Shown: in pieces, positions 1-64,000 of the stretch
Numbering within the stretch: the first letter of the stretch is position 1
How the letters are laid out: the number at the start of each line of letters is the position of its first letter
NCBI GenBank assembly: GCA_016932695.1
Contig: JAFGCH010000016.1
Location: 1-64,000 of the forward strand
DNA: 64,000 nt
Direction of reading: 5' to 3'
Source: Acidimicrobiia bacterium
GTDB lineage: Bacteria > Actinomycetota > Acidimicrobiia > Spongiisociales > UBA11373
Notes under the pieces: model-generated
What the model saw: only the letters and a program-made list of their open reading frames with translations
Databases searched by the model: none
Told to the model about the DNA's origin: nothing
Translations under genes and position numbers: made by a program

Positions 1-18
1 GGGCGAGGGAGCGCCCCA

Positions 19-100
19 GTTTTCGTTGCGTCTTGCCCTCACCGCGTAGGCCGCCGTCAGGCGGCCTACGCGCCTCTCCCGGCTTCGCCGGGAGAGGCAG
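19..100. repeat. Dispersed intergenic palindromic repeat, copy A (contains cctctcccggcttcgccgggagagg hairpin)
   Basis: ttgccctcaccg...ggccgcc..ggcggcct.cgcgcctctcccgg-ttcg-ccgggagaggcag; near-identical to 36023-36103. Confidence 0.7.
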
Positions 101-120
101 AGAGCGAGGCAAACGAGGTC

Positions 121-1113
121 TCAGCCCCGGGCGTCCTCCACCCGGGCGATCAAGTAGTCGCCCAGGACGCGGAGCACCCCGGCCACCTCTCCGGCCGGCA
201 GAGCCTCGAGGGCGGCGGCCGCCGCGGCGGTATGGCCCCGGGCGATCTCCAGGGCCCGCTCCACATGACCACCGGCCCGGGCGAGGTCGATGACCCGCTG
301 CACCGCCTCGGCGGGGTAGGGGCGGCCGCCGGCGAGGAGGCGGCGCACCTCGGCGCCGTCGGGCCCTTCCAGCGAGTAGAGGACGGGCAGGGTGAAGGTG
401 CCCTCCTTGACGTCGGAGCCGGCCGGCTTGCCTAGGAACTCCTCGGTGGCCACCAGGTCGAGCACGTCGTCGGTGATCTGGAAGGCCATGCCCACCTCGT
501 GGGCCCAGCGGCTCACCGCCTCGGTAGCCTCGGGCCCGGCCCCGCCGGCCATAGCCCCCAGCCGTGCCGAGGTGCGAATGAGGCTGGCCGTCTTGAGGGC
601 GACCACCCGGAAGTACCCTGCGGGGCCCTGGTTGGTGTCGCCCATCAACTGCAGTTCCAGTATCTGGCCCTCGCAGAGGTCGGCATAGGTGCGGGCCAGC
701 AGGGTGACCGCTTCCACCCCGAGAGGGGCCGCCGTCTCGCTGGCCCGGGCGAGCAGGAAGTCCCCGGCCAGGATGGCCACGGTGTTGGACCAGTTGGCGT
801 TCACCGACACCGCCCCGCGACGGCTGGCAGCCTCGTCGATGACGTCGTCGTGGTACAGGCTGCCCAGGTGCACCAGTTCCACCGCGACCCCGGCGGCGAC
901 CGGGCCGTCGCCCGGCTCGGGGCCCAACTCGGCCGCGACCTGGGCCAGCAAGGGGCGGTAGCGCTTGCCTCCGGCGGCCAGCAAATGCTGGGCGATCCGG
1001 GTGAGGAAGGCATCCTCCGAGGTGGTGGCCCGGAGCAAGCCCGTTTCCACCGCCTCAAGGCGGGCCCACACTCGTTCGATAGGGATGAGGTCGCGAACGA
1101 CGGGGCGATCCAT
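121..1113 (-). CDS. Polyprenyl diphosphate synthase (IspA/HepT-like trans-prenyltransferase)
   Basis: GGKRYRPLL and DDVID first Asp-rich region, QITDDVLD second; start probably ATG at 1113 (MDRPVV) rather than 1158. Confidence 0.9.
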   Translation of the reverse strand: MDRPVVRDLIPIERVWARLEAVETGLLRATTSEDAFLTRIAQHLLAAGGKRYRPLLAQVAAELGPEPGDGPVAAGVAVELVHLGSLYHDDVIDEAASRRGAVSVNANWSNTVAILAGDFLLARASETAAPLGVEAVTLLARTYADLCEGQILELQLMGDTNQGPAGYFRVVALKTASLIRTSARLGAMAGGAGPEATEAVSRWAHEVGMAFQITDDVLDLVATEEFLGKPAGSDVKEGTFTLPVLYSLEGPDGAEVRRLLAGGRPYPAEAVQRVIDLARAGGHVERALEIARGHTAAAAAALEALPAGEVAGVLRVLGDYLIARVEDARG

Positions 1114-1251
1114 GGAGGGCCTCTGCGCCGGGTGCCCGAGGATGGTAGCCGAGGGCATGTCCCAAGACCCCTTCCCACCGGAGAACGGGGGTGGGAAGGT
1201 GATGCCGTTTGGGCCCGCTGCCGCCCCCCGAGAGGGAGGGAGGAGGCCGGG

Positions 1252-1279
1252 TTGGGTTCGACCGCCCCACCGCTATAGT
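1252..1279 (+). promoter_or_regulatory. Candidate sigma70-type promoter of clpC (TTGGGT-N16-TATAGT)
   Basis: -35/-10-like hexamers with 16-nt spacer about 57 nt upstream of the clpC TTG start. Confidence 0.35.
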
Positions 1280-1335
1280 CACCGAGGCGCCTCCGCAACC
1301 GGAAGCGCCGTTGCTGCATCAGGAGACTGAGAGCC

Positions 1336-3852
1336 TTGTTCGAGAGGTTCACTGACCGAGCCCGTCGGGTGGTGGTCCTGGCCCAGGAAGAGGCCAGGTT
1401 GCTCAACCACAACTACATCGGCACCGAGCACATCCTCCTCGGCCTCATCCACGAGGGCGAGGGGGTGGCCGCCCGGGCCCTGGAGGGCATGGGCATCAGC
1501 CTGGAGTCGGTGCGCTCCCAGGTGGTGGAGATCATCGGCCAGGGAGCCCAGGCCCCCAGCGGCCACATCCCCTTCACCCCGCGGGCCAAGAAGGTCCTCG
1601 AGCTGTCCCTGCGCGAGGCCCTGCAGCTGGGGCACAACTACATCGGCACCGAGCACATTCTCCTCGGCCTGATCCGCGAGGGCGAGGGGGTGGCCGCCCA
1701 GGTGCTGCAGAAGCTGGGGGCGGAGCTGCACAAGGTCCGCCAGACCGTCATCCAGCTGCTGTCCGGCTCCCATTCCGGAGAGGCCTCGGGCCAGGAGCCT
1801 TCCTCCGGCGGGCGGCGCGGTGGAGCTCAGGGAGCCGGCACTCCTGAGTCCTCCGGCGGCGGATCCACCGTCCTCGACCAGTTCGGGCGCAACCTCACCC
1901 AGTACGCCCGCGAGCGCAAACTCGACCCGGTGATCGGCCGGATGCGGGAGATCGACCGGGTTATGCAGATCCTCTCCCGCCGCACCAAGAACAACCCGGT
2001 GCTGGTGGGGGAGCCCGGGGTGGGCAAGACCGCCATCGTCGAAGGCCTGGCGCAGCGCATCATCGCCGGCGAGGTGCCCGAGACCCTCAAGGGCAAGCAG
2101 ATCTACACCCTCGACCTGGGGGCCCTGGTGGCCGGCTCCCGCTATCGCGGCGACTTCGAGGAGCGGCTGAAGAAGGTGCTCAAGGAGATTCGCACCCGCG
2201 GCGACATCGTCATGTTCATCGACGAGATCCACACTCTGGTGGGAGCCGGAGCCGCCGAGGGGGCCATCGACGCCGCCAGCATCCTGAAGCCCATGCTGGC
2301 CCGGGGCGAGCTGCAGACGGTGGGAGCCACCACGCTGGAGGAGTACCGCAAGCACCTGGAGAAGGACTCCGCCCTGGAGCGTCGCTTTCAACCGGTGCAG
2401 GTGGACGAGCCCTCGGTGGCCGAGACCATCGAAATCCTCAAAGGCCTGCGGGAGAAGTACGAGACGCACCACGGCGCCCGCTACACCGACGCCGCCCTGG
2501 TGAGCGCGGCCAACCTGGCCGACCGCTACATCGCCGACCGGCACCTGCCCGACAAGGCGATCGACCTCATCGACGAGGCGGGGAGCCGTATGCGCATCCA
2601 TCGCCGGCCCTCGTCGCCGGAACTCGACGACCTCGACCGGCGCATCGCCGGCTTGCGGGGCCAGAAGGAGGAGGCCGTCCAGGCCCAGCAGTTCGAGCGG
2701 GCCGCCCAGGTGCGCGACCAGGAGCGGACCCTGCTCTCCGAGCGCCTGCGCCTGGAAGCGGAGATTTCCCCCGGGACGACCTTCTCGGTCATCGACGAGG
2801 AGCAGATCGCCGAAGTCCTGGCCCAGTGGACGGGCATCCCGGTGCAGAGCCTCACCGAGGAGGAGACGAGCAAGCTCCTGCGCATGGAAGACGAGCTCCA
2901 CAAGCGCATCGTGGGCCAGCATGAGGCGATCGTGGCGGTCAGCCGGGCCATTCGCCGTACCCGGGCCGGCCTCAAGGACCCCAAGCGCCCGGCGGGCTCG
3001 TTCATCTTCCTGGGCCCCTCGGGCGTGGGGAAGACCGAGACGGCCAAGGCCCTAGCCGAGTTCCTCTTCGGCAACGAGAACGCCCTCATCCAGCTGGACA
3101 TGTCCGAGTACATGGAGAAGCACACCGTCAGCCGGCTGGTGGGCTCGCCGCCGGGTTACGTGGGCTACGACGAGGGCGGCCAGCTCACCGAAGCGGTGCG
3201 GCGCAAGCCCTTCTCGGTGGTGCTCTTCGACGAGATCGAGAAGGCTCACCCCGACGTCTTCAACACCCTCCTGCAGATTCTCGAGGACGGGCGCCTCACC
3301 GACGCCCAGGGCCGAACGGTGGACTTCAAGAACACCGTGATCATCATGACCTCCAACCTGGGCACCGCCGACCTGCGCCGCAAGTCCATCGGCTTCGTGG
3401 CCGAGGGGGCCGAGGTGGGCTACCAGCAGATCAAGGACAAGGTGACCGAGGCCCTCAAGCGGTCGTTCCGCCCGGAGTTCCTCAACCGCATCGACGAGGT
3501 CATCGTCTTCCACGAGCTGACCATGGGTGAGGTCGGCCAGATCGTGGACCTGATGATGGCCCGGGTGCGCCGCCAGCTGGAGTCCCAGGCGTTGGAGCTG
3601 ATGCTCACCGACTCCGCCAAGGAGGTCCTGGCCCGCAAAGGCTACGACCCTCAACTGGGCGCCCGGCCGCTGCGGCGGGCCATCCAGCGCCTTCTCGAGG
3701 ATCCCCTGTCGGAGAAGGTTCTCTTCCACGAGTTCCCCGCCGGCTCCACCATCCTGGTGGATGTGGACGAGGAGGGCGCCGGCCTCACCTTCGTCCCGGT
3801 GTCGGCGCCGGATCGCCCTCCGGTCGAAATGGCCGACTCGCCCGAGGCTTAG
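1336..3852 (+). CDS. clpC: ATP-dependent Clp protease ATP-binding subunit ClpC
   Basis: Two Clp_N repeats ([13 protein letters not shown]), two AAA+ Walker A motifs ([16 protein letters not shown]), UVR-like middle region. Confidence 0.97.
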
Positions 3853-3952
3853 AGGGCGATCGGCCCGACGAACGGGCCTTCAGTTGGTTTAGACTCCGGT
3901 TACGGCCTGTGATGGCCTGAATGTGGGACGGAGCGAAGAGGAGCCAGATTCC

Positions 3953-5146
3953 ATGATGAGAAGAAGGCTTGCCCTGGTCGCGCTCTTGGCAGTGTTCGGC
4001 CTCGTCGTCGCCGCTTGCGGCGACGACGACGGCGGCACGACCGCTGCCCCGACGACGACCGCGGCTACCACGACCACCGCTGCCCCGACGACGACCGCAG
4101 CCCCGACGACGACGGCGCCGCCCGAGACGACGACGACGGCCGCCCCGATCGCGGCGAAGATCTGCGAGATCACCGACGTCGGCGGCATCGACGACAAGTC
4201 CTTCAACGAGACGGCCTGGAGGGGCATGGAGCTGGCTCGCGACCAGCTCGGTGTCGAGGTGGCCTACCTGGAGTCCCAGGCTGCCACCGATTACCGGCCG
4301 AACATCGACGCCTTCGTGAACGAGGGCTGCGAACTGATCATCACCGTCGGGTTCCTGCTCGCCAACGACACCGCTCTGGCGGCCTGTGACTACCCGGATC
4401 AGAAGTTCGCCATCATCGACCAGCAGCCGGAGTTCTATCCCGGCTCGCCGTGGGCCGATGCCGACGGCAACCCGCTGTGTGACTTCTCCCAGGTCCGCGG
4501 CCTGACCTTCGCCACCGACGAGGCGGCATTCCTGGCCGGGTACCTGGCGGCCGGCATGACCCAGTCCGGCGTGGTGGGCACCTTCGGCGGCATCAACATC
4601 CCGCCGGTGACCATCTTCATGGACGGCTTTGTCAAGGGCGTCCGCTACTACAACGAGCTGAACGGCACCGACGTCCAGGCGCTCGGCTGGAACCCGGACA
4701 CCGCCGAAGGGTTGTTCACGGGCAACTTCGAGAGCCTCGACGACGGCCGGGCATTCGGGGAGAACCTGAACGACGAAGGCGCCGACATCGTCCTGCCGGT
4801 GGCCGGCCCCGTGGGCCTGGGCACCGCGGCGGCAGCGCAGGAGCGCGGCTTCCTGGTCATCGGTGTCGACGCCGACCAGTACCTCACCGCCCCCGAGTTC
4901 GCCGGCGTCTGGCTGACCTCGATCCTGAAGAACATGGACGTGGCCGTGCTCAACACGATCACCAACGTGCTCAACCTGGGCTCGGTCGGCAACCTGTACG
5001 TGGGCACCCTCGCCAACGGCGGCGTGGGCCTGGCCCCGTACCACGACCTCGAGGGCACCGTCCCGGCCGACCTGGCCGCTGCCATCGAGCAGATCAAGGC
5101 GGACATCATCGCCGCCGGCGGCCTGGCTGCCTTCCTGACCTCGTAG
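3953..5146 (+). CDS. BMP family ABC transporter substrate-binding lipoprotein
   Basis: Lipobox LVVAAC, Thr/Ala/Pro-rich linker, then KICEITDVGGIDDKSFNETAWRG typical of Bmp/Med proteins. Confidence 0.93.
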   Translation: MMRRRLALVALLAVFGLVVAACGDDDGGTTAAPTTTAATTTTAAPTTTAAPTTTAPPETTTTAAPIAAKICEITDVGGIDDKSFNETAWRGMELARDQLGVEVAYLESQAATDYRPNIDAFVNEGCELIITVGFLLANDTALAACDYPDQKFAIIDQQPEFYPGSPWADADGNPLCDFSQVRGLTFATDEAAFLAGYLAAGMTQSGVVGTFGGINIPPVTIFMDGFVKGVRYYNELNGTDVQALGWNPDTAEGLFTGNFESLDDGRAFGENLNDEGADIVLPVAGPVGLGTAAAAQERGFLVIGVDADQYLTAPEFAGVWLTSILKNMDVAVLNTITNVLNLGSVGNLYVGTLANGGVGLAPYHDLEGTVPADLAAAIEQIKADIIAAGGLAAFLTS

Positions 5147-5180
5147 GGGTAACAGGGAGTATCCAGAGACCCGAAGCGTG

Positions 5181-5217
5181 AGGATCCCCCCGGCTCGCCG
5201 GGGGGATCCTCTTTTTT
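5181..5217 (+). terminator. Intrinsic terminator between SBP and ATPase genes
   Basis: aggatccccccgg ctcg ccggggggatcct followed by cttttttg. Confidence 0.85.
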
Positions 5218-5277
5218 GGGCGGCGGCCGGGCCGTCGTGTAGTCTGCGCCCTCACCGAGGGGAGTGAGGGAGCGGGG

Positions 5278-6981
5278 TTGGAACTCCAGCTGCGAGGAAT
5301 CACCAAGCGATTCCCCGGCGTGCTCGCCAACGACCGCATCGACCTCACGGTGCGCTCCGGCGAGATCCTCGGCCTGCTGGGCGAGAACGGTGCCGGCAAG
5401 ACCACTCTCATGAACATCCTCTACGGCCTCTACTCGGCCGACGAGGGAGAGATCCTCATCGAGGGCGAGGTGCAGCAGTTCTCCGGCCCGGGCGACGCCA
5501 TCGCGGCCGGGATCGGCATGGTGCACCAGCACTTCATGCTGGTCCCGGTCTTCAGCGTGGCGGAGAACGTGGTGCTGGGCGTCGAGCCCACCCGCCGCAT
5601 GCCCGCCTGGCTGGGGCCGGCGCTCGCCGGGGCCTTCGGCGCAATGATCGCCGGTTCCTCCTTCGCTTTGTCCTGGTTCGGCTGGCCGACCTGGCTGTGG
5701 GCCATCCTGATGGCGATCGTCGGCGGGGCGGTGGGCTTCCTCGCCCGGTGGGCTTGGCCGTTCCTCACCCGCTCCAAGGGCAAGGCGCGTCGTGGGGGCT
5801 CCATCAACATGCGCGAGGCGCGGCGCGACGTCAGGGAGATCTCGGAGCGCTACGGCCTGGAAGTGGACCCCGAAGCGATCATCGAGGACCTGCCCGTAGG
5901 GGTGCAGCAGCGGGTGGAGATCATCAAGGTCCTCTTCCGCGAGGCCCAGTTCCTCGTCTTCGATGAGCCCACCGCAGTGCTGACCCCCCAGGAGGTCCAG
6001 GAGTTCTTCGGCATCGTGCGCTCGCTGCGCGACGCCGGCAAGGGCATCGTGTTCATTACCCACAAGCTGGGCGAGGTGATCGAGATCTCCGACCGTATCG
6101 CCGTGCTGCGCGACGGCCGGGTGGTGGGTGAGGCGCTCCCCGGAGAGGTCGACCAGAACTGCCTCGCCGAGATGATGGTGGGCCGCCCGGTAGAGCTCAC
6201 CGTGGCCAAGGAGACCGCGACCCCGGGCGACGCGGTGCTCGAGGTGACCGACCTGGTGGTGCTCGACGAGCGGGAGCACCCGGCGGTCAACGGGGTCTCC
6301 TTCCGGGTCCGGGCGGGGGAGATCGTGGGGATCGCCGGCGTCCAGGGCAACGGTCAGACCGAGTTGGTGCGGGCTCTCACCGGCATGCGGCCTCCGCTGC
6401 GGGGGTCCATCAGGATCGCCGGGGAGGAAGTGGCCGGAGCCGACCCGCGACACATCCACCGGCTGGGTGTGGCTCACGTGCCCGAGGACCGCCTGCGCCA
6501 TGGGCTGGTAACCGCCTTCACCGTGGCCGAGAACATGGTTCTCGACAGCTACCACTCCGCCCCCTACTCCCGGGCGTTCGTCATGGACTGGGGCAAGACC
6601 CGGGAGGAGTCGCGCCGTCTGGTGGAGCAGTTCGATGTGCGCACCCCGAGCATCGAGGTCAAGGCGGCCAACCTCTCCGGCGGCAACCAGCAGAAGGTGA
6701 TCGTGGCCCGGGAGTTCGGGCGGGAGAACGTGAAGCTGGCCGTGGCGTCTCAGCCCACCCGCGGCCTCGACGTCGGGTCCATCGAGTACATCCACAGTCA
6801 GATCGTCACCCAGCGCGACCGCGGGGCGGCGATCCTCATCGTCTCCACCGAGCTCGACGAGGTCATGGCCCTCAGCGATCGGCTGCTGGTGATGTACCGG
6901 GGCAAGGTGGTGGCCGAGCTCGACCCCAAGCAGGTCACCCCGGCCGAGGTCGGCCTCCACATGGCAGGAGCGAAGCTGTGA
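5278..6981 (+). CDS. BMP-family ABC transporter ATP-binding protein (two ATPase domains) with putative TM hairpin insertion
   Basis: Walker A GENGAGKT, LPVGVQQRVEI, FDEPTAVLTPQE, second signature NLSGGNQQK, QPTRGLDVGSIEYIH; hydrophobic insert at nt 5599-5802; TTG start. Confidence 0.93.
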   Translation: MELQLRGITKRFPGVLANDRIDLTVRSGEILGLLGENGAGKTTLMNILYGLYSADEGEILIEGEVQQFSGPGDAIAAGIGMVHQHFMLVPVFSVAENVVLGVEPTRRMPAWLGPALAGAFGAMIAGSSFALSWFGWPTWLWAILMAIVGGAVGFLARWAWPFLTRSKGKARRGGSINMREARRDVREISERYGLEVDPEAIIEDLPVGVQQRVEIIKVLFREAQFLVFDEPTAVLTPQEVQEFFGIVRSLRDAGKGIVFITHKLGEVIEISDRIAVLRDGRVVGEALPGEVDQNCLAEMMVGRPVELTVAKETATPGDAVLEVTDLVVLDEREHPAVNGVSFRVRAGEIVGIAGVQGNGQTELVRALTGMRPPLRGSIRIAGEEVAGADPRHIHRLGVAHVPEDRLRHGLVTAFTVAENMVLDSYHSAPYSRAFVMDWGKTREESRRLVEQFDVRTPSIEVKAANLSGGNQQKVIVAREFGRENVKLAVASQPTRGLDVGSIEYIHSQIVTQRDRGAAILIVSTELDEVMALSDRLLVMYRGKVVAELDPKQVTPAEVGLHMAGAKL

Positions 6982-8195
6982 GCGATCGACCCGAGCTCGA
7001 GCAGTCTCCGGAGGAGAAGAAGCCCGGGCGTCTCGGCAGCCGCCTGTTCCGGGAGATCACCGGGGTGGGCGTCGACTGGCGCAGCGCGATGCTGGTCCCC
7101 CTCCTGGCGGTGATCACCGCCCTCATCGTCAGCGCGGTGATCATCGCCATCACCGACGTTGATGCGCTGCGCATGTGGGGCAGCAAGCCGGGTGAGGCCG
7201 CCGCCGAGACGTTCGGCACCATTCGCGATGCCTACGTGGCCCTGTTCAAGGGCGCTTTCTGGGGCCTCAAGGCGTTCTCCGAAACCCTGATTGCCGCCGC
7301 GCCCCTGATCCTGACCGGGCTGTCGGTGGCCATCGGCTTCCGGGCGGGCCTCTTCAACATCGGGCCCGAGGGGCAGATGCTCATGGGCGGCCTGGCCGCC
7401 ACCATCATCGGCTTCTACTTCGATCTCCCCGCCGTCATCCACCTGCCCTTCGCCCTGTTGGGCGGCCTCGTGGCCGGGGCCATCTGGGGCGGCATCCCCG
7501 GCCTGCTACGGGCCAAGACGGGAGCCCATGAGGTCATCACCACCATCATGTTGAACTGGATCGCCATCCGGTTCATCGACTGGGTGTTGAAGACCAGTTT
7601 CGTCCAGCAGGGCGGGCGCCAGGACCCGGTTTCCAAGAACGTCCGGCCCAGTGCCCTCTTGCCCCGGTTCTTCGACGACCCCACCATCCGCCTCCACGCC
7701 GGGGTCATCGTGGCCCTGCTGGCCGCCGCCTTCATCTTCTGGCTGCTGTATCGCACCACGATTGGCTATCAGTTCCGGGCGGTGGGCTACAACCCCGATG
7801 CGGCGCACTACGCCGGCATGAAGGTCACCTGGATGTACGTGCTGGTCATGGCCATTGCCGGGGGTATGGCCGGCCTGGGCGGGGCCAACCAGATCCTCGG
7901 GCCCCTGGTCCGGGCTACCCCAGGGTTCTCCGCGGGCATCGGCTTCGACGCCATCGCCCTGGCGCTGCTGGGTCGCTCCCATCCGGTGGGAGTGGTCCTG
8001 GCCGGCCTGCTGTTCGGGGCTTTGGAGGCGGGAGGCCGTGAGATGCAGGTGGCCACCGACGTGTCCATCGACCTCATCTTGGTGGTGCAGGCCTTGATCG
8101 TGGTGTTCATCGCCGCTCCGGCGCTGATCCGGGCCATCTACCGGGTGCGCACCGGTGGCGAAGCAGAGCGGATCACTAAGGGGTGGGCGGCATGA
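6978..8195 (+). CDS. ABC transporter permease (BMP/nucleoside type)
   Basis: Polytopic; FRAGLFNIGPEGQMLMGGL motif; 4-nt overlap with ATPase gene. Confidence 0.92.
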   Translation: MSDRPELEQSPEEKKPGRLGSRLFREITGVGVDWRSAMLVPLLAVITALIVSAVIIAITDVDALRMWGSKPGEAAAETFGTIRDAYVALFKGAFWGLKAFSETLIAAAPLILTGLSVAIGFRAGLFNIGPEGQMLMGGLAATIIGFYFDLPAVIHLPFALLGGLVAGAIWGGIPGLLRAKTGAHEVITTIMLNWIAIRFIDWVLKTSFVQQGGRQDPVSKNVRPSALLPRFFDDPTIRLHAGVIVALLAAAFIFWLLYRTTIGYQFRAVGYNPDAAHYAGMKVTWMYVLVMAIAGGMAGLGGANQILGPLVRATPGFSAGIGFDAIALALLGRSHPVGVVLAGLLFGALEAGGREMQVATDVSIDLILVVQALIVVFIAAPALIRAIYRVRTGGEAERITKGWAA

Positions 8196-9454
8196 CCGCC
8201 GAAGCCGCTCTTCGCTCCCCGCGGGAGATCCGCCGGGCCCGCTACCTGGGCATCACCTACCTGGTGCTGTCCGGGTTCGTGCTGTGGTTCTTCGGCATCG
8301 GCAGCTGGGGCGAGGGGATCGCCGACTTCGGCATGGCCCGGCCCACCGACACCTTCGACTGGATCCCCAGCCTGCCGGTGCCTGCGGCCGCTTTCGCCAT
8401 CGGAGTGGCGGTGGTATTCGCCTTCATGGGCGGGGTGCAGTTGGTCCGTGGCTTCGGGCGCTGGCAGAACCGCATCCTGGCCATCGCCTTCATCCTGTTC
8501 ATCTTTGCCTTCCTCGGCTGGGCCGCCGCGGGGCAGTCCTTTAACCTCGTCGGCATGCTGCGCACCGCCGTGGAGCGCAGCACCCCGATCACCTTCGGGG
8601 CGCTGGCGGGCCTCCTCGGTGAGCGGGTGGCGGTCATCAACATTGCCATCGAAGGGCAGTTGCTCGCCGGGGCCTTCGCCGGGGCCCTGGTCGCCTCGAT
8701 CACGAGCAACGCCTGGCCGGGCGTGGTCGCGGCGGTGCTGGTGGGGCTGTTCTTCGGCTGGGTGCTGGCGGTGCTGGCCATCCGCTACCGGGTGGACCAG
8801 ATCATCATCGGGGTGGTCATCAACATTTTCGTGCTGGGACTGACCTCGTTCCTCACTGCCCGGATCCTCGCCCCCAACCCCCACCTGAACAGGGGGATCA
8901 AGCTGAACTCCTGGCGCATCCCCGGCTTGGGCGATATCCCCGTCATCGGGCCGATCTTCTTCGACCAGACGATCTTCGTGTACGCCTCGCTGATCCTGGT
9001 GGCGGTGCTGGCCTACACCCTGTTCCACACCAGGTGGGGCCTGCAGGCCCGGGCGGTGGGCGAGCACCCGCGGGCGGCGGACACCGTGGGCATCAACGTC
9101 TACCGCTACCGCTACCTCAACGTGCTGCTGGGCGGGGCGGTGGCCGGCTTCGGCGGCGCCTACTTCACCATCGGCACGGTGGGCCGCTTCGACGAGAACA
9201 TGACCACGGGCCGCGGCTTCATCGCCCTGGCCGCCATGATCTTCGGCCGCTGGCACCCGGTGGGGGCCCTCTCGGCGGCTCTGATCTTCGGCTTTGCCGA
9301 TGCCCTGGCCGGCAAGCTGGGCATCCTGCAGACCGGGATCCCTTCGGAGTTCCTGCTGATGGCCCCCTACATCGCCACCCTGGTGGTCGTCACGGGGATC
9401 GTCGGCAAGGCCCGCCCGCCCGCTGCCGATGGCCAGGTGTACGTGAAGGAGTAG
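8192..9454 (+). CDS. ABC transporter permease (BMP/nucleoside type)
   Basis: Polytopic; GERVAVINIAIEGQLLAGAFAG motif; overlaps previous permease. Confidence 0.92.
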   Translation: MTAEAALRSPREIRRARYLGITYLVLSGFVLWFFGIGSWGEGIADFGMARPTDTFDWIPSLPVPAAAFAIGVAVVFAFMGGVQLVRGFGRWQNRILAIAFILFIFAFLGWAAAGQSFNLVGMLRTAVERSTPITFGALAGLLGERVAVINIAIEGQLLAGAFAGALVASITSNAWPGVVAAVLVGLFFGWVLAVLAIRYRVDQIIIGVVINIFVLGLTSFLTARILAPNPHLNRGIKLNSWRIPGLGDIPVIGPIFFDQTIFVYASLILVAVLAYTLFHTRWGLQARAVGEHPRAADTVGINVYRYRYLNVLLGGAVAGFGGAYFTIGTVGRFDENMTTGRGFIALAAMIFGRWHPVGALSAALIFGFADALAGKLGILQTGIPSEFLLMAPYIATLVVVTGIVGKARPPAADGQVYVKE

Positions 9455-9526
9455 GGCCGCGCCCGGCGCGAGGGGGCCGGGAGAGTCCAGACCCCGGCGG
9501 CGCGGGCGCCACTACGCTCGCCCCTG

Positions 9527-10207
9527 ATGCCTGCCCGCTCCCCGCTCCCGGTGGCTCTAGCCCTGCTGGCCGCGGCCTACGTGGCGGCGCAGATACTGGC
9601 CGATGTGACCAGCCTGAAAATCACCGAGGTGGCCGGCTTCAGCATGGACGCCGGCACCCTGGTGTACCCCTTCACCTTCACCTTGCGCGACCTGGTCCAC
9701 AAGGTGGCCGGGAAGCAGGTGGCCCGCGCCCTGATCATCGCCGCCGCAGTGATCAACATGCTCATGGCGGGGCTGTTTTGGCTGGTGGCCCGGCTGCCCG
9801 GCGTCGCCGGTTCGGGCCCGCAGACCGAGCTGTTCGGCTCGGTCCTGGCGCCGGTCTGGCGGATTGTGTTCGCCTCGATCATCGCCGAGGTGATCGCCGA
9901 GTTCGTCGACACGGAGGCCTATTCCTGGTGGGAGCGGCGCTTCGGGAGCCGCCTGCAGTGGGGCCGGGTGCTGGCCTCCAACGCGGTTTCGGTGCCTCTG
10001 GACACCATCCTGTTCGTCCTCATCGCCTTCGCCGGGCGCCTCGGCTCCGGTGACCTGACGGAGATCTTCGTGACCAACGTCTTGGTCAAGGGCGTGGTGA
10101 CCGTGGTGTCGATCCCCTGGATCTACTTCGTCCGTCCCGGCGCGGGGCGCGGCGGTGACCGCGAGGCGGCTCAGCCGCCGGTGGTCTCGGGAGAGACGCG
10201 ACCGTAG
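9527..10207 (+). CDS. VUT family (YhhQ-like) queuosine precursor transporter
   Basis: MDAGTLVYPFTFTLRDLVHKVAGK and C-terminal TM pattern typical of VUT family. Confidence 0.85.
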   Translation: MPARSPLPVALALLAAAYVAAQILADVTSLKITEVAGFSMDAGTLVYPFTFTLRDLVHKVAGKQVARALIIAAAVINMLMAGLFWLVARLPGVAGSGPQTELFGSVLAPVWRIVFASIIAEVIAEFVDTEAYSWWERRFGSRLQWGRVLASNAVSVPLDTILFVLIAFAGRLGSGDLTEIFVTNVLVKGVVTVVSIPWIYFVRPGAGRGGDREAAQPPVVSGETRP

Positions 10208-11046
10208 AAGGCGATCTCCTGCAACGCCAGCTCCTTGAAGGGCTCCTTGCCTTCGTACGTCTGGCCCGGGTAGGCGCTGGTGATAGTGACGGTCACGCTG
10301 GAGGTGCGCAAGCTGCGCAATTGCACCCGCTGGGGCTCGTTGGTGTCTTCCAGTTCGGCGATGGTCGCCTGGGGCAGGTCGTCGATGACGATCTCGACGC
10401 CTTTGATGCGAGCGTTGCGCTCGAAGCGCTCGGTGTCGTCGAGGTTGTAGAGGATGACCTCGGCGATCTGCACCGGCGGGGAGAAGAGGAAGGTGATCTC
10501 GGTGCCCACTCCGCCTTCCCGGGCGTTCCAGGAGTTGTCGGGGTCGTCGTCGATAAGCGCCTCGCAGGGGTAGGAGGCCAGCTCCGACGAGCAGTCCACG
10601 CGGATCGGCTGCAGCTCCACGATGTCGAGGACGACGGTCGTGGTGCTGCTGGTGGTGGTGGATTCGGCCGTGCCGTCGCCACCTCGGAAGACGTTCACCG
10701 CTAGGGCGAGCAGAGCCACGGTGAGGATGACCCCGGCCAGCACCATTAGGGCCCGGGCCCCGGCGGTGGTCCGCAACATGGGCTGAGGGGCCACCGGCAG
10801 CGGTGCCTGGGAGAGGCGGGCGCCGCAGGAGTCGCAGTGGCGGTTGAACGGCGGGTTCAGCGTGCCGCAGGAGGGACAGGGCACCCCGGTGGGCGGCCCG
10901 CCCCGCCCGCCGCCGGAGCGCGGCGCGGGGGGCTCCACGGAACGGGGCGCCGTCCGGCGGGTCTCGCCGGTGGGCTTGTCCTCGAGCTCGAAGGGTTCGA
11001 AGACCTCGTCAAAGGGTTCGTCGGGCCTGTCGTCCACGATCCTCAC
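10171..11046 (-). CDS. Zinc-ribbon membrane protein with discoidin-like (NADase-type glycan-binding) C-terminal domain
   Basis: CPSC..N...CDSCG ribbon, single TM, Thr-rich linker, ALIDDDPDNSWNA..EITFLFSPPVQIAEVILYN; GTG start at 11046. Confidence 0.7.
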   Translation of the reverse strand: MRIVDDRPDEPFDEVFEPFELEDKPTGETRRTAPRSVEPPAPRSGGGRGGPPTGVPCPSCGTLNPPFNRHCDSCGARLSQAPLPVAPQPMLRTTAGARALMVLAGVILTVALLALAVNVFRGGDGTAESTTTSSTTTVVLDIVELQPIRVDCSSELASYPCEALIDDDPDNSWNAREGGVGTEITFLFSPPVQIAEVILYNLDDTERFERNARIKGVEIVIDDLPQATIAELEDTNEPQRVQLRSLRTSSVTVTITSAYPGQTYEGKEPFKELALQEIAFYGRVSPETTGG

Positions 11047-11106
11047 CTGGGGTGGTGCGTCGGGCCCGCACGGGGGTGCCGGCGCCGTCGCAGTATTGTG
11101 CCACGG

Positions 11107-11250
11107 ATGGAGGCTTTGGCAGCGCAGTGGCTCGCCGAGATCCGGGCGGTGGAGGGTTGGTCGGTGGGGAACGCCTTCGGTGCCTTGCTGTTGAGCGCCG
11201 TGGTGCTGGGCCTCGTCCTCTACGCCTTTTGTGTCACCCTGCGGCGGTAG
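11107..11250 (+). CDS. Small single-TM protein (47 aa), unknown function
   Basis: MEALAAQWLAEIRAVEGWSVGNAFGALLLSAVVLGLVLYAFCVTLRR, directly upstream of radA. Confidence 0.5.
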   Translation: MEALAAQWLAEIRAVEGWSVGNAFGALLLSAVVLGLVLYAFCVTLRR

Positions 11251-11259
11251 CGTCACCTC

Positions 11260-12564
11260 GTGCGCTACCGGTGTGAGTCCTGCGGCTACTCCAGTCCCAA
11301 GTGGATGGGGTTCTGCCCCGGCTGCGGCGACCCGGCCCCCCTGGTCGAGGCGCCCGCCGCTCCGGGGCGCCCGGGGGCGAGCCGGGCGGCGCGGGTGACA
11401 CCGCTCACCGAAGTTGGGCCCGACTCGGCTCGCCGGCTCCTCACCGGCATCGAGGAGATCGACCGGGTGCTCGGAGGGGGCTTGGTCCCCGGAGCCACCG
11501 TGCTGCTGGGCGGCGAGCCCGGGGTGGGTAAGTCCACCCTGCTGCTCCAGGTCGCCGGAGTGTTGGCGGCCGCTGGGTCGACCGTCCTCATGGCCAGCGC
11601 CGAGGAGTCGGCCGCTCAGGTGGCCCTCCGGGCGGGCCGGCTGGGCCTGGCGTATCCCGGGGTGCTGCTGGCCGCCGAGCGCGACGTCGATGCCATCATC
11701 GCCGCGGCCGACCGGGCCCGGCCCGACCTGCTGGTGGTGGACTCCGTGCAGACGGTGGCTGCGGCCGAGGTGGGGGGGACCCCGGGGGGAGTGGCGCAGG
11801 TGCGCGAGGCGGCGGCCCGCCTGGTCCACTTCTCCAAGGAGAGCGGGGTGCCGGTGGTGCTGGTGGGGCACGTCACCAAGGACGGCTCCATTGCCGGCCC
11901 ACGCCTCCTCGAGCATGCCGTGGACGTAGTGCTGTATCTCGAGGGCGACGTGGAGCGGGGATTACGGGTGCTGCGCAGTCTCAAGAACCGCTTCGGCGCC
12001 ACCCATCAGGTGGGGTTGTTCGAGATGGGCGACGCCGGCATGCGGCCCGTGCCCGACCCCTCGGGTTGGCTGGTGGCCGGCTGGAAGGGGGATGTCCCCG
12101 GCAGTGTGGTGTTCCCTTCGGTCGACGGGCGCCGGCCGTTGCTGGTCGAGGTGCAGGCGCTGGTCTCCCCTCACGCCGTGGCGACCCCACGGCGCAGCGT
12201 GCGGGGCCTCGAGGCGGCCCGGGTCCATCAGGTTCTGGCGGTGCTCGACCGTCACGCCCGCTTTCGTCTGGGTGACCGGGACGTTTACGTCTCGGTGGTC
12301 GGGGGCTTGCAGGTGCGCGACCCCGGTGCCGACCTCCCGGTGGCCATCGCCCTGGTGTCGTCCTATCTCGACCGGCCGCTGGGGCCCATCGCCGCCTGGG
12401 GGGAGGTGGGGCTCACCGGCGAGGTGCGCGCCGTGGCATACGGAGACCGCCGCGCCGGCGAGGCCGCTCGGCTCGGGGTGGGCGTGGTGGTCGGGCCCAC
12501 CGGCAACGGGGAGGATCGCATCGAGCGGGCCCTAGTGCGCGCCGGGCTTCCGCCGGCTTCCTGA
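11260..12564 (+). CDS. radA: DNA repair protein RadA
   Basis: N-terminal C4 zinc finger CESCGYSSPKWMGFCPGCG, Walker A GEPGVGKST, KNRFG motif, Lon-like C-terminus; GTG start. Confidence 0.97.
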   Translation: MRYRCESCGYSSPKWMGFCPGCGDPAPLVEAPAAPGRPGASRAARVTPLTEVGPDSARRLLTGIEEIDRVLGGGLVPGATVLLGGEPGVGKSTLLLQVAGVLAAAGSTVLMASAEESAAQVALRAGRLGLAYPGVLLAAERDVDAIIAAADRARPDLLVVDSVQTVAAAEVGGTPGGVAQVREAAARLVHFSKESGVPVVLVGHVTKDGSIAGPRLLEHAVDVVLYLEGDVERGLRVLRSLKNRFGATHQVGLFEMGDAGMRPVPDPSGWLVAGWKGDVPGSVVFPSVDGRRPLLVEVQALVSPHAVATPRRSVRGLEAARVHQVLAVLDRHARFRLGDRDVYVSVVGGLQVRDPGADLPVAIALVSSYLDRPLGPIAAWGEVGLTGEVRAVAYGDRRAGEAARLGVGVVVGPTGNGEDRIERALVRAGLPPAS

Positions 12565-12613
12565 GCCCCCGCTCAGGTGCCCAAGGCCCCGCGCCGTAGT
12601 AGCCTCGCCCGGA

Positions 12614-13675
12614 ATGACCAAGCGCGACGCCGCCCTCGACGTCCTCCGCTCCCTGGCTCCCGGGACCCCGCTGCGACGGGCCGTGGAGCTGATCCTCAGC
12701 CAGGATTCCGGCGCGCTCATCGTGCTGGGCTATGGCCCCGACATCGAGGGCATCTGTAGCGGCGGGTTCCACCTCGAGGGGGCTCAGTTCAGCCCGGCCC
12801 GGCTCGCCGAGCTGGCCAAGATGGACGGGGCGGTGATCCTCGAGGAGGGGGGGGAGATGATCCGGCGTGCCAACGTCCATCTCATCCCCGACCCCGACAT
12901 CCCCACTCTGGAGACCGGGACCCGCCACCGTACGGCCGAGCGGGTGGCGGTGCAGACGGGCCGCCCGGTGGTGGTGGTCAGCCAGGGCCGAAGCATGGTC
13001 ACCGTTTACACCCGGAGGGGCAAGCACGAGCTGCGCAGCCCCACGGCGCTGCTCGAGCAAGCCAATCAGAACCTCCTGACGCTGGAGCGATTCCGCTGGC
13101 GGCTCAACGAAGTGGAGAGTCGGCTCACCCAGCTCGAGGTGGACGACGTCGTGGCCTGCCGGGATGTGGTGCGGGTGCTGCAGCGGGCGGCCCTGGTGCA
13201 TCACATCGCCCGCGACCTGGAGCACTACTCGGTGGAGTTGGGAGGAGAAGGACAGCTGACCCGCATCCAGCTGGAAGACCTCATCACCGGTGTCAAGGAG
13301 ACCGCCGAGCAGGTGTACGTAGACTACGCCCGCACCTTCCCGCCACAGACCCGCCAGCCCCTCGACCTCCTCGAGGGCCTCAGCACCGAGCACCTCGGGG
13401 ACCCGTCGCGAGTGGCTTCGCTCCTGGGCCTGGGCCCTCTCGATGCCCGGATGCGCCCTCGCGGTTATCGGGCGCTGAATAGGGTGCCGCGCCTCCCGGA
13501 GACCGTGAAGTCCTCTCTGGTGGCCCGTTTCGGCGAGCTGCAGAGCCTGTTGCGGGCTTCGGTCGGCGACCTCGACGAGGTGGAAGGCGTCGGCCGGGCG
13601 CGGGCCCGGCAACTACGGCACTACTTCGACCGCCTCCTCGAGTCCAACCGGGCTTGGGCCGTCGACGAGGCGTGA
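12614..13675 (+). CDS. disA: DNA integrity scanning protein DisA (diadenylate cyclase)
   Basis: DAC domain DGAVILEEGG and GTRHRTAERVAVQTGRPVVVVS, C-terminal HhH. Confidence 0.96.
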   Translation: MTKRDAALDVLRSLAPGTPLRRAVELILSQDSGALIVLGYGPDIEGICSGGFHLEGAQFSPARLAELAKMDGAVILEEGGEMIRRANVHLIPDPDIPTLETGTRHRTAERVAVQTGRPVVVVSQGRSMVTVYTRRGKHELRSPTALLEQANQNLLTLERFRWRLNEVESRLTQLEVDDVVACRDVVRVLQRAALVHHIARDLEHYSVELGGEGQLTRIQLEDLITGVKETAEQVYVDYARTFPPQTRQPLDLLEGLSTEHLGDPSRVASLLGLGPLDARMRPRGYRALNRVPRLPETVKSSLVARFGELQSLLRASVGDLDEVEGVGRARARQLRHYFDRLLESNRAWAVDEA

Positions 13676-13730
13676 GCCCGGGGCTCCCACCCCCCGGGGG
13701 TACAATGCCGTCCCCCATCCGGTGAGGCGC

Positions 13731-14717
13731 ATGGCCGCGGACAAGAAGACCCCCGCACGCCCTGCCGCGGCCCCGACCAAGGCGGCCGCGTCCCAGGGCG
13801 TCAAGTCGGTTTCGAAGGCAGCAACGGCGGCGGCAAAGGCAGAGGCCGCAGCACCGAAGCCCGAGCCCAAGAAGCCCGCCCCGAAGAAGGCGGAGCCCAA
13901 GAGACCCGTCCCCAAGAAGGCGGAGCCGAAGAAGCCCGTCTCCAAGAAGCCCGAGGTCGAGAAGCCGGAAGCTAAGAAGCCGGCGCCGAAGGCAGCAGGG
14001 CCCAAGAAAGCGGAGCCCAAGAAAGCGGCGGCCAAGAAGCCCGTTCCCAAGAAGGCCGAGGTCGAGAAGCCCGGAGCAGGGAAGCCGGCGCTGAAGAAGG
14101 CGGAGCCCAAGACGCCGGTGTCGAAGAAGGCGGAGCCGAAGAAGCCCATTCCCAAGAAGCCGGAGGCCAAGAAGCCGGAGCCCAAGAAGGAAGCCCGCCC
14201 CACTCCGCCGCCTTCCCCCTTCGCCGTCGGCGACAAGGTGGTGTACCCCCACCACGGTGCGGCGGTGATCACCCGCCGGGAGCGGGTCGACTTCCAGGGG
14301 CAGCGCACCGACTACTTCGTCCTCGAGGTGGCCACCGATCAGCTCATCCTCAAGGTCCCGGTGCAGAGCGCGGTGGAGCGCGGGGTGCGGCCGGTGATAT
14401 CGCGGGCTGTGGCTCGCAAGGTGCTGGCCATCTTCAAGGAACCTCCCGAGGAGGCCGGGGCCAACTGGAGCCGCTGGTACAAGCTCCTCACCGAGAAGAT
14501 CAACAGCGGCGACATCTTCCAGGTGGCGGAGGTGGTGCGCGACCTCACCTTCGCCCAGCAGACCAAGGGCATCTCCCCGGCGCTGAAGCGGATGCTCTCC
14601 AAGGCGCGGCTGATCCTGGCCAGCGAGCTTCGGTTTGCCCTCGATGTGACCGAAGAAGAGGCCATGAAGCGGCTCGACAAGGCCCTCCCCCGGGTGGAGG
14701 TCGCCGAGGAGCTCTGA
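13731..14717 (+). CDS. carD: CarD-like transcriptional regulator with ~155-aa Lys/Pro/Ala-rich N-terminal extension
   Basis: C-terminal FAVGDKVVYPHHGAAVI and CarD helical domain; N-terminus of (P)KKAEPKKP-type repeats. Confidence 0.92.
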   Translation: MAADKKTPARPAAAPTKAAASQGVKSVSKAATAAAKAEAAAPKPEPKKPAPKKAEPKRPVPKKAEPKKPVSKKPEVEKPEAKKPAPKAAGPKKAEPKKAAAKKPVPKKAEVEKPGAGKPALKKAEPKTPVSKKAEPKKPIPKKPEAKKPEPKKEARPTPPPSPFAVGDKVVYPHHGAAVITRRERVDFQGQRTDYFVLEVATDQLILKVPVQSAVERGVRPVISRAVARKVLAIFKEPPEEAGANWSRWYKLLTEKINSGDIFQVAEVVRDLTFAQQTKGISPALKRMLSKARLILASELRFALDVTEEEAMKRLDKALPRVEVAEEL

Positions 14718-14724
14718 GGCGGCG

Positions 14725-15780
14725 ATGCTCATCGAACTAGTTCGCCTGGTGGTGACTCTGGGGCTCACCGCCGCCGGCTTTCTCATCGGACGCGAGGTGC
14801 CCGGTTGGTTCTCCGGCCGCACCATCGACCCCGACGCCGCCATCGTGGTCGGCACTGTGATCGGCGCCGGCCTGGGTTACGTAGTCGGCGGCCTGCTGGG
14901 CCGCGGCATCCGGCGAGGCCTCGATCGGGCGCCGCAGCTGGTGGCGCGGGCCTCCGGCCCGCAGCTCTTTGCCGGGACCTTCGGCATGGTCGCCGGGCTG
15001 TTGGTGGGGACGGTGGCCGGCCTGCCTCTGGTGCTGCTGGCCCCGGCGGTGGTGGGCTGGCCGGTAGCGAGCCTGATCGTGGTGGTGCTGGCTGCATTCG
15101 GCGGGCGGGTCTTCGCCGCACGAGCACACGACCTGCTCGCTGCCGCCGGCCTGCGCTCGCGCACCGCGACCCGGCGCAGCCCTTCCGGGGGCGGCTACGT
15201 CATCGATACCTCGGCGGCCATCGACGGGAGGGTGCTGGAGCTGGCCCGGGCCGGGGTTGTAGGCGGCGAGGTATGGGTGCCCGAGTTCGTCCTCGACGAA
15301 CTGCAGGGCATCGCCGACTCCGGCAGCAAAGAGCGGCGCCGGCGCGGGCGGCGAGGGCTGGAGGTCCTGGAGGCCCTGCGCGACGTGCCCGCCGTGGAGG
15401 TGCATGCTGCGGAGGCCGATCTTCCCGGCTACGAAGGGGTCGACGCCAAGCTCGTCGCCCTGTGCCAGCGGAGCGGAGCCACCCTGGTGTCCACCGACTC
15501 CAACCTGGCCCGGGCGGCCGGCTTGCGGGGAGTGGCCGTGCTCAACCCGCAGACCCTGGGGGAGATGCTCCGTCCCCAGTACCTGGCCGGCGATCGCTTG
15601 GACCTCAAGATCGAGCGTGCCGGTACCGAGCCGGGGCAGGGGGTGGGTTACCTGGACGACGGCACCATGGTGGTCGTCGAAGGCGCCGCCGAAGTCGTGG
15701 GGCAGATGGTGGAGGTCGAAGTGGCCAACACCCTGCGCACCTCGGTGGGCCGGATGGTGTTCGCCAAGCTGGAGCCATGA
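14725..15780 (+). CDS. PIN/TRAM domain membrane protein
   Basis: N-terminal TMs, PIN core YVIDTSAAIDGR...VPEFVLDELQ...VSTDSNL, C-terminal TRAM. Confidence 0.9.
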   Translation: MLIELVRLVVTLGLTAAGFLIGREVPGWFSGRTIDPDAAIVVGTVIGAGLGYVVGGLLGRGIRRGLDRAPQLVARASGPQLFAGTFGMVAGLLVGTVAGLPLVLLAPAVVGWPVASLIVVVLAAFGGRVFAARAHDLLAAAGLRSRTATRRSPSGGGYVIDTSAAIDGRVLELARAGVVGGEVWVPEFVLDELQGIADSGSKERRRRGRRGLEVLEALRDVPAVEVHAAEADLPGYEGVDAKLVALCQRSGATLVSTDSNLARAAGLRGVAVLNPQTLGEMLRPQYLAGDRLDLKIERAGTEPGQGVGYLDDGTMVVVEGAAEVVGQMVEVEVANTLRTSVGRMVFAKLEP

Positions 15781-16385
15781 CGATCCACGGCATCCTGGTT
15801 GCCGCCGGGCGCGGGGAGCGCTTCGGGGGCCCCAAGCATGCTGCCCTGCTGCGCGGCCGCCCTCTCTGGGAGTGGGGGCGGGAGGCCCTCCGCCGCGGGG
15901 GAGTGGACGAGTTGGTGGTCGTTGGGGATGTGCCGGGCGGCGTCCCGGGAGGGGCGCGGCGGCGCGACTCGGTGTGGGCCGGCCTCGCGGCGCTGCCCGC
16001 ATCGGCTTGCCACGTGCTGATCCACGATGCCGCCAGGCCGCTGGCGTCGGCCGACCTGGTGCGGCGGGTCATCGACCGTCTCCTGGTCGGAGGGGTCGAT
16101 GCGGTGGTGCCCGTCGTCCCGGTGCGGGACACCCTGAAGCGGGTGGAGGATGGCTGGGTGGTGCGGACGGTGGATCGGCGCGACCTGGTTGCGGCGCAGA
16201 CGCCCCAGGGCTTCAAGGTGGAGGTGCTGCGAGCCGCTCATCGGACCGGGGACGACGACGCTGGAGATGATGCCGTCATGGTGGAATGGATCGGGGGCAG
16301 CGTGGCCTGCGTCGAGGGCGAGGTGGCCAATCTGAAGGTCACCTACCCCGGCGACCTGGCCTTGGCCGAGGCCTGGCTGTCATGA
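15777..16385 (+). CDS. ispD: 2-C-methyl-D-erythritol 4-phosphate cytidylyltransferase
   Basis: LVAAGRGERFGG, HDAARPL, VVPVRDTLK, AQTPQGF; ATG overlaps upstream stop. Confidence 0.93.
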   Translation: MTIHGILVAAGRGERFGGPKHAALLRGRPLWEWGREALRRGGVDELVVVGDVPGGVPGGARRRDSVWAGLAALPASACHVLIHDAARPLASADLVRRVIDRLLVGGVDAVVPVVPVRDTLKRVEDGWVVRTVDRRDLVAAQTPQGFKVEVLRAAHRTGDDDAGDDAVMVEWIGGSVACVEGEVANLKVTYPGDLALAEAWLS

Positions 16386-16855
16386 GGGTGGGCTGGGGCT
16401 TTGATGCCCATCGCTTCGGGGGGGCGGGCCGGACCCTCCTGGGCGGAGTGGTGGCCGACCGGGCCCGCGGCGTGGAGGCCACCTCCGACGGCGACGTGCT
16501 GGCGCACGCCGTGGCCGACGCCCTGCTCGGGGCGGCCGCCCTCGGCGACCTGGGGGCGCTCTTCCCCTCCGGCGACCCTCGCTGGCGGGGGGCCGACAGT
16601 ATGGGCCTCCTGGCCGAGGTGGTATCCCGGGTGATGGCCGCCGGGTACCGCGTGACCTCACTCGATGCCACTGTGATCGCCCAGGAAGTGCGGGTGGCAC
16701 CCCATCGGGAGGCGATCCGGGAGCGCCTCGCCGCCGTCCTGGAGACCGACGCCGTGGCGGTCTCGGTCAAGGCCACGACCACCGACGGGCTGGGCTTCCT
16801 GGGCCGGGACGAGGGGCTGGCCGCGATGGCGATAGTGGTCCTCGAGCGGGCGTGA
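16382..16855 (+). CDS. ispF: 2-C-methyl-D-erythritol 2,4-cyclodiphosphate synthase
   Basis: GFDAHRF, SDGDVLAHAVADALLGAAALGDLG, TTTDGLGFLGR. Confidence 0.95.
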   Translation: MRVGWGFDAHRFGGAGRTLLGGVVADRARGVEATSDGDVLAHAVADALLGAAALGDLGALFPSGDPRWRGADSMGLLAEVVSRVMAAGYRVTSLDATVIAQEVRVAPHREAIRERLAAVLETDAVAVSVKATTTDGLGFLGRDEGLAAMAIVVLERA

Positions 16856-16879
16856 GGCCGAAAGCACCGAGCCGGGGGG

Positions 16880-18034
16880 CTAGACGCGCCGCAGGAGGAG
16901 AGCGGCGATCGCCGCCAGAGCGGCCCCGCTAGCGAACGCCGCCGTCGGCCCGAACCCGGCATAAAGGGCACCGAAGAGCAGCGAGGCCGGCAGCGCCGCC
17001 AGGCCGATCACGGCGTGGTAGGCGCCGAAAGCGGTGCCGCGGGCGTCGGCCCCTGCCATGTCGGCGACCCAGGCTCTCTCCACCGGCTCGGTCAGCCCGT
17101 AGTAGAGGCCGTACACGAGGAACAGAGCGACCAGGCCCGCGGTCCCCGGCATCAGGCCGAAACCCAGGTAGACGGCGGCGTACACCCCCCAGCCGGCAAG
17201 CACCATCGGCCGGCGCCCCAGCCGGTCCGACAGGCGCCCCCCGAACCAGGTGGCTCCCATCTTCACCGCGTGCAGGCCGGCCCACAGGAGGGCGATATCG
17301 GCTGCCCCGATCCCGGCATCGTTGAAGCGCAGCAGCAAGAAGGCGTCGGCGCTGTTCCCCAGGGTGAAGATCCCGACGGCCATCAGGAAGCGTCGCAGCT
17401 GGGGGCTGAGGGCAGCCCCGCCGGGCACCGGCGTGGGAGGTGCGGCTCGGGTCGGCCGGGGGACCTCGTGCACGGCGAAGACGAGGATTGCCATGACTAC
17501 CAGGGCGGGCAGCCCGGCCAGGAGGAACACCTCGCGCAGGCCCATTCCCGGGATGGTCAGCAGCGCCGCGGCGACCAGCGGCCCGGCGACCGCCCCGGCG
17601 TGGTCCATAGCGCGCTGCAGCCCGAAGGCAGCCCCGTGCCGCTCGGGCGGGGTCACGTCGGCGATGAGGGCGTCGCGAGGCGATGTGCGTACGCCCTTGC
17701 CCACCCGGTCGAACACGCGGAGGGCCGCCACCGCGGGCCAGGCGCCTGCCAGACCGATCAGCGGACGGGCCGCGCCGGAGATCCCGTACCCGGCGACGAC
17801 CAGGGCCTTGCGCCGGCCCCAGCGATCGGCCAGCCGTCCCGAGGCGGCCTTGAGCAGGGCGGCCACCGATTCGGCGGCACCCTCGATCACCCCCAGCGCC
17901 ACCGCCCCCGCACCCAGCGTCTGCAGCAGGAACAGCGGCAGCAGCGGGTAGATCATCTCGCTGGACAGATCGGTGAGCAGGCTCACCACGCCCAGCGACA
18001 CCACCGTCGCCGGGAGGCCCAGCCGGCGTCTCAC
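16880..18034 (-). CDS. MFS transporter
   Basis: 12-TM pattern, DLSSEMIYPLLPLFL, GRLADRWGRRKAL; GTG start overlapping GDPD stop. Confidence 0.9.
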   Translation of the reverse strand: MRRRLGLPATVVSLGVVSLLTDLSSEMIYPLLPLFLLQTLGAGAVALGVIEGAAESVAALLKAASGRLADRWGRRKALVVAGYGISGAARPLIGLAGAWPAVAALRVFDRVGKGVRTSPRDALIADVTPPERHGAAFGLQRAMDHAGAVAGPLVAAALLTIPGMGLREVFLLAGLPALVVMAILVFAVHEVPRPTRAAPPTPVPGGAALSPQLRRFLMAVGIFTLGNSADAFLLLRFNDAGIGAADIALLWAGLHAVKMGATWFGGRLSDRLGRRPMVLAGWGVYAAVYLGFGLMPGTAGLVALFLVYGLYYGLTEPVERAWVADMAGADARGTAFGAYHAVIGLAALPASLLFGALYAGFGPTAAFASGAALAAIAALLLRRV

Positions 18035-18759
18035 GGCTCGGGCAAGCCCAGCGCCTGCCGTAGCGTGTCCGGTCTGTTGGTGATGATCCCGTCGACGCCG
18101 GCGGCCGCCAGGCGGCGGCCTTCCCCCGGGTCGTCGACCGTCCAGGCCATCAGCAGCATCCCCGCCCGGTGAGCCTCCTCCGCCAGGTCGAATGCGGAGT
18201 CTCCTGCCAGGGAGGCGGCGTGGGGCAGCAGCGCGGCGTGCCCCGCCTGCCCCGCCTCGGCTAGGGCCGGGAAGGGGGCCGCTCCCTCGTCCACCAGCCG
18301 ACCGGTAGGGAGGTTCGGGGCCAGGGAGCGGGCCCGGGCGATGGTGCCCGGGTTGAAGGAGGTGACCAGCACCGCCCCGCCCCGCCCGGCGGCCATCGCG
18401 GCCAGCACCGCGGCGAGGAGGGCATCCTCGGGGTCCCAGTCGGGGTCGGCGGGGGAGTTCTTTACGTCGATGTCCACCCACATCCCGGCACAGGCCGCCA
18501 GCGCCTCGGACAGGGTGGGGACCCAAGGTGCCCGCCGACGGAGGGAGGCCTCGGTGTGCTCCACCATGGCTCCCACCCCGGGGATGAGGGCGTCGTGGTG
18601 CACCATCGCGGCCCCATCGGCGGTCCGGCGGACGTCGAGCTCCACCGCATCGGCCCCCAGCCGGGCCGCGCCCCGGAAGGCGGCCAGGGTGTTCTCCGGG
18701 TGGGCGGCGGAGGCGCCGCGGTGGGCAATCACCCAGGGGCGTCCCGGCGGAGAGAGCAT
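18031..18759 (-). CDS. Glycerophosphodiester phosphodiesterase
   Basis: VIAHRGASAAHPENTLAAF, VELDVRRTADG, MVHHD. Confidence 0.93.
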   Translation of the reverse strand: MLSPPGRPWVIAHRGASAAHPENTLAAFRGAARLGADAVELDVRRTADGAAMVHHDALIPGVGAMVEHTEASLRRRAPWVPTLSEALAACAGMWVDIDVKNSPADPDWDPEDALLAAVLAAMAAGRGGAVLVTSFNPGTIARARSLAPNLPTGRLVDEGAAPFPALAEAGQAGHAALLPHAASLAGDSAFDLAEEAHRAGMLLMAWTVDDPGEGRRLAAAGVDGIITNRPDTLRQALGLPEP

Positions 18760-18796
18760 CCGGGAGAGGGTACCCGCCGCTGATACCATCGGCGCC

Positions 18797-20197
18797 GTGC
18801 GGGTCTACAACACCCTGGGAAGAGAACTGCAGCCCTTCCGCACCCGGGTGCCGGGCGAGGTGACCATGTACACCTGCGGGCCCACGGTGCAGTCGGCGCC
18901 GCATGTGGGCCACGGGCGCCAGGCGGTGGCCTTCGACGTCATCCGCCGCTATCTGGAGTGGCGGGGCTACCAGGTCACCTACGTCACCAACATCACCGAC
19001 ATCGAAGACAAGATCATCAACGCCGCCGCCGAACAGGGCATCTCGACGGTCGAGGTGGCCGAGCGGGCTACGGCGCAGTTCCTCGAGGCCTACCGGCGGC
19101 TCGGCGTGCGGCCTCCGGATCGCCTGTGCTACGCCACCAAGGAGATCCCGCGCATGCTGGAGATGATCTCCCGTCTGGTGGAGCGGGGCCACGCCTACCC
19201 GGCGGCGGGCAGCGTCTACTTCTCGGTGGCCTCCTTCCCCGGATACGGCAAGCTCTCCGGGCGCAACCCGGACGAGTTGCTCGCCGGGGTCCGTGTCGAG
19301 CCGGGCGAGGAGAAGCGCCACCCGGCCGACTTCGCCCTGTGGAAGGCCTCCAAGCCCGGGGAGCCTTCCTGGGACTCGCCGTGGGGGCCGGGCCGGCCCG
19401 GCTGGCACATCGAGTGCTCGGCGATGGCCCAGGGGGAGCTGGGCTTCGGCTTCGACATCCACGGCGGGGGGCTCGACCTGGTCTTCCCGCACCACGAGAA
19501 CGAGATCGCCCAGGCCGAGGCCGCGGTCGGCACTGCCCCCTTTGCCCGCTACTGGCTGCATAACGGCATGGTGAACCTGCGGGGAGAGAAGATGGCCAAG
19601 TCCACCGGCAATGTGGTGGGCCTGCTCGATCTGCTCGACCGCTACCCGCCGCTGGCGGTGCGCCTCTTCTACCTGCGGGCTCACTACCGAGCACCGCTGG
19701 ACTTCTTCGAGGAGGCTCTGGCCGACTCCGCCGCCTCGCTGGAGCGGCTGTGGGCGTTCCGGCGCCGGGCCGGGCAGGCGGCCGCCCCGGTGCCCAATGC
19801 CATCGCCGGCTTCGCCGAGGCCATGGACGATGACTTCAACACTGCCGGCGCCATGGGGGTGCTCTTCGACCTGATCCGGGAAGGGAACCGGCGTCTCGAC
19901 GAGGGGGAGGACGCCGGGCCCCAGGCGGGCGCTTTCGATGAGATCATCGGGGTGCTGGGCCTGGCCGAGCCGGTGGCGGGCCTCGACGACCTGGCCGGGC
20001 CGCTCCGCGACCTGGCGGCGGCGGTGGAAGTGGACGCCGGGGAGGCCGCCGCCACTCTGGAAGCCCTCATTGCCCGGCGGGCCCGGGCCCGGGCCGAGCG
20101 CGCCTGGGCGCTGAGCGACGAGATCCGCGACCGCCTGGCGACGCTGGGCATCGTGCTCGAGGACGGCCCCGATGGCACCGTCTGGCGCCGGCGCTGA
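18797..20197 (+). CDS. cysS: Cysteinyl-tRNA synthetase
   Basis: [47 protein letters not shown] start. Confidence 0.97.
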
Positions 20198-20921
20198 GGT
20201 CGAAGGGCTGCACGCCGTGGCCGCCGCGGTGGCGGCGGGCCGGGTGGAGCGCCTATTCGTGGAAGCGGGGCGCGCCGAGGCCTTGCGTCGCTTGCGGGAC
20301 GAGGCCGCCGCGGCCGGGGCCGAGGTGCAGGTGGTGCCGGACCTGGGCCGTCTGGCGGCCACCACCGCCCCGCAGGGAGTGGTGGCCCATTGCCGGCCCC
20401 TGCGGACTTTCGATCTCGTCGCGGTGGCGGGGCGGCAGTCCCCGGCGGCCCTCGTGGTGCTGGACCACTTGGAGGACCCGCGCAACGTGGGGGCCGTCGC
20501 CCGCTCGGCCCTGGCGGCCGGCATGACCGGCTTGGTGCTCGCCCGGCGCCGCTCCGCCCCGCTGGGGGCCACCGCTTTCAAGGCGGCGGCCGGGGCCCTG
20601 GAGCGCCTGCCGGTGGCTCTGGTCTCCTCGGTGGCGCAGGCGGTGGCCGACTTGGGTCGTCTGGGCGTCTGGACCGTGGGGCTGGATGCCGAGGCAACGC
20701 GCTCCCTGTTCGGCCTGCAACTGCTGGCCGAACCGGTGGCCGTCGTGGTCGGCGCGGAAGGCCGGGGCCTGGCCCCGCTGGTGGCCGACCGGGTGGACGC
20801 CAGAGTCTTCATTCCTCTGGGCGGGGGCGTGGAGAGCCTCAACGCCGCGGTGGCCGTCTCCCTCGCGTGCTACGAAGTGGCCCGGGTGCGGGTGGGGAGC
20901 AGGGAAGGCGCCGCGGGTTAG
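20172..20921 (+). CDS. rlmB: 23S rRNA (guanosine-2'-O)-methyltransferase RlmB (SpoU family)
   Basis: VEGLHAVAAAV, LDHLEDPRNVGAVARSA, VGAEGRGL, IPLGGGVESLNAAVAVS. Confidence 0.95.
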   Translation: MAPSGAGAEVEGLHAVAAAVAAGRVERLFVEAGRAEALRRLRDEAAAAGAEVQVVPDLGRLAATTAPQGVVAHCRPLRTFDLVAVAGRQSPAALVVLDHLEDPRNVGAVARSALAAGMTGLVLARRRSAPLGATAFKAAAGALERLPVALVSSVAQAVADLGRLGVWTVGLDAEATRSLFGLQLLAEPVAVVVGAEGRGLAPLVADRVDARVFIPLGGGVESLNAAVAVSLACYEVARVRVGSREGAAG

Positions 20922-20931
20922 GCTGGCCGCC

Positions 20932-21798
20932 GTGCAGGCCCAATCGGTGTCGAGCGCCGCCGAGTTCCTGGAGAGAGCCGGGCCCCTGCTGAACGCCGAC
21001 GAGGCGCGGCACAACCTCATACTGGGGCTGGCCTGGACTCTGCACGACCGGCCCGAGGTGTACCCCGAATTCCGCTTGTGGGTGGTGGAGGAGGAAGGGG
21101 GGCCGGCCGCCGCTGCTCTCATGACTCCGCCCCACAACCTGGTCCTGGCCGACGCTGCCGACCCGGGCGCCCTGCCCCTGCTGGCGGCGGCCGTGCGCGG
21201 TTCCGGGGTGCCGGTGCCCGGAGTGCTGGGCAACCGGCCCACGGTGGATGACTTCAACAGAGCCTGGGCCGCTCTCGGCGGCGTCACCCCGATCTTGCGC
21301 ATGGCCGAGGGGGTCTTCGCCCTCGAGCGGGTGAGGCCCGTGGTCCCTGCACCGGGGCGCCCCCGCCCCGCCCTCCCCGGAGAACGCAACCTGATACTCG
21401 ACTGGCTGGCCGCCTTCTTCGCCGAGGCGATGCCGTGGGAGCCGTCTCCGCCGGAGATGGCGGCGAGGATGGTCGACTACCGGCTGGAGAGCCAGACGGG
21501 GGACGACGGCCTCTGGCTGTGGGAGGATCGAGGCGAGGCGGTGTCGCTGGTCGGCTTTGGGGGGCGCACCCCGGGCGGGCAGCGGATCGGGCCGGTCTAC
21601 ACGCCCCCCGGGCGACGCCGCCGCGGCTACGGCACCGCGCTGGTGGCGGCCGTCTCCACCTGGCTGCTGGGGCACGGCCGATGCCGCTGCTTCCTCTACA
21701 CCGACCTGGCCAACCCCACCTCGAACGCCATGTACCGGCGTATCGGCTACGAGCAGGTAGCCGAGGCGGCACAGTTCGCCTTCGAGGCAGGGGCCTGA
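20932..21798 (+). CDS. GNAT family N-acetyltransferase
   Basis: GPVYTPPGRRRRGYGTALVAAVS..NAMYRRIGYEQV; GTG start. Confidence 0.85.
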   Translation: MQAQSVSSAAEFLERAGPLLNADEARHNLILGLAWTLHDRPEVYPEFRLWVVEEEGGPAAAALMTPPHNLVLADAADPGALPLLAAAVRGSGVPVPGVLGNRPTVDDFNRAWAALGGVTPILRMAEGVFALERVRPVVPAPGRPRPALPGERNLILDWLAAFFAEAMPWEPSPPEMAARMVDYRLESQTGDDGLWLWEDRGEAVSLVGFGGRTPGGQRIGPVYTPPGRRRRGYGTALVAAVSTWLLGHGRCRCFLYTDLANPTSNAMYRRIGYEQVAEAAQFAFEAGA

Positions 21799-21820
21799 GG
21801 CCCGTCCCTGCGCCGCCGGG

Positions 21821-21893
21821 AGCCGGGTGCCGGAGTCGAACCGGCGACATCCGCTTTACAAGAGCGGTGCTCTGCCGTCTGAGCTAACCCGGC
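21821..21893 (-). tRNA. tRNA-Thr(TGT)
   Basis: Reverse complement GCCGGGTTAGCTCAGACGGCAGAGCACCGCTCTTGTAAAGCGG...GGTTCGACTCCGGCACCCGGC folds as cloverleaf, anticodon TGT. Confidence 0.93.
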
Positions 21894-21984
21894 CGGCCCA
21901 ACCAGGGTACCGGAACTCGCCCCGTGCCGGGAACGTGAGGCGAAATCCCCGGGGGCGGAGCCCGGGGCCAATAGCCTGCGGGTC

Positions 21985-22242
21985 ATGCTGGGCGATAGGG
22001 AGCGGGCCGTGATCGATTTCGAGCGGTCGTGGTTCCTGTACCCCGGCCCCAAGGACCGGGCGGTCTCCGAGTACCTGGGCATCAGCGCCACCCGCTACTA
22101 CCAGGTGCTCCGCCGCTTGCTGGACGATCCCGAGGCGGAGCGCTACGACCCGCTCACCATCCGCCGCCTGCGCCGGGTGAGAGAGCAAGCCCGTCGCAAG
22201 CGCGAGGAGCGCCGCCGCGACGGGGGCAGTTCAGGAGGATGA
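21985..22242 (+). CDS. DUF3263-type helix-turn-helix protein
   Basis: ERAVIDFERSWFLYPGPKDRAVSEYLGISATRYYQVLRRLLDDPEA. Confidence 0.85.
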   Translation: MLGDRERAVIDFERSWFLYPGPKDRAVSEYLGISATRYYQVLRRLLDDPEAERYDPLTIRRLRRVREQARRKREERRRDGGSSGG

Positions 22243-22303
22243 GACCACGGGCGGTATCCCCGCCCGCCGGTACGCTTTCGTCGACCTCTCGGGAAGGACG
22301 ACC

Positions 22304-23026
22304 ATGGCCGAGGAACTGGCGCCGCGCGATGCCTACCTGCGGGAAACCACCGCCACGGTGGTCGCCGTTACCCCCGAGGGGGTGGTGCTCGACCGCACCG
22401 TCTTCTACCCCCGGGGTGGGGGCCAGCCCGGCGACACCGGGAGGCTCGAGTGGGAGGGGGGGTCCGCCGTGGTGGCGGACACGGTCCGTTCTGCGGGCGA
22501 GGTGATGCACGTGTTGGCGGCCGGCGAAGCGCCCCCGTTGGGCACCCCGGTACGCGCCGCCATCGATTGGGAGCGCCGCCATCTGCTGATGCGCACCCAC
22601 ACCGCGCTGCACGTCCTCTCGGCCCTGGTGTGGCGCGAGTACGGCGCCAAAGTCACCGGGGGCAACATGGAACCGGGCCAGGCCCGTATGGATTTCGAAC
22701 TGGAGTCGATGAGTGTGGAGTTCGGCCGGGAGGTGGAGGTGCGTCTCAACCGAATGCTGGGGGAGTCCCATCCCGTCCGCGTTCTGTTCCTCCCTCGGGC
22801 CCAAGCACTGGCCGACCCTGATCTCATCCGCACCAAGGTGAGCCTGATCCCCGAGCACGTCGACCCCATTCGGGTGGTGGACATCGCGGGCCTCGATCGC
22901 CAGGCCGACGGCGGGACGCATGTGGCCGACACCCTCGAGGTAGGCCCGGTGCGGGTGGTCAAGACCGAGAGCAAGGGCAAGGGCAACAAGCGAATGCGCA
23001 TCGAGGTCGGCTCCCCGTCGGCATGA
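22304..23026 (+). CDS. Alanyl-tRNA editing protein (AlaX)
   Basis: VFYPRGGGQPGDTG, HTALHVLSALV, DGGTHVADTLEVG. Confidence 0.92.
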   Translation: MAEELAPRDAYLRETTATVVAVTPEGVVLDRTVFYPRGGGQPGDTGRLEWEGGSAVVADTVRSAGEVMHVLAAGEAPPLGTPVRAAIDWERRHLLMRTHTALHVLSALVWREYGAKVTGGNMEPGQARMDFELESMSVEFGREVEVRLNRMLGESHPVRVLFLPRAQALADPDLIRTKVSLIPEHVDPIRVVDIAGLDRQADGGTHVADTLEVGPVRVVKTESKGKGNKRMRIEVGSPSA

Positions 23027-23991
23027 TCGACGCTTTCCTCGTCGCCCTCCTCCTGTTCCTCGCCGTTCGGGGGTGGTTCCGCGGCCTGGTGCGTGAAGCG
23101 CTGGACCTCGCCGGCCTGCTGGTGGGCACGGTTCTTGCCTTCCGCCTCGGCCCGCTGCTGGGCGGGGTGATCTCGTCTGTGGCCAACACCTCGCCCGACA
23201 CCGGGCGGGTGGTGGGCGGCTTGGTGATCCTGGTCGCCACCGGGGTGGCGGCCGCCTTCCTGGCCCGGGCGATAGAGCCCCGGGTGCGGCGCCCGGGGAT
23301 CAACCTCATCGATCGGGTCGGAGGGGCCACTCTGGCCGCCGGCTGGGGGGCCTTCCTGCTCATGGTGCTGCTGTCGCTGCTGCTGGTGCTGCCCCTACCG
23401 GCCGCGGTGGGCCGCCAACTGGACGGCTCTGCCGTCACTCGCGTGCTGACCGCGCCCGGCGGCGTTCCTCAGCAGGTGTTCCATACCCTGGCGGGCGACA
23501 GGGTGATCCAGGCGCTCCTGCGGCTGCGCGAGGCCGTCGGCGAGCGCGAGGTGATCGTCACCGACGACGACTCGGTGGATCTGCCCGCCGCCGACCCGGC
23601 CGACCTGTCCGACGACCCGGCGGCTGCTGCCGAGGTGTTCGACTTGCTCAACCGGGCCCGGGTAGATGGCGGCCTGGCTCCGCTGGCCTGGAGCCCCGCG
23701 TTGTCCGAGGTGGCCGCCGGGCATGCCCGGGAGATGTACTTGGAGGGCCGCTTCGCCCACCATTCCTCCACGACCGGCACCGTGGGGGACCGCCTGGAAG
23801 CGGCGGGGATCACTTACTCGCGGGCGGGGGAGAACCTGGCACTGGCGGCCACCATCACCAGGGTGCACAACGGCCTCATGGACAGCCCCGGGCACCGGGA
23901 GAACATCCTGCGCCCCGAGTTCCGGCGCGTCGGGGTGGCTGTGGTCGCCGGGCCGCTGGGCCTGATGACCGTGGAGGTGTTCACGGGCTGA
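23023..23991 (+). CDS. CvpA-like membrane domain fused to CAP/SCP domain
   Basis: N-terminal 4-TM CvpA-like; C-terminal LNRARVDGGLAPLAWSPALSEVAAGHAREM...GENLA...HRENILRPEFRRVGV. Confidence 0.87.
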   Translation: MIDAFLVALLLFLAVRGWFRGLVREALDLAGLLVGTVLAFRLGPLLGGVISSVANTSPDTGRVVGGLVILVATGVAAAFLARAIEPRVRRPGINLIDRVGGATLAAGWGAFLLMVLLSLLLVLPLPAAVGRQLDGSAVTRVLTAPGGVPQQVFHTLAGDRVIQALLRLREAVGEREVIVTDDDSVDLPAADPADLSDDPAAAAEVFDLLNRARVDGGLAPLAWSPALSEVAAGHAREMYLEGRFAHHSSTTGTVGDRLEAAGITYSRAGENLALAATITRVHNGLMDSPGHRENILRPEFRRVGVAVVAGPLGLMTVEVFTG

Positions 23992-24424
23992 AGTAGCCCG
24001 AGTAGATGGCGTCCAAGGCATCCGGTATCGCCAGCACTCCCTTGGGGCCTTCGACGTGGATGACCGCTAGTTGGGCGCGCCGAAGTGCCTCGGCCAGCGG
24101 GGGGCGGGCGGTGATCACGACCACCTGGTCCAGGTCGAATCCGAGCAGGCGGGCCAGGCGCCGCACCACCCGTGGGGAGACGGCCGGGCCGAACTCGGCC
24201 GAGGTGCCGATGAAATCGAAGTAGGCGTCCAGTTCGGCGTCCTCGAGGGCGCGGCGGAGGGCGAGACCGGTGTGGGCCCCGTCGCCGATGCCGGCGATGC
24301 GGAAGTCGGCGAACACCTCGTCCAGCATCTCCGCCGCCCCCGGCGGCACGTCGGGGGCTTCGTGCGGGCCGCGGCCCTCCCAGGAAAGCAGCAGCGGCAC
24401 CAGGTCCAGGAACACGAGGTGCAA
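23981..24424 (-). CDS. HAD-like small hydrolase (hypothetical)
   Basis: LALRRALEDAELDAYFDFIGTSAEFG...VVVITARPP pattern resembles HAD subfamily IA. Confidence 0.5.
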   Translation of the reverse strand: MHLVFLDLVPLLLSWEGRGPHEAPDVPPGAAEMLDEVFADFRIAGIGDGAHTGLALRRALEDAELDAYFDFIGTSAEFGPAVSPRVVRRLARLLGFDLDQVVVITARPPLAEALRRAQLAVIHVEGPKGVLAIPDALDAIYSGYFSP

Positions 24425-24561
24425 CTCAGGCCTGCCCTTCGGCCCGTCGCCGCACGGGGCCCGCTGCAGCTGCCACGATGGAGAGGAGGAGGAGGTGCGT
24501 CAAGGGTGCTCCGGCTCGGTCCCCGGACTCTACCGCTGCCCCGGGGGAGGCGACCCGGACG

Positions 24562-24595
24562 CGTTCCGGCCCTCCCCGGAGGGAGGGCCGGAACG
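24562..24595. terminator. Perfect 15-bp hairpin downstream of LppM-like gene
   Basis: cgttccggccctccc cgga gggagggccggaacg; no U-tract. Confidence 0.6.
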
Positions 24596-24609
24596 ACGGG
24601 AAAGGCCGG

Positions 24610-25341
24610 TCAGGCCGTGGGCATCTCGGGAGCCGGGGGAGGCGGCGTGGGTGCCCCGCCCCGCTTGCGGCTCATCAGAAGGAGGAAGCCGATCCCAGCG
24701 ACAACGGCGGCGGCGATGACGATGATCGCCCACATGGGGAAGCCTCCGCCCGCACTCTGGGTGGGATCGGAGACGGCGCTGATCTGGATCTGCTCCCCGG
24801 TGATGGGGAACGACCAGGTCAGGGTGTTGCCGTCCTGTGAGGTGGCGTTGCTCTCCAGGACCCGGCCCGGCAGGGTGAGGCGGAAGTTGGCCCCCACCGC
24901 CTCGGCCAGCTGCTCGGGGGACATCATCTCCTCGGCGCCTTCCATAGCGCCGGTGAGGCTGCCCACGCCGGTGACCTCGATGCGGTCGGGGGCGAAGCTG
25001 AAGTCGAGTTCCTGCACCAGGCTGTTGGGGTCGGCGGCGATGGCCTGGGCCACGGCGGCGGCGATGTCCTCGACCGCGGCGGTGGAGACCAGGTAGTGCA
25101 TGCCGCCGCGATCTTCCTCGCGCCCCTGGGCATTGGGGAAGCCGGCCATGGGACTGTCGGCGAAGGGATCCTCGCCCTCGGTGAACTGGTCGATGAAGGC
25201 GGCCGCCTCCTCGTCGTAGCCGATCTCGGCGCCGATCACCCCGGAACCGTCGGCATTGACTTCGGTGAGCAGGTTCGACTCGATCCGGCACGCCGCGGCC
25301 AGGAGCGCCAGCAGCATGACCAGGGGGATCAGGCGTCGCAT
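24610..25341 (-). CDS. LppM-like (DUF3153) lipoprotein
   Basis: Lipobox LLAAAC, VNADGSGVIGAEIGYDEEA, C-terminal TM. Confidence 0.8.
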   Translation of the reverse strand: MRRLIPLVMLLALLAAACRIESNLLTEVNADGSGVIGAEIGYDEEAAAFIDQFTEGEDPFADSPMAGFPNAQGREEDRGGMHYLVSTAAVEDIAAAVAQAIAADPNSLVQELDFSFAPDRIEVTGVGSLTGAMEGAEEMMSPEQLAEAVGANFRLTLPGRVLESNATSQDGNTLTWSFPITGEQIQISAVSDPTQSAGGGFPMWAIIVIAAAVVAGIGFLLLMSRKRGGAPTPPPPAPEMPTA

Positions 25342-25405
25342 ATCTTCCTTCCCTTGGCTTGCTTCTAGGTGACTCTACCGGGCGACCTGCCTCAAGGGCG
25401 GTCGG

Positions 25406-26317
25406 TCAGGCGAGGGGCTCGGGCATCGCCTCCGGGATTGCCGGGCGGTGCACCGCCCCCCACAGGGCAAGGACCAGGATGCCGCCGAGCACCACCCCTA
25501 CGCCGGCCCACTGGACCGGAGAGAGGCGCTCGGTGAAGATGAGCTGGGCCCAGACAACCGCTCCCGCCGGCTGCACCAAGAGGAGGGCCGAGACCTCGAG
25601 GGCGGGAAGGCGCGGCAGGGCGCCGGTGATCCAGATCCATCCGGCGGTGTGGCAGAGCAGGGCGAGCGCCAGCAGCCAGCCGTGAGCCGGCCAGGTGGGG
25701 GCCAGGCTGAAGCCCGAGTCGAAGAAGGCGGCCAGCACCGACCCGGCCAGCGCGCCGAGGGTGGCGTCGAGCAGCGGACCGGCGGCGGGGGCCAGGTGGC
25801 CGCGGTTGGAGTGGCGCAGCAGCAACAGGAACAGCGAGTAGCAGAGGGCCGAGAAGAGCCCCAGCAGTACCCCAGCCACCGGGTCTTCCCCGTAGGCATC
25901 CCGGCCGCCCAGGCCGCTGAGCAACGCCACTCCTCCCAGGACCACGGGCAGCACGACGAAGGCCAGGCGGCTGGGGCGCTCCCGGTACAGGGCCCAGGCC
26001 ACGAAGCCCACGAAGGCCACCTGAGTGGCTCCCACCAGAGTGGCCGAGCCCGCTCCGATGCGGGCGATGGCCGCGTGGTAGGTGAAGAGGTCGGCCGCCA
26101 GGATCAGCCCGGCACCGAAGGCCTGGGCCCGGGCGCGGGCCGGCCGCAGGTCGCGGCGGCGCACCGCCAGCCGGGCGAGCCAGACTGCCGGCAGGGCATA
26201 GGCCAGTCGCCAGAAGGCCACCGTGGCCGGGGAGAGGCCGGAGAGCCGCACGAAGATGGGGCTGAAGGTGATGGCGAGGACCCCGGCGAGAGCGGCGAGA
26301 TGGGTCACGGCGGGCAA
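25406..26317 (-). CDS. EamA/DMT family transporter
   Basis: Ten-TM DMT pattern, ITFSPIFVRLSGLSPATVAFWRL. Confidence 0.88.
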   Translation of the reverse strand: MPAVTHLAALAGVLAITFSPIFVRLSGLSPATVAFWRLAYALPAVWLARLAVRRRDLRPARARAQAFGAGLILAADLFTYHAAIARIGAGSATLVGATQVAFVGFVAWALYRERPSRLAFVVLPVVLGGVALLSGLGGRDAYGEDPVAGVLLGLFSALCYSLFLLLLRHSNRGHLAPAAGPLLDATLGALAGSVLAAFFDSGFSLAPTWPAHGWLLALALLCHTAGWIWITGALPRLPALEVSALLLVQPAGAVVWAQLIFTERLSPVQWAGVGVVLGGILVLALWGAVHRPAIPEAMPEPLA

Positions 26318-26437
26318 AGCTAGCGCTGCTACCGGGGCGCTTCGGCAGCAGGAGGCCGCGAGTCACCGCCGGCGGGCCCGGCTCGCCTACCCGTCCCCTT
26401 GCCCCCGGCGGCGTCTTGCCCGGTCCCCGGGGAGGGA

Positions 26438-26914
26438 TCAGCCGGCGGCCAGGTCGGCTTCGAAGGGATGGGCCGCTTCGCGGTAGTCGGCGAGGCTCAT
26501 CCGTAGCGAGTGTCGGTGGGTTCCCGCAGCGAAGACGATGCTCTCTGCCCCAAGCAGCTTGCGGTCCAGGTAGGTGGGGACGCCGTAGAGGCCGCCGAAG
26601 GGTGGGGCTGCGCCCAACTGGCAGTCGGGGAAGGCAGAAGCGAACTCGGCCTCCGTGGCCAGACGCACCTCCCCGGCGGCGAGGGCCTCCCGGGCGCGGG
26701 TCAGGCCCACATGGTCGGGGGCGGCGAGCACGGCCATCACCAGCTTCCCGTCCACCATGAGCATCACCGCCTTGGCCACCAGGGACCCGGGAACGTGAAG
26801 TGCGGCGGCCATCTCCTGGGCGGTGAAGGACTCGCGGTGCTCGGTGAGCTCGTAGGAGATGCCGCTCTCCATGAGGTGGCGGCGCACCCTTTCGGCGCAC
26901 TTGAGCTCGGTCAT
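26438..26914 (-). CDS. YbaK/EbsC-type aminoacyl-tRNA deacylase
   Basis: VPGSLVAKAVMLMVDGKLVMAVLAA...GAAPPFGGLYGVPTYLD...GTHRHSLRMSLADY. Confidence 0.88.
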   Translation of the reverse strand: MTELKCAERVRRHLMESGISYELTEHRESFTAQEMAAALHVPGSLVAKAVMLMVDGKLVMAVLAAPDHVGLTRAREALAAGEVRLATEAEFASAFPDCQLGAAPPFGGLYGVPTYLDRKLLGAESIVFAAGTHRHSLRMSLADYREAAHPFEADLAAG

Positions 26915-27001
26915 GGGACCTCCTCGCGGTGCCGTGGTGACGGTTCCTCCCGTCGAGGGCAACGGTACACGGCGCGGGCTGCCGCTGCCGAGGGCTAGGG
27001 A

Positions 27002-27301
27002 TCAGGCCGAGTTGCCCGCCCGGGTCTCGGCCCCTCCGGGCTCGTCCTGGCGGCGGGAGCGGCGGTCCCAGCGAGCCGCGCCCCAGACGCCCCCGTGGGT
27101 GATGAGATGCGGGGTCAGGTCCTCGTAGTCGGAGGCGAGCCTGCGGTTGCGACGGGCTACCACGAAGCGGATCCAGACGGCGGTCAGGACCAGGACCGCG
27201 GCGGTGACCGCATTCACCACTGGGGAGTTGGGGCTGATCAGCCACCAGGCCAGGGCCACTCCCACGATGTGGGCCGCCACCACGTTGGCCAGGGTGTACA
27301 C
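27002..27301 (-). CDS. Small membrane protein, hypothetical
   Basis: Two TM segments and charged tail. Confidence 0.55.
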   Translation of the reverse strand: MYTLANVVAAHIVGVALAWWLISPNSPVVNAVTAAVLVLTAVWIRFVVARRNRRLASDYEDLTPHLITHGGVWGAARWDRRSRRQDEPGGAETRAGNSA

Positions 27302-27393
27302 GGCGCGCCCTCCTGGGGGCGGGAGTCTCGTCCTGGCGGCACCCTACGCCCACCGGTGTTGCCGGGAGATAACGGGCTGCCCCGGAGGGGGCC

Positions 27394-29247
27394 TCACGGC
27401 TCCGGCCGGTACCAGCGCTCCAGGTTCCAGGTGGCGGGCCGCGACGCCCGGCGGCTCAGCCCGGCCAGTGTGTCGCCCCACCAAGCGAGAGCGTCGCCCC
27501 GGGTAGCCAGGGGGATGATCACCACCTGGTCGGCGAGGATGTCCTCGGCCTGGGCGGCCAGTTCCAGGACCCGGTCGCGGTCGGCGGTGGCCCGCATGTC
27601 CTCCAGCAGCGCGCCGTAGGCGACGGTGGCGGCATCGGATACGGTCGCGGCCGCCTGGTCGAAGTCCTCGCCCGCGTCGGACACCGCGGGGGTGCCCCAG
27701 CGCTGGTAGTTGACCCCCAGCGGCGGCGGCCCGGCCGGGTCCCAGTAGGCCAGAGAGCGGCTCACCCCGCTGGCCCCGGCTTGCTGGTCCCAGGCCCACA
27801 ATCCCAGGTCCCAGTCGCCCCGAGAGAAGGTTCGGCCGAAGAACAGGACGGCATCCTCCACGGCAAGGCGGGCGTCGCAGCCGATGGCATCGAGCATGCC
27901 GGCGACCATCCCCCCCAGCTCGGACCGCAGGCTGCCCTCGGCGGTGGTGGTCACTACCACCACCGGGGGCTCGGCGGCGCAGTCGCGGCCGGCGGCGGCA
28001 CAGGCGTCTTCCAGGAGGGCGGCGGCCAGCGCCGGGTCGTACCCGTAGCGGTCCCAGCCGGAATTGCTCGAGATGGGGGAGAGGTCCAGGAAGGAGGTGA
28101 GCGCCCCGCCGTTCACCCACGAAGGCAGGGCGGCCAGGGCGTCGCGGTCGATGGCGTGGGCCACCACGCGGCGGAACTCCACGGTCGAGTTCAACGAGAC
28201 GCGGTTGCGGTTGTTGGCCCCGAACTGGAAGGCGAGATGCTCCCAGGCGGTGCCGTCCCCCACCACCACCGTCACCCCGTCGAGGCTGCCGAGGCGGGCG
28301 ATCACGTCCGGCCAGGCACCCAGTTCGATGGCGTCGAAGCTGCGGCGAGCGAAACCCTCGACGGCCTGTCGGGAGTCCGTCACGAAGTGGAAGAGGGCGG
28401 TATCTAGGTAGGGGAGTACCCGGCCGACCCCGTCGGTGCGCCAGTAGGCAGGGTTGCGCTCGAAGACGGCGACGCTGCCCGGGGTTCCCGCGGAGGCGCC
28501 GGTCTCCGCCCAGCCGGCGAACAGGAACGGCCCGGCGGAGGGCCAGGGGCGTGCCGTCCAGCCGGTGAGGAGGTCGGTGCCTTCGACGGCGTGACGGGGC
28601 AGCACCACGCCGAAGAGGCGCTCGTAGTCGATGGTGGCCCGGGGCAGGGTGAAAGAGAAGGTCTTCTCTCCCGTCGCCACGGACTCGGGCAGGATGTCGG
28701 CGTAGAGCGCCGCTTCCGGGTCGTCGAGGCCTAGATCGACCATCGCCTGGTAGGTGAAGGCGAAGTCGTCGCCCGTCACCGGCCTACCGTCTTCCCACAT
28801 CGCCTCGGGGAGGATGCGGTAGGTCACGTTCATGGTGCCGTCGGGTCGCACCACCACGCCGCCGTTGGCCACCGTGGGGATCTCGGCGACCAGATCGGGG
28901 GCGAGATCGAAGGTGAGCGGGTCTATCTCCCAGGCGCCCGCCAGGTGGATCTCGCCGATCGCCGGCAGGGACCCTGCCGCCCACGGACTGAAGGAGAAGG
29001 GCTCTTCCGGAGAGACCACCGGCAGCGAGACGCTGCCTCCCGCCGGCACCGATTCGGGGAGGGTGGTAGTGGTCGTGGTGGGGCGCACCGGCCGGGTGGT
29101 GGTGGTGACGACGGTGGTGGTGGCGGCGGTAGTGGTGATCGAGGTCCCGGGGGCGGTGGTGCGCGGCGGAGCGGTGCCCGCGGACTGGTCGTTCCCGCAC
29201 GCCGTCAGGGCCAGGACGAACAGCATGAGGGCTACGGGGCGCCGCAT
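27394..29247 (-). CDS. ABC transporter substrate-binding lipoprotein (family 5, DppA/OppA-like)
   Basis: Lipobox ALTAC, Thr-rich linker, TYRILPEAMWEDGRPVTGDDFAFTYQ. Confidence 0.85.
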   Translation of the reverse strand: MRRPVALMLFVLALTACGNDQSAGTAPPRTTAPGTSITTTAATTTVVTTTTRPVRPTTTTTTLPESVPAGGSVSLPVVSPEEPFSFSPWAAGSLPAIGEIHLAGAWEIDPLTFDLAPDLVAEIPTVANGGVVVRPDGTMNVTYRILPEAMWEDGRPVTGDDFAFTYQAMVDLGLDDPEAALYADILPESVATGEKTFSFTLPRATIDYERLFGVVLPRHAVEGTDLLTGWTARPWPSAGPFLFAGWAETGASAGTPGSVAVFERNPAYWRTDGVGRVLPYLDTALFHFVTDSRQAVEGFARRSFDAIELGAWPDVIARLGSLDGVTVVVGDGTAWEHLAFQFGANNRNRVSLNSTVEFRRVVAHAIDRDALAALPSWVNGGALTSFLDLSPISSNSGWDRYGYDPALAAALLEDACAAAGRDCAAEPPVVVVTTTAEGSLRSELGGMVAGMLDAIGCDARLAVEDAVLFFGRTFSRGDWDLGLWAWDQQAGASGVSRSLAYWDPAGPPPLGVNYQRWGTPAVSDAGEDFDQAAATVSDAATVAYGALLEDMRATADRDRVLELAAQAEDILADQVVIIPLATRGDALAWWGDTLAGLSRRASRPATWNLERWYRPEP

Positions 29248-29288
29248 ACCTTCAGGCTAACCCAGCCCGGGAAGTGCGGCCGGGCCGG

Positions 29289-29480
29289 TCAGGGGACCAG
29301 CGCCTCGAGCTCGGCCTCACGGGACTCCAGGCGGGTGGCGACGTCCTCGGCTTGGTCGAGCACGACCCCCGGCGTCGCCGCCGGAAGGGTCGGGCCCGGC
29401 TCCACAGTCGGGCCCGCCGAGGTGCAGGCGGCCAACAGCAGGCCGGCAGCCAGCAAGGCGGGCGTAGGGCGATGGGTCAC
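29289..29480 (-). CDS. Small putative lipoprotein (63 aa)
   Basis: VTHRPTPALLAAGLLLAACTSAG...QAEDVATRLESREAELEALVP; lipobox LLAAC; GTG start. Confidence 0.5.
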   Translation of the reverse strand: MTHRPTPALLAAGLLLAACTSAGPTVEPGPTLPAATPGVVLDQAEDVATRLESREAELEALVP

Positions 29481-29555
29481 CGCGTAGTGATCGGCTTGCC
29501 GGAAGGGGCGGCTTGAGCGATACCCCGCTCCGTCTCCCGGATACCATCGCCGGTC

Positions 29556-30791
29556 ATGGTCACTCTCGACGTCACCGCAGTCCGCTCCCGCTTCCCCGCC
29601 CTGGCTCGCAGCGAAGGGGGCCGCCCCGTGGCCTATCTCGACGGGCCCGGCGGCACCCAGGTAGCCGAGATGGTCGTCGAAGCCATGGCCCATCGGCTGC
29701 GAGCGGGCACCTCCAACCTCGGCGGGGCCTTCGCCGCCAGCCGGGAGGCCGACGAGGTCACCGCGGCTGCCCGGGAGGCCGGGGCTGATTTCGTGGGGGG
29801 GAGGCCGGAGGAGGTGGCGTTCGGCCAGAACATGACGAGCCTCACCTTTGCCGTGAGCCGGGCGCTGGCCCGTACTTGGGGCCCGGCCGACGAGGTGGTG
29901 GTGACCCGCCTCGACCATGATGCCAACGTCACCCCCTGGCGCCTGGCCGCCGCCGACCGGGGAGCGGTGCTGCAGGTAGTGGATTTCGACCCCGCCGACG
30001 GCACCTTGGACCTCACCCACCTGGAGAGCGTTCTGGGACCGCGCACCCGTCTGCTGGCACTGACCGCCGCCTCTAACGCCCTCGGCACGGTGCCCCCGGT
30101 GCGCTGGGCCGCCGACCTGGCCCACGCCGCCGGGGCGCGGGTCTTCGTCGACGGGGTCCACTACGCCCCCCATCGCCTCATCGATGTTGTCGCGTTGGGG
30201 GCGGACTTCCTGGCCTGCTCCGCCTACAAGTTCTTCGGGCCGCATGCCGGGCTGTTGTGGGGTCGGGCCGACCTCCTGGAGTCACTGGAGGCCTACAAGG
30301 TCGTGCCGGCACCTTCTATGGGCCCGGGGAAGTGGGAGACCGGCACCCAGTCGTTCGAGTCGATGGCCGGGGTGACCGCGGCGGTGGACTACCTGGCCGG
30401 CCTGGGGGAGGGAGGCAGCCGCCGGGAACGGCTGGCCGCCGCCTACGCGGCCATCCGCCGGCACGAGGAGAGCCTGGCCGGCCGTTTCCTGGCCGGGGTG
30501 GCCGCCATGCCGCATCTGCGCCTTCACGGCCTCGCCGACCCGGCTCGCCCGGCCGAGCGCACCCCCACTTTCGCCCTCGAGGTGGCCGGTATGTCCCCCG
30601 ATGAGGCGGCGCACCGCCTGGGGGTGCAGGGGATCCACGCCTGGAGCGGCGATTACTACGCGGTCGGGGTCATGGAGCACCTGGGGGTAGCCGAGCGGGG
30701 TGGGCTGCTGCGCATCGGCTTCGTCCACTACAACACGGTCGAAGAGGTAGATCGGGCCCTGGAGGCCTTGGCCGGGCTGCGAGCGGGCTGA
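29556..30791 (+). CDS. Cysteine desulfurase-like protein (aminotransferase class V)
   Basis: DGPGGTQVAEMVVEAMA...VDGVHYAPHRLIDV...CSAYKFFGPHAGLLWG. Confidence 0.92.
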   Translation: MVTLDVTAVRSRFPALARSEGGRPVAYLDGPGGTQVAEMVVEAMAHRLRAGTSNLGGAFAASREADEVTAAAREAGADFVGGRPEEVAFGQNMTSLTFAVSRALARTWGPADEVVVTRLDHDANVTPWRLAAADRGAVLQVVDFDPADGTLDLTHLESVLGPRTRLLALTAASNALGTVPPVRWAADLAHAAGARVFVDGVHYAPHRLIDVVALGADFLACSAYKFFGPHAGLLWGRADLLESLEAYKVVPAPSMGPGKWETGTQSFESMAGVTAAVDYLAGLGEGGSRRERLAAAYAAIRRHEESLAGRFLAGVAAMPHLRLHGLADPARPAERTPTFALEVAGMSPDEAAHRLGVQGIHAWSGDYYAVGVMEHLGVAERGGLLRIGFVHYNTVEEVDRALEALAGLRAG

Positions 30792-30825
30792 TCTCTCCGC
30801 CGGGAGCGGGCCGCCGGGCGCCCTT

Positions 30826-33492
30826 TCAGGTCCCCACCGGCTGATGGTCGGTTGATCGGGTGCGGCGGGGCGGGAACGGGTCTGGGGGCATGTCCTCAAG
30901 AGCGGCGCTCTGCTCCGCCGAGGCCGGGGACTCGCCGGAGGGCAGCGCCAGGACGAAGGCGCCCGTCGGCCCGCGACGGTAGTAGAGGTCACCGCCCATC
31001 AACCGGGCCAGCCGCCGGGAGACCGAAAGGCCCAGCCCCAAGGAACCGGGCTTGCCCGGGCTGTGATGGGCGCGCTCGTAGGGTTCGAAGATGCGGCTCT
31101 CCTCTTGCGGGGCTACCCCGGGACCGTCGTCGCTCACCACCAGGGCGACGGTGGACCCGTGCTGCTCCACGGCAATGCAGATGTGATTCCCGCCGTAGCG
31201 GAAGGCGTTGGTGAGCAGGTTGCGCAGGATCTGGCGGACCCGGAGGGCGTCACCCCAGGCTGAGATATCGCCGGCCGGAGTCTCGACGATGCGGTCCTCG
31301 GGGAGGGGCAGGCCCCGTAGGGTCTGGGCGGCCTGCTCGGTCAGCGAGATCCTCTCCGCCACCACCTTCAGCTGACCGGTCTCCATGCGGGAGGCCACCA
31401 GGAGGTCCTCGACGAGGTGGGCGAGCTCCCGGCTCTGCTCCACAATCAGGCTTAGCAGTTGGCGGCGTTCCTGCGGGCGGAGGCCCTTGGCGGATCGGAG
31501 CTCCTCGGCGAGCCCGAGGACGGCGGTCAACGGGGTGCGCAGCTCGTGGGAGACGGCGGCGAGCAGTTCATCCTTGGACTGCATCAGGGCTACCAGGCGC
31601 TCCCCGGCGGCCTGGCGTTCGAGCACGTTGAGCAGCATCTCCCCGACCAGTCCCAGCAGGCGGATGTCGGCCTCGGACCACTGCCTCCCGGCGGCCAGCG
31701 AATCCAGCCCCACGAAGCCCAGGACTGCCCCGGCCCGTACCAGCGGCACGCAGATGAGTGAGGTGATTCCCTGAGCCGTGAACTCGGCTTTCTCCGCCGC
31801 CGCCTTGTCGGGGAGGTCTGCCGTTTGGGGTACGACTACCGCCCGCCCGGCACACAGGGGCCCGGTGATCCAGGGGAAGGCTGAGGTGGGGACGTCCTGG
31901 ATGCGGTGCTTCATCGGAGTCACCTGGGGGGCGCACCACTCGTGGGTGTTGCTCATCCTCTCCCCATCGGGGGAGAAGCGGAACAGATAGGAGCGTGCCG
32001 CCTCCGAGTGGCGGCCGATGGCGGCCAGTGCCCGCTCGATGCCCTCGTCCGTCTCTTCGGGAGCCAGGTTGATGAACTCCGTGGAGAGCCTGGTGATCAG
32101 ATTCTCCAGGGCCACCCGGCGTCCCAGCTCGGCCCGGGCCTGCTCGCGCTCGGTGAGGTCGGTGATGGTCACCACCGCTCGGCTCAGGTCGCGGTGCCCC
32201 GAGACCAGCGGCGCCGCCCACTGCAATTGGCAGACGATGCGCTGGCCTTCGACGGTGGAGCCGACCACCTCGACGCTCGTGGAGGGCCTGCCCTCCCATA
32301 TGGCGACGAACTGCTCTACAAAGGAGTTCCGGGTTTCGTTGGTTAGTGTCTCCTCCAGGATGCCCCCGATGAGCGCCTCCTTGCCGGGGGCGTTCACCAG
32401 GCGGACCGCCGCCTCATTCACGTCGATCACCCGGATCAGGCGGGCCCCGTGCGCCACCTCCTCGGGATGGCGGGCCAGGTAGGCCCGCAGGTCCTGCACC
32501 CCGTCCCGGCGTAGGTCCTCGAGCCACTCCGCTACCGCCGAGTAGTCCTCCTCCCACACCGCCACGGGCATGGCCGAGACCAGCGAGCGCTGCCGTTCCT
32601 CGGCGGCCCGAATGGCCTCCAGGTCGGCGCGCCGTCGCGTGACGTCGAGTATCTGGATCACCTGGTGGGCTTCGCCGGCGGCCCGGTCGCGCAGCGTGGT
32701 GACCGCCGTCTGGCCCCAGATGAGCGCTCCATCGCGGCGGCGGTAGCGCTGTTCGAAAGGCCCCTCTTGGGGGTGCTCCGGGAATGGCCTGCCGGCATCC
32801 TCCGGGAGGATGAAGGCCAGGGGGCGGCCGCGCACCTCTGCTTCCGGGTATCCCAGCAGGGCCTCGAACGACGGATTCACCCGTCGAACGACCTCGTCCT
32901 CGCCCAGAACCATGGCGATGGGGGCGTTCTCGAAAGCGCCGCGGAAGCGAGCCTCGCTCTGGCGCAGCCGGCGGGCGGTGTAGGCATGAGCCGCAGTGCT
33001 TCCCCAGATGGTGGCCCCCAGGATCACGGCGGCGATCACGGAGATCGGGCCGACTCCGTGTATCAGCAGTACCAGGCCCCCGGCGGTGGCGCCGAGAGAC
33101 GCCAGGTAGAGGGCGGCTCGGCGCGGGGAGTGGAGCAGGGTCACTGCGGTGCCCAGGGCGGCCAGGCCCAGGCCCGACGCTTCGGCTATCAGCCAAGCGG
33201 GGCTGCGGGCCAGCAGCAGTACCGAGGCGGCCCATACGGCCATCAGGAGGGAGGGATGGGGCCGCCCGAGGCGCAGTTGCAGCGTGCCGGCGGCGGTAGC
33301 GGCGAGGGCGACGGCACCCGCCGCGATCACCTGCGGCCCACCCGTGGCAGCGCCCACAGCCACGGTGGCGGCGCTCAGGGGATACCCGGTCAGCAGGATG
33401 ATCCGGGTCAGGGTCGGCGCCATGCCCCGCGGCGGGGCGCGGTGCTTCCGAACGAGCGCCAAGGGCAGCCACAATCGCACGGGAGCAACCAT
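30826..33492 (-). CDS. Multi-sensor histidine kinase (membrane-PAS-PAS-GAF-HisKA-HATPase)
   Basis: AVSHELRTPLTAVLGLAEEL, NLLTNAFRYGG, DDGPGV, GLGLSVSRRLA; start probably ATG at 33492. Confidence 0.92.
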   Translation of the reverse strand: MVAPVRLWLPLALVRKHRAPPRGMAPTLTRIILLTGYPLSAATVAVGAATGGPQVIAAGAVALAATAAGTLQLRLGRPHPSLLMAVWAASVLLLARSPAWLIAEASGLGLAALGTAVTLLHSPRRAALYLASLGATAGGLVLLIHGVGPISVIAAVILGATIWGSTAAHAYTARRLRQSEARFRGAFENAPIAMVLGEDEVVRRVNPSFEALLGYPEAEVRGRPLAFILPEDAGRPFPEHPQEGPFEQRYRRRDGALIWGQTAVTTLRDRAAGEAHQVIQILDVTRRRADLEAIRAAEERQRSLVSAMPVAVWEEDYSAVAEWLEDLRRDGVQDLRAYLARHPEEVAHGARLIRVIDVNEAAVRLVNAPGKEALIGGILEETLTNETRNSFVEQFVAIWEGRPSTSVEVVGSTVEGQRIVCQLQWAAPLVSGHRDLSRAVVTITDLTEREQARAELGRRVALENLITRLSTEFINLAPEETDEGIERALAAIGRHSEAARSYLFRFSPDGERMSNTHEWCAPQVTPMKHRIQDVPTSAFPWITGPLCAGRAVVVPQTADLPDKAAAEKAEFTAQGITSLICVPLVRAGAVLGFVGLDSLAAGRQWSEADIRLLGLVGEMLLNVLERQAAGERLVALMQSKDELLAAVSHELRTPLTAVLGLAEELRSAKGLRPQERRQLLSLIVEQSRELAHLVEDLLVASRMETGQLKVVAERISLTEQAAQTLRGLPLPEDRIVETPAGDISAWGDALRVRQILRNLLTNAFRYGGNHICIAVEQHGSTVALVVSDDGPGVAPQEESRIFEPYERAHHSPGKPGSLGLGLSVSRRLARLMGGDLYYRRGPTGAFVLALPSGESPASAEQSAALEDMPPDPFPPRRTRSTDHQPVGT

Positions 33493-33533
33493 CGGCGGCC
33501 CGGCGGGCCACCTTGACTGCAGCGCTCTGCCCT

Positions 33534-34448
33534 TCAGGGCTCCCGGCGGCTGCTGAGCCAGGCTCCGGCGATCACCAGGGCCACCCCGCCGATCGCCATC
33601 GCCGGTATGTCCTCGTGGCGCACCAGGGCCCCCAGCAGCATGGCGACCACGGGCAGGAAATAGATGGGCAGGGAGCCGCGCACCGGGCCTACCCGTGCCC
33701 CCAGCGTGGTCGACGCCACGAAGGCCACCCCGCTCCCGAGCACCCCGAGCACCACCATGGCGCCGGCCGCTCCCCAATCCCATTCCGACCGGGGCAGGCC
33801 CCAAAGGCCGAAGGGGAGTACCAGGGCCAGGGCCACGAGTTGGGCCCGCAACAGCACCGGGAGGCTCCCGTAGCGCTGGGTGAGGGGCACCGCCAGGTTG
33901 AAGGCCACGGCGTAGAGCACGGTGGCGAAGACCAGCAGGGCGATGCCCAGGGGGCTGCCGCCTACTCCGGTGGCCTCGGAGAGGGTGACCAGCAGTACCC
34001 CGGTGAAGCCGACGGCCAGGCCGAGCACCTGTGGCGGGCCGGGCATTTGGCGCAGCAGCAGGGCTGCCAAGGCGGCAGAGAAGAGCGGCATGCTGCCGTT
34101 GATGGCGCCGGCGGTGGAGGAATCGACCCACTGCTGGGCGATGGGGTAGAGCAGCAGGGGGACCGCCATCCACACCACGGCGAGGAGGGCCACGCGAGGC
34201 CAGTCGGCTCGGTCGATGGGCCGCCGGGTCCTCGGGAACAGGGCCAGGGCAGCCGCGCCGAGGAGTAGTCGGCTCAGACTCACCACCGGGGGAGAGAAGT
34301 GGTCGAGGCCTTCGGCGATCCACAGGAAAGAGGAGCCCCACATGAGGGCGATCGCCACCAGCAGGCCCCACTCCGCCGGCCCGAAGGCTGCCGGACGGGT
34401 GCCCGGAGCAGTGGTGAGGACGGGGCGGCGCGCCACGGAGCCGCACAC
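33534..34448 (-). CDS. EamA/DMT family transporter
   Basis: WGSSFLWIAEGLDHFSPPVVSLSRLLLGAAAL; DMT TM pattern. Confidence 0.88.
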   Translation of the reverse strand: MCGSVARRPVLTTAPGTRPAAFGPAEWGLLVAIALMWGSSFLWIAEGLDHFSPPVVSLSRLLLGAAALALFPRTRRPIDRADWPRVALLAVVWMAVPLLLYPIAQQWVDSSTAGAINGSMPLFSAALAALLLRQMPGPPQVLGLAVGFTGVLLVTLSEATGVGGSPLGIALLVFATVLYAVAFNLAVPLTQRYGSLPVLLRAQLVALALVLPFGLWGLPRSEWDWGAAGAMVVLGVLGSGVAFVASTTLGARVGPVRGSLPIYFLPVVAMLLGALVRHEDIPAMAIGGVALVIAGAWLSSRREP

Positions 34449-34566
34449 TAGGCCCGGGACGACGCGTCGGCGCCCGGCGGGGGGGTGAGGGGGCGCTCAC
34501 CCCGCTGCCGGGCGCCGGTGGGCTGCGCCGGAGGGAAGCGCAGGCGGGAGCCCTCTCCCCGGCCCC

Positions 34567-34680
34567 CTCTCCCGGCAAGCCGGTCATGTGGAGGCCCTCA
34601 CCCCCCGCCCTCTCCCGGCAAGCCGGTCATGTGGAGGCCCTCACCCCCCGCCCTCTCCCGGCAAGCCGGGAGAGGGGGCT
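34567..34680. repeat. 43-bp direct tandem repeat (2+ copies) ending in a palindromic element
   Basis: ctctcccggcaagccggtcatgtggaggccctcaccccccgcc starts at 34567 and 34610, then partial copy at 34653 ending ccgggagaggg. Confidence 0.9.
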
Positions 34681-34692
34681 GCAGGCGGGGGA

Positions 34693-35868
34693 TCAGTCGG
34701 GGCGTTCGGTCAGGGTCACCTCCACGGCGATCTCCTCCCCGCCCCGGGTGATGGTCAGCGTCACCGTGTCGTCGGGCAGCGAGGCGCGCACCGCCGCGCC
34801 CAGGTCGGCGAAGCTCTCGATGCGCTGCCCCTGATAGCCGGTCACCAGGTCGCCCACCTGCAGGCCCGCCTCGTCGGCAGGCGAATCGGGGACGATCCCG
34901 GTGAGCAGAGCGCCGACTCGGCCCCGGGTGGGATCGGTGCCCTCGACGCCGAGGAAGGCGGGGCGAATCTCCTCGCCGGCGATGAGGCGCTCGGCCACCG
35001 ACAGCGCGGTGTCGATGGGGATGGCGAAACCGACTCCGTCGCTGCCGCCGGAACTGGAGTAGATGGCGTCGTTGATGCCGATCACCCGGCCGTGACGGTC
35101 GGCGAGTGCCCCCCCGGAGTTGCCCGGGTTGATGGGGGCGTCGGTCTGGATCATGGTGCGGGGGATGCCGTCGGAGCCGGTAATCGTCCTGCCCACGCTG
35201 CTCACCACCCCGGCGGTGACGGTTTGGTCGAGGCCCCACGGGCTCCCGATGGCGATGGCCATCTGGCCCACGCGGATCTCCTCGGCGTCGGCGATGGAGG
35301 CGGCGGGGAGGTCGGTCTCCTCCACCCGGACTACGGCCACGTCGCTGTTGTCGTCGGCGCCCACCACGCTGCCTTCGAGGCGAGTGCCGTCGGCGAGGCG
35401 CACGGTGACGTCGTTGCTGCCCGCTATCACGTGGGCGGCGGTGATGATGTAGCCGTCGGCTCGGAAGATGACTCCGGAGCCCAGTCCGCGCCGCGTCTCC
35501 AATTGCACCACCGAAGGGGAGAGGGCGGCGGCCACGTCGGCTACCGGTTCGTCTGAGTCCCCGATGGTGCCGCTGGCGGCGGGGAGAGTGGTGGTCGTGG
35601 ATGCCGCCGGAGCATCCTCACCGTCGTCGCCGGAGGTCGCCCGGCCGATGAAGAAGGCGCCCACGGCCAGGGCCAGTACGGCGGCGATGATCCCTACGGC
35701 CGGCCAGATGCGGCGCGGTTTGGAGGTGGGGACGGCCGGCGCGGCGGGAGCAGGCGGCGTCGCTACCGGAGCTGCCTCCGTTGGAGTGGTGGCCGCCTCT
35801 GCTGTCGGAGCCTCCGGCTCGCCGGCCGCGGTTTCCTCGGGCGTCGCAGGTGTCAGGTCGTCGTTCAT
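34693..35868 (-). CDS. HtrA/DegP-like trypsin-type serine protease with PDZ domain
   Basis: ITAAHVIAGS, DDNSDVAVV, NPGNSGGAL catalytic triad; PDZ EAGLQVGDLVTGYQGQRI; N-terminal TM. Confidence 0.94.
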   Translation of the reverse strand: MNDDLTPATPEETAAGEPEAPTAEAATTPTEAAPVATPPAPAAPAVPTSKPRRIWPAVGIIAAVLALAVGAFFIGRATSGDDGEDAPAASTTTTLPAASGTIGDSDEPVADVAAALSPSVVQLETRRGLGSGVIFRADGYIITAAHVIAGSNDVTVRLADGTRLEGSVVGADDNSDVAVVRVEETDLPAASIADAEEIRVGQMAIAIGSPWGLDQTVTAGVVSSVGRTITGSDGIPRTMIQTDAPINPGNSGGALADRHGRVIGINDAIYSSSGGSDGVGFAIPIDTALSVAERLIAGEEIRPAFLGVEGTDPTRGRVGALLTGIVPDSPADEAGLQVGDLVTGYQGQRIESFADLGAAVRASLPDDTVTLTITRGGEEIAVEVTLTERPD

Positions 35869-35962
35869 GAGTCCTCCTGAATCCATCACCCCCAATGATG
35901 CCGCCGCCCGGTTTGGTAACTGTTAGGGAATGCTGAGAAGTCGCGCGCGGGAGAGGCTGTGG

Positions 35963-36103
35963 GTCTGCTCCCTCTCCCGGCTTGCCGGGAGAGCGCTGGG
36001 GTGAGGGCAAGGGCGCGACATGGCTTTCCTTGCGGGTTGCCCTCACCGTCCCGGCCGCCTGGCGGCGGCCTCCGCGCCTCTCCCGCATTCGCGGGAGAGG
36101 CAG
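35963..36103. repeat. Dispersed intergenic palindromic repeat, copy B, with inverted half (composite)
   Basis: ctctcccggcttgccgggagag...ggtgagggcaa...ttgccctcacc...cctctcccgcattcgcgggagagg. Confidence 0.75.
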
Positions 36104-36105
36104 CG

Positions 36106-37800
36106 TCACGGATTCATCGAGTAGGCGTCGCGCAAGGCGAACACCTGCCCCCACACCCGGCCGTAGCGCTCCGGGTCGGGGATGGGGCGGCGGATCATCT
36201 GCAGGCAGTGCTCCGCCTGGGCGGCAGTGGTGGTGGGCTTCCCCTGGAGGATGACGGCGAAGCGGGAGAAGTCGCGTACCAGCACGTCGAACACCTGGTC
36301 CACCAGGTCGGCCTCCACCCCGTAGATCTCGGCGTTCTCCAGGAACAACTGGGCGTACACCACCAGGGTGAAGATCTCCCCCAGGGCCAGCAGGAAGTCG
36401 ATGTCGGCCGCCTGCTCCTTGGTGGGGGTGGCCATCATCAGCATCTGCTCCAGCGCCCGGGTCTGCTCCTGGAACAGGCGCACGTTGGGCAGGTCGAACC
36501 GCTCGAAGATCGGCCGGAAGTCGTGGAAGCGGATCTTGCCCAGGCCCCGGGCCGGGCCCTGGTTGAAGAGGAAGGCGTCGTCGGCCGGGTCGTCGCGGCG
36601 GGGCACCGGGGGCAGGTCCACCGGGTGGAAGAAGTAGTTCTCCATGAACTTGACGATCAGGGCGATGTTGACGTGCACCGTGCCTTCGAGCTTGGGCAGG
36701 GCCCGGATGTCGCGGGCGGCCATCTCGAAGAAGGTGTCCTTCTCGAACCCCTTGGCGGCGATGACGTCCCACATGTGGTTGATGACGTCCTCCCCCTGGG
36801 TGGTGACCTTCATCTTGACCACCGGGTTGTACAGCAGGTAGCGCCGGTCGTCGGCCGAGGCGGAGCGCATGTAGTCGGCGGTGCGCAGGGCCACCAGCTT
36901 CATGGCTGCCAGACGGCAGTAGGCATCGGTGAAGAGCGCCTTCACGTGGGGGAAGTCGGTGACCGCCATGCCGTAGAGGTGCCGGTTGGCGGCGTGGTGG
37001 ATGGCCTCGTAGAAGGCGTGGGTGCAGATGCCGATGGAGGCCCAGCCCAGGTTGTACTTGCCGATGTTGACCGTGTTGAGGGCGGCGTCCCAGGCGGCGT
37101 CACCCCGCAGCAGGATGTCTTCGGGCCGCACCACGTAGTCGGCCAGTTCGTACTCGGCTACGAAGTTCTGGCTGTGTACCACGTTCTGCACGCAGGTGTA
37201 GCCGGGCCGAGCGGGGTCGGTGGCGAAGAAGCACCACTCGCCGGTGTCGGTGATCTTGGCGAAGGTGGACACCAGCGAGGCCTCGTTGCCGTTGCCGATG
37301 TAGTACTTGCGGCCGTTGGCCCGCCAGGTGCCGTCGCCCGCCGGGGTCATGGACATTTCGGTGGAGTACAGGTCGGCGCCGTGGGCTTTCTCCGAAAGGC
37401 CGTAAGCGAAAATGCCGCCCTCTTCCAGCAGCCGCCCCGTCTGCTGCTTGACCGCTTCGTTGTCGCTCATCCAGATGGGCCCCAGCCCCAGCACGCTGAC
37501 CTGCCAGGTGTACCAGTAGGGCAGGCCGTAGAAGCCCAGGATTTCGGCGAACTCGCAGATGCGCCAGGTGTCCCATCGGCAGTCGGGGGCGCCGTAGCCC
37601 GCTCGGGTGCACATGGTGGCGAAGAGGCGCTCCTGCCGGGCGAACTCCAGGAAGTCCCGGTACCACACCGCCGCCCGGTCGTCCTCCTTCACCTTCTGCA
37701 GGCCTTTGGCCTCGAAGAACTCCACCGTCCGGCGCATCACTTCGGCAGAGCGTGCGTCGGGATAGGGACGGTCGAGGTGACGAGGATTGAGGAGGGTCAT
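36106..37800 (-). CDS. Acyl-CoA dehydrogenase/oxidase-like protein
   Basis: FAYGLSEKAHGADLYSTEMSMTP...WRANGRKYYIGNGNEASL; ACAD fold pattern. Confidence 0.87.
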   Translation of the reverse strand: MTLLNPRHLDRPYPDARSAEVMRRTVEFFEAKGLQKVKEDDRAAVWYRDFLEFARQERLFATMCTRAGYGAPDCRWDTWRICEFAEILGFYGLPYWYTWQVSVLGLGPIWMSDNEAVKQQTGRLLEEGGIFAYGLSEKAHGADLYSTEMSMTPAGDGTWRANGRKYYIGNGNEASLVSTFAKITDTGEWCFFATDPARPGYTCVQNVVHSQNFVAEYELADYVVRPEDILLRGDAAWDAALNTVNIGKYNLGWASIGICTHAFYEAIHHAANRHLYGMAVTDFPHVKALFTDAYCRLAAMKLVALRTADYMRSASADDRRYLLYNPVVKMKVTTQGEDVINHMWDVIAAKGFEKDTFFEMAARDIRALPKLEGTVHVNIALIVKFMENYFFHPVDLPPVPRRDDPADDAFLFNQGPARGLGKIRFHDFRPIFERFDLPNVRLFQEQTRALEQMLMMATPTKEQAADIDFLLALGEIFTLVVYAQLFLENAEIYGVEADLVDQVFDVLVRDFSRFAVILQGKPTTTAAQAEHCLQMIRRPIPDPERYGRVWGQVFALRDAYSMNP

Positions 37801-37913
37801 GGCTGCTCCTGGCTGGGTTCCGGCTTGCTGTGGAGGCTACCGGGCGGGAGGGCGCAGTGCCGGGGAGGCTCGGCCGCCGGCGCCGTGGGTACGATCTCTG
37901 CCGGGAGGTAGCG

Positions 37914-38303
37914 ATGGCCAAGGAGTACATCGCCGGTGTCTGCAACATCGGACCGGCGGAGACGGCAAGACGCCGGCGGGTGGGCGAGCGGGGAGCGCTG
38001 GCGGCGCTGGGCCTGCTGGTGCTGCTACGGCTGATCGGGGCGCCCCGCGCCTGGCGGCTGCTGGTGTTCTTCCCGGCGGCGGTGTCGGCCGCCGGCTACC
38101 TGCAGGCGGCGCGCCGCTTCTGCGCGGCCTACGGATGGAAGGGAGTGCTCAACTTCGGCGCGCTGGGCTCGGTGGAAGCGGTGGAGGAGGCTGAAGCCAG
38201 GGCGGAGGATCGCAAGCAGGCCTTGGCCATCGCCCGGCAGTCGGCGGCGATCGGCCTGGGCGTGGCGCTGCTGGCGGTGGTGGCCGGTGGCGGGCGCCGC
38301 TGA
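37914..38303 (+). CDS. Small membrane protein with CNIGPAE motif, unknown function
   Basis: MAKEYIAGVCNIGPAETARRRRVGERG followed by 2-3 TM segments. Confidence 0.6.
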   Translation: MAKEYIAGVCNIGPAETARRRRVGERGALAALGLLVLLRLIGAPRAWRLLVFFPAAVSAAGYLQAARRFCAAYGWKGVLNFGALGSVEAVEEAEARAEDRKQALAIARQSAAIGLGVALLAVVAGGGRR

Positions 38304-38403
38304 GGCCTGGTTGCCGTTCGCCCTCAACGCGCCGGGCACGACTTCCCACCTTTCCGGGACCGACCGGTCCGAGGCCGGCGCGTCCCGCGGCTAGCGTCCG
38401 CCC

Positions 38404-39150
38404 ATGCCCATGCAGAGCCCCATCGACATCACCCGTGACGCCCTGGTTCCTCTAGAGCCCGGTCCCGCACCGCACTTCCACTACCCGGCGGCCCCCGTGC
38501 CTGCTGCCGTCCGCTTCGAGGCCAAGGACGGAGACCCCACGCCCGACGGGGTGGAGGTGGTCCCGGAGATAGTGGTGGTCCCTGCAGAGGGGGACGCTCG
38601 GGTGGAGTGGGGCGATGCCCTCTATCGGCTGCAGTCGTTCCACTGGCACACCCCGTCGGAGCACTGGCTCGGCGGCAGCCCCCTGCCCCTGGAACTGCAC
38701 CTGGTGCACCGGCGATCCGGGGACGGGGCCTTCCTGGTGGTGGGGGTGCTCTACCGGATTGGGGGGCACAATGCCGGGATCGCCCCGGCCTTCGGCCTCA
38801 TCGGGGGCTTCGACCCGGCGACCCTGGCTCCCGATCGGCCGCAGGAGGCCTCGGCGACTATCAGCCTCGCCGGCCTGCTGCCCGAGGGGCAGACGACCTA
38901 CCGCTACCCCGGGTCGCTGACCACGGCGCCCTTCAGCGAGGGGGTCTCCTGGGTGGTGTTCACCGAGTTGCCCGAGGCCTCGGCTGAACAGGTGGCCGCC
39001 CACGACCGCCTGGTGTCGGCTCCGACGCCTCTTTGCGGCGGCCGCCCCAACCCTCCGGGGAACGCCCGCCGGGTGCAGGATCCGGCCGGGCGACAGATCG
39101 CCACGGACCTGCCCCTGCCATCGGGCCCCGGCCGGGGATCGTCTTCCTAG
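38404..39150 (+). CDS. Alpha-class carbonic anhydrase, lacking signal peptide
   Basis: QSPIDI at N-terminus, SFHWHTPSEHWLGGSPLPLELHLVH Zn ligands, GSLTTAPFSEGVSWVVF; in-frame TAG just upstream of ATG. Confidence 0.88.
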   Translation: MPMQSPIDITRDALVPLEPGPAPHFHYPAAPVPAAVRFEAKDGDPTPDGVEVVPEIVVVPAEGDARVEWGDALYRLQSFHWHTPSEHWLGGSPLPLELHLVHRRSGDGAFLVVGVLYRIGGHNAGIAPAFGLIGGFDPATLAPDRPQEASATISLAGLLPEGQTTYRYPGSLTTAPFSEGVSWVVFTELPEASAEQVAAHDRLVSAPTPLCGGRPNPPGNARRVQDPAGRQIATDLPLPSGPGRGSSS

Positions 39151-39749
39151 GGCAGCAGCCTCCAGGCCTCCACCCAGGCGAGGCCTTCCTCCAGGCCGAG
39201 GCTCCCCCTAAAGGAGGCCTCGAAGTACTGGCCTTCCTCCTGCCACTGCACCGCGCCCATGTCGCCGTCCTCGCCGGCGCAGGCGTCGGGGTCGTCGCGG
39301 AAGGTGAGGGTGGCGAAGTCCGAGGGGCAGTCGGCGGTGCCGACGAAGCTCCGGATCAGCACGATCGTGTCGTTGCCAGTCTGGATGTTCAGGGTGATGC
39401 TGGTGCTGCCGGCGAACGTCGCCCCGCTGCCCCAGCCGAAACTCATGGAGTCGGCCAGGGCGGTGGTCTCCTCACCGGTGGGCGAAGGGGAGTCGGGGAT
39501 CATCAGCACCGCCCCCAGTTCCTCCAACCCGGCCACCAGTTCCGCCTCGGTGGCGGCGTCGGGGGATTCCGCCGGGGTCCATTCCACCCAGCTGATGGGC
39601 CCGGGGAGGGGGACGGTGCCGGTGACGCCGGGGGCGCTTGGGTCCAGCGTGCCGGTGCTGTCGGCGGAGGTATCCCTGCTGTCGTCGCCGCAGGCCGCCA
39701 GAGCCATGACGGCCACGACGAGTGCGGTCAGGGCCGTGCGGTACTTCAT
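39147..39749 (-). CDS. Putative lipoprotein, hypothetical
   Basis: MKYRTALTALVVAVMALAACGDDS lipobox. Confidence 0.65.
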   Translation of the reverse strand: MKYRTALTALVVAVMALAACGDDSRDTSADSTGTLDPSAPGVTGTVPLPGPISWVEWTPAESPDAATEAELVAGLEELGAVLMIPDSPSPTGEETTALADSMSFGWGSGATFAGSTSITLNIQTGNDTIVLIRSFVGTADCPSDFATLTFRDDPDACAGEDGDMGAVQWQEEGQYFEASFRGSLGLEEGLAWVEAWRLLP

Positions 39750-39790
39750 GACCGCGACGATACGCCGCGGCGAGGCGATCTGCAGGAAGG

Positions 39791-39863
39791 TGCCCCCGGC
39801 AGGATTCGAACCTGCGACACACGGTTTAGGAAACCGCTGCTCTATCCCCTGAGCTACGAGGGC
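39791..39863 (-). tRNA. tRNA-Arg(CCT)
   Basis: Reverse complement GCCCTCGTAGCTCAGGGGATAGAGCAGCGGTTTCCTAAACCGTGTGTCGCAGGTTCGAATCCTGCCGGGGGCA; anticodon CCT. Confidence 0.94.
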
Positions 39864-39905
39864 GGGGTCTCGCCTGATCGAGTGTAGAAACCCGACCGGC
39901 TCCCT

Positions 39906-40292
39906 TCAGGCGTGGTCGACGCAGCGGGTGGCCCAAGGGCGGGCTTCCAGGCGTTCGGGGGCGATCTCAACGCCGCACGCGTCGCATCGGCCGTAGGTTC
40001 CCTCGGCAAGCTTCTCCTGAGCCCGCTTCACGTCGGTGAGCATCGCCTGCAGCTTCTCCTCGGCCGACACCGCGGTGATCCGGTCGACGGCTTGGCTGGT
40101 GCCCTCGCCCACGCGCTTGCCGAAGCCGATCGACCCCGGCTCCGGGGGTCGGCGCAGCACTTCGAGTTGCTCTTCCAGCGAGGCTCGCTTGGCGGCTAGT
40201 TCTGCGGCAGGATCGTGCGCCACCAACCCATCCTCGTCCTTAGCCCGGGACTCGTCCAGAGGTAGGCTCCCGGCGAGAGCAGTGGCGAGCAC
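39906..40292 (-). CDS. TraR/DksA family C4 zinc finger protein
   Basis: AQEKLAEGTYGRCDACGVEIAPERLEARPWATRCVDH. Confidence 0.88.
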   Translation of the reverse strand: MLATALAGSLPLDESRAKDEDGLVAHDPAAELAAKRASLEEQLEVLRRPPEPGSIGFGKRVGEGTSQAVDRITAVSAEEKLQAMLTDVKRAQEKLAEGTYGRCDACGVEIAPERLEARPWATRCVDHA

Positions 40293-40302
40293 GGCCGACC
40301 GA

Positions 40303-41412
40303 ATGGAGATTGCGCCTCTCCTCCTGGAGGGCGGCCCCTACGAGCGTGGGCTGGTCCACGGCGAGAGCCTGCGCCGGCCCATTGCCGAACTCCTGGAGCG
40401 CTGGAAGGAAGCGCTCGCCGAGGACTTCGCCATGGATGCCGACGAGGCCATCGGTCGCTTCCTGGCAGGCACCGGCTTCCCGGATGCCATCGGCCGGCAC
40501 ACCCCCGGCCTGCTCGAAGAGGTGCGGGGCATCGCCGCCGGGGCGGGGCAGCCCTACGAGACCATGCTCGCCTTCCAGTACCTCGACGAGTTCTGGGCGG
40601 GGCGAGAGGTGATCACGGAAGGGCACTGCACCAGCATCGGCCTCGATCCGCGCCCGGGGGAGCCGGCCTGGCTGGCGCAGAACATGGACCTCGAGTCCTT
40701 CCGCGACGGCTATCAGGTGATCCTGCGGCTGAATCCTTCCGGAGCCGAGCCGGAGGCCCTCGTCCTGACCAACGCCGGGATGATCGGGCTCAACGGGGTG
40801 AACGCCGGCGGCTTAGGTATCTGCTGCAACACCCTCATCGACTGCAACAGCCGGCTCGACGGGCTGCCGGTCGCCTGCGTGGTGCGCGGCGTCCTCGCCC
40901 AGCCCGACCCGGGGGCAGCCGAAGCCTTCCTGCGGCGCATCCCCCACGCCTGCGGGCAGAACTACCTGGTCGGCGATCCGCAACGCATCGTCGATCTGGA
41001 GTGCTCGGCGAACCAGGTCACCCCGTACCGGTCGGATACGATCGGTGGGGCCGTCTGGCACGCCAACCTGCCCCTGGCGAACACGGACACCCGGCCGGGC
41101 TGCGCTGAGACGTCGACGCGCGCCGAGAAGAGCCCGCACCGCATCGACAGCGAGGCCCGCTTCGACTCCGTGGCCCGCCAACTGCAGCAGGCCGTTTCTG
41201 CCCCGCGCCTCGACATCCTGAAGCGGATCCTGGCCTCTCAGGATCCGCCGGAGAACCCGATCTGCAGCTTGAAGACCGGCCCCGGGTTCCACGCCCGGGT
41301 GAGCATGTTCTCCTTCGCGGTGACCATCATGGAGTTGTCCGCCCGCCCGGCGCTGCACGCCAGCTTCACCCCAGGCGACACCGGCTCCTACACCCGGCTC
41401 GGCTTCGAGTGA
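40303..41412 (+). CDS. C45 family autoproteolytic acyltransferase/hydrolase
   Basis: GHCTSIGLDPRPGEPAWLAQNMDLE (putative nucleophile Cys), NAGMIGLNGVNAGGLGICCNTL. Confidence 0.85.
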   Translation: MEIAPLLLEGGPYERGLVHGESLRRPIAELLERWKEALAEDFAMDADEAIGRFLAGTGFPDAIGRHTPGLLEEVRGIAAGAGQPYETMLAFQYLDEFWAGREVITEGHCTSIGLDPRPGEPAWLAQNMDLESFRDGYQVILRLNPSGAEPEALVLTNAGMIGLNGVNAGGLGICCNTLIDCNSRLDGLPVACVVRGVLAQPDPGAAEAFLRRIPHACGQNYLVGDPQRIVDLECSANQVTPYRSDTIGGAVWHANLPLANTDTRPGCAETSTRAEKSPHRIDSEARFDSVARQLQQAVSAPRLDILKRILASQDPPENPICSLKTGPGFHARVSMFSFAVTIMELSARPALHASFTPGDTGSYTRLGFE

Positions 41413-41446
41413 CGGCCCGCGACGGGGAGGCCACAGCCCGAGCCGG

Positions 41447-41587
41447 CTACTCCTCGTAGCCCGACTGGGCCAGTTGCCGGGCGGCGCTCAGCCGGCCGGT
41501 GGTGGTGTAGGAGATCATGGCTTCGAAAGAGCTGCCGGTGCCCACCGGGGGGTACATGAGGTCGGAGGCGTCGAAGCGCACCACGTC
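41447..41587 (-). pseudogene. C-terminal fragment resembling sugar ABC transporter substrate-binding protein
   Basis: ADVVRFDASDLMYPPVGTGSSFEAMISYTTTGRLSAARQLAQSGYEE resembles F-DASDLMP--VG-G-F--GM--Y C-termini. Confidence 0.5.
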
Positions 41588-41668
41588 TGCTGCCGCCACG
41601 AGGGCGTTCCAAACGCGGGCGCCGTCGAGATGCAGCAGCAGGCCGTTGCGATTGCTGGAGGCCCGCAG
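41588..41668 (-). pseudogene. Internal fragment resembling low-specificity threonine aldolase
   Basis: LRASSNRNGLLLHLDGARVWNALVAA resembles the HLDGARLWNA PLP-site segment; rest of gene absent. Confidence 0.6.
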
Positions 41669-41917
41669 CGACCCGGCGACCTGCAACAGCGCACCGGGCT
41701 GTCCAGCGGCGGGGTCACCAAGGTGGTGGACCGCCTGGAGAAGAAGGGGCTGGTGAGCCGGGACTACGGCGGTGTCGTGGGGGACCGTCGAGGAGTGCTC
41801 GTATCCCTGACTGATCTGGGGCGGCAACGCATCCGGGCGATGACGGAGGCCTTGGGTGCCCACCTGCCGCAATCGGCGGGCTTGGTGCGAGAACTGGATC
41901 GACTGCTGCAGGGCTGA
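41669..41917 (+). pseudogene. C-terminal fragment of MarR family regulator
   Basis: RPGDLQQRTGLSSGGVTKVVDRLEKKGLVSRDYGGVVGDRRGVLVSLTDLGRQR; N-terminal half missing, no start. Confidence 0.7.
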
Positions 41918-42066
41918 GCGGTCGCGGCAACACGGCGTGCCGCTCGGGTCGCCGGCCATCCGGGCCGCCATCCGGGACAATCCGGAGGGCCCTCTCATCC
42001 CGGGGGCCCGTACCCTGCCGGGGCACGGTTCTCGAGGCGGGTGCCCTATCAGCGGGAGGTCGGCCA

Positions 42067-42861
42067 ATGGCGGATGAATCCCATTCCGGCGAACGGCCCC
42101 TGTGGCCGTACATCGTGGGAGCTCTGGTCTTGGGGCTATTGGTGGTGGGCTTCTTCTTCATCAGGGACTTGATCGCCTTCGGCCGGCCCGCTCCCGAGTT
42201 CCCCTCTCTGGCCGACCAGCCCGACCCTGCGCTACACGGCACCGTGGCGTACTTCGCCATGGTGGGCGACCCGAAGACCCAGATCGACAGCGGCTGTGTG
42301 CGGGTGATCGCCGCCTCGGGCGCCGAGTCGAAGGATGTGCTCTGCCTGTCCGACGCGGGGTCCGATACCGGTCCCCAGCTCGCCTTCTTGCCCGACGGGC
42401 GGCTCGAGGTGACGATGTTCTCCTGGCCCGTCGATCAACCGCTGGTGGTCGCGTGGCAGAAGATCGTCGACGTGCGCACCGGGGCAGTCGAGGAGGTCCC
42501 CGCGGGGCAGCCCCCGGCGGCGCCCTCTGCCCAGGGCGCCACGGTGACCCCGGCGGGTGAGCAGATCATCGCCCGCACCGGGGGCAATGAGGCGGAACTG
42601 GCGCTGGTCTCTGCGGATGGGGCTGCCCGCACCCTGTGGTCGGCTGAGGTGAGCCCCGAGTACTCCATCCGGGCGATCTGGGCCCCCAACTGGGAGTGGG
42701 TGCTGGCCTACGACGGCCGGCTCCTCGTGGCCACCGTTGACGACCCGGCGGTGATCCGGGTGCTGGTGGCCGAACCCGCCGGGCTGGGCGGCTGGGGTAG
42801 TACCGAGCCCCGTATGGCGACCTACGCCGTCACCGAGGTGGATCTGGTAGGAACGGGCTGA
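42067..42861 (+). CDS. Membrane-anchored hypothetical protein (possible beta-propeller ectodomain)
   Basis: One N-terminal TM then repeated beta-rich segments. Confidence 0.6.
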   Translation: MADESHSGERPLWPYIVGALVLGLLVVGFFFIRDLIAFGRPAPEFPSLADQPDPALHGTVAYFAMVGDPKTQIDSGCVRVIAASGAESKDVLCLSDAGSDTGPQLAFLPDGRLEVTMFSWPVDQPLVVAWQKIVDVRTGAVEEVPAGQPPAAPSAQGATVTPAGEQIIARTGGNEAELALVSADGAARTLWSAEVSPEYSIRAIWAPNWEWVLAYDGRLLVATVDDPAVIRVLVAEPAGLGGWGSTEPRMATYAVTEVDLVGTG

Positions 42862-42870
42862 TACGTCTCA

Positions 42871-43776
42871 CTAGGAATGGCCCGGCTCGAGTTGGGACGC
42901 GAGCCAGCGCCGCAGGGAGGGGCTCATCGGGAGCCCCTCCCGCTGCTGCGGGTCGAACAGGACCTCCTCGAAGCGCGCGGTGGCCAGGTCATCGATGAGG
43001 CCGGGACGCAGCGATGCGGGCACCTCGCCGTGGAGGTGGAGGGGGTAGTTGTAGCCGGGGCCTAGGTCGGCCATCTCCGCGGGATCGAGGGTGGCGAGGG
43101 CGACCGCGGTGAGCACCGCCTGATGGAGAAACAGCAAGTGGCGCTCACTGTGTTCGCACCAGGCGCCCAGCTCCTGATCCTGCCGGGCGGCCCGCAGCCC
43201 CCGATCCCAGGCGGCCAGGAGGCCGCGCTCGGGGCGCACCACCAGCAGACCGGCGTTCAGGTAGGGGCAGATGCGCTCGCCGACACTGGTGGTCATGGGG
43301 AACTGCCGGTCCTCGGGAACTCCGCACACCTGCCAGATGCGGCTCCAGAAACCGTCCGGCGGCCGGCCCCATTCGGTGCCGATGAGCCGATGGTGCACCG
43401 GGCGGTACCCCAGGGCCGCGCTCGCGGCGAGCAGGAAAGCCGAGGGCTCGCGCAGCACCAGGGTGTCGCGGTCCAACCAGGCGAGGAGCGCGGTGTCGGC
43501 CGACGCGCTCTCGACCGCCGCTGCCGCCGCCACCTTGCGCCCGAACGGCACCTCGCCCGCCGGGCTCTCGATGGTCAGGGGCAGGAGATCGACCCGCAGC
43601 CGGGCCAGGTCGGGACCGACGTCTCCTTCTACCCGGTCGAGACCTTCGGGGACGAACACCCGGATGGGGGCCTCGGCCAGCGCGCCGCCGAAGACGCGGA
43701 TGCCGGTGGCCAGCAAGGCCGCCTGGCGGGCGGGTAGCCCGGGAACGGCGAGGGTGGCAAAGGCGAGACGGGTCAC
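42871..43776 (-). CDS. Hypothetical protein, possibly nucleotide-diphospho-sugar transferase-like
   Basis: LLAWLDRDTLVLREPSAF...PYLNAGLLVVRPERGL resembles GT8-like folds; GTG start at 43776. Confidence 0.5.
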   Translation of the reverse strand: MTRLAFATLAVPGLPARQAALLATGIRVFGGALAEAPIRVFVPEGLDRVEGDVGPDLARLRVDLLPLTIESPAGEVPFGRKVAAAAAVESASADTALLAWLDRDTLVLREPSAFLLAASAALGYRPVHHRLIGTEWGRPPDGFWSRIWQVCGVPEDRQFPMTTSVGERICPYLNAGLLVVRPERGLLAAWDRGLRAARQDQELGAWCEHSERHLLFLHQAVLTAVALATLDPAEMADLGPGYNYPLHLHGEVPASLRPGLIDDLATARFEEVLFDPQQREGLPMSPSLRRWLASQLEPGHS

Positions 43777-43920
43777 GGGGGCAGTATGACCGGGAGCCGG
43801 CGTCGTCGCCGTAACGCCGGGTCGCGGGGCGCAACCGTCCGCTGGGTGATGCTTCGGGTGCAGGGGCGATACAGTGCCTGCCGGCGGCGCCACGCCGCCG
43901 CATCATCAAAAGGTGCACCC

Positions 43921-44775
43921 ATGACCTTCCGACGCGATGCCCGCCTCGACACCAGCCAGGTGCATGATCGCCGCGGGATGAGTACCCGCACCGGAGTGGC
44001 CGCCGGGGGCGGCCTTCTGGCCGTCATCGCCGTCCTCGTCACCCTGTTCATGGGGGGCGACCCGTCGCAGTTGATGGCGGGGCTCAACGGCGAGACGGTG
44101 GGGGAGCAGGCTACGAACGACCTGTCGGAAGAGTGCCGGACCGGGGCCGACGCCAACGCCCGCGACGACTGCCGTATCGTCGGCTACGTGAACAGCGTGC
44201 AGGCCTACTGGGGCGGCGTGGTGCAGGGCTACCGAATGGCGCCGACCACCTTCTACACCGAAGGGGTGAGCACCGGCTGCGGCTACGCCACCAGTGCGGT
44301 GGGCCCGTTCTACTGCCCCAACGACCAGAGCATCTACATCGACCTGGGGTTCTTCGATGAACTGCAGAACCGTTTCGGCGCCCAGGGTGGTCCTTTCGCA
44401 GAGGCCTACGTGATAGCCCACGAGTACGGGCACCACGTGCAGAACCTCGTCGGCATCCTGCAGAGCGCCGGGCAGGGCGCGGGCGCCGAGGGAGAGGCGG
44501 TGCGCACCGAACTCCAGGCCGACTGCTTCGCCGGGGTGTGGGCCTACCACGCCGTGGCCACCGGCTACCTGGAGCCGATCACCCAGGAGCAGGTCAACCA
44601 GGCGCTCGACGCGGCCGCCGCGGTGGGCGACGACCGCATCCAGGAGCATCTGCAGGGGCGGGTAACCCCGGAGAACTGGACCCACGGGTCGTCGGTGCAG
44701 CGCCAGACCTGGTTCCGGGTCGGCTACGACACCGGCGACCCCAACGCTTGCGACACCTTCGACGCCGACATCTGA
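43921..44775 (+). CDS. Neutral zinc metallopeptidase (YpfJ family)
   Basis: AYVIAHEYGHHVQN, LQADCFAGVWA, WFRVGYDTGDPNACDTF. Confidence 0.93.
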   Translation: MTFRRDARLDTSQVHDRRGMSTRTGVAAGGGLLAVIAVLVTLFMGGDPSQLMAGLNGETVGEQATNDLSEECRTGADANARDDCRIVGYVNSVQAYWGGVVQGYRMAPTTFYTEGVSTGCGYATSAVGPFYCPNDQSIYIDLGFFDELQNRFGAQGGPFAEAYVIAHEYGHHVQNLVGILQSAGQGAGAEGEAVRTELQADCFAGVWAYHAVATGYLEPITQEQVNQALDAAAAVGDDRIQEHLQGRVTPENWTHGSSVQRQTWFRVGYDTGDPNACDTFDADI

Positions 44776-44862
44776 GCCGGCGGGCGATCACTCCGGCGGC
44801 GGCGCTCCCACTCCACGGCGGAGCAGTTTGACGGCCGAGGAAGTCCGTCCGGGGAGGATGCG

Positions 44863-45685
44863 ATGAGATCGCGGCTGATGCCGGCCTGCCTGCTCGTGTT
44901 GGTGTGCGCCGGTTGTGGAGGAGGCGAAGCAGCCACTACGACGACCGCTCCCGGCCCCGGCAGTACTACGACCGGCGTGCCGCTCACCACGACCACCACC
45001 GCGGCATCCACGACGTCGGTCGAGACGACCACCACCGCCACCGCACCGCCCACCACCGAGACCACGCTGCCGGGTCGATACCCATCCGGTCTGGGGGGTG
45101 TCCTGGCAGGCCTTCGTCCCTGCCGACGGCGCCACCGCGGTCTATGAGGCGGTCACCTTCGACGGGCGCACGGTGCAACTGCCCGCCCGCTTCGACTACG
45201 CGGCGGAGTGGCAGGGGAGCACCTGGATGCGCCTCCAGTTCGGCACGGTGGAGGTGGGACAGGACGGCGCCGCCATGTACTTCGACATCCCCGAGCCCTG
45301 GATGATGCGCTGGGCGGGGGCGGAGAGCACCCAGGCCGTCACCGACTTTGTGCAGGTGGAGTACCCCGCCGAGCCGGTGGTCTTCGACTTCCTGAAGCTG
45401 CCGGGCGAAACCATCTACCTGGAGACGGACATCGTCGGTGACTACGGGGATTTCACCGCGACCATGGGCCTCACCCTCGCGATGTCGCTGGCGGCGCTGG
45501 TGGAATCGATCGAGGTCCCGGCGGGGGCCTTTGACGCCCTGCATCTGGAGATGGTGGCCGGCGGCGAACTGATCGGCGGCCTCATCGACACGGAGTGGTG
45601 GCTGGCCCCCGACGGCTTCTTCGTCAAGTGGGAGGAACCGCCGGGGTTCCGCAGCCTGCAGCTGGTTGAGGGCTGGAGCGGCTAG
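44863..45685 (+). pseudogene. Putative lipoprotein gene interrupted by apparent 1-nt frameshift in GGG at 45072-45074
   Basis: Frame 1 gives lipobox + Thr linker to 45147; mature domain RVDTHPVWGVSWQAFVPAD...EGWSG continues in the +1 frame to 45685. Confidence 0.75.
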
Positions 45686-45700
45686 GGCGGAGCGCCGACC

Positions 45701-46099
45701 TCAGTCCGGCACCACCCGCACCCGGCAGCGGATTCCCGGAGCCGCGGCGAGTCTCCGGTCGGCGGTGACCAGTTCGGCATCCAGCGCTTCGGCCAGCGCC
45801 ACGTAGACGGCGTCGTAGGGGGTGAGGTTGGCCCGCAGCTCGTAGGCCCGCCCGAGGAACGGCCGGGCCGGGTATCGGGGAAAGGGGAGAGCTGCCAGGG
45901 CGTCGATGGCCACCAGGAAGTCCATCTCGTCGAGAACCCTCGCCGCCCATCGCTTCCGCAGGACGGCGACCGTCTCCACGTCCGCGAAGTCGGGCCACGC
46001 CGCCTCGCCATGTCGGCGCAGCAGGTCGCGGGCGAACCGACCTGCCTCTCCGCTGTCTACCGCCGCCGCAGCGAGGATCGAAGCGTCGGGGACGATCAC
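45701..46099 (-). CDS. VapC-like PIN domain toxin
   Basis: MIVPDASILAAAAVD...TPYDAVYVALAEALDAELVTADRRL. Confidence 0.88.
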   Translation of the reverse strand: MIVPDASILAAAAVDSGEAGRFARDLLRRHGEAAWPDFADVETVAVLRKRWAARVLDEMDFLVAIDALAALPFPRYPARPFLGRAYELRANLTPYDAVYVALAEALDAELVTADRRLAAAPGIRCRVRVVPD

Positions 46100-46326
46100 C
46101 GTTCCTCGCGTACCTGACGGAGAGCCTCGACGGCTTCGGCGAGGCTGAGATGGCCTCCCTGGAGCCGGTCAACGCGATCGAGCACATCGTCGAGTGTGCG
46201 GGTGGCCGTCTCACGAGTCAAGAGGGCCGTCAGGTACTGCTGCAGCGACCGGCCCTGGCGGTGAGCGCGCCGCATCAGTTCGCGGTGGACGTCTTCGGGC
46301 AGATCCCGAATCAACACGTTCGGCAT
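46096..46326 (-). CDS. VapB/FitA-like antitoxin
   Basis: MPNVLIRDLPEDVHRELMRRAHRQGRSLQQYLTALLTRET; 4-nt overlap with toxin. Confidence 0.87.
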   Translation of the reverse strand: MPNVLIRDLPEDVHRELMRRAHRQGRSLQQYLTALLTRETATRTLDDVLDRVDRLQGGHLSLAEAVEALRQVREER

Positions 46327-46343
46327 GCTTGCATTATGCAAGC
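46327..46343. promoter_or_regulatory. Perfect 17-bp palindrome, probable VapBC operator
   Basis: gcttgcat-t-atgcaagc immediately 5' of antitoxin ATG. Confidence 0.75.
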
Positions 46344-46399
46344 GGAGCGCCGCTGGGTCAAGACCACCCCCTTCCCCGGCTCCCTCTACTCTCCCCGTC

Positions 46400-49135
46400 G
46401 TGACCCTGCTGCCCGGTCCCGCCCCCGAGCAGATGGCTGCCGACACTGTCGCCATGCGGACCGATCTGGCGCTGGTGCAGCGCCTGCTGCGGGAGACGCT
46501 GGCGCGCCAGGTGGGCCCCCACCTGCCGGCTCTGGTAGACGAGGTGCGGCGGCTGGCGGCGATCGCCGCCGCGGAGTCCCTCGGCCGCGGCGGGCCGGAG
46601 ACCCTGGAGGCCCTCCTCGGCGGGCTCGATCTCGATACCACCATCGCCCTGGTGCGGGCTTTCACCCTCGACTTCCATCTGGCCAACGTGGTGGAGCAGG
46701 CCCATCGCGCCGACCTGCTGGCGGCCGGTCCCGGGTGGCTGGAGGCCGCGGTGGACCGCATCCGGGCGGCCGGCATCCCGGCCGCCGACATCGCCGACGT
46801 GGTGGCCCGCCTCGAGGTGCGCCCGGTGCTCACCGCCCACCCCACCGAGGCGACGCGCTGGTCCACCCTCACCAAGCTGGCGGCCGTCGCCTCCCTGCTG
46901 GAGCAACGCCGTCACGGTGGGCTCCCCCCGGCAGAGGCCGAGGACCTCGACCAGGAGTTGGCGGCCACCATCGCCGCCCTGTGGCAGACCGACGAGCTGC
47001 GCCGAGCCCAGCCCACCCCCCTCGACGAAGCCCGCCAGGCGACCTACTGGCTGGGGTCGCTGTTCGAAGCGGCGGGCCGCCTGACGGGTCACGTCGACCG
47101 CCAGTTATCCCGTTTGGGCGTCGTCCTCGCGCCGGAGGCGGCGCCCTTGCGCTTCGGCACCTGGGCCGGGGGCGACCGCGACGGCAACCCGGCGGTGACC
47201 CCGGAGGTGACCCGGGAGGTGCTGGCCCGCCAGCACCACCACGGCCTGGGGCTGCTGCGGGGCGCCGTCGAGGCATTGGGGGCCGAGTTGTCCTCCGCCA
47301 CCACCGTGGTGGGCATCTCTGCCGAGCTGGCCGCCTCGCTCGAGGCCGATGCCGCCGTCCTGCCCGAGGTTCAGGCTCGCTACGGCGCTCGCTACGGCGA
47401 CGAACCGTACCGGCTGAAGTGCCGGTTCATAGCGGCGCGCTTGGAGCACACCCGGGCGCGGCTGGTGGAGGGCGAGGCCACCGGCGCGGCCTACGAAGGG
47501 CCTCGCGGCCTGCTGGCCGACGTCGACCTCGTGCGCCGTTCCCTGCGGGCGCACGGCGGCGAGGCGATCGCTGCCGCGTCGCCCGCTCGCCTTCTCCGCC
47601 GGGTGGCTGCCTTCGGCTTCGGCCTGGCCACGCTCGATCTGCGGGACCACGCCGCCCGTCACCACGAGGAGGTGGCCCGGCTCCCGGGTTTCGCCGGCTA
47701 TGCCGCGCTGGACCGGGAGGGGCGGACGCGGCGGCTCCTTGCCGAGTTGGCGGTCCCCGGCTCGGGCGGGCTCCTGGACGAGACCTCCGGGGACGGCCCC
47801 CTCGCCCTGCTGGGCACCGTGGCCGGCGCTCTGGACTGCTTTGGGGAGGGGGCGGTGGAGTCGTACCTGGTCTCGGAGACCGGAGGCGCCGATGACGTGC
47901 TCGCCATCGTCGTCCTGGCCGCCCGGGCCGGGTTGATCGACCCCAAGGCGGGGAAGGCCCGGCTCGGGGTAGTGCCACTGTTCGAGACCTTGGAGGGTAT
48001 CCGGTCCGCCGGGGACATCCTCGACACGCTGCTCTCCGAACCCGTCTACCGGCGCCTGGTGGACGCCCGGGGCGGCCTGCAGGAGGTGATGCTGGGCTAC
48101 TCGGACTCCTCCAAGCACGCCGGCATCACCACCGGCCAATGGGAGCTGCACCGGGCGGCCCGGCGCCTCCACGACGTCGCCTCACGCCACGGGGTGCGGC
48201 TCCGCATCTTCTACGGCCGGGGCGGCACGGTGGGGCGGGGCGGCGGCCCCACGGGTGAGGCCATCCTGGCCCAGCCCTTCCGCACCGTGGACGCCGCCAT
48301 CAAGGTGACCGAGCAGGGCGAGGTCATCTCCGACAAGTACGCCCTGCCGGGCCTGGCCCGGCGCAACCTGGAGATAGCGGTGGCGGCGACCCTGGAGGCC
48401 TCGCTGCTGCACCGCACCCCGCGCCACGACCGGGAGACTCTGCAGCGCTGGACCGCGGCCATGGATGAGGTGTCCCGAGCGGCCTATCGCGCCTACCGGA
48501 GCCTGGTGGAGCATCCCGGCTTGATGCGCTACTTCTTCGCGGCGACGCCGGCGGCCGAGTTGGAGGCCCTCAAGCTGGGATCCCGGCCCGCGCGGCGCCC
48601 GGGCCGGGAGGCCGCCTGCTTCGAGGGGCTGCGGGCCATTCCTTGGGTCTTCGGCTGGACGCAGAGCCGCCAGATCGTGCCCGGCTGGTACGGGGTGGGG
48701 AGCGGCCTGGCCGCCGCCCGCACCGCCGGCTGGGGCGAGACCCTAGACGAGATGCATTGCGGCTGGCGCTTTTTCCGCACCTTCATCAGCAACGTCGAGA
48801 TGACCTTGGCCAAGACCGATCTGGGGGTGGCCGCCCGCTACGTGGAGCACCTGGTGGAACCGGGACTGCACCCACTCTTCGAGACCATCACCGCCGAGCA
48901 CGACCGCACCCTGGCCGAGGTCCTGCACCTCACCGGCGGCCCCCGCCTGCTGGCCGGCAACCCCACCCTGCAGCGCACCCTCGAGGTGCGCCACGCTTAC
49001 CTGGCCCCCTTGCATTACGTACAGGTGGCGCTGCTGGCTCGTCGCCGGGCCGAGGGGGCCGGCGACCCCGCCCTGGAGAGGGCCCTGCTGCTGACCCTCA
49101 ACGGCATCGCCACCGGGCTGCGCAACACGGGCTAG
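46400..49135 (+). CDS. ppc: Phosphoenolpyruvate carboxylase
   Basis: [57 protein letters not shown]; candidate starts GTG 46400 or ATG 46433. Confidence 0.96.
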
Positions 49136-49226
49136 CGGGTCGAGCCCGGACGCCCCTACCTCACCGGACGGGGGACAGTGCCGACCGGGTAGTGTGCCCT
49201 CGAAAGCGTCTCGTCGAGGGAGGGCC

Positions 49227-49841
49227 ATGGTCCGTCTGATCCCGCGCGAGGAGAAGTACTTCGGGCTGCTCAGCGGCCTGGTGGGGAAGATCCGTTCCGG
49301 GGCGGCCCTGTTCGTCGAACTGCTGGCGGACTACGAGAACCGGGTGAAGTACGCCGAACAGATCAAGGCGATCGAGGAGGAGTGCGACCAGCTGGCCGCC
49401 GACATCGTGGCCAAGCTCAACACCACCTTCATCACCCCCATCGACCGCGAGGACATCTACCTGCTCACCACTCGGGCCGACGACATCATCGACGAGATCA
49501 ACGGCCTGGCACGGCGCCTGGATCTCGTCCACGCCGTGCCGCTGCGCCCCGATGTCCCCGAGATCGCCGCCATCCTGGCCGACTCATTGGTGGAGGTCGA
49601 AGCCGCCTTCGGGCAGCTCAAGGCCCGCAACGGGGTCACCGAGCATGGCCGCAACGTCCGCCGCTTGGAGAAGCGGGCCGACGTGCTCTACGCCGAAGCT
49701 CTGCACCGGCTCTTCACCGGTGAGCCCAACGCCATAGAGGTCGTCAAGTGGGTTTCGATCTACGAGCAGCTGGAGGACGCCATCGACCGCTGCAAGCACC
49801 TGGCGGAGAGCCTGGAGAGCGTCGCGGTGAAGCACACCTGA
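49227..49841 (+). CDS. DUF47 family (PhoU-like) phosphate transport accessory protein
   Basis: EEECDQLAADIVAKLNTTFITPIDREDIYLLTTRADDIIDEI; upstream of pit. Confidence 0.93.
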   Translation: MVRLIPREEKYFGLLSGLVGKIRSGAALFVELLADYENRVKYAEQIKAIEEECDQLAADIVAKLNTTFITPIDREDIYLLTTRADDIIDEINGLARRLDLVHAVPLRPDVPEIAAILADSLVEVEAAFGQLKARNGVTEHGRNVRRLEKRADVLYAEALHRLFTGEPNAIEVVKWVSIYEQLEDAIDRCKHLAESLESVAVKHT

Positions 49842-49860
49842 GCACGGGGCCAGGGTTCTC

Positions 49861-50907
49861 TTGGACGCGACCACCACTCTTGCCGTAGCCATCATCCTGG
49901 CGGCGTTGATCTTCAACTTCGCCAACGGCTGGCACGACGCCGCCAACTCCATTGCCACCATCGTGTCTACGCGCGTCCTGCGGCCCGGGTTGGCGGTGGT
50001 CTGGGCGGCGGCATTCAACTTCATCGCCTTTCTGGTATTCGGCACCGGTGTCGCCAAGACGGTCGGGGAAGGCCTGGTGGACGTGACCCGCGTCACCGAG
50101 GACTGGCGTCTCTGGGTGCTGCTCAGTGCCCTGGTCGGCGCGATCGTCTGGGACGTGATCACCTGGTACTTCGGGCTGCCTTCCAGCTCTTCGCACGCCC
50201 TGGCCGGGGGTTTCGCCGGTGGGGCGATCGCCGCTCAGTTCATCACCGACGGGGCCTACGCTGGGCTGCTGCGGGCGGGGGGATGGATCAGGATCCTGGT
50301 CTTCATCGTCTTGTCGCCGCTGCTGGGCATGGTCTTGGGCTTCCTCTTCATGGTGGCCCTCATGTGGGTTTTCCGCCGCTCGCGACCGGATCGGGTCGAC
50401 CACATCTTCCGCAAGGGTCAGCTGGTCTCGGCCGCCGCGTACAGCTTGGGGCACGGTGGGAACGACGCGCAGAACTCGATGGGCATCATGACGGCGGTGC
50501 TGGTGGCCGGGGGATTCCTGGCATCCGCCCCGGATGGGGGCTTGCCCGACATACCGCTATGGGTGGTGCTGTCGGCCCACGCCGCCATCGCCCTGGGGAC
50601 CATGACCGGGGGGTGGCGCATTGTGCATACCCTGGGATCCCGCATCACTCGCCTCAAGCCGGTGCACGGCTTCGCCGCCGAGACCGCGGGGGCGGTGACT
50701 CTGGCCATGAACACCGCCTTGGGCATCCCGGTGAGCACTACCCACACGATCACCGGCGCCATCGTGGGGGTCGGTGCCACCCGGCGCCTTTCGGCGGTGC
50801 GCTGGGGGGTGGCGCGGCGGGTGGTGTGGGCGTGGGTGTTCACCGTGCCTATGTCCGCCCTGGTGGCGGCGGGCTTCGTCCTGGTGGTGCGCCTCTTCCG
50901 CGGCTGA
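49861..50907 (+). CDS. Inorganic phosphate transporter (Pit family)
   Basis: NFANGWHDAANSIATIVSTRVL, GLPSSSSHALAGG, GHGGNDAQNSMG, TTHTITGAIVGVGA; TTG start. Confidence 0.95.
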   Translation: MDATTTLAVAIILAALIFNFANGWHDAANSIATIVSTRVLRPGLAVVWAAAFNFIAFLVFGTGVAKTVGEGLVDVTRVTEDWRLWVLLSALVGAIVWDVITWYFGLPSSSSHALAGGFAGGAIAAQFITDGAYAGLLRAGGWIRILVFIVLSPLLGMVLGFLFMVALMWVFRRSRPDRVDHIFRKGQLVSAAAYSLGHGGNDAQNSMGIMTAVLVAGGFLASAPDGGLPDIPLWVVLSAHAAIALGTMTGGWRIVHTLGSRITRLKPVHGFAAETAGAVTLAMNTALGIPVSTTHTITGAIVGVGATRRLSAVRWGVARRVVWAWVFTVPMSALVAAGFVLVVRLFRG

Positions 50908-50953
50908 GGCGCCGGCCCGACGGGCGCCGTCTCCAAGGCAGGCCGGGGATGGG

Positions 50954-52153
50954 CTATTCGCCGGCCAGGGCCGCCGTGATCTGCTGCAGGTGCCCCTCGT
51001 CGTGGAGGCGCCCCTCCATCATCCCGTAGGCCAGCCGCCAGTAGGACCCCTTACGGGCGACGAAATCCTGGGGCAAGGCGGCGAGCATGGCCCAGGTCTC
51101 GGCGCGGTTGCGCCGCAGCTCCTTCAGCAGGCCTCCGGGGGTGGGGAAGACGGCGAGCAGGCCGGCATGGGCGATGTCTAGGTTGCCCGGCCAGTCGTCG
51201 ATCCAGTGCTCCTGTCCTCCGACCAACTGGGTGATGTAGTCGTGGGTGGCTCGCTCGCCGACGATGAGGTGGCAGAGCACCTCGCGAGCACTCCAGCCGC
51301 CGTCGGCGGGGCGGCGGGCGGCTCGCTCGTCGCCGACACCCTCGAAGGCCTCGGTCAGCCGGGCCAGGAAGGCCTCCCCGGAAGCGGTCATCGCCGCGGA
51401 GAGCGCCGCCGGGTCGGCCGGCGGCTCATCGATGGGCCGGCCCGACAGGGTCATCGTGGTGCGGGCCTTGTCGGCGCCCCGGTAGTAGGTGACCTGGACT
51501 TCGTCTCCGGCCTCATGGCCGAGCAGGGCTTCCTGCAGGCCGGCCCAGTCGGGGGTCTTGTCGCCGCCGATGCGGACGATCACGTCACCTTTCTGGAGCC
51601 CGGCGGCCTGGGCGCCCATCTCCTCCACCACCCCGCCCAGCAGGATGCCCCGGTCGACGGGCACGCCCAGGCGGGCGACGGCCTCGGGGGTCAGGGTGTC
51701 GGGGAGGATGCCCAGCATGGGGCGGCGGATGAAGCGCAGGTCGTGCCCGGTCTCGAGCACCGACTTCAGGTTCTCCAGGCCCGTCTCCCAGCCCCGGCGG
51801 ACCGATTTGGCTTTCTTGGGCGGCTTCTTCCCCTTCCCTCCCGCCCCGTGGGTCAACTCCACTATCGTGGCCTCACCGTCCGGGCGCAGGTCGACCCGGA
51901 CGCGGGAGGCGGCCTTGTCTCCCCGCCCCTGCCAGGTGAAAACGACCCGTTCGTTGGGGATCACCTTGGTGAACTCCCCGGTGGCGTAGTAGCCGCCGGC
52001 CCACCACAGGTGGAGGCGGCCTTCCTGCCGGGGGATGGCCGTGGCGGCGTCGCAGAGCCACTCCCGCAGGGCGGTGGAATTGATGAAGGCGTGGAACACC
52101 TGGGCGGGGGTGGCCTCGATGCGCTGCTGCAGGGTGACGGGTTTGGCTGACAT
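50954..52153 (-). CDS. SRPBCC (AHSA1-like)-PDZ-DinB fusion protein
   Basis: IEATPAQVFHAFINSTALREWLCD; PDZ QAAGLQKGDVIVRIGGDKTPDWAGLQ; DinB-like GGWSAREVLCHLIVGERA...HDEGHLQQI. Confidence 0.82.
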   Translation of the reverse strand: MSAKPVTLQQRIEATPAQVFHAFINSTALREWLCDAATAIPRQEGRLHLWWAGGYYATGEFTKVIPNERVVFTWQGRGDKAASRVRVDLRPDGEATIVELTHGAGGKGKKPPKKAKSVRRGWETGLENLKSVLETGHDLRFIRRPMLGILPDTLTPEAVARLGVPVDRGILLGGVVEEMGAQAAGLQKGDVIVRIGGDKTPDWAGLQEALLGHEAGDEVQVTYYRGADKARTTMTLSGRPIDEPPADPAALSAAMTASGEAFLARLTEAFEGVGDERAARRPADGGWSAREVLCHLIVGERATHDYITQLVGGQEHWIDDWPGNLDIAHAGLLAVFPTPGGLLKELRRNRAETWAMLAALPQDFVARKGSYWRLAYGMMEGRLHDEGHLQQITAALAGE

Positions 52154-52231
52154 GGGAGCCCTCCGGCCGATCGCGGGTGGGAGCGGGAGCGCGCTCATCC
52201 TATTCGGGGGCGCGCCGCTGCGCCGGGCCGG

Positions 52232-52441
52232 CTACGGGGTGGCCAGCATCACCTCGGTGGCCTTGATCACCGCGATCACCGGGTCGCCGGGGGCCAGGCC
52301 CAGTTCCTCGGCGGCCTCTCGAGTGATGGCGGCCGTCAGGGTCTGCCCCCCGGGGAGGGCGACCCGCACCGTCGACATAACTGTGCCGTGCTCGATCTCG
52401 GCGACCTTCCCTTGGAGCTGGTTGCGGGCGCTGAGGCGCAT
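52232..52441 (-). CDS. Molbindin-like TOBE/Mop domain protein
   Basis: MRLSARNQLQGKVAEIEHGTVMSTVRVALPGGQTLTAAITREAAEELGLAPGDPVIAVIKATEVML. Confidence 0.92.
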   Translation of the reverse strand: MRLSARNQLQGKVAEIEHGTVMSTVRVALPGGQTLTAAITREAAEELGLAPGDPVIAVIKATEVMLATP

Positions 52442-52501
52442 GAGAGTCCCTCCTTGCTGCCGAGCCCACGCTACCGCCGGTCGGCGAGGCAGAATGGGGC
52501 T

Positions 52502-52753
52502 ATGACCCGCCGCGTCGTGCTCGTGCTCCTCACGGCCGTGCTGCTGGCCCTGGTGCTTCCCGCCGCCGGAGCCCCGGCCCAGTCGGGTCCCGCAACCACC
52601 ACCACGGTGCCGGCAACCTCTGCCGGAGGGACCTCGCCCTGGGTGCTGGTGCTGATCGGCGCCGGCGCCGGGGCCGTGGTGGGGACTCTCACCGGCCTGG
52701 CGCGCCGCCGCCGGGCCGAGCGGGAGCGGGGCGACCCGCACCGCCCCGGCTAG
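52502..52753 (+). CDS. Small secreted/membrane protein
   Basis: N-terminal signal/TM, Thr-rich linker, C-terminal TM with positive tail. Confidence 0.55.
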   Translation: MTRRVVLVLLTAVLLALVLPAAGAPAQSGPATTTTVPATSAGGTSPWVLVLIGAGAGAVVGTLTGLARRRRAERERGDPHRPG

Positions 52754-55281
52754 CCCGGGCGGTAGGTCTCCTGAGAGAGCGAGCCACCATCGGGGGCCCG
52801 GCGGTCTAGGAGGATCGCTCCGTCCCCCCGGCGCTGGGCGGCCAGCACCAGGGCCCCGTCGGTGCCGGCTGCGGCGGAGAAGGGGTCGAAGCCGGCGGGC
52901 AGTCCCTCCCGGTAGCGCAGGTCTCCGGTGGCCGCATCCCGGGACACGATCCACACGGTGCCGTTGCGCCGCGCCCGGAGAGCGGCCACGAAGTTGCCAC
53001 CGACGGCAGAGAGGATGATCCCGGAGTCCGGCGGCATGCGGTAAGTGGCCGCCGGTACGAGGCCGGCGGAGTAGACCAGGACCCGGGTCCGGCCGGTCTC
53101 GGCCGACCGCCACAGGACGGCGGGCCGCCCTCCGGACAGGAGGGCCAGCGCTTCGGCCTGCCCGCCGGCAGGAAGCGACGCTTCGGCCCGTATTCGGCCG
53201 TCGAGGCTCAGCACCTGCAGGCGCGTGTCCCCGGCCGTTGTGCCCAGCAGGACGATCTCCGAGTTGCCGTCGGCATCCGCGTCGTAGGCCGCGGCCGCGA
53301 TCGGCGTCAGGCTCAGCGGGACCTCGGCGAGCAGAGCGCCGGTGAGGTCGCGGGTCGCGAAGACTGGGCCCGTCGGCCCCGTCGCAGTGACGCCGAGCGC
53401 GGGAGACCCGCCCACCACGAGGGCCGTCGGCCCGTCGGGGTCTGCCAGTTGCCGTCCGAAACGGATGCGTCGGACGAGGGCCCCCTCGGGGGTGAAGAGC
53501 GACACCGGCGCTCCGTCCGCGACGTGGAGCACGGCCAGACGTTCCCCGTCCGGGGTGAGCAGGGCGACCAGGCCCCGCACCTCACCGGCCAGATCCTGAA
53601 CCCACGGGCCGTCCTCGGCGTCCCGCCCGCGCAGGACCCAGCCGCCGGAGGCCGGGTCCACATGGGCCGCGACGGTCCCGGTCGAAGTGCCGGCCGCGGC
53701 GAGAGCCCCGAAGGTGCCCCCGGCGTCGCGGATGCAGCCCGCCCCTGCCGTCCAGTGCGGGTCGTGACCTGCGAAGAACCAGTAGATCAGCCGGTCGTCG
53801 GTGGTGGCCCCGCGCTTGCCGCCGAGGTGCACGGTGAGGGTTCCATCGCGATCGAGGAAGTACAGATCGCCCCGGCCGTCCCCGTCGAGGTCCTCGACGG
53901 CGAATCCGCCGTCGCGGGCCGGTCCTTCCAGGGTGATTGCCTCGTCGGGGCCGGTGAACCCCGACGCCCCCGGCACGATGTGGACGACGGGGTCGTCGCC
54001 GGGTTCGAGAGCGAACAGGTCGGGTATGCCGTCGCCGTCGCGCTCGCCCAGGGCGTAGCGCCAGCCCTCCCCGCCGGTGAATGGCAGGGCGACCGACAGG
54101 GCTGAAGTGAAGCGACGCCCGCGCCAGATCTCGAGGGCCGCCGGGGTTCCCGGTCGTAGGACGTAGAGGTCGGCATGGCGGTCCCGGTCGTGGTCGCCCA
54201 CCAGGAAAGCCAGACCGGTGCCTGCCGGGATGACGGTGGCAACCGGGCCGCGGCGGAGGGTGAAGCCTGAGGCGAAGGTGTAAATCGACAGTACGACCGT
54301 GGCGCCGGAGGCATCTGCCACCCAGAGGTCGGGGCGCCCATCGTCGCCGTCGTCGGCGAGCATCACGGCGGCTCCGGCGGGAACCGGCCATCCCGTGCTC
54401 TCGGCGGTGGTGCACGTCTCGAAACCGTGCATCGCCTGGGCAGCCTCGACGCCCAGGTGGCCGGCCGGGGTCCAGGGCCGGACCTCCACGGCGTCGGCGG
54501 CCCCGTCGCGATCTAGGTCGGCGAGTAGCCGCGTCCCGTCTGTTGCCGCCGGGCCCAGGGCGGTGGAGAAAGAGAGGGTGCGGGTGAAGGCCGCGGGCGA
54601 GGTACGCGGCGGGAACGGGGCCGGGGTACGGTAGCCCCGCGTGGCCGGCGGGCCTTCCCACGAGAAGTGCATCGGGTCCTTCTTCTCCTGCCAGTGGCCG
54701 CCCCAGCACCAGCCGGCGTCGGTCCAAGCCTTCACGAACCAGTCCGGCATGTCGGTGATCAGCACGTTGTCGAGGCGGTAGGGGTTGGTGGTCGCGTTGA
54801 TATCGATAGCTGCCCCCACGGCATGGAACGAGAGGTAGCGGCCCGGCGGGATGGTGGCCGCTCGGTAGGACCACGTGTCCCACGAGCGAATGGTGTAGGT
54901 GCGGCCGCCGGCCGCCTCACGTTCGAGGTTGCGGATCACCGCGGCCAGTGCCGGAGCGACACGGGAATGCACCCAAACGCCGACGTCCCCGGTGGGGGAG
55001 GGGAGGTAGGTGCGCACCAGTTGGGACCGAACCGCGGCTATGTCCCGGCCGAAGAAGTCGCCCCAGGGACCGAGCACCGGCTCGGTGTTCGGCAGGTTGC
55101 CGGCTTGCAGGGCGAAGGGCCCTCGAATGCCGTCGGGGCCCCCGCAACCGGGTGATTCGCTGAAGGAGGGGATGGTGGTGAGACGCGGTGTGGGGTCGTC
55201 CTCGGCCGCCGCCGGAACGGCGACCAGGAGCAGGGCGAGCACGAACCCGGCGGCGAGCCGGCGCCGCGGTGATTTCGTCAT
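52750..55281 (-). CDS. Secreted M15-type (D-Ala-D-Ala carboxypeptidase-like) domain + FG-GAP/VCBS repeat protein
   Basis: Signal peptide; SFHAVGAAIDIN...WGGHW...DPMHFSW; repeated DxDxDG motifs (DLDRDGAADAV, DHDRDRHADLYV, ERDGDGIPDLFA, DLDGDGRGDLYF). Confidence 0.85.
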   Translation of the reverse strand: MTKSPRRRLAAGFVLALLLVAVPAAAEDDPTPRLTTIPSFSESPGCGGPDGIRGPFALQAGNLPNTEPVLGPWGDFFGRDIAAVRSQLVRTYLPSPTGDVGVWVHSRVAPALAAVIRNLEREAAGGRTYTIRSWDTWSYRAATIPPGRYLSFHAVGAAIDINATTNPYRLDNVLITDMPDWFVKAWTDAGWCWGGHWQEKKDPMHFSWEGPPATRGYRTPAPFPPRTSPAAFTRTLSFSTALGPAATDGTRLLADLDRDGAADAVEVRPWTPAGHLGVEAAQAMHGFETCTTAESTGWPVPAGAAVMLADDGDDGRPDLWVADASGATVVLSIYTFASGFTLRRGPVATVIPAGTGLAFLVGDHDRDRHADLYVLRPGTPAALEIWRGRRFTSALSVALPFTGGEGWRYALGERDGDGIPDLFALEPGDDPVVHIVPGASGFTGPDEAITLEGPARDGGFAVEDLDGDGRGDLYFLDRDGTLTVHLGGKRGATTDDRLIYWFFAGHDPHWTAGAGCIRDAGGTFGALAAAGTSTGTVAAHVDPASGGWVLRGRDAEDGPWVQDLAGEVRGLVALLTPDGERLAVLHVADGAPVSLFTPEGALVRRIRFGRQLADPDGPTALVVGGSPALGVTATGPTGPVFATRDLTGALLAEVPLSLTPIAAAAYDADADGNSEIVLLGTTAGDTRLQVLSLDGRIRAEASLPAGGQAEALALLSGGRPAVLWRSAETGRTRVLVYSAGLVPAATYRMPPDSGIILSAVGGNFVAALRARRNGTVWIVSRDAATGDLRYREGLPAGFDPFSAAAGTDGALVLAAQRRGDGAILLDRRAPDGGSLSQETYRPG

Positions 55282-55361
55282 AGCCCAAGTATCGGACTCC
55301 GGAGGACCTTCCCCGACGATTTGGTGGTGTTCAGCCGAGGAGCAGAGCGGGATCGCGGCCT

Positions 55362-56306
55362 TCAGTGCCGCTCGTCGAACCGCCACAGCCCGGCCGCCCG
55401 GGCGGCTTCGTAGGCGGCGGCGACCTCTTCCGGCAGGGGGCGGCGATCGATGTCGGCGTACCGGGGAGAGCCCGGGACCAGGTGATCGGGGCGGTATTGG
55501 GCCATGACGTTCAGGTAGGTGTCGGGGGAGAGCGTCTCGGCCAGCCAGCGGAAGATGGCGGCGCTCTCCGTCCCCAGGCCGGGCATCACCAGATGGCGCA
55601 CCAGCAGCCCGCGTCGGGCCAGGCCGTCGGGGCCCAGGCGAAGCACGCCCACCTGCCGGTGCATCTCGGCAACGGCTTCCCGGGCCCGCCGCGGGTAGTC
55701 GGCGGCCCGGGCCAGGCGGCGCGCCGTCGCGGGCTCCCAGAACTTGAAGTCGGGCATGTAGATGTCCACTAGGCCGTCCATGAGGCTCAGGGAGGCGAGC
55801 CCGTCGTAGGCTCCGGTGTTGTACACCAGGGGCAGCCGCAGCCCTCGGGGCACCGCCAGCGCCAGAGCTTCGATCACCTGAGGGACGACGTGCTCTGGGG
55901 TGACCAGGTTGATGTTGTGGCAGCCGTGGTCCTGGAGGGCGAGCATCAGGGCGGCCAGGTCCTCGGCGGGGCAGGCCCTCCCGACGGCCTGCTGGGAGAT
56001 GTCCCAGTTCTGGCAGAAGGCGCAGCGCAGGTTGCACCCGGCGAAGAAGATGGTGCCCGATCCCCGGCGGCCGCGCAGGCAGTCCTCCTCCCCGCGGTGG
56101 GGGAAGGCGCTGGCCACCACGGCATGGCGTCCTACCCGGCAGACTCCGGCCTCGCCGGCGAGACGGTCCACTCCGCAGTCGCGCGGGCAGGCTCGGCAGG
56201 CGCGCAACTCCTCCAGAGCGGCGTCCGCCTTGGCGGCCAGGGCCCCCGAGTGCCAGGCCGCCAGGTAGGCCGGTTCGGCCTCCTTCGCGGCGAAGCGCCC
56301 GGCCAT
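55362..56306 (-). CDS. Radical SAM protein (AmrS/PflA-like paralog)
   Basis: FFAGCNLRCAFCQNWDIS; N-terminal CRACPRDCGVDRLAGEAGVC; start overlaps previous stop (TGATG). Confidence 0.88.
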   Translation of the reverse strand: MAGRFAAKEAEPAYLAAWHSGALAAKADAALEELRACRACPRDCGVDRLAGEAGVCRVGRHAVVASAFPHRGEEDCLRGRRGSGTIFFAGCNLRCAFCQNWDISQQAVGRACPAEDLAALMLALQDHGCHNINLVTPEHVVPQVIEALALAVPRGLRLPLVYNTGAYDGLASLSLMDGLVDIYMPDFKFWEPATARRLARAADYPRRAREAVAEMHRQVGVLRLGPDGLARRGLLVRHLVMPGLGTESAAIFRWLAETLSPDTYLNVMAQYRPDHLVPGSPRYADIDRRPLPEEVAAAYEAARAAGLWRFDERH

Positions 56307-57370
56307 CACCGCGTCGCGGGCCGGTCTGGGGGAGGGAGCCCGGCCGCGGCGGCGAAGATCCCGGGGCATGGGGCACCGCAGGCGGCACAGCGTCCCTCGG
56401 AGGTCAGTCCCCACGCGGTGAGGCGGTACCAGTCCCGGCCCACCAGGAGGGCCCCGCAGGCCGGGCAGCGGGTGGACTGGCCTTCGGGGTCGACGACGTT
56501 GCCGGTGTAGACGAAGCGGAGGCCGGCCCGGCGGGCGAGCCGCCGGGCCTCGGCCAGGGTGGAAGGCGGCGTGGGCGGCCGGTCGGTCATCCGGTAGGCG
56601 GGGTGGAAGGCGCTGAAGTGGAGGGGGGTGTCGGGGCCCAGGTGCTCCGCCACCCAGGCGCTCAGGGCGTTGATCTCGGCGGGGGAGTCGTTCAGGCCCG
56701 GGATCAGCAGGGTGGTCACCTCCAGCCAGGTGGCGGTGTGGCGGGCGACGTACTCCAGGGTCTCCAGCACCGGGGCGAGGCGCCCTCCGCAGTAGCGGCG
56801 GTAGAAGCCGTCGTCGAAGGACTTCAGGTCGATGTTGGCCGCGTCCATCACGGCATAGAACTCGGCCCGGGGCTCGGGGTTCACGTAGCCGGCGGTCACC
56901 GCCACTGTGGCGATCCCCCGGGCGCGGCAGGCTCGGGCGGTATCTACGGCGTACTCGTGGAAGGCGACGGGATCGTTGTAGGTGAAGGCCACGCTGCGGC
57001 AGCCCAGGCGGACGGCCCGCGCGGCGATCGCCTCAGGGGAAGCCTCGGCCGCCAGGATGTCGTCGTTTGTCGCCTTCGACATGTCCCAGTTCTGACAGAA
57101 GCGGCAGGCCAGGTTGCAGCCGGCGGTGCCGAAGGAGAGCACCCCGCTGCCGGGGTGGAAGTGGAAGAGGGGCTTCTTCTCGATGGGATCCACGGCGAAC
57201 CCACTCGACCTGCCGTAGGTGGTGAGCACGATGGCGTCGCCCCGGCGGGCCCGGCCGAAGCAGAGGCCGCGCTGGCCCTCCCGCAGCGAGCACTGCCGGG
57301 GGCACAGGTCGCACTGCACCCGGCCGTCCTCGCGGAGGTGCCAGTAGCGGGTGGGCGCCGCCGTGTCCAT
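56306..57370 (-). CDS. amrS: AmmeMemoRadiSam system radical SAM enzyme
   Basis: CDLCPRQCSLREGQRGLCFGR, FGTAGCNLACRFCQNWDMSKA, SVAFTYNDPVAFHEYAVDTA; C-terminal Zn ribbon. Confidence 0.9.
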   Translation of the reverse strand: MDTAAPTRYWHLREDGRVQCDLCPRQCSLREGQRGLCFGRARRGDAIVLTTYGRSSGFAVDPIEKKPLFHFHPGSGVLSFGTAGCNLACRFCQNWDMSKATNDDILAAEASPEAIAARAVRLGCRSVAFTYNDPVAFHEYAVDTARACRARGIATVAVTAGYVNPEPRAEFYAVMDAANIDLKSFDDGFYRRYCGGRLAPVLETLEYVARHTATWLEVTTLLIPGLNDSPAEINALSAWVAEHLGPDTPLHFSAFHPAYRMTDRPPTPPSTLAEARRLARRAGLRFVYTGNVVDPEGQSTRCPACGALLVGRDWYRLTAWGLTSEGRCAACGAPCPGIFAAAAGLPPPDRPATR

Positions 57371-57417
57371 CAACGGGATGATCCTCCCGGCCGGGCCCTT
57401 CCACAAGGCCCGGGCGC

Positions 57418-58251
57418 CTACTCGGGTGCCGCCTCCCAGTCGACGGCCACCTCGTGTTCCGGATCGTCGCGGTCGACGGCCACCGCCAACTGCCGGCCCG
57501 GCCCCACCCGACCGACCAGGTCGGCGGGAAGCCAGTGCACCACCTTCGCCTGATAGGGGTCGCGCCCCGGCAGTTTCACTTCCAGTTCGAGCAGAGCCAA
57601 CCGGGCGCCGGCGCGGGGGTCGGTGGCCGTCATCAGGCCGGCCTCTACCGCGTCGCCCAAATCCCGGATGCCGAGCAAACGCGCCGTGCCCCGGCGCCCC
57701 CGGGCCAGCAGGTCGGCGGCCGATCCCCGCCGTTCCGGGGGGATGGCGGCGAGGAGAGCGGGAGGGTCGTCCGTCTCTGTAGCGCCGGCGGCGCGGGGCA
57801 TCTCGCTCCAGTCGATGGCCACCCGGGAGGCATCGGCCGGGTCCACCCGCACGGACACCTCATGGTCGGGGAGCACCGCGCCCACCAGCATGCGGGGAAC
57901 CATCTGCTTCACGGTCACCGGATAGGGCGGCTGTCCCTCGCGGTGGACCTCAAGGTCGAAGGAGAAGGCCGGCGCTTCGTTGATGGTCCAGCCGGTCTCC
58001 CCGATGGCCCGAACGAGCGCCCGGGCGGGGAGGCCCTCCGGGATGGCGGCCGCGCCGCGCAGCAAAGAGCGCAGGCTGGTTCCCCCGGTCAGGGCCCCGG
58101 TCTTGGCTCCCACCAGCCAGAAGACGGTTCCGGCGATCAGCAGCGGGATGCCGGGGGCCAAGAGGGCCGGGTTGCCGGTGACGGCACCGGCAACCACCAG
58201 AGCCGCCCCGGCCACATCGGCCAGGATGCCCGAGACGATGAAGGGGGTCAT
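57418..58251 (-). CDS. Membrane protein, hypothetical
   Basis: Two N-terminal TM segments, repeated beta-rich VHW/VKQ-MVP-LVG domains. Confidence 0.65.
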   Translation of the reverse strand: MTPFIVSGILADVAGAALVVAGAVTGNPALLAPGIPLLIAGTVFWLVGAKTGALTGGTSLRSLLRGAAAIPEGLPARALVRAIGETGWTINEAPAFSFDLEVHREGQPPYPVTVKQMVPRMLVGAVLPDHEVSVRVDPADASRVAIDWSEMPRAAGATETDDPPALLAAIPPERRGSAADLLARGRRGTARLLGIRDLGDAVEAGLMTATDPRAGARLALLELEVKLPGRDPYQAKVVHWLPADLVGRVGPGRQLAVAVDRDDPEHEVAVDWEAAPE

Positions 58252-58292
58252 GGGCGAACCCTAGGGAATCGCCCGTCACCGCGTCGGCCGGA

Positions 58293-59291
58293 TCAACCGG
58301 TGACCAGCACCGCCGCCCCGCTCACCTCGCCTCGCTTGAGCCGGGCCAGGGCGGTGTTGGCTTGCTCGAGGGGGAAGACGTCGGCCACGGTTTGGACCGG
58401 GATGCGGGCCGCCAGGTAGATGAACTCCTGGGCGTCGCGCCGGGTGGCGTTGGCCACACTGCGGATCTGTCGCTCCCACCACAGGTGCCGGTAGGGGAAC
58501 TCGGGGATGCGATCCAGGTGGATGGCGTTGACCGCCACCACCCCGCCACGGTCCAGGGCTTTGAGGGCGGCCAGCACCACCTCACCCACCGGGGCGAAGG
58601 TGATGGCGGCGTCCAGGGGCACCGGCGGTGGCTCCTCGTAGCCGCCCGCCCAGACCGCTCCCAGGTCGCGAGCCCGCTGCTGCTCGCCGGGAGAGCGGGT
58701 GGCGACGTAGACCTCACAGCCCCAGTGGGTCGCCACCTGGATGGCCAGCAGGGCGGAGGCACCGAACCCGTACAGACCGAGGCGCTCCCCGGGCCGGATG
58801 CCGCTCACCCGCAGCGAGCGGTACCCGATGACCCCGCCGCAGAGCAGCGGTGCCGCCGCCAGGTCGGGAAAGCGCTCGGGGAGGCGTACCGCCCAGTCGG
58901 CGCGCACCGTGGCTTGCTCCGCGTAGCCCCCATCGCGGTCCCAGCCGGTGAAGGTAGCCTGCTCGCAGAGGTTCTCGCGGCCGCTGCGGCAGAAGCCGCA
59001 AACCTCGCAGGAGCCGGCCGGCCAGCCCACCCCGGCGCGGTCACCGATCTCCCAGTCCGATACGCCGGAGCCGAGGGCGGCGACGCGTCCGACGATCTGG
59101 TGGCCGGGGATGATGGGCAGCCGGCGGGCCTCGAGGTCGCCCTCGACCAACTGCAGGTCGGTGCGGCACACCCCGCAGGCGGTCACCTCCAGCAGCAACT
59201 CGCCCCCGCCGGGGACGGGTGCGGGCACGTTCATGGCCAGCAGCGGCGCGGTCTCAATGGGCCCGGGTTCGGAAAGCACGATGGCCTTCAT
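58293..59291 (-). CDS. Zinc-binding alcohol dehydrogenase family protein
   Basis: GVCRTDLQLVEGD, IPGHQIVGRV, CGFCRSGRENLCE, LYGFGASALLA. Confidence 0.92.
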   Translation of the reverse strand: MKAIVLSEPGPIETAPLLAMNVPAPVPGGGELLLEVTACGVCRTDLQLVEGDLEARRLPIIPGHQIVGRVAALGSGVSDWEIGDRAGVGWPAGSCEVCGFCRSGRENLCEQATFTGWDRDGGYAEQATVRADWAVRLPERFPDLAAAPLLCGGVIGYRSLRVSGIRPGERLGLYGFGASALLAIQVATHWGCEVYVATRSPGEQQRARDLGAVWAGGYEEPPPVPLDAAITFAPVGEVVLAALKALDRGGVVAVNAIHLDRIPEFPYRHLWWERQIRSVANATRRDAQEFIYLAARIPVQTVADVFPLEQANTALARLKRGEVSGAAVLVTG

Positions 59292-59412
59292 AGGCCCGAC
59301 CCTACCCCCCGGCGGGGGCGGCGTCATCTGCCTCCGCTACCGGGGTGGAGCGGGGGTTCTGGCGGGCTCGTCTCGCTTTGCCATAGCAACCGGAGCGTGG
59401 CAAGGTAACGGG

Positions 59413-59595
59413 GTGAGTTCGATCAAGCAGGTGGCGGGAAGGCGCCCCAAGAAGGTCTACGACGGGGGTCGCCATTGCGCCTATCCCGGGTGCACCACCT
59501 TGATCTCCCGCTACAACAAGAACGAGTACTGCTGGCGGCACTTCCAGCCGCGGCCGGAGCCGGCCCGCGTCCCCGTGCCGCCGCCCAAGGCCTGA
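59413..59595 (+). CDS. Small putative zinc-finger protein (60 aa)
   Basis: KKVYDGGRHCAYPGCTTLISRYNKNEYCWRH; C-x4-C...C-x2-H; GTG start. Confidence 0.6.
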   Translation: MSSIKQVAGRRPKKVYDGGRHCAYPGCTTLISRYNKNEYCWRHFQPRPEPARVPVPPPKA

Positions 59596-59650
59596 GCCCG
59601 AGCCCTCGGCGGGCCCCGCCCGGCGGCGGGGTACCGCGGTCGCGGCCGCC

Positions 59651-61054
59651 TCAGCAGCTGACGAAGGCGCCCGTACCGGTGCCGAAGCTGCGGATGCGAG
59701 CGCTCGCGGCGGGGGGATCGGAGGGCGGATTCGCGAAGCGGCCGTTGTTGTAGCTCAGGTTTTCGTGGTACCAGAAGGCTACGCCGTCCGGATCCAGGTC
59801 GAAGCGTGCCCCCATCTCCTCGAAGTCGGCCCAGCGCCAGGCGGGGCGGATGCCGCCGGCGAAGAACAGCCAGTCCGGCAGGTCCTGGAGGTCGTTGACT
59901 TCCCAGCCGTCGAACTGCCGGGAACCGTTGCGGTCGGTGAAGATGGCGGTGAAGCCGTCCCAGGTGATCTCCTGCCAGTCGGCTCCGCTGCACGGGCTGG
60001 AGAACCAGCCGGTGGAGTCATCCGGGGTGCCGAACAGCAGGGTCAGGGAGGCTCGGGCTTCGGCTGCAGGCGTGCCGAAGGCGACCTCGCCGACACCCTG
60101 CCGGGAGGCGAGCACGATGTCGGATTCGCCCGAGACCACCTCTTCCAGCAGACGCTGGGTCTGCGGGCCCGCCTTGCCGTCGACGTCGAGGCGGTAGTCG
60201 CGCTGGAAGAGGCCCACCGCCTCCTCGGTCTCCTCGTCGTAGGTGCCCCCGCCGGCTCCGCCGTAGTAGCCCAGTTCGGCCAGGGTTTGTTGCAGGGCGG
60301 CGATGTCTTCGCCCTCATCCCCGGGGCGCAGGATGCCGTCGTCGGAGACGGTCTCGCACTCCAGGGTTCCGGTGAAGGTGCATTCGATCTCGCCGGTGTA
60401 GGCGGCGACGGGCTCCCCCCCGCCGAAGTAGTCATCGGCCGGGAAGACGGATACCCCGGCGATGAAGTGCGCCGACCCGGTCCAGTCGAACACTTTGGGC
60501 GCCAACTCGAGCGCAGCGAGGTGCTCGACGCGGCGGGCCTGGTAGTCCGTGGTGGTCTCCAAGTAGGCGAGGATCGAGGCGTAGTCGATCACCACGTAGG
60601 GGTTCCAGCCCCCCAACCCCCGCCCGTACAGGACCAGGGCTTGGTAATCGGGGGCATAGGGGCCTTCGGTGAACGAAACTTGAAGGAGCATCTGATCGCT
60701 GTTGAGGCCGGTGATGGTCGGCATCGGATCGGGAAGGCGGAGGGAGAGGCGGGTGCCGGTCCCGTCGAGGGTGTCCTGCGACACCACCTCGTCTTGCTGC
60801 GGGTTGCGGTAGCGCATCTGGTGAGACCCCGTGTCCCGCAGCGGGTCGGCGACCGGATCGGCCAGCAGGGGGGCTAGGGGGCCGGTGTCGGGCGCCGCGG
60901 TGCTCGTGCTCGTCGTGCTCGTCGTGGAGGTCGTTAGGGCTTGGGTCGTGGTGGTCGTCGAGGCTTCCGCGGTGGTCGAGGTCCCGGTGCCGCCGCAGGC
61001 GGCAGCGCAGAGGGCTACCACGAGCAGCAGGGTGAGCCGGCGAGCGGCGGGCAT
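59651..61054 (-). CDS. Lipoprotein with peptidoglycan-binding domain
   Basis: Lipobox LCAAAC, Thr/Ser linker, ILRPGDEGEDIAALQQTLAELGYYGG...GLFQRDYRLDVDGKAGPQT. Confidence 0.82.
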   Translation of the reverse strand: MPAARRLTLLLVVALCAAACGGTGTSTTAEASTTTTTQALTTSTTSTTSTSTAAPDTGPLAPLLADPVADPLRDTGSHQMRYRNPQQDEVVSQDTLDGTGTRLSLRLPDPMPTITGLNSDQMLLQVSFTEGPYAPDYQALVLYGRGLGGWNPYVVIDYASILAYLETTTDYQARRVEHLAALELAPKVFDWTGSAHFIAGVSVFPADDYFGGGEPVAAYTGEIECTFTGTLECETVSDDGILRPGDEGEDIAALQQTLAELGYYGGAGGGTYDEETEEAVGLFQRDYRLDVDGKAGPQTQRLLEEVVSGESDIVLASRQGVGEVAFGTPAAEARASLTLLFGTPDDSTGWFSSPCSGADWQEITWDGFTAIFTDRNGSRQFDGWEVNDLQDLPDWLFFAGGIRPAWRWADFEEMGARFDLDPDGVAFWYHENLSYNNGRFANPPSDPPAASARIRSFGTGTGAFVSC

Positions 61055-61183
61055 GGAGCCTCCGAGAGGACGAAACGCTGCTCGGAAGGTAGCAAGCCTC
61101 GCGCGGTTGTGCCGATGGGCGGGGCCATTTGGGCCCGGGCCCCGCTAGCCTTCCCGGCAACGGAGAAAGGAGGTGGTCCAACA

Positions 61184-61228
61184 GTGATAGGCAGTTCTTA
61201 CAGGACCCCGGAGGTGGCCGGGCGCTAA
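61184..61228 (+). CDS. Candidate 14-codon mini-ORF (VIGSSYRTPEVAGR) with extended Shine-Dalgarno
   Basis: AGAAAGGAGGTGGTCCA (61164-61180) 3 nt upstream of GTG; TAA at 61226-61228; followed by 7-bp hairpin. Confidence 0.4.
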   Translation: MIGSSYRTPEVAGR

Positions 61229-61251
61229 GCGGCCATCACAGGGGTGGCCGC
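61229..61251 (+). other. Hairpin gcggcca-N9-tggccgc directly after mini-ORF stop
   Basis: 7-bp perfect inverted repeat. Confidence 0.5.
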
Positions 61252-61379
61252 TCCCCGGGGACGACCTCGGGGTAGGTGGCGACTCCAACCCGGACCACCG
61301 GGCCCGGAGATCCGTCAGTTGGTCCTCTGGCGGCGGCGGCGACGCTGAAGTGTCTCCGGGCCTGTCCGCGTCCCGGGGG

Positions 61380-61931
61380 TCAGTGGCGGGCAGCTTCCTG
61401 CTGCAGTGCCTCCAGCAGGCGGCGGATCTGGGAGCGGAAGCGCTCGTCGACCAGGTGCCCGGCGGCATCGAAGCGGCTCTCGGCGGAGTCGATCAGCACC
61501 TCGGGCAGGCCCACCACCCGTACCCGGTTGTGGCGCAGTATCTCGCGCAGGTGCGTCTGCGCCCGTACCGTGCCGAAGCGGCCGCCCGCCCCCAGGATGG
61601 CTGCCGGCTTGCCCCGCAGCGGGGAGGCTTCCCCGCCGCGCGAGGCCCAGTCGAGGGCGTTCTTGAGCACGCCGGGGATCGACCAGTTGTACTCCGGCGT
61701 GGCGACCAGCAGGGCGTCCGCCGCGGCGATGGCCTCCCGGAGGCGGGTTACCTCGTGGGGCAGCCCGGCCGCCTCCACATCCGCGTCGAAGTGGGGGATG
61801 CCGTGGAGGGTCATCACCTCCAGCACCATGCCTGGCGGAGCCAGGTCGGTCGCGGCTCGCAGGGCGGCGGTGTTGAAGGACGCGCCGCGCAAACTGCCCG
61901 AGATGGCGAGGACGCGTAGAGGTGGAGTCAG
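61380..61931 (-). CDS. NADPH-dependent FMN reductase-like flavoprotein; start uncertain (CTG at 61931?)
   Basis: LRVLAISGSLRGASFNTAAL, TPEYNWSIPGVLKNALDW; no ATG/GTG/TTG upstream of the flavin-binding motif. Confidence 0.82.
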   Translation of the reverse strand: MTPPLRVLAISGSLRGASFNTAALRAATDLAPPGMVLEVMTLHGIPHFDADVEAAGLPHEVTRLREAIAAADALLVATPEYNWSIPGVLKNALDWASRGGEASPLRGKPAAILGAGGRFGTVRAQTHLREILRHNRVRVVGLPEVLIDSAESRFDAAGHLVDERFRSQIRRLLEALQQEAARH

Positions 61932-61979
61932 AGCCGTCTCCCGGTAGGTGTGCCCTGCCCAACGCCGTGCCGGCGGCGG

Positions 61980-62468
61980 TCATTCCCGCGACGGCGAGGG
62001 CGCCGCCGCCTTGGAGTGGGGGGACTCGAGCAGGATGAACATGCGGTAGTGCGGCCCAATCTCGGGGAGTTCGAAGGGGTCGCCGTCACGGCGGAATCCG
62101 TAGCGCTCGTAGAAGCCGAAGGATCCGGCTCGGGCGTTGCACCAGGCCAGGCGGCCGCCGTGGGCGGCGGCGTGCTCCAGGCAGGCCTTGAGGAGCAAGC
62201 CGCCCAGCCCGTAGCCCCGATGCCCGTGGTCCACCGCCATGCCGCGCACCTGCCAGGCGGCCCGCTCGGGGCGCCCCGGCATGGGCCGGGGCATGATGGT
62301 GGCGATGCCCACCATCCGGCTGTGGCGGAACCCGCCCACGTGGAGCGCCTCGGAATGGTCGTCGCCGGCGTAAACCAGCTCCTCCACCTCTTGGTGGGGT
62401 CGGAGCAAGGCTCGGCGCAGCGGGCGCACCGTCTCCGCTTCGACCGCCCGGACTTCGAACTCGGCCAT
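61980..62468 (-). CDS. GNAT family N-acetyltransferase
   Basis: WQVRGMAVDHGHRGYGLGGLLLKACLEHA...GFYERYGFRRDGDPFE. Confidence 0.9.
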   Translation of the reverse strand: MAEFEVRAVEAETVRPLRRALLRPHQEVEELVYAGDDHSEALHVGGFRHSRMVGIATIMPRPMPGRPERAAWQVRGMAVDHGHRGYGLGGLLLKACLEHAAAHGGRLAWCNARAGSFGFYERYGFRRDGDPFELPEIGPHYRMFILLESPHSKAAAPSPSRE

Positions 62469-62567
62469 GGTCCCTCTCGACGCGCCAGCCTATCCGGCGC
62501 CGCCGCCGCTCGCCCCGGCGATGGGGCCTGATCGATCTCGGCGGCTCCTCGGGGTACTCTGGCCGGG

Positions 62568-63512
62568 ATGCCTCCGCCGCCTCTTCAGACCGTCATCGCC
62601 TTCATCTGGGATTTCGACAGCACCTTGATCGTGGGCAACCAGCAGGATGCCCTCTTCGAGCACTACGGGGTAGACCCGCAGACCTTCTGGGCCGAGGTGG
62701 AGGCCCTGCCCGCCTTCCACCGGGAGCGGGGCGAGATCATCTCCCGGGACACGGCCTACTTGGTGCACCTGCTCACGTACGTGGAGGCTGGGGTACTCCC
62801 CGGCCTCGACAACGCCCGCCTCCGGGAGTTGGGCGGCCGGCTTTGCCCCAGTCCCGGCATCCCCGAGTTCCTTGCCTACACGCGCCGACGCGTTGCCGAA
62901 AACCCGGCTCTCGCCTCTGCCGGCATCGTGGTAGAGCACTACGCCGTGTCCACCGGGCTGCTCCCCATGATCGAGGGGAGCCCCATCGCCCCCTACCTGG
63001 ATGGGATCTGGGCCAACACCCTCCTCGAGCACACCGCGCTCCCCGGCTACCTCCATGGCGCGGCGGCCTGGGGCAGCCGGCGGATCACCCGCCAGGGCCT
63101 GGTGGTCGACGGGACCACCAAGACGCGGGCGATCTTCGAGATCAACAAGGGGACCAACCGCGATCCCGCCATCGACGTCAATGCACCGCTGCCCGAGGAG
63201 CAGCGCCGAGTGCCCTTCTCGCAGATGATCTACGTGGCCGACGGCTTCAGCGACGTTCCGGCCTTCGCCCTGCTCAACGATCGGGGAGGGCGCACCTTCG
63301 GGGTGTACCCGGCGGCCCCGGCCGGCGGCCGGTCGCGGGCCGAGGATCTCCATGAGCAAGGGCGCATCCAGGGGATGGCCGAAGCCGACTTCCGTCCGGG
63401 CACCGCGGCCTACCGGTGGCTCGTCGAGTGCCTCGACGGGGTCGCCGGGGAGGTCCTGGCGGCCAGGCGACGGGGCGCGCCGGAGGCCCCGCGATCCCCC
63501 GGGTGCTCTTGA
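62568..63512 (+). CDS. HAD family phosphatase-like protein
   Basis: IWDFDSTLI, IYVADGFSDVPAFALLND. Confidence 0.88.
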   Translation: MPPPPLQTVIAFIWDFDSTLIVGNQQDALFEHYGVDPQTFWAEVEALPAFHRERGEIISRDTAYLVHLLTYVEAGVLPGLDNARLRELGGRLCPSPGIPEFLAYTRRRVAENPALASAGIVVEHYAVSTGLLPMIEGSPIAPYLDGIWANTLLEHTALPGYLHGAAAWGSRRITRQGLVVDGTTKTRAIFEINKGTNRDPAIDVNAPLPEEQRRVPFSQMIYVADGFSDVPAFALLNDRGGRTFGVYPAAPAGGRSRAEDLHEQGRIQGMAEADFRPGTAAYRWLVECLDGVAGEVLAARRRGAPEAPRSPGCS

Positions 63513-64000
63513 CCTCACCCTCTTCAGGCGGCCGGTGACCCTGCCGATAGCAGGGCGAGCATCTGCCGGAGGTCCATCACGCCGAAGCGCCTCTCGTCCT
63601 TCGCCAGCCCCCTCCTGCCGCGCCTGGAACCGCTGGCACTGGCCGGCCTGGCCGGGCACGCCACGCTGTTGTGGGCTCTCGGCGACCGCGGGGTGTGGGT
63701 CTGGTCGGGCAGCGGCATCCTGGCGCTGCTCGGGGTGCTGGCGCTCGCCGGGCTGGTGAAGCCGTGGGGGCAGTGGTGGGTCCTGCTGCGGGGTGGCTTG
63801 GGCGTGGCGGTGCTGCTGCTGTTCGGCCAACTGACCGGGGCCGTGCCCGGCCAGTTGGAGGTGTGGTTCGGGGTGCTCGCTTTCACCTATCCCCTGGTCC
63901 TGGCCGGGGGCCGGGCGGTGGCGGTGCCGGTGGTAGTCGGCGGGTCCTATGCGGCCGCTCTCCTGCTCGCCGAGGCCCCGCCGAGCCCGGCGGCAGCTTC
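63513..64000 (+). other. Open frame with several TM segments, runs off window; no conventional start
   Basis: LEPLALAGLAGHATLLWALGDRGVWVWSGSGILALLGVLALAGLV...; same frame as the HAD gene TGA, no stop to 64000. Confidence 0.45.

What the first reader, a model, noticed from the sequence alone, without database searches (positions are those of the whole stretch)
61164..61251. 14-codon ORF with a near-complete anti-16S leader and downstream hairpin
Seen: AGAAAGGAGGTGGTCCA (61164-61180) could pair with ~17 consecutive nt of a canonical 16S 3' end (UGGAUCACCUCCUUUCU) with one G-U wobble. A GTG ORF VIGSSYRTPEVAGR and TAA follow, then a 7-bp hairpin. No other gene on the plus strand uses this region. 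Such an extreme SD before a tiny ORF suggests a regulatory leader peptide, a highly expressed micropeptide, or an RNA that titrates 30S subunits.
Basis: partly seen in the sequence, partly recalled or inferred. Interest (0 to 1): 0.7.

Follow-up and report, generated by a model that had tools for sequence, protein, structure and literature searches.

The report
Conserved actinobacterial RNA with mini-ORF
The tiny gene is real: it is the 5' part of a roughly 200-nucleotide structured RNA, usually one copy per genome and found across much of the Actinomycetota phylum, in which a very strong ribosome-binding site drives a 12-15 codon reading frame that overlaps the RNA's own conserved folds, which suggests an RNA whose shape is controlled by a passing ribosome.

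Summary
AGAAAGGAGGTGGTCCA, a GTG start and VIGSSYRTPEVAGR-TAA are at the stated place and match the 16S tail found in the same genus. The feature is the 5' third of a larger RNA (about 61160-61370), a divergent full-length relative of Rfam RF02471, "Ms_IGR-5 sRNA" (25.9 bits, below the 45-bit cutoff). My model of the element finds it, nearly always once per genome, in 82/149 class and 106/298 phylum genomes. Two layers are conserved. (1) Translation: across 177 non-redundant elements a start codon sits in frame 7-13 nt after GGAGG, and the stop lies exactly 15 nt after an internal GAGGTG (167/177). In a lineage where the frame shifted, start and stop shifted together. (2) RNA fold: GGUGGCYG pairs with a downstream CAGNCACC, and an ORF hexamer (AGGACC here) pairs with a 3' hairpin loop (GGUCCU); both show compensatory changes. 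Neighbouring genes differ between lineages, and here the next gene is convergent, so this is no cis leader. Best reading: a stand-alone, ribosome-gated structured RNA. Transcription and translation were not tested in this organism; published Ribo-seq shows ribosome protection of mycobacterial homologues. Output and targets are unknown.

The parts
61146..61151 (+). -10 hexamer TAGCCT (inferred promoter)
   Evidence: TANNNT sits 20-21 nt before the AAGG of the SD in 108 of 177 non-redundant elements, with TTG at -43/-44; no strong -35 in the window itself
61160..61163 (+). probable transcript 5' end (ACGG)
   Evidence: Conserved A-C about 7-8 nt before the SD in over 90% of elements; the Rfam match starts at 61159. 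No transcript data for this organism
61164..61180 (+). S1: extended Shine-Dalgarno AGAAAGGAGGTGGTCCA, complementary to the whole free 16S 3' tail
61184..61228 (+). mini-ORF GTG...TAA, VIGSSYRTPEVAGR
   Evidence: Frame, start spacing and stop position conserved across the phylum
61202..61207 (+). S2: AGGACC inside the ORF, pairs with the loop at 61321-61326 (pseudoknot)
   Evidence: Covariation
61210..61222 (+). S3: GGAGGTGGCCGGG inside the ORF; an SD-like core that also forms one side of the S3-S4 helix (61213-61222)
   Evidence: Swap test; GGAGGTG in 45/46 and GAGGTG in 30/30 elements found without requiring it in the search
   Evidence: Direct sequence; present in near relatives, variable elsewhere
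61289..61299 (+). S4: CCCGGACCACC, pairs with S3 (10 bp, A61294 bulged) or alternatively with S1 (61172-61179, 8 bp)
   Evidence: GGACCACC in 32 of 32 elements of the window's order; S3-S4 covariation
61303..61360 (+). P3: 3' hairpin domain, outer stem CCCGGAGA/TCTCCGGG, inner stem CCGTCAG/CTGGCGG, probable transcript end
   Evidence: Direct sequence; conserved domain in relatives
61321..61326 (+). apical loop GGTCCT, partner of S2

Best explanation
This is a stand-alone small structured RNA of about 210 nt whose fold is gated by translation of its own mini-ORF. The SD at the 5' end captures a ribosome, which reads 12-15 codons. The later part of the ORF holds the 5' halves of two conserved long-range pairings (S2 with the 3' hairpin loop, S3 with S4), and the stop lies just past S3, so a translating or terminating ribosome must melt both, and the empty RNA refolds. 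S3 is SD-like and stands 8 nt before the P-site codon when the stop is in the A site, so a terminating ribosome could hold S3 through its anti-SD and keep S4 free. In the window's order S4 is also an exact complement of the SD (8 bp), so freed S4 could close the SD: a self-limiting switch. Shown by comparative evidence: single-copy conservation, ORF frame, both pairings. Inferred: promoter, ribosome gating, the order of switching. Unknown: the output (trans-acting pairing, protein binding, RNA lifetime or ribosome sensing).
For: One copy per genome in 82/149 class and 106/298 phylum genomes (two genomes have two). ORF: NTG start in frame 0 in 156/177 versus 8 and 16 in the other frames; stop at +15 after GAGGTG in 167/177, using TAG 119, TGA 39, TAA 9; nine others share a shifted frame with stop at +14. 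Forty further elements: stop at +15 in 40/40, NTG start by frame 36/0/0. S3-S4: own partner better than swapped, p = 1.8e-13; GGUGAUGAG/CUCAUCACC, GGUACCCGG/CCGGGUACC, GGCGA..CUGG/CCAG..UCGCC. S2-loop: 5.08 of 6 pairs versus 4.47 +/- 0.05 shuffled; in the further set 5.61 versus 5.02 +/- 0.08, with GUGACC/GGUCAC and GCGACC/GGUCGC. GGACCACC, complement of S1 and part of the S3 partner, in 32/32 elements of the order. Independent of the neighbourhood. Ribosome protection of MS_IGR-5 homologues in M. abscessus and M. smegmatis (PMC4974804); transcription in S. lividans (PMC8079986) and M. smegmatis (PMC10454040).
Against: No RNA-seq, Ribo-seq or structure probing exists here for this organism. 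Sequences are related, so shuffle and swap statistics overstate independence, although compensation recurs in separate lineages. The S1-S4 alternative is limited to some lineages (0/20 mycobacteria). One lineage (L109-L111, L125-L130) lacks S2, and some members look truncated downstream (L170, L224). The N-terminal SxDSS-like residues recur with different serine codons, hinting at some selection on the peptide. Folding energies ignore the pseudoknot.
Confidence: 0.55

Rival explanations
1. Ribosome shield for an sRNA: the 5' SD and mini-ORF mainly keep a ribosome on the RNA and protect it from 5' decay, while the 3' domain is an ordinary antisense or protein-binding sRNA.
For: The SD lies about 5-8 nt from the probable 5' end, like STAB-SD in cry3A, where 30S binding blocks RNase J1 (PMC4113751). 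Pairing to the whole 16S tail exceeds what initiation needs.
Against: [quoted passage not shown] It does not explain why S2 and S3 lie inside the ORF.
Confidence: 0.17
2. Micropeptide gene: the product is a 12-15 aa peptide ending TxEVxxR, translated at a high rate.
For: In-frame conservation; Thr-x-Glu-Val near the end in most lineages; recurrent SxDSS-like N-terminus with different serine codons.
Against: The conserved residues coincide with base-paired RNA segments. A lineage encodes GGGSS* through the same nucleotides, family f37 reads GGACC in another codon phase (GPREV) and L106 has EATGR with a compensated helix. Many start codons are weak (UUG, CUG, AUC, AUU).
Confidence: 0.12
3. 30S decoy: the RNA titrates small subunits or adjusts translation globally by offering an over-strong SD.
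For: Complementarity to the full 16S tail kept across the phylum.
Against: A decoy needs no in-frame start, stop or covarying folds; one gene copy would need expression near ribosome levels.
Confidence: 0.08
4. Cis-acting leader peptide or attenuator of an adjacent gene.
For: Short ORF, stop and hairpins resemble attenuators such as the leader peptides listed for S. lividans (PMC8079986).
Against: No same-strand gene within about 1.3 kb downstream in the window. Downstream gene on the opposite strand in 47 loci, mostly mycobacteria, Actinomadura and Nocardiopsis. Neighbours differ by lineage (Aminotran_4 and THAP4-like; acyl-CoA dehydrogenase; gyrA).
Confidence: 0.03

Closest known systems
Ms_IGR-5 sRNA (Rfam RF02471; M. 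smegmatis ncMSMEG15794c, S. lividans SLIV_16488)
   Same: Full-length collinear match (1-184) including the 5' SD, GAGGUGGCUG, GCAGUCACC and the GUCC loop hairpin; single copy; homologues are transcribed and ribosome-protected in published data.
   Different: 25.9 bits, below the curated cutoff of 45; different genomic place (mycobacterial copies lie next to an Aminotran_4 gene and a THAP4-like gene); extra post-stop hairpin; S4 also complements the SD. The papers found treat it as a plain sRNA, without the ORF or the pseudoknot.
STAB-SD 5' stabilisers (cry3A and others)
   Same: Polypurine SD close to the 5' end that can bind 30S.
   Different: Here it is followed at normal spacing by a conserved start codon and ORF, in a structured stand-alone RNA.
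Dual-function sRNAs (SgrS/SgrT, SR1/SR1P)
   Same: Small RNA carrying a short translated frame.
   Different: The ORF overlaps the structured core instead of lying beside it, and the peptide sequence is not what is kept.
Attenuator leader peptides (trpL, ilvL and others in actinobacteria)
   Same: Short ORF whose translation could decide between alternative RNA pairings.
   Different: No downstream regulated gene; stand-alone locus.

Membership tests
Rfam RF02471 Ms_IGR-5 | covariance-model score at or above the gathering cutoff (45 bits) | tested here: not met
   Window 25.9 bits, E 4.5e-4; a relative in the same class reaches 45.9; the best three genomes in the phylum 161-176
Rfam RF02471 Ms_IGR-5 | full-length collinear match to the model | tested here: met
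   1-184 of 184, not truncated
Rfam RF02471 Ms_IGR-5 | expressed stand-alone transcript | not testable with these tools
   No RNA data for this organism; promoter-like and hairpin features only
Attenuator leader peptide | regulated gene downstream on the same strand | tested here: not met
   Next gene is the convergent FMN_red gene at 61380-61892; next plus-strand gene at 62568
STAB-SD stabiliser | SD near the 5' end that does not direct translation | tested here: not met
   In-frame start at standard spacing and fixed stop conserved; actual initiation not measured
Dual-function sRNA | peptide sequence conserved and functional apart from the RNA | tested here: inconclusive
   Frame conserved; residues change with the RNA; some serine codon switching
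tRNA, tmRNA and other curated RNA families | match at the family cutoff | tested here: not met
   Only two tRNAs, at other places, pass in the whole window

The most novel reading that the evidence does not exclude
A widespread class of ribosome-gated RNA switch in Actinomycetota: one ribosome on a mini-ORF with an over-strong SD melts a pseudoknot and a long-range helix, and an internal SD-like element holds the terminating ribosome by its anti-SD, so the RNA reports ribosome or initiation status to targets in trans.
Probability: 0.35. Interest if true: 0.88.

Novelty: new variant of a known kind. Interest (0 to 1): 0.7.

Why it matters
A usually single-copy RNA found across several classes of a phylum that includes Mycobacterium and Streptomyces is listed as a plain sRNA without function. 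The evidence that it carries an obligatory mini-ORF interlocked with two covarying folds turns an anonymous sRNA into a testable ribosome-dependent device. It also warns that annotation misses it: the ORF is 12-15 codons, often starts with UUG, CUG, AUC or AUU, and the RNA scores below the Rfam cutoff in most genomes of the window's class. It offers clean mutants to test in M. smegmatis or Streptomyces.

Tried and rejected
Leader or attenuator of a neighbouring gene: rejected from orientation and lineage-specific neighbours. Fragment of antisense 16S or a 16S artefact: the match is a unique locus with its own conserved flanks. The Guanidine-II, CC2171, miRNA and CcsR1 low-score Rfam hits: far under their cutoffs. 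Plasmid-collection DNA search: only chance-level matches. A first S2 test with a wrongly placed segment gave no signal; with the correct hexamer it is strong. S1-S2 hairpin: S1 hardly varies, so covariation cannot test it. A general S1-downstream helix across the phylum: not supported outside some lineages. The original Ms_IGR-5 paper (PMC3527728) is not held, so I could not check what its authors said about an ORF. Literature searches found no description of an ORF or function, within the open library only.

Full report
What is there. At 61164-61180 the window reads AGAAAGGAGGTGGTCCA, followed by GTG at 61184, the frame VIGSSYRTPEVAGR and TAA at 61226-61228. The partner in 16S, TGGATCACCTCCTTTCT, is present in the same genus and family, so the claimed 17-position pairing with one G-U is correct. 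The motif is unique in the 2.44 Mb genome and unlikely by chance.

Conservation. GAAAGGAGGTGGTCC occurs exactly once in 48 of 148 genomes of the class, with no hits for the reversed pattern, and the flanks align. An Rfam scan with relaxed threshold gave a full-length match of 61159-61370 to RF02471 Ms_IGR-5 (25.9 bits against a cutoff of 45). The five best relatives among 20 class loci reach 33-46 bits, and across the phylum 32 of 150 genomes have one match, the best at 176 bits. A sequence-only model built from 60 elements (the window is one of them) finds the element in 82 of 149 class genomes and 106 of 298 phylum genomes, with two copies in only two genomes. Named hits include Mycobacterium, Nocardiopsis, Actinomadura, Micromonospora, Salinispora, Cellulomonas, Nocardioides, Rhodococcus, Gordonia, Amycolatopsis, Acidimicrobiia and Solirubrobacterales.

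The reading frame is real. In 177 non-redundant elements, the frame fixed by GAGGTG has an NTG codon 7-13 nt after GGAGG in 156, against 8 and 16 in the other frames; 3 have an internal stop in the stretch scanned before GAGGTG, against 88 and 147; and the stop falls exactly 15 nt after the start of GAGGTG in 167, with TAG 119, TGA 39 and TAA 9. Starts are UUG 67, AUG 49, CUG 20, GUG 18, AUC 8, AUU 2, AUA 1. Ten elements lack the +15 stop. In nine of them (L109-L111, L125-L130) the distance to the stop is one base shorter; there the frame through the same GGAGGTG nucleotides changes to a GGGSS*-type ending and the start (UUG or AUU) moves with it. In the tenth, L131, the stop follows directly after EVA. 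In 40 elements fetched later, the +15 stop is present in 40 of 40 and the in-frame NTG start in 36, 0 and 0 for the three frames. Start codon and frame were not part of the search patterns, although the model R1 covers the stop region.

What the nucleotides do. S3 (GGUGGCYG after GA) pairs with S4 downstream: each element's own S3 fits its own downstream region better than S3s of other elements (p = 1.8e-13). Examples with changes on both sides: GGUGUCCGU/ACGGACACC and GGUGACCAU/GUGGUCACC, GGUGAUGAG/CUCAUCACC and GGUACCCGG/CCGGGUACC, GGCGA-CUGG/CCAG-ua-UCGCC. S2, the hexamer ending 3 nt before GAGGTG, pairs with the apical loop of the 3' hairpin: 5.08 of 6 positions against 4.47 +/- 0.05 in 1000 shuffles, with compensated C-G, A-U and U-A types at an otherwise G-C position. 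In the later set GUGACC/GGUCAC and GCGACC/GGUCGC appear, 5.61 against 5.02 +/- 0.08. In the window these are AGGACC (61202-61207) with GGUCCU (61321-61326), and GGUGGCCGGG (61213-61222) with CCCGG-a-CCACC (61289-61299). Because relatives share history, these numbers are not strict probabilities; the recurrence of compensation in separate lineages carries more weight.

A possible switch in this order. In all 32 elements of the window's order S4 contains GGACCACC, the exact complement of GGUGGUCC of the SD; in the S3-S4 helix of the window the A of this string is a bulge, yet it never varies. Without pseudoknots the window is predicted to prefer S1-S4 (-120.5 kcal/mol) over S3-S4 (-114.8). So S4 can close the SD or hold S3, not both. 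This second layer is absent in mycobacteria (0 of 20) and patchy elsewhere, so it is lineage-specific or replaced there.

Context. In the window the element lies between a divergent peptidoglycan-binding gene (59651-61054, minus) and a convergent FMN reductase gene (61380-61892, minus). In mycobacteria, Actinomadura and Nocardiopsis it tends to follow an Aminotran_4 gene and to be convergent with a THAP4-like heme-binding beta-barrel gene; in other Acidimicrobiia it often follows an acyl-CoA dehydrogenase gene; in Thermoleophilia it follows gyrA. It is therefore a gene of its own. A -10 hexamer at -20/-21 and a TTG at -43/-44 relative to the SD, plus A-C at -8/-7 in about 90%, place the start of transcription about 7-8 nt before the SD.

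Published data. MS_IGR-5 homologues are reported as ribosome-protected in M. abscessus and M. smegmatis Ribo-seq (PMC4974804), transcribed in S. lividans (PMC8079986), in S. avermitilis (PMC8780764) and in M. smegmatis (PMC10454040). I found no paper that describes the ORF, the pairings or a function; most subscription literature and the original description were not readable.

Mechanism. Shown by comparison: SD, frame, start spacing, stop position and two long-range pairings are all under selection in one RNA, and the pairings lie partly inside the ORF. Inferred: ribosome transit and the folded state exclude each other. S3 is SD-like and stands 8 nt before the P-site codon when the stop is in the A site, so termination may be prolonged there. 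The likely purpose is to couple the RNA's shape, lifetime or availability to translation initiation. What the RNA acts on is unknown.

Verdict. A real, conserved, functionally undescribed feature; a divergent homologue of a known Rfam family whose coding nature and tertiary contact appear not to have been described. It is not a cis leader and probably not primarily a peptide gene.

Noticed in passing
window 63138-63231 (minus): ARAGORN reports a tRNA-Glu inside the plus-strand ORF 62568-63512 (a HAD-like phosphatase by eye); Rfam does not confirm it, so it is probably a false positive.
   Followed up: partly
L109-L111, L125-L130: Lineage with shortened elements: S2 and the GUCC loop are both missing and the ORF frame is shifted by one base with the start and stop co-shifted; in L125-L127, L129 and L130 a tRNA-like sequence follows closely downstream.
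   Followed up: partly
L048, L050, L051, L055, L117, L136-L139: Elements whose in-frame codon at the start position is AUU or AUC, with no NTG alternative at normal spacing: candidates for natural non-AUG initiation helped by an over-strong SD.
   Followed up: partly
L170 (Tsukamurella), L224 (Patulibacter): Elements that keep SD, ORF and stop but seem to have lost S4 or most of the downstream domain.
   Followed up: no
L310 and L311 (G127), L143 and L144 (G353): The only two genomes seen with two copies of the element by the model search.
   Followed up: no
L156, L193, L262: Contigs labelled Acidobacteria/Acidobacteriota carry the element; L193 is typical of Acidimicrobiia, so that label is probably wrong, but the others were not checked.
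   Followed up: no
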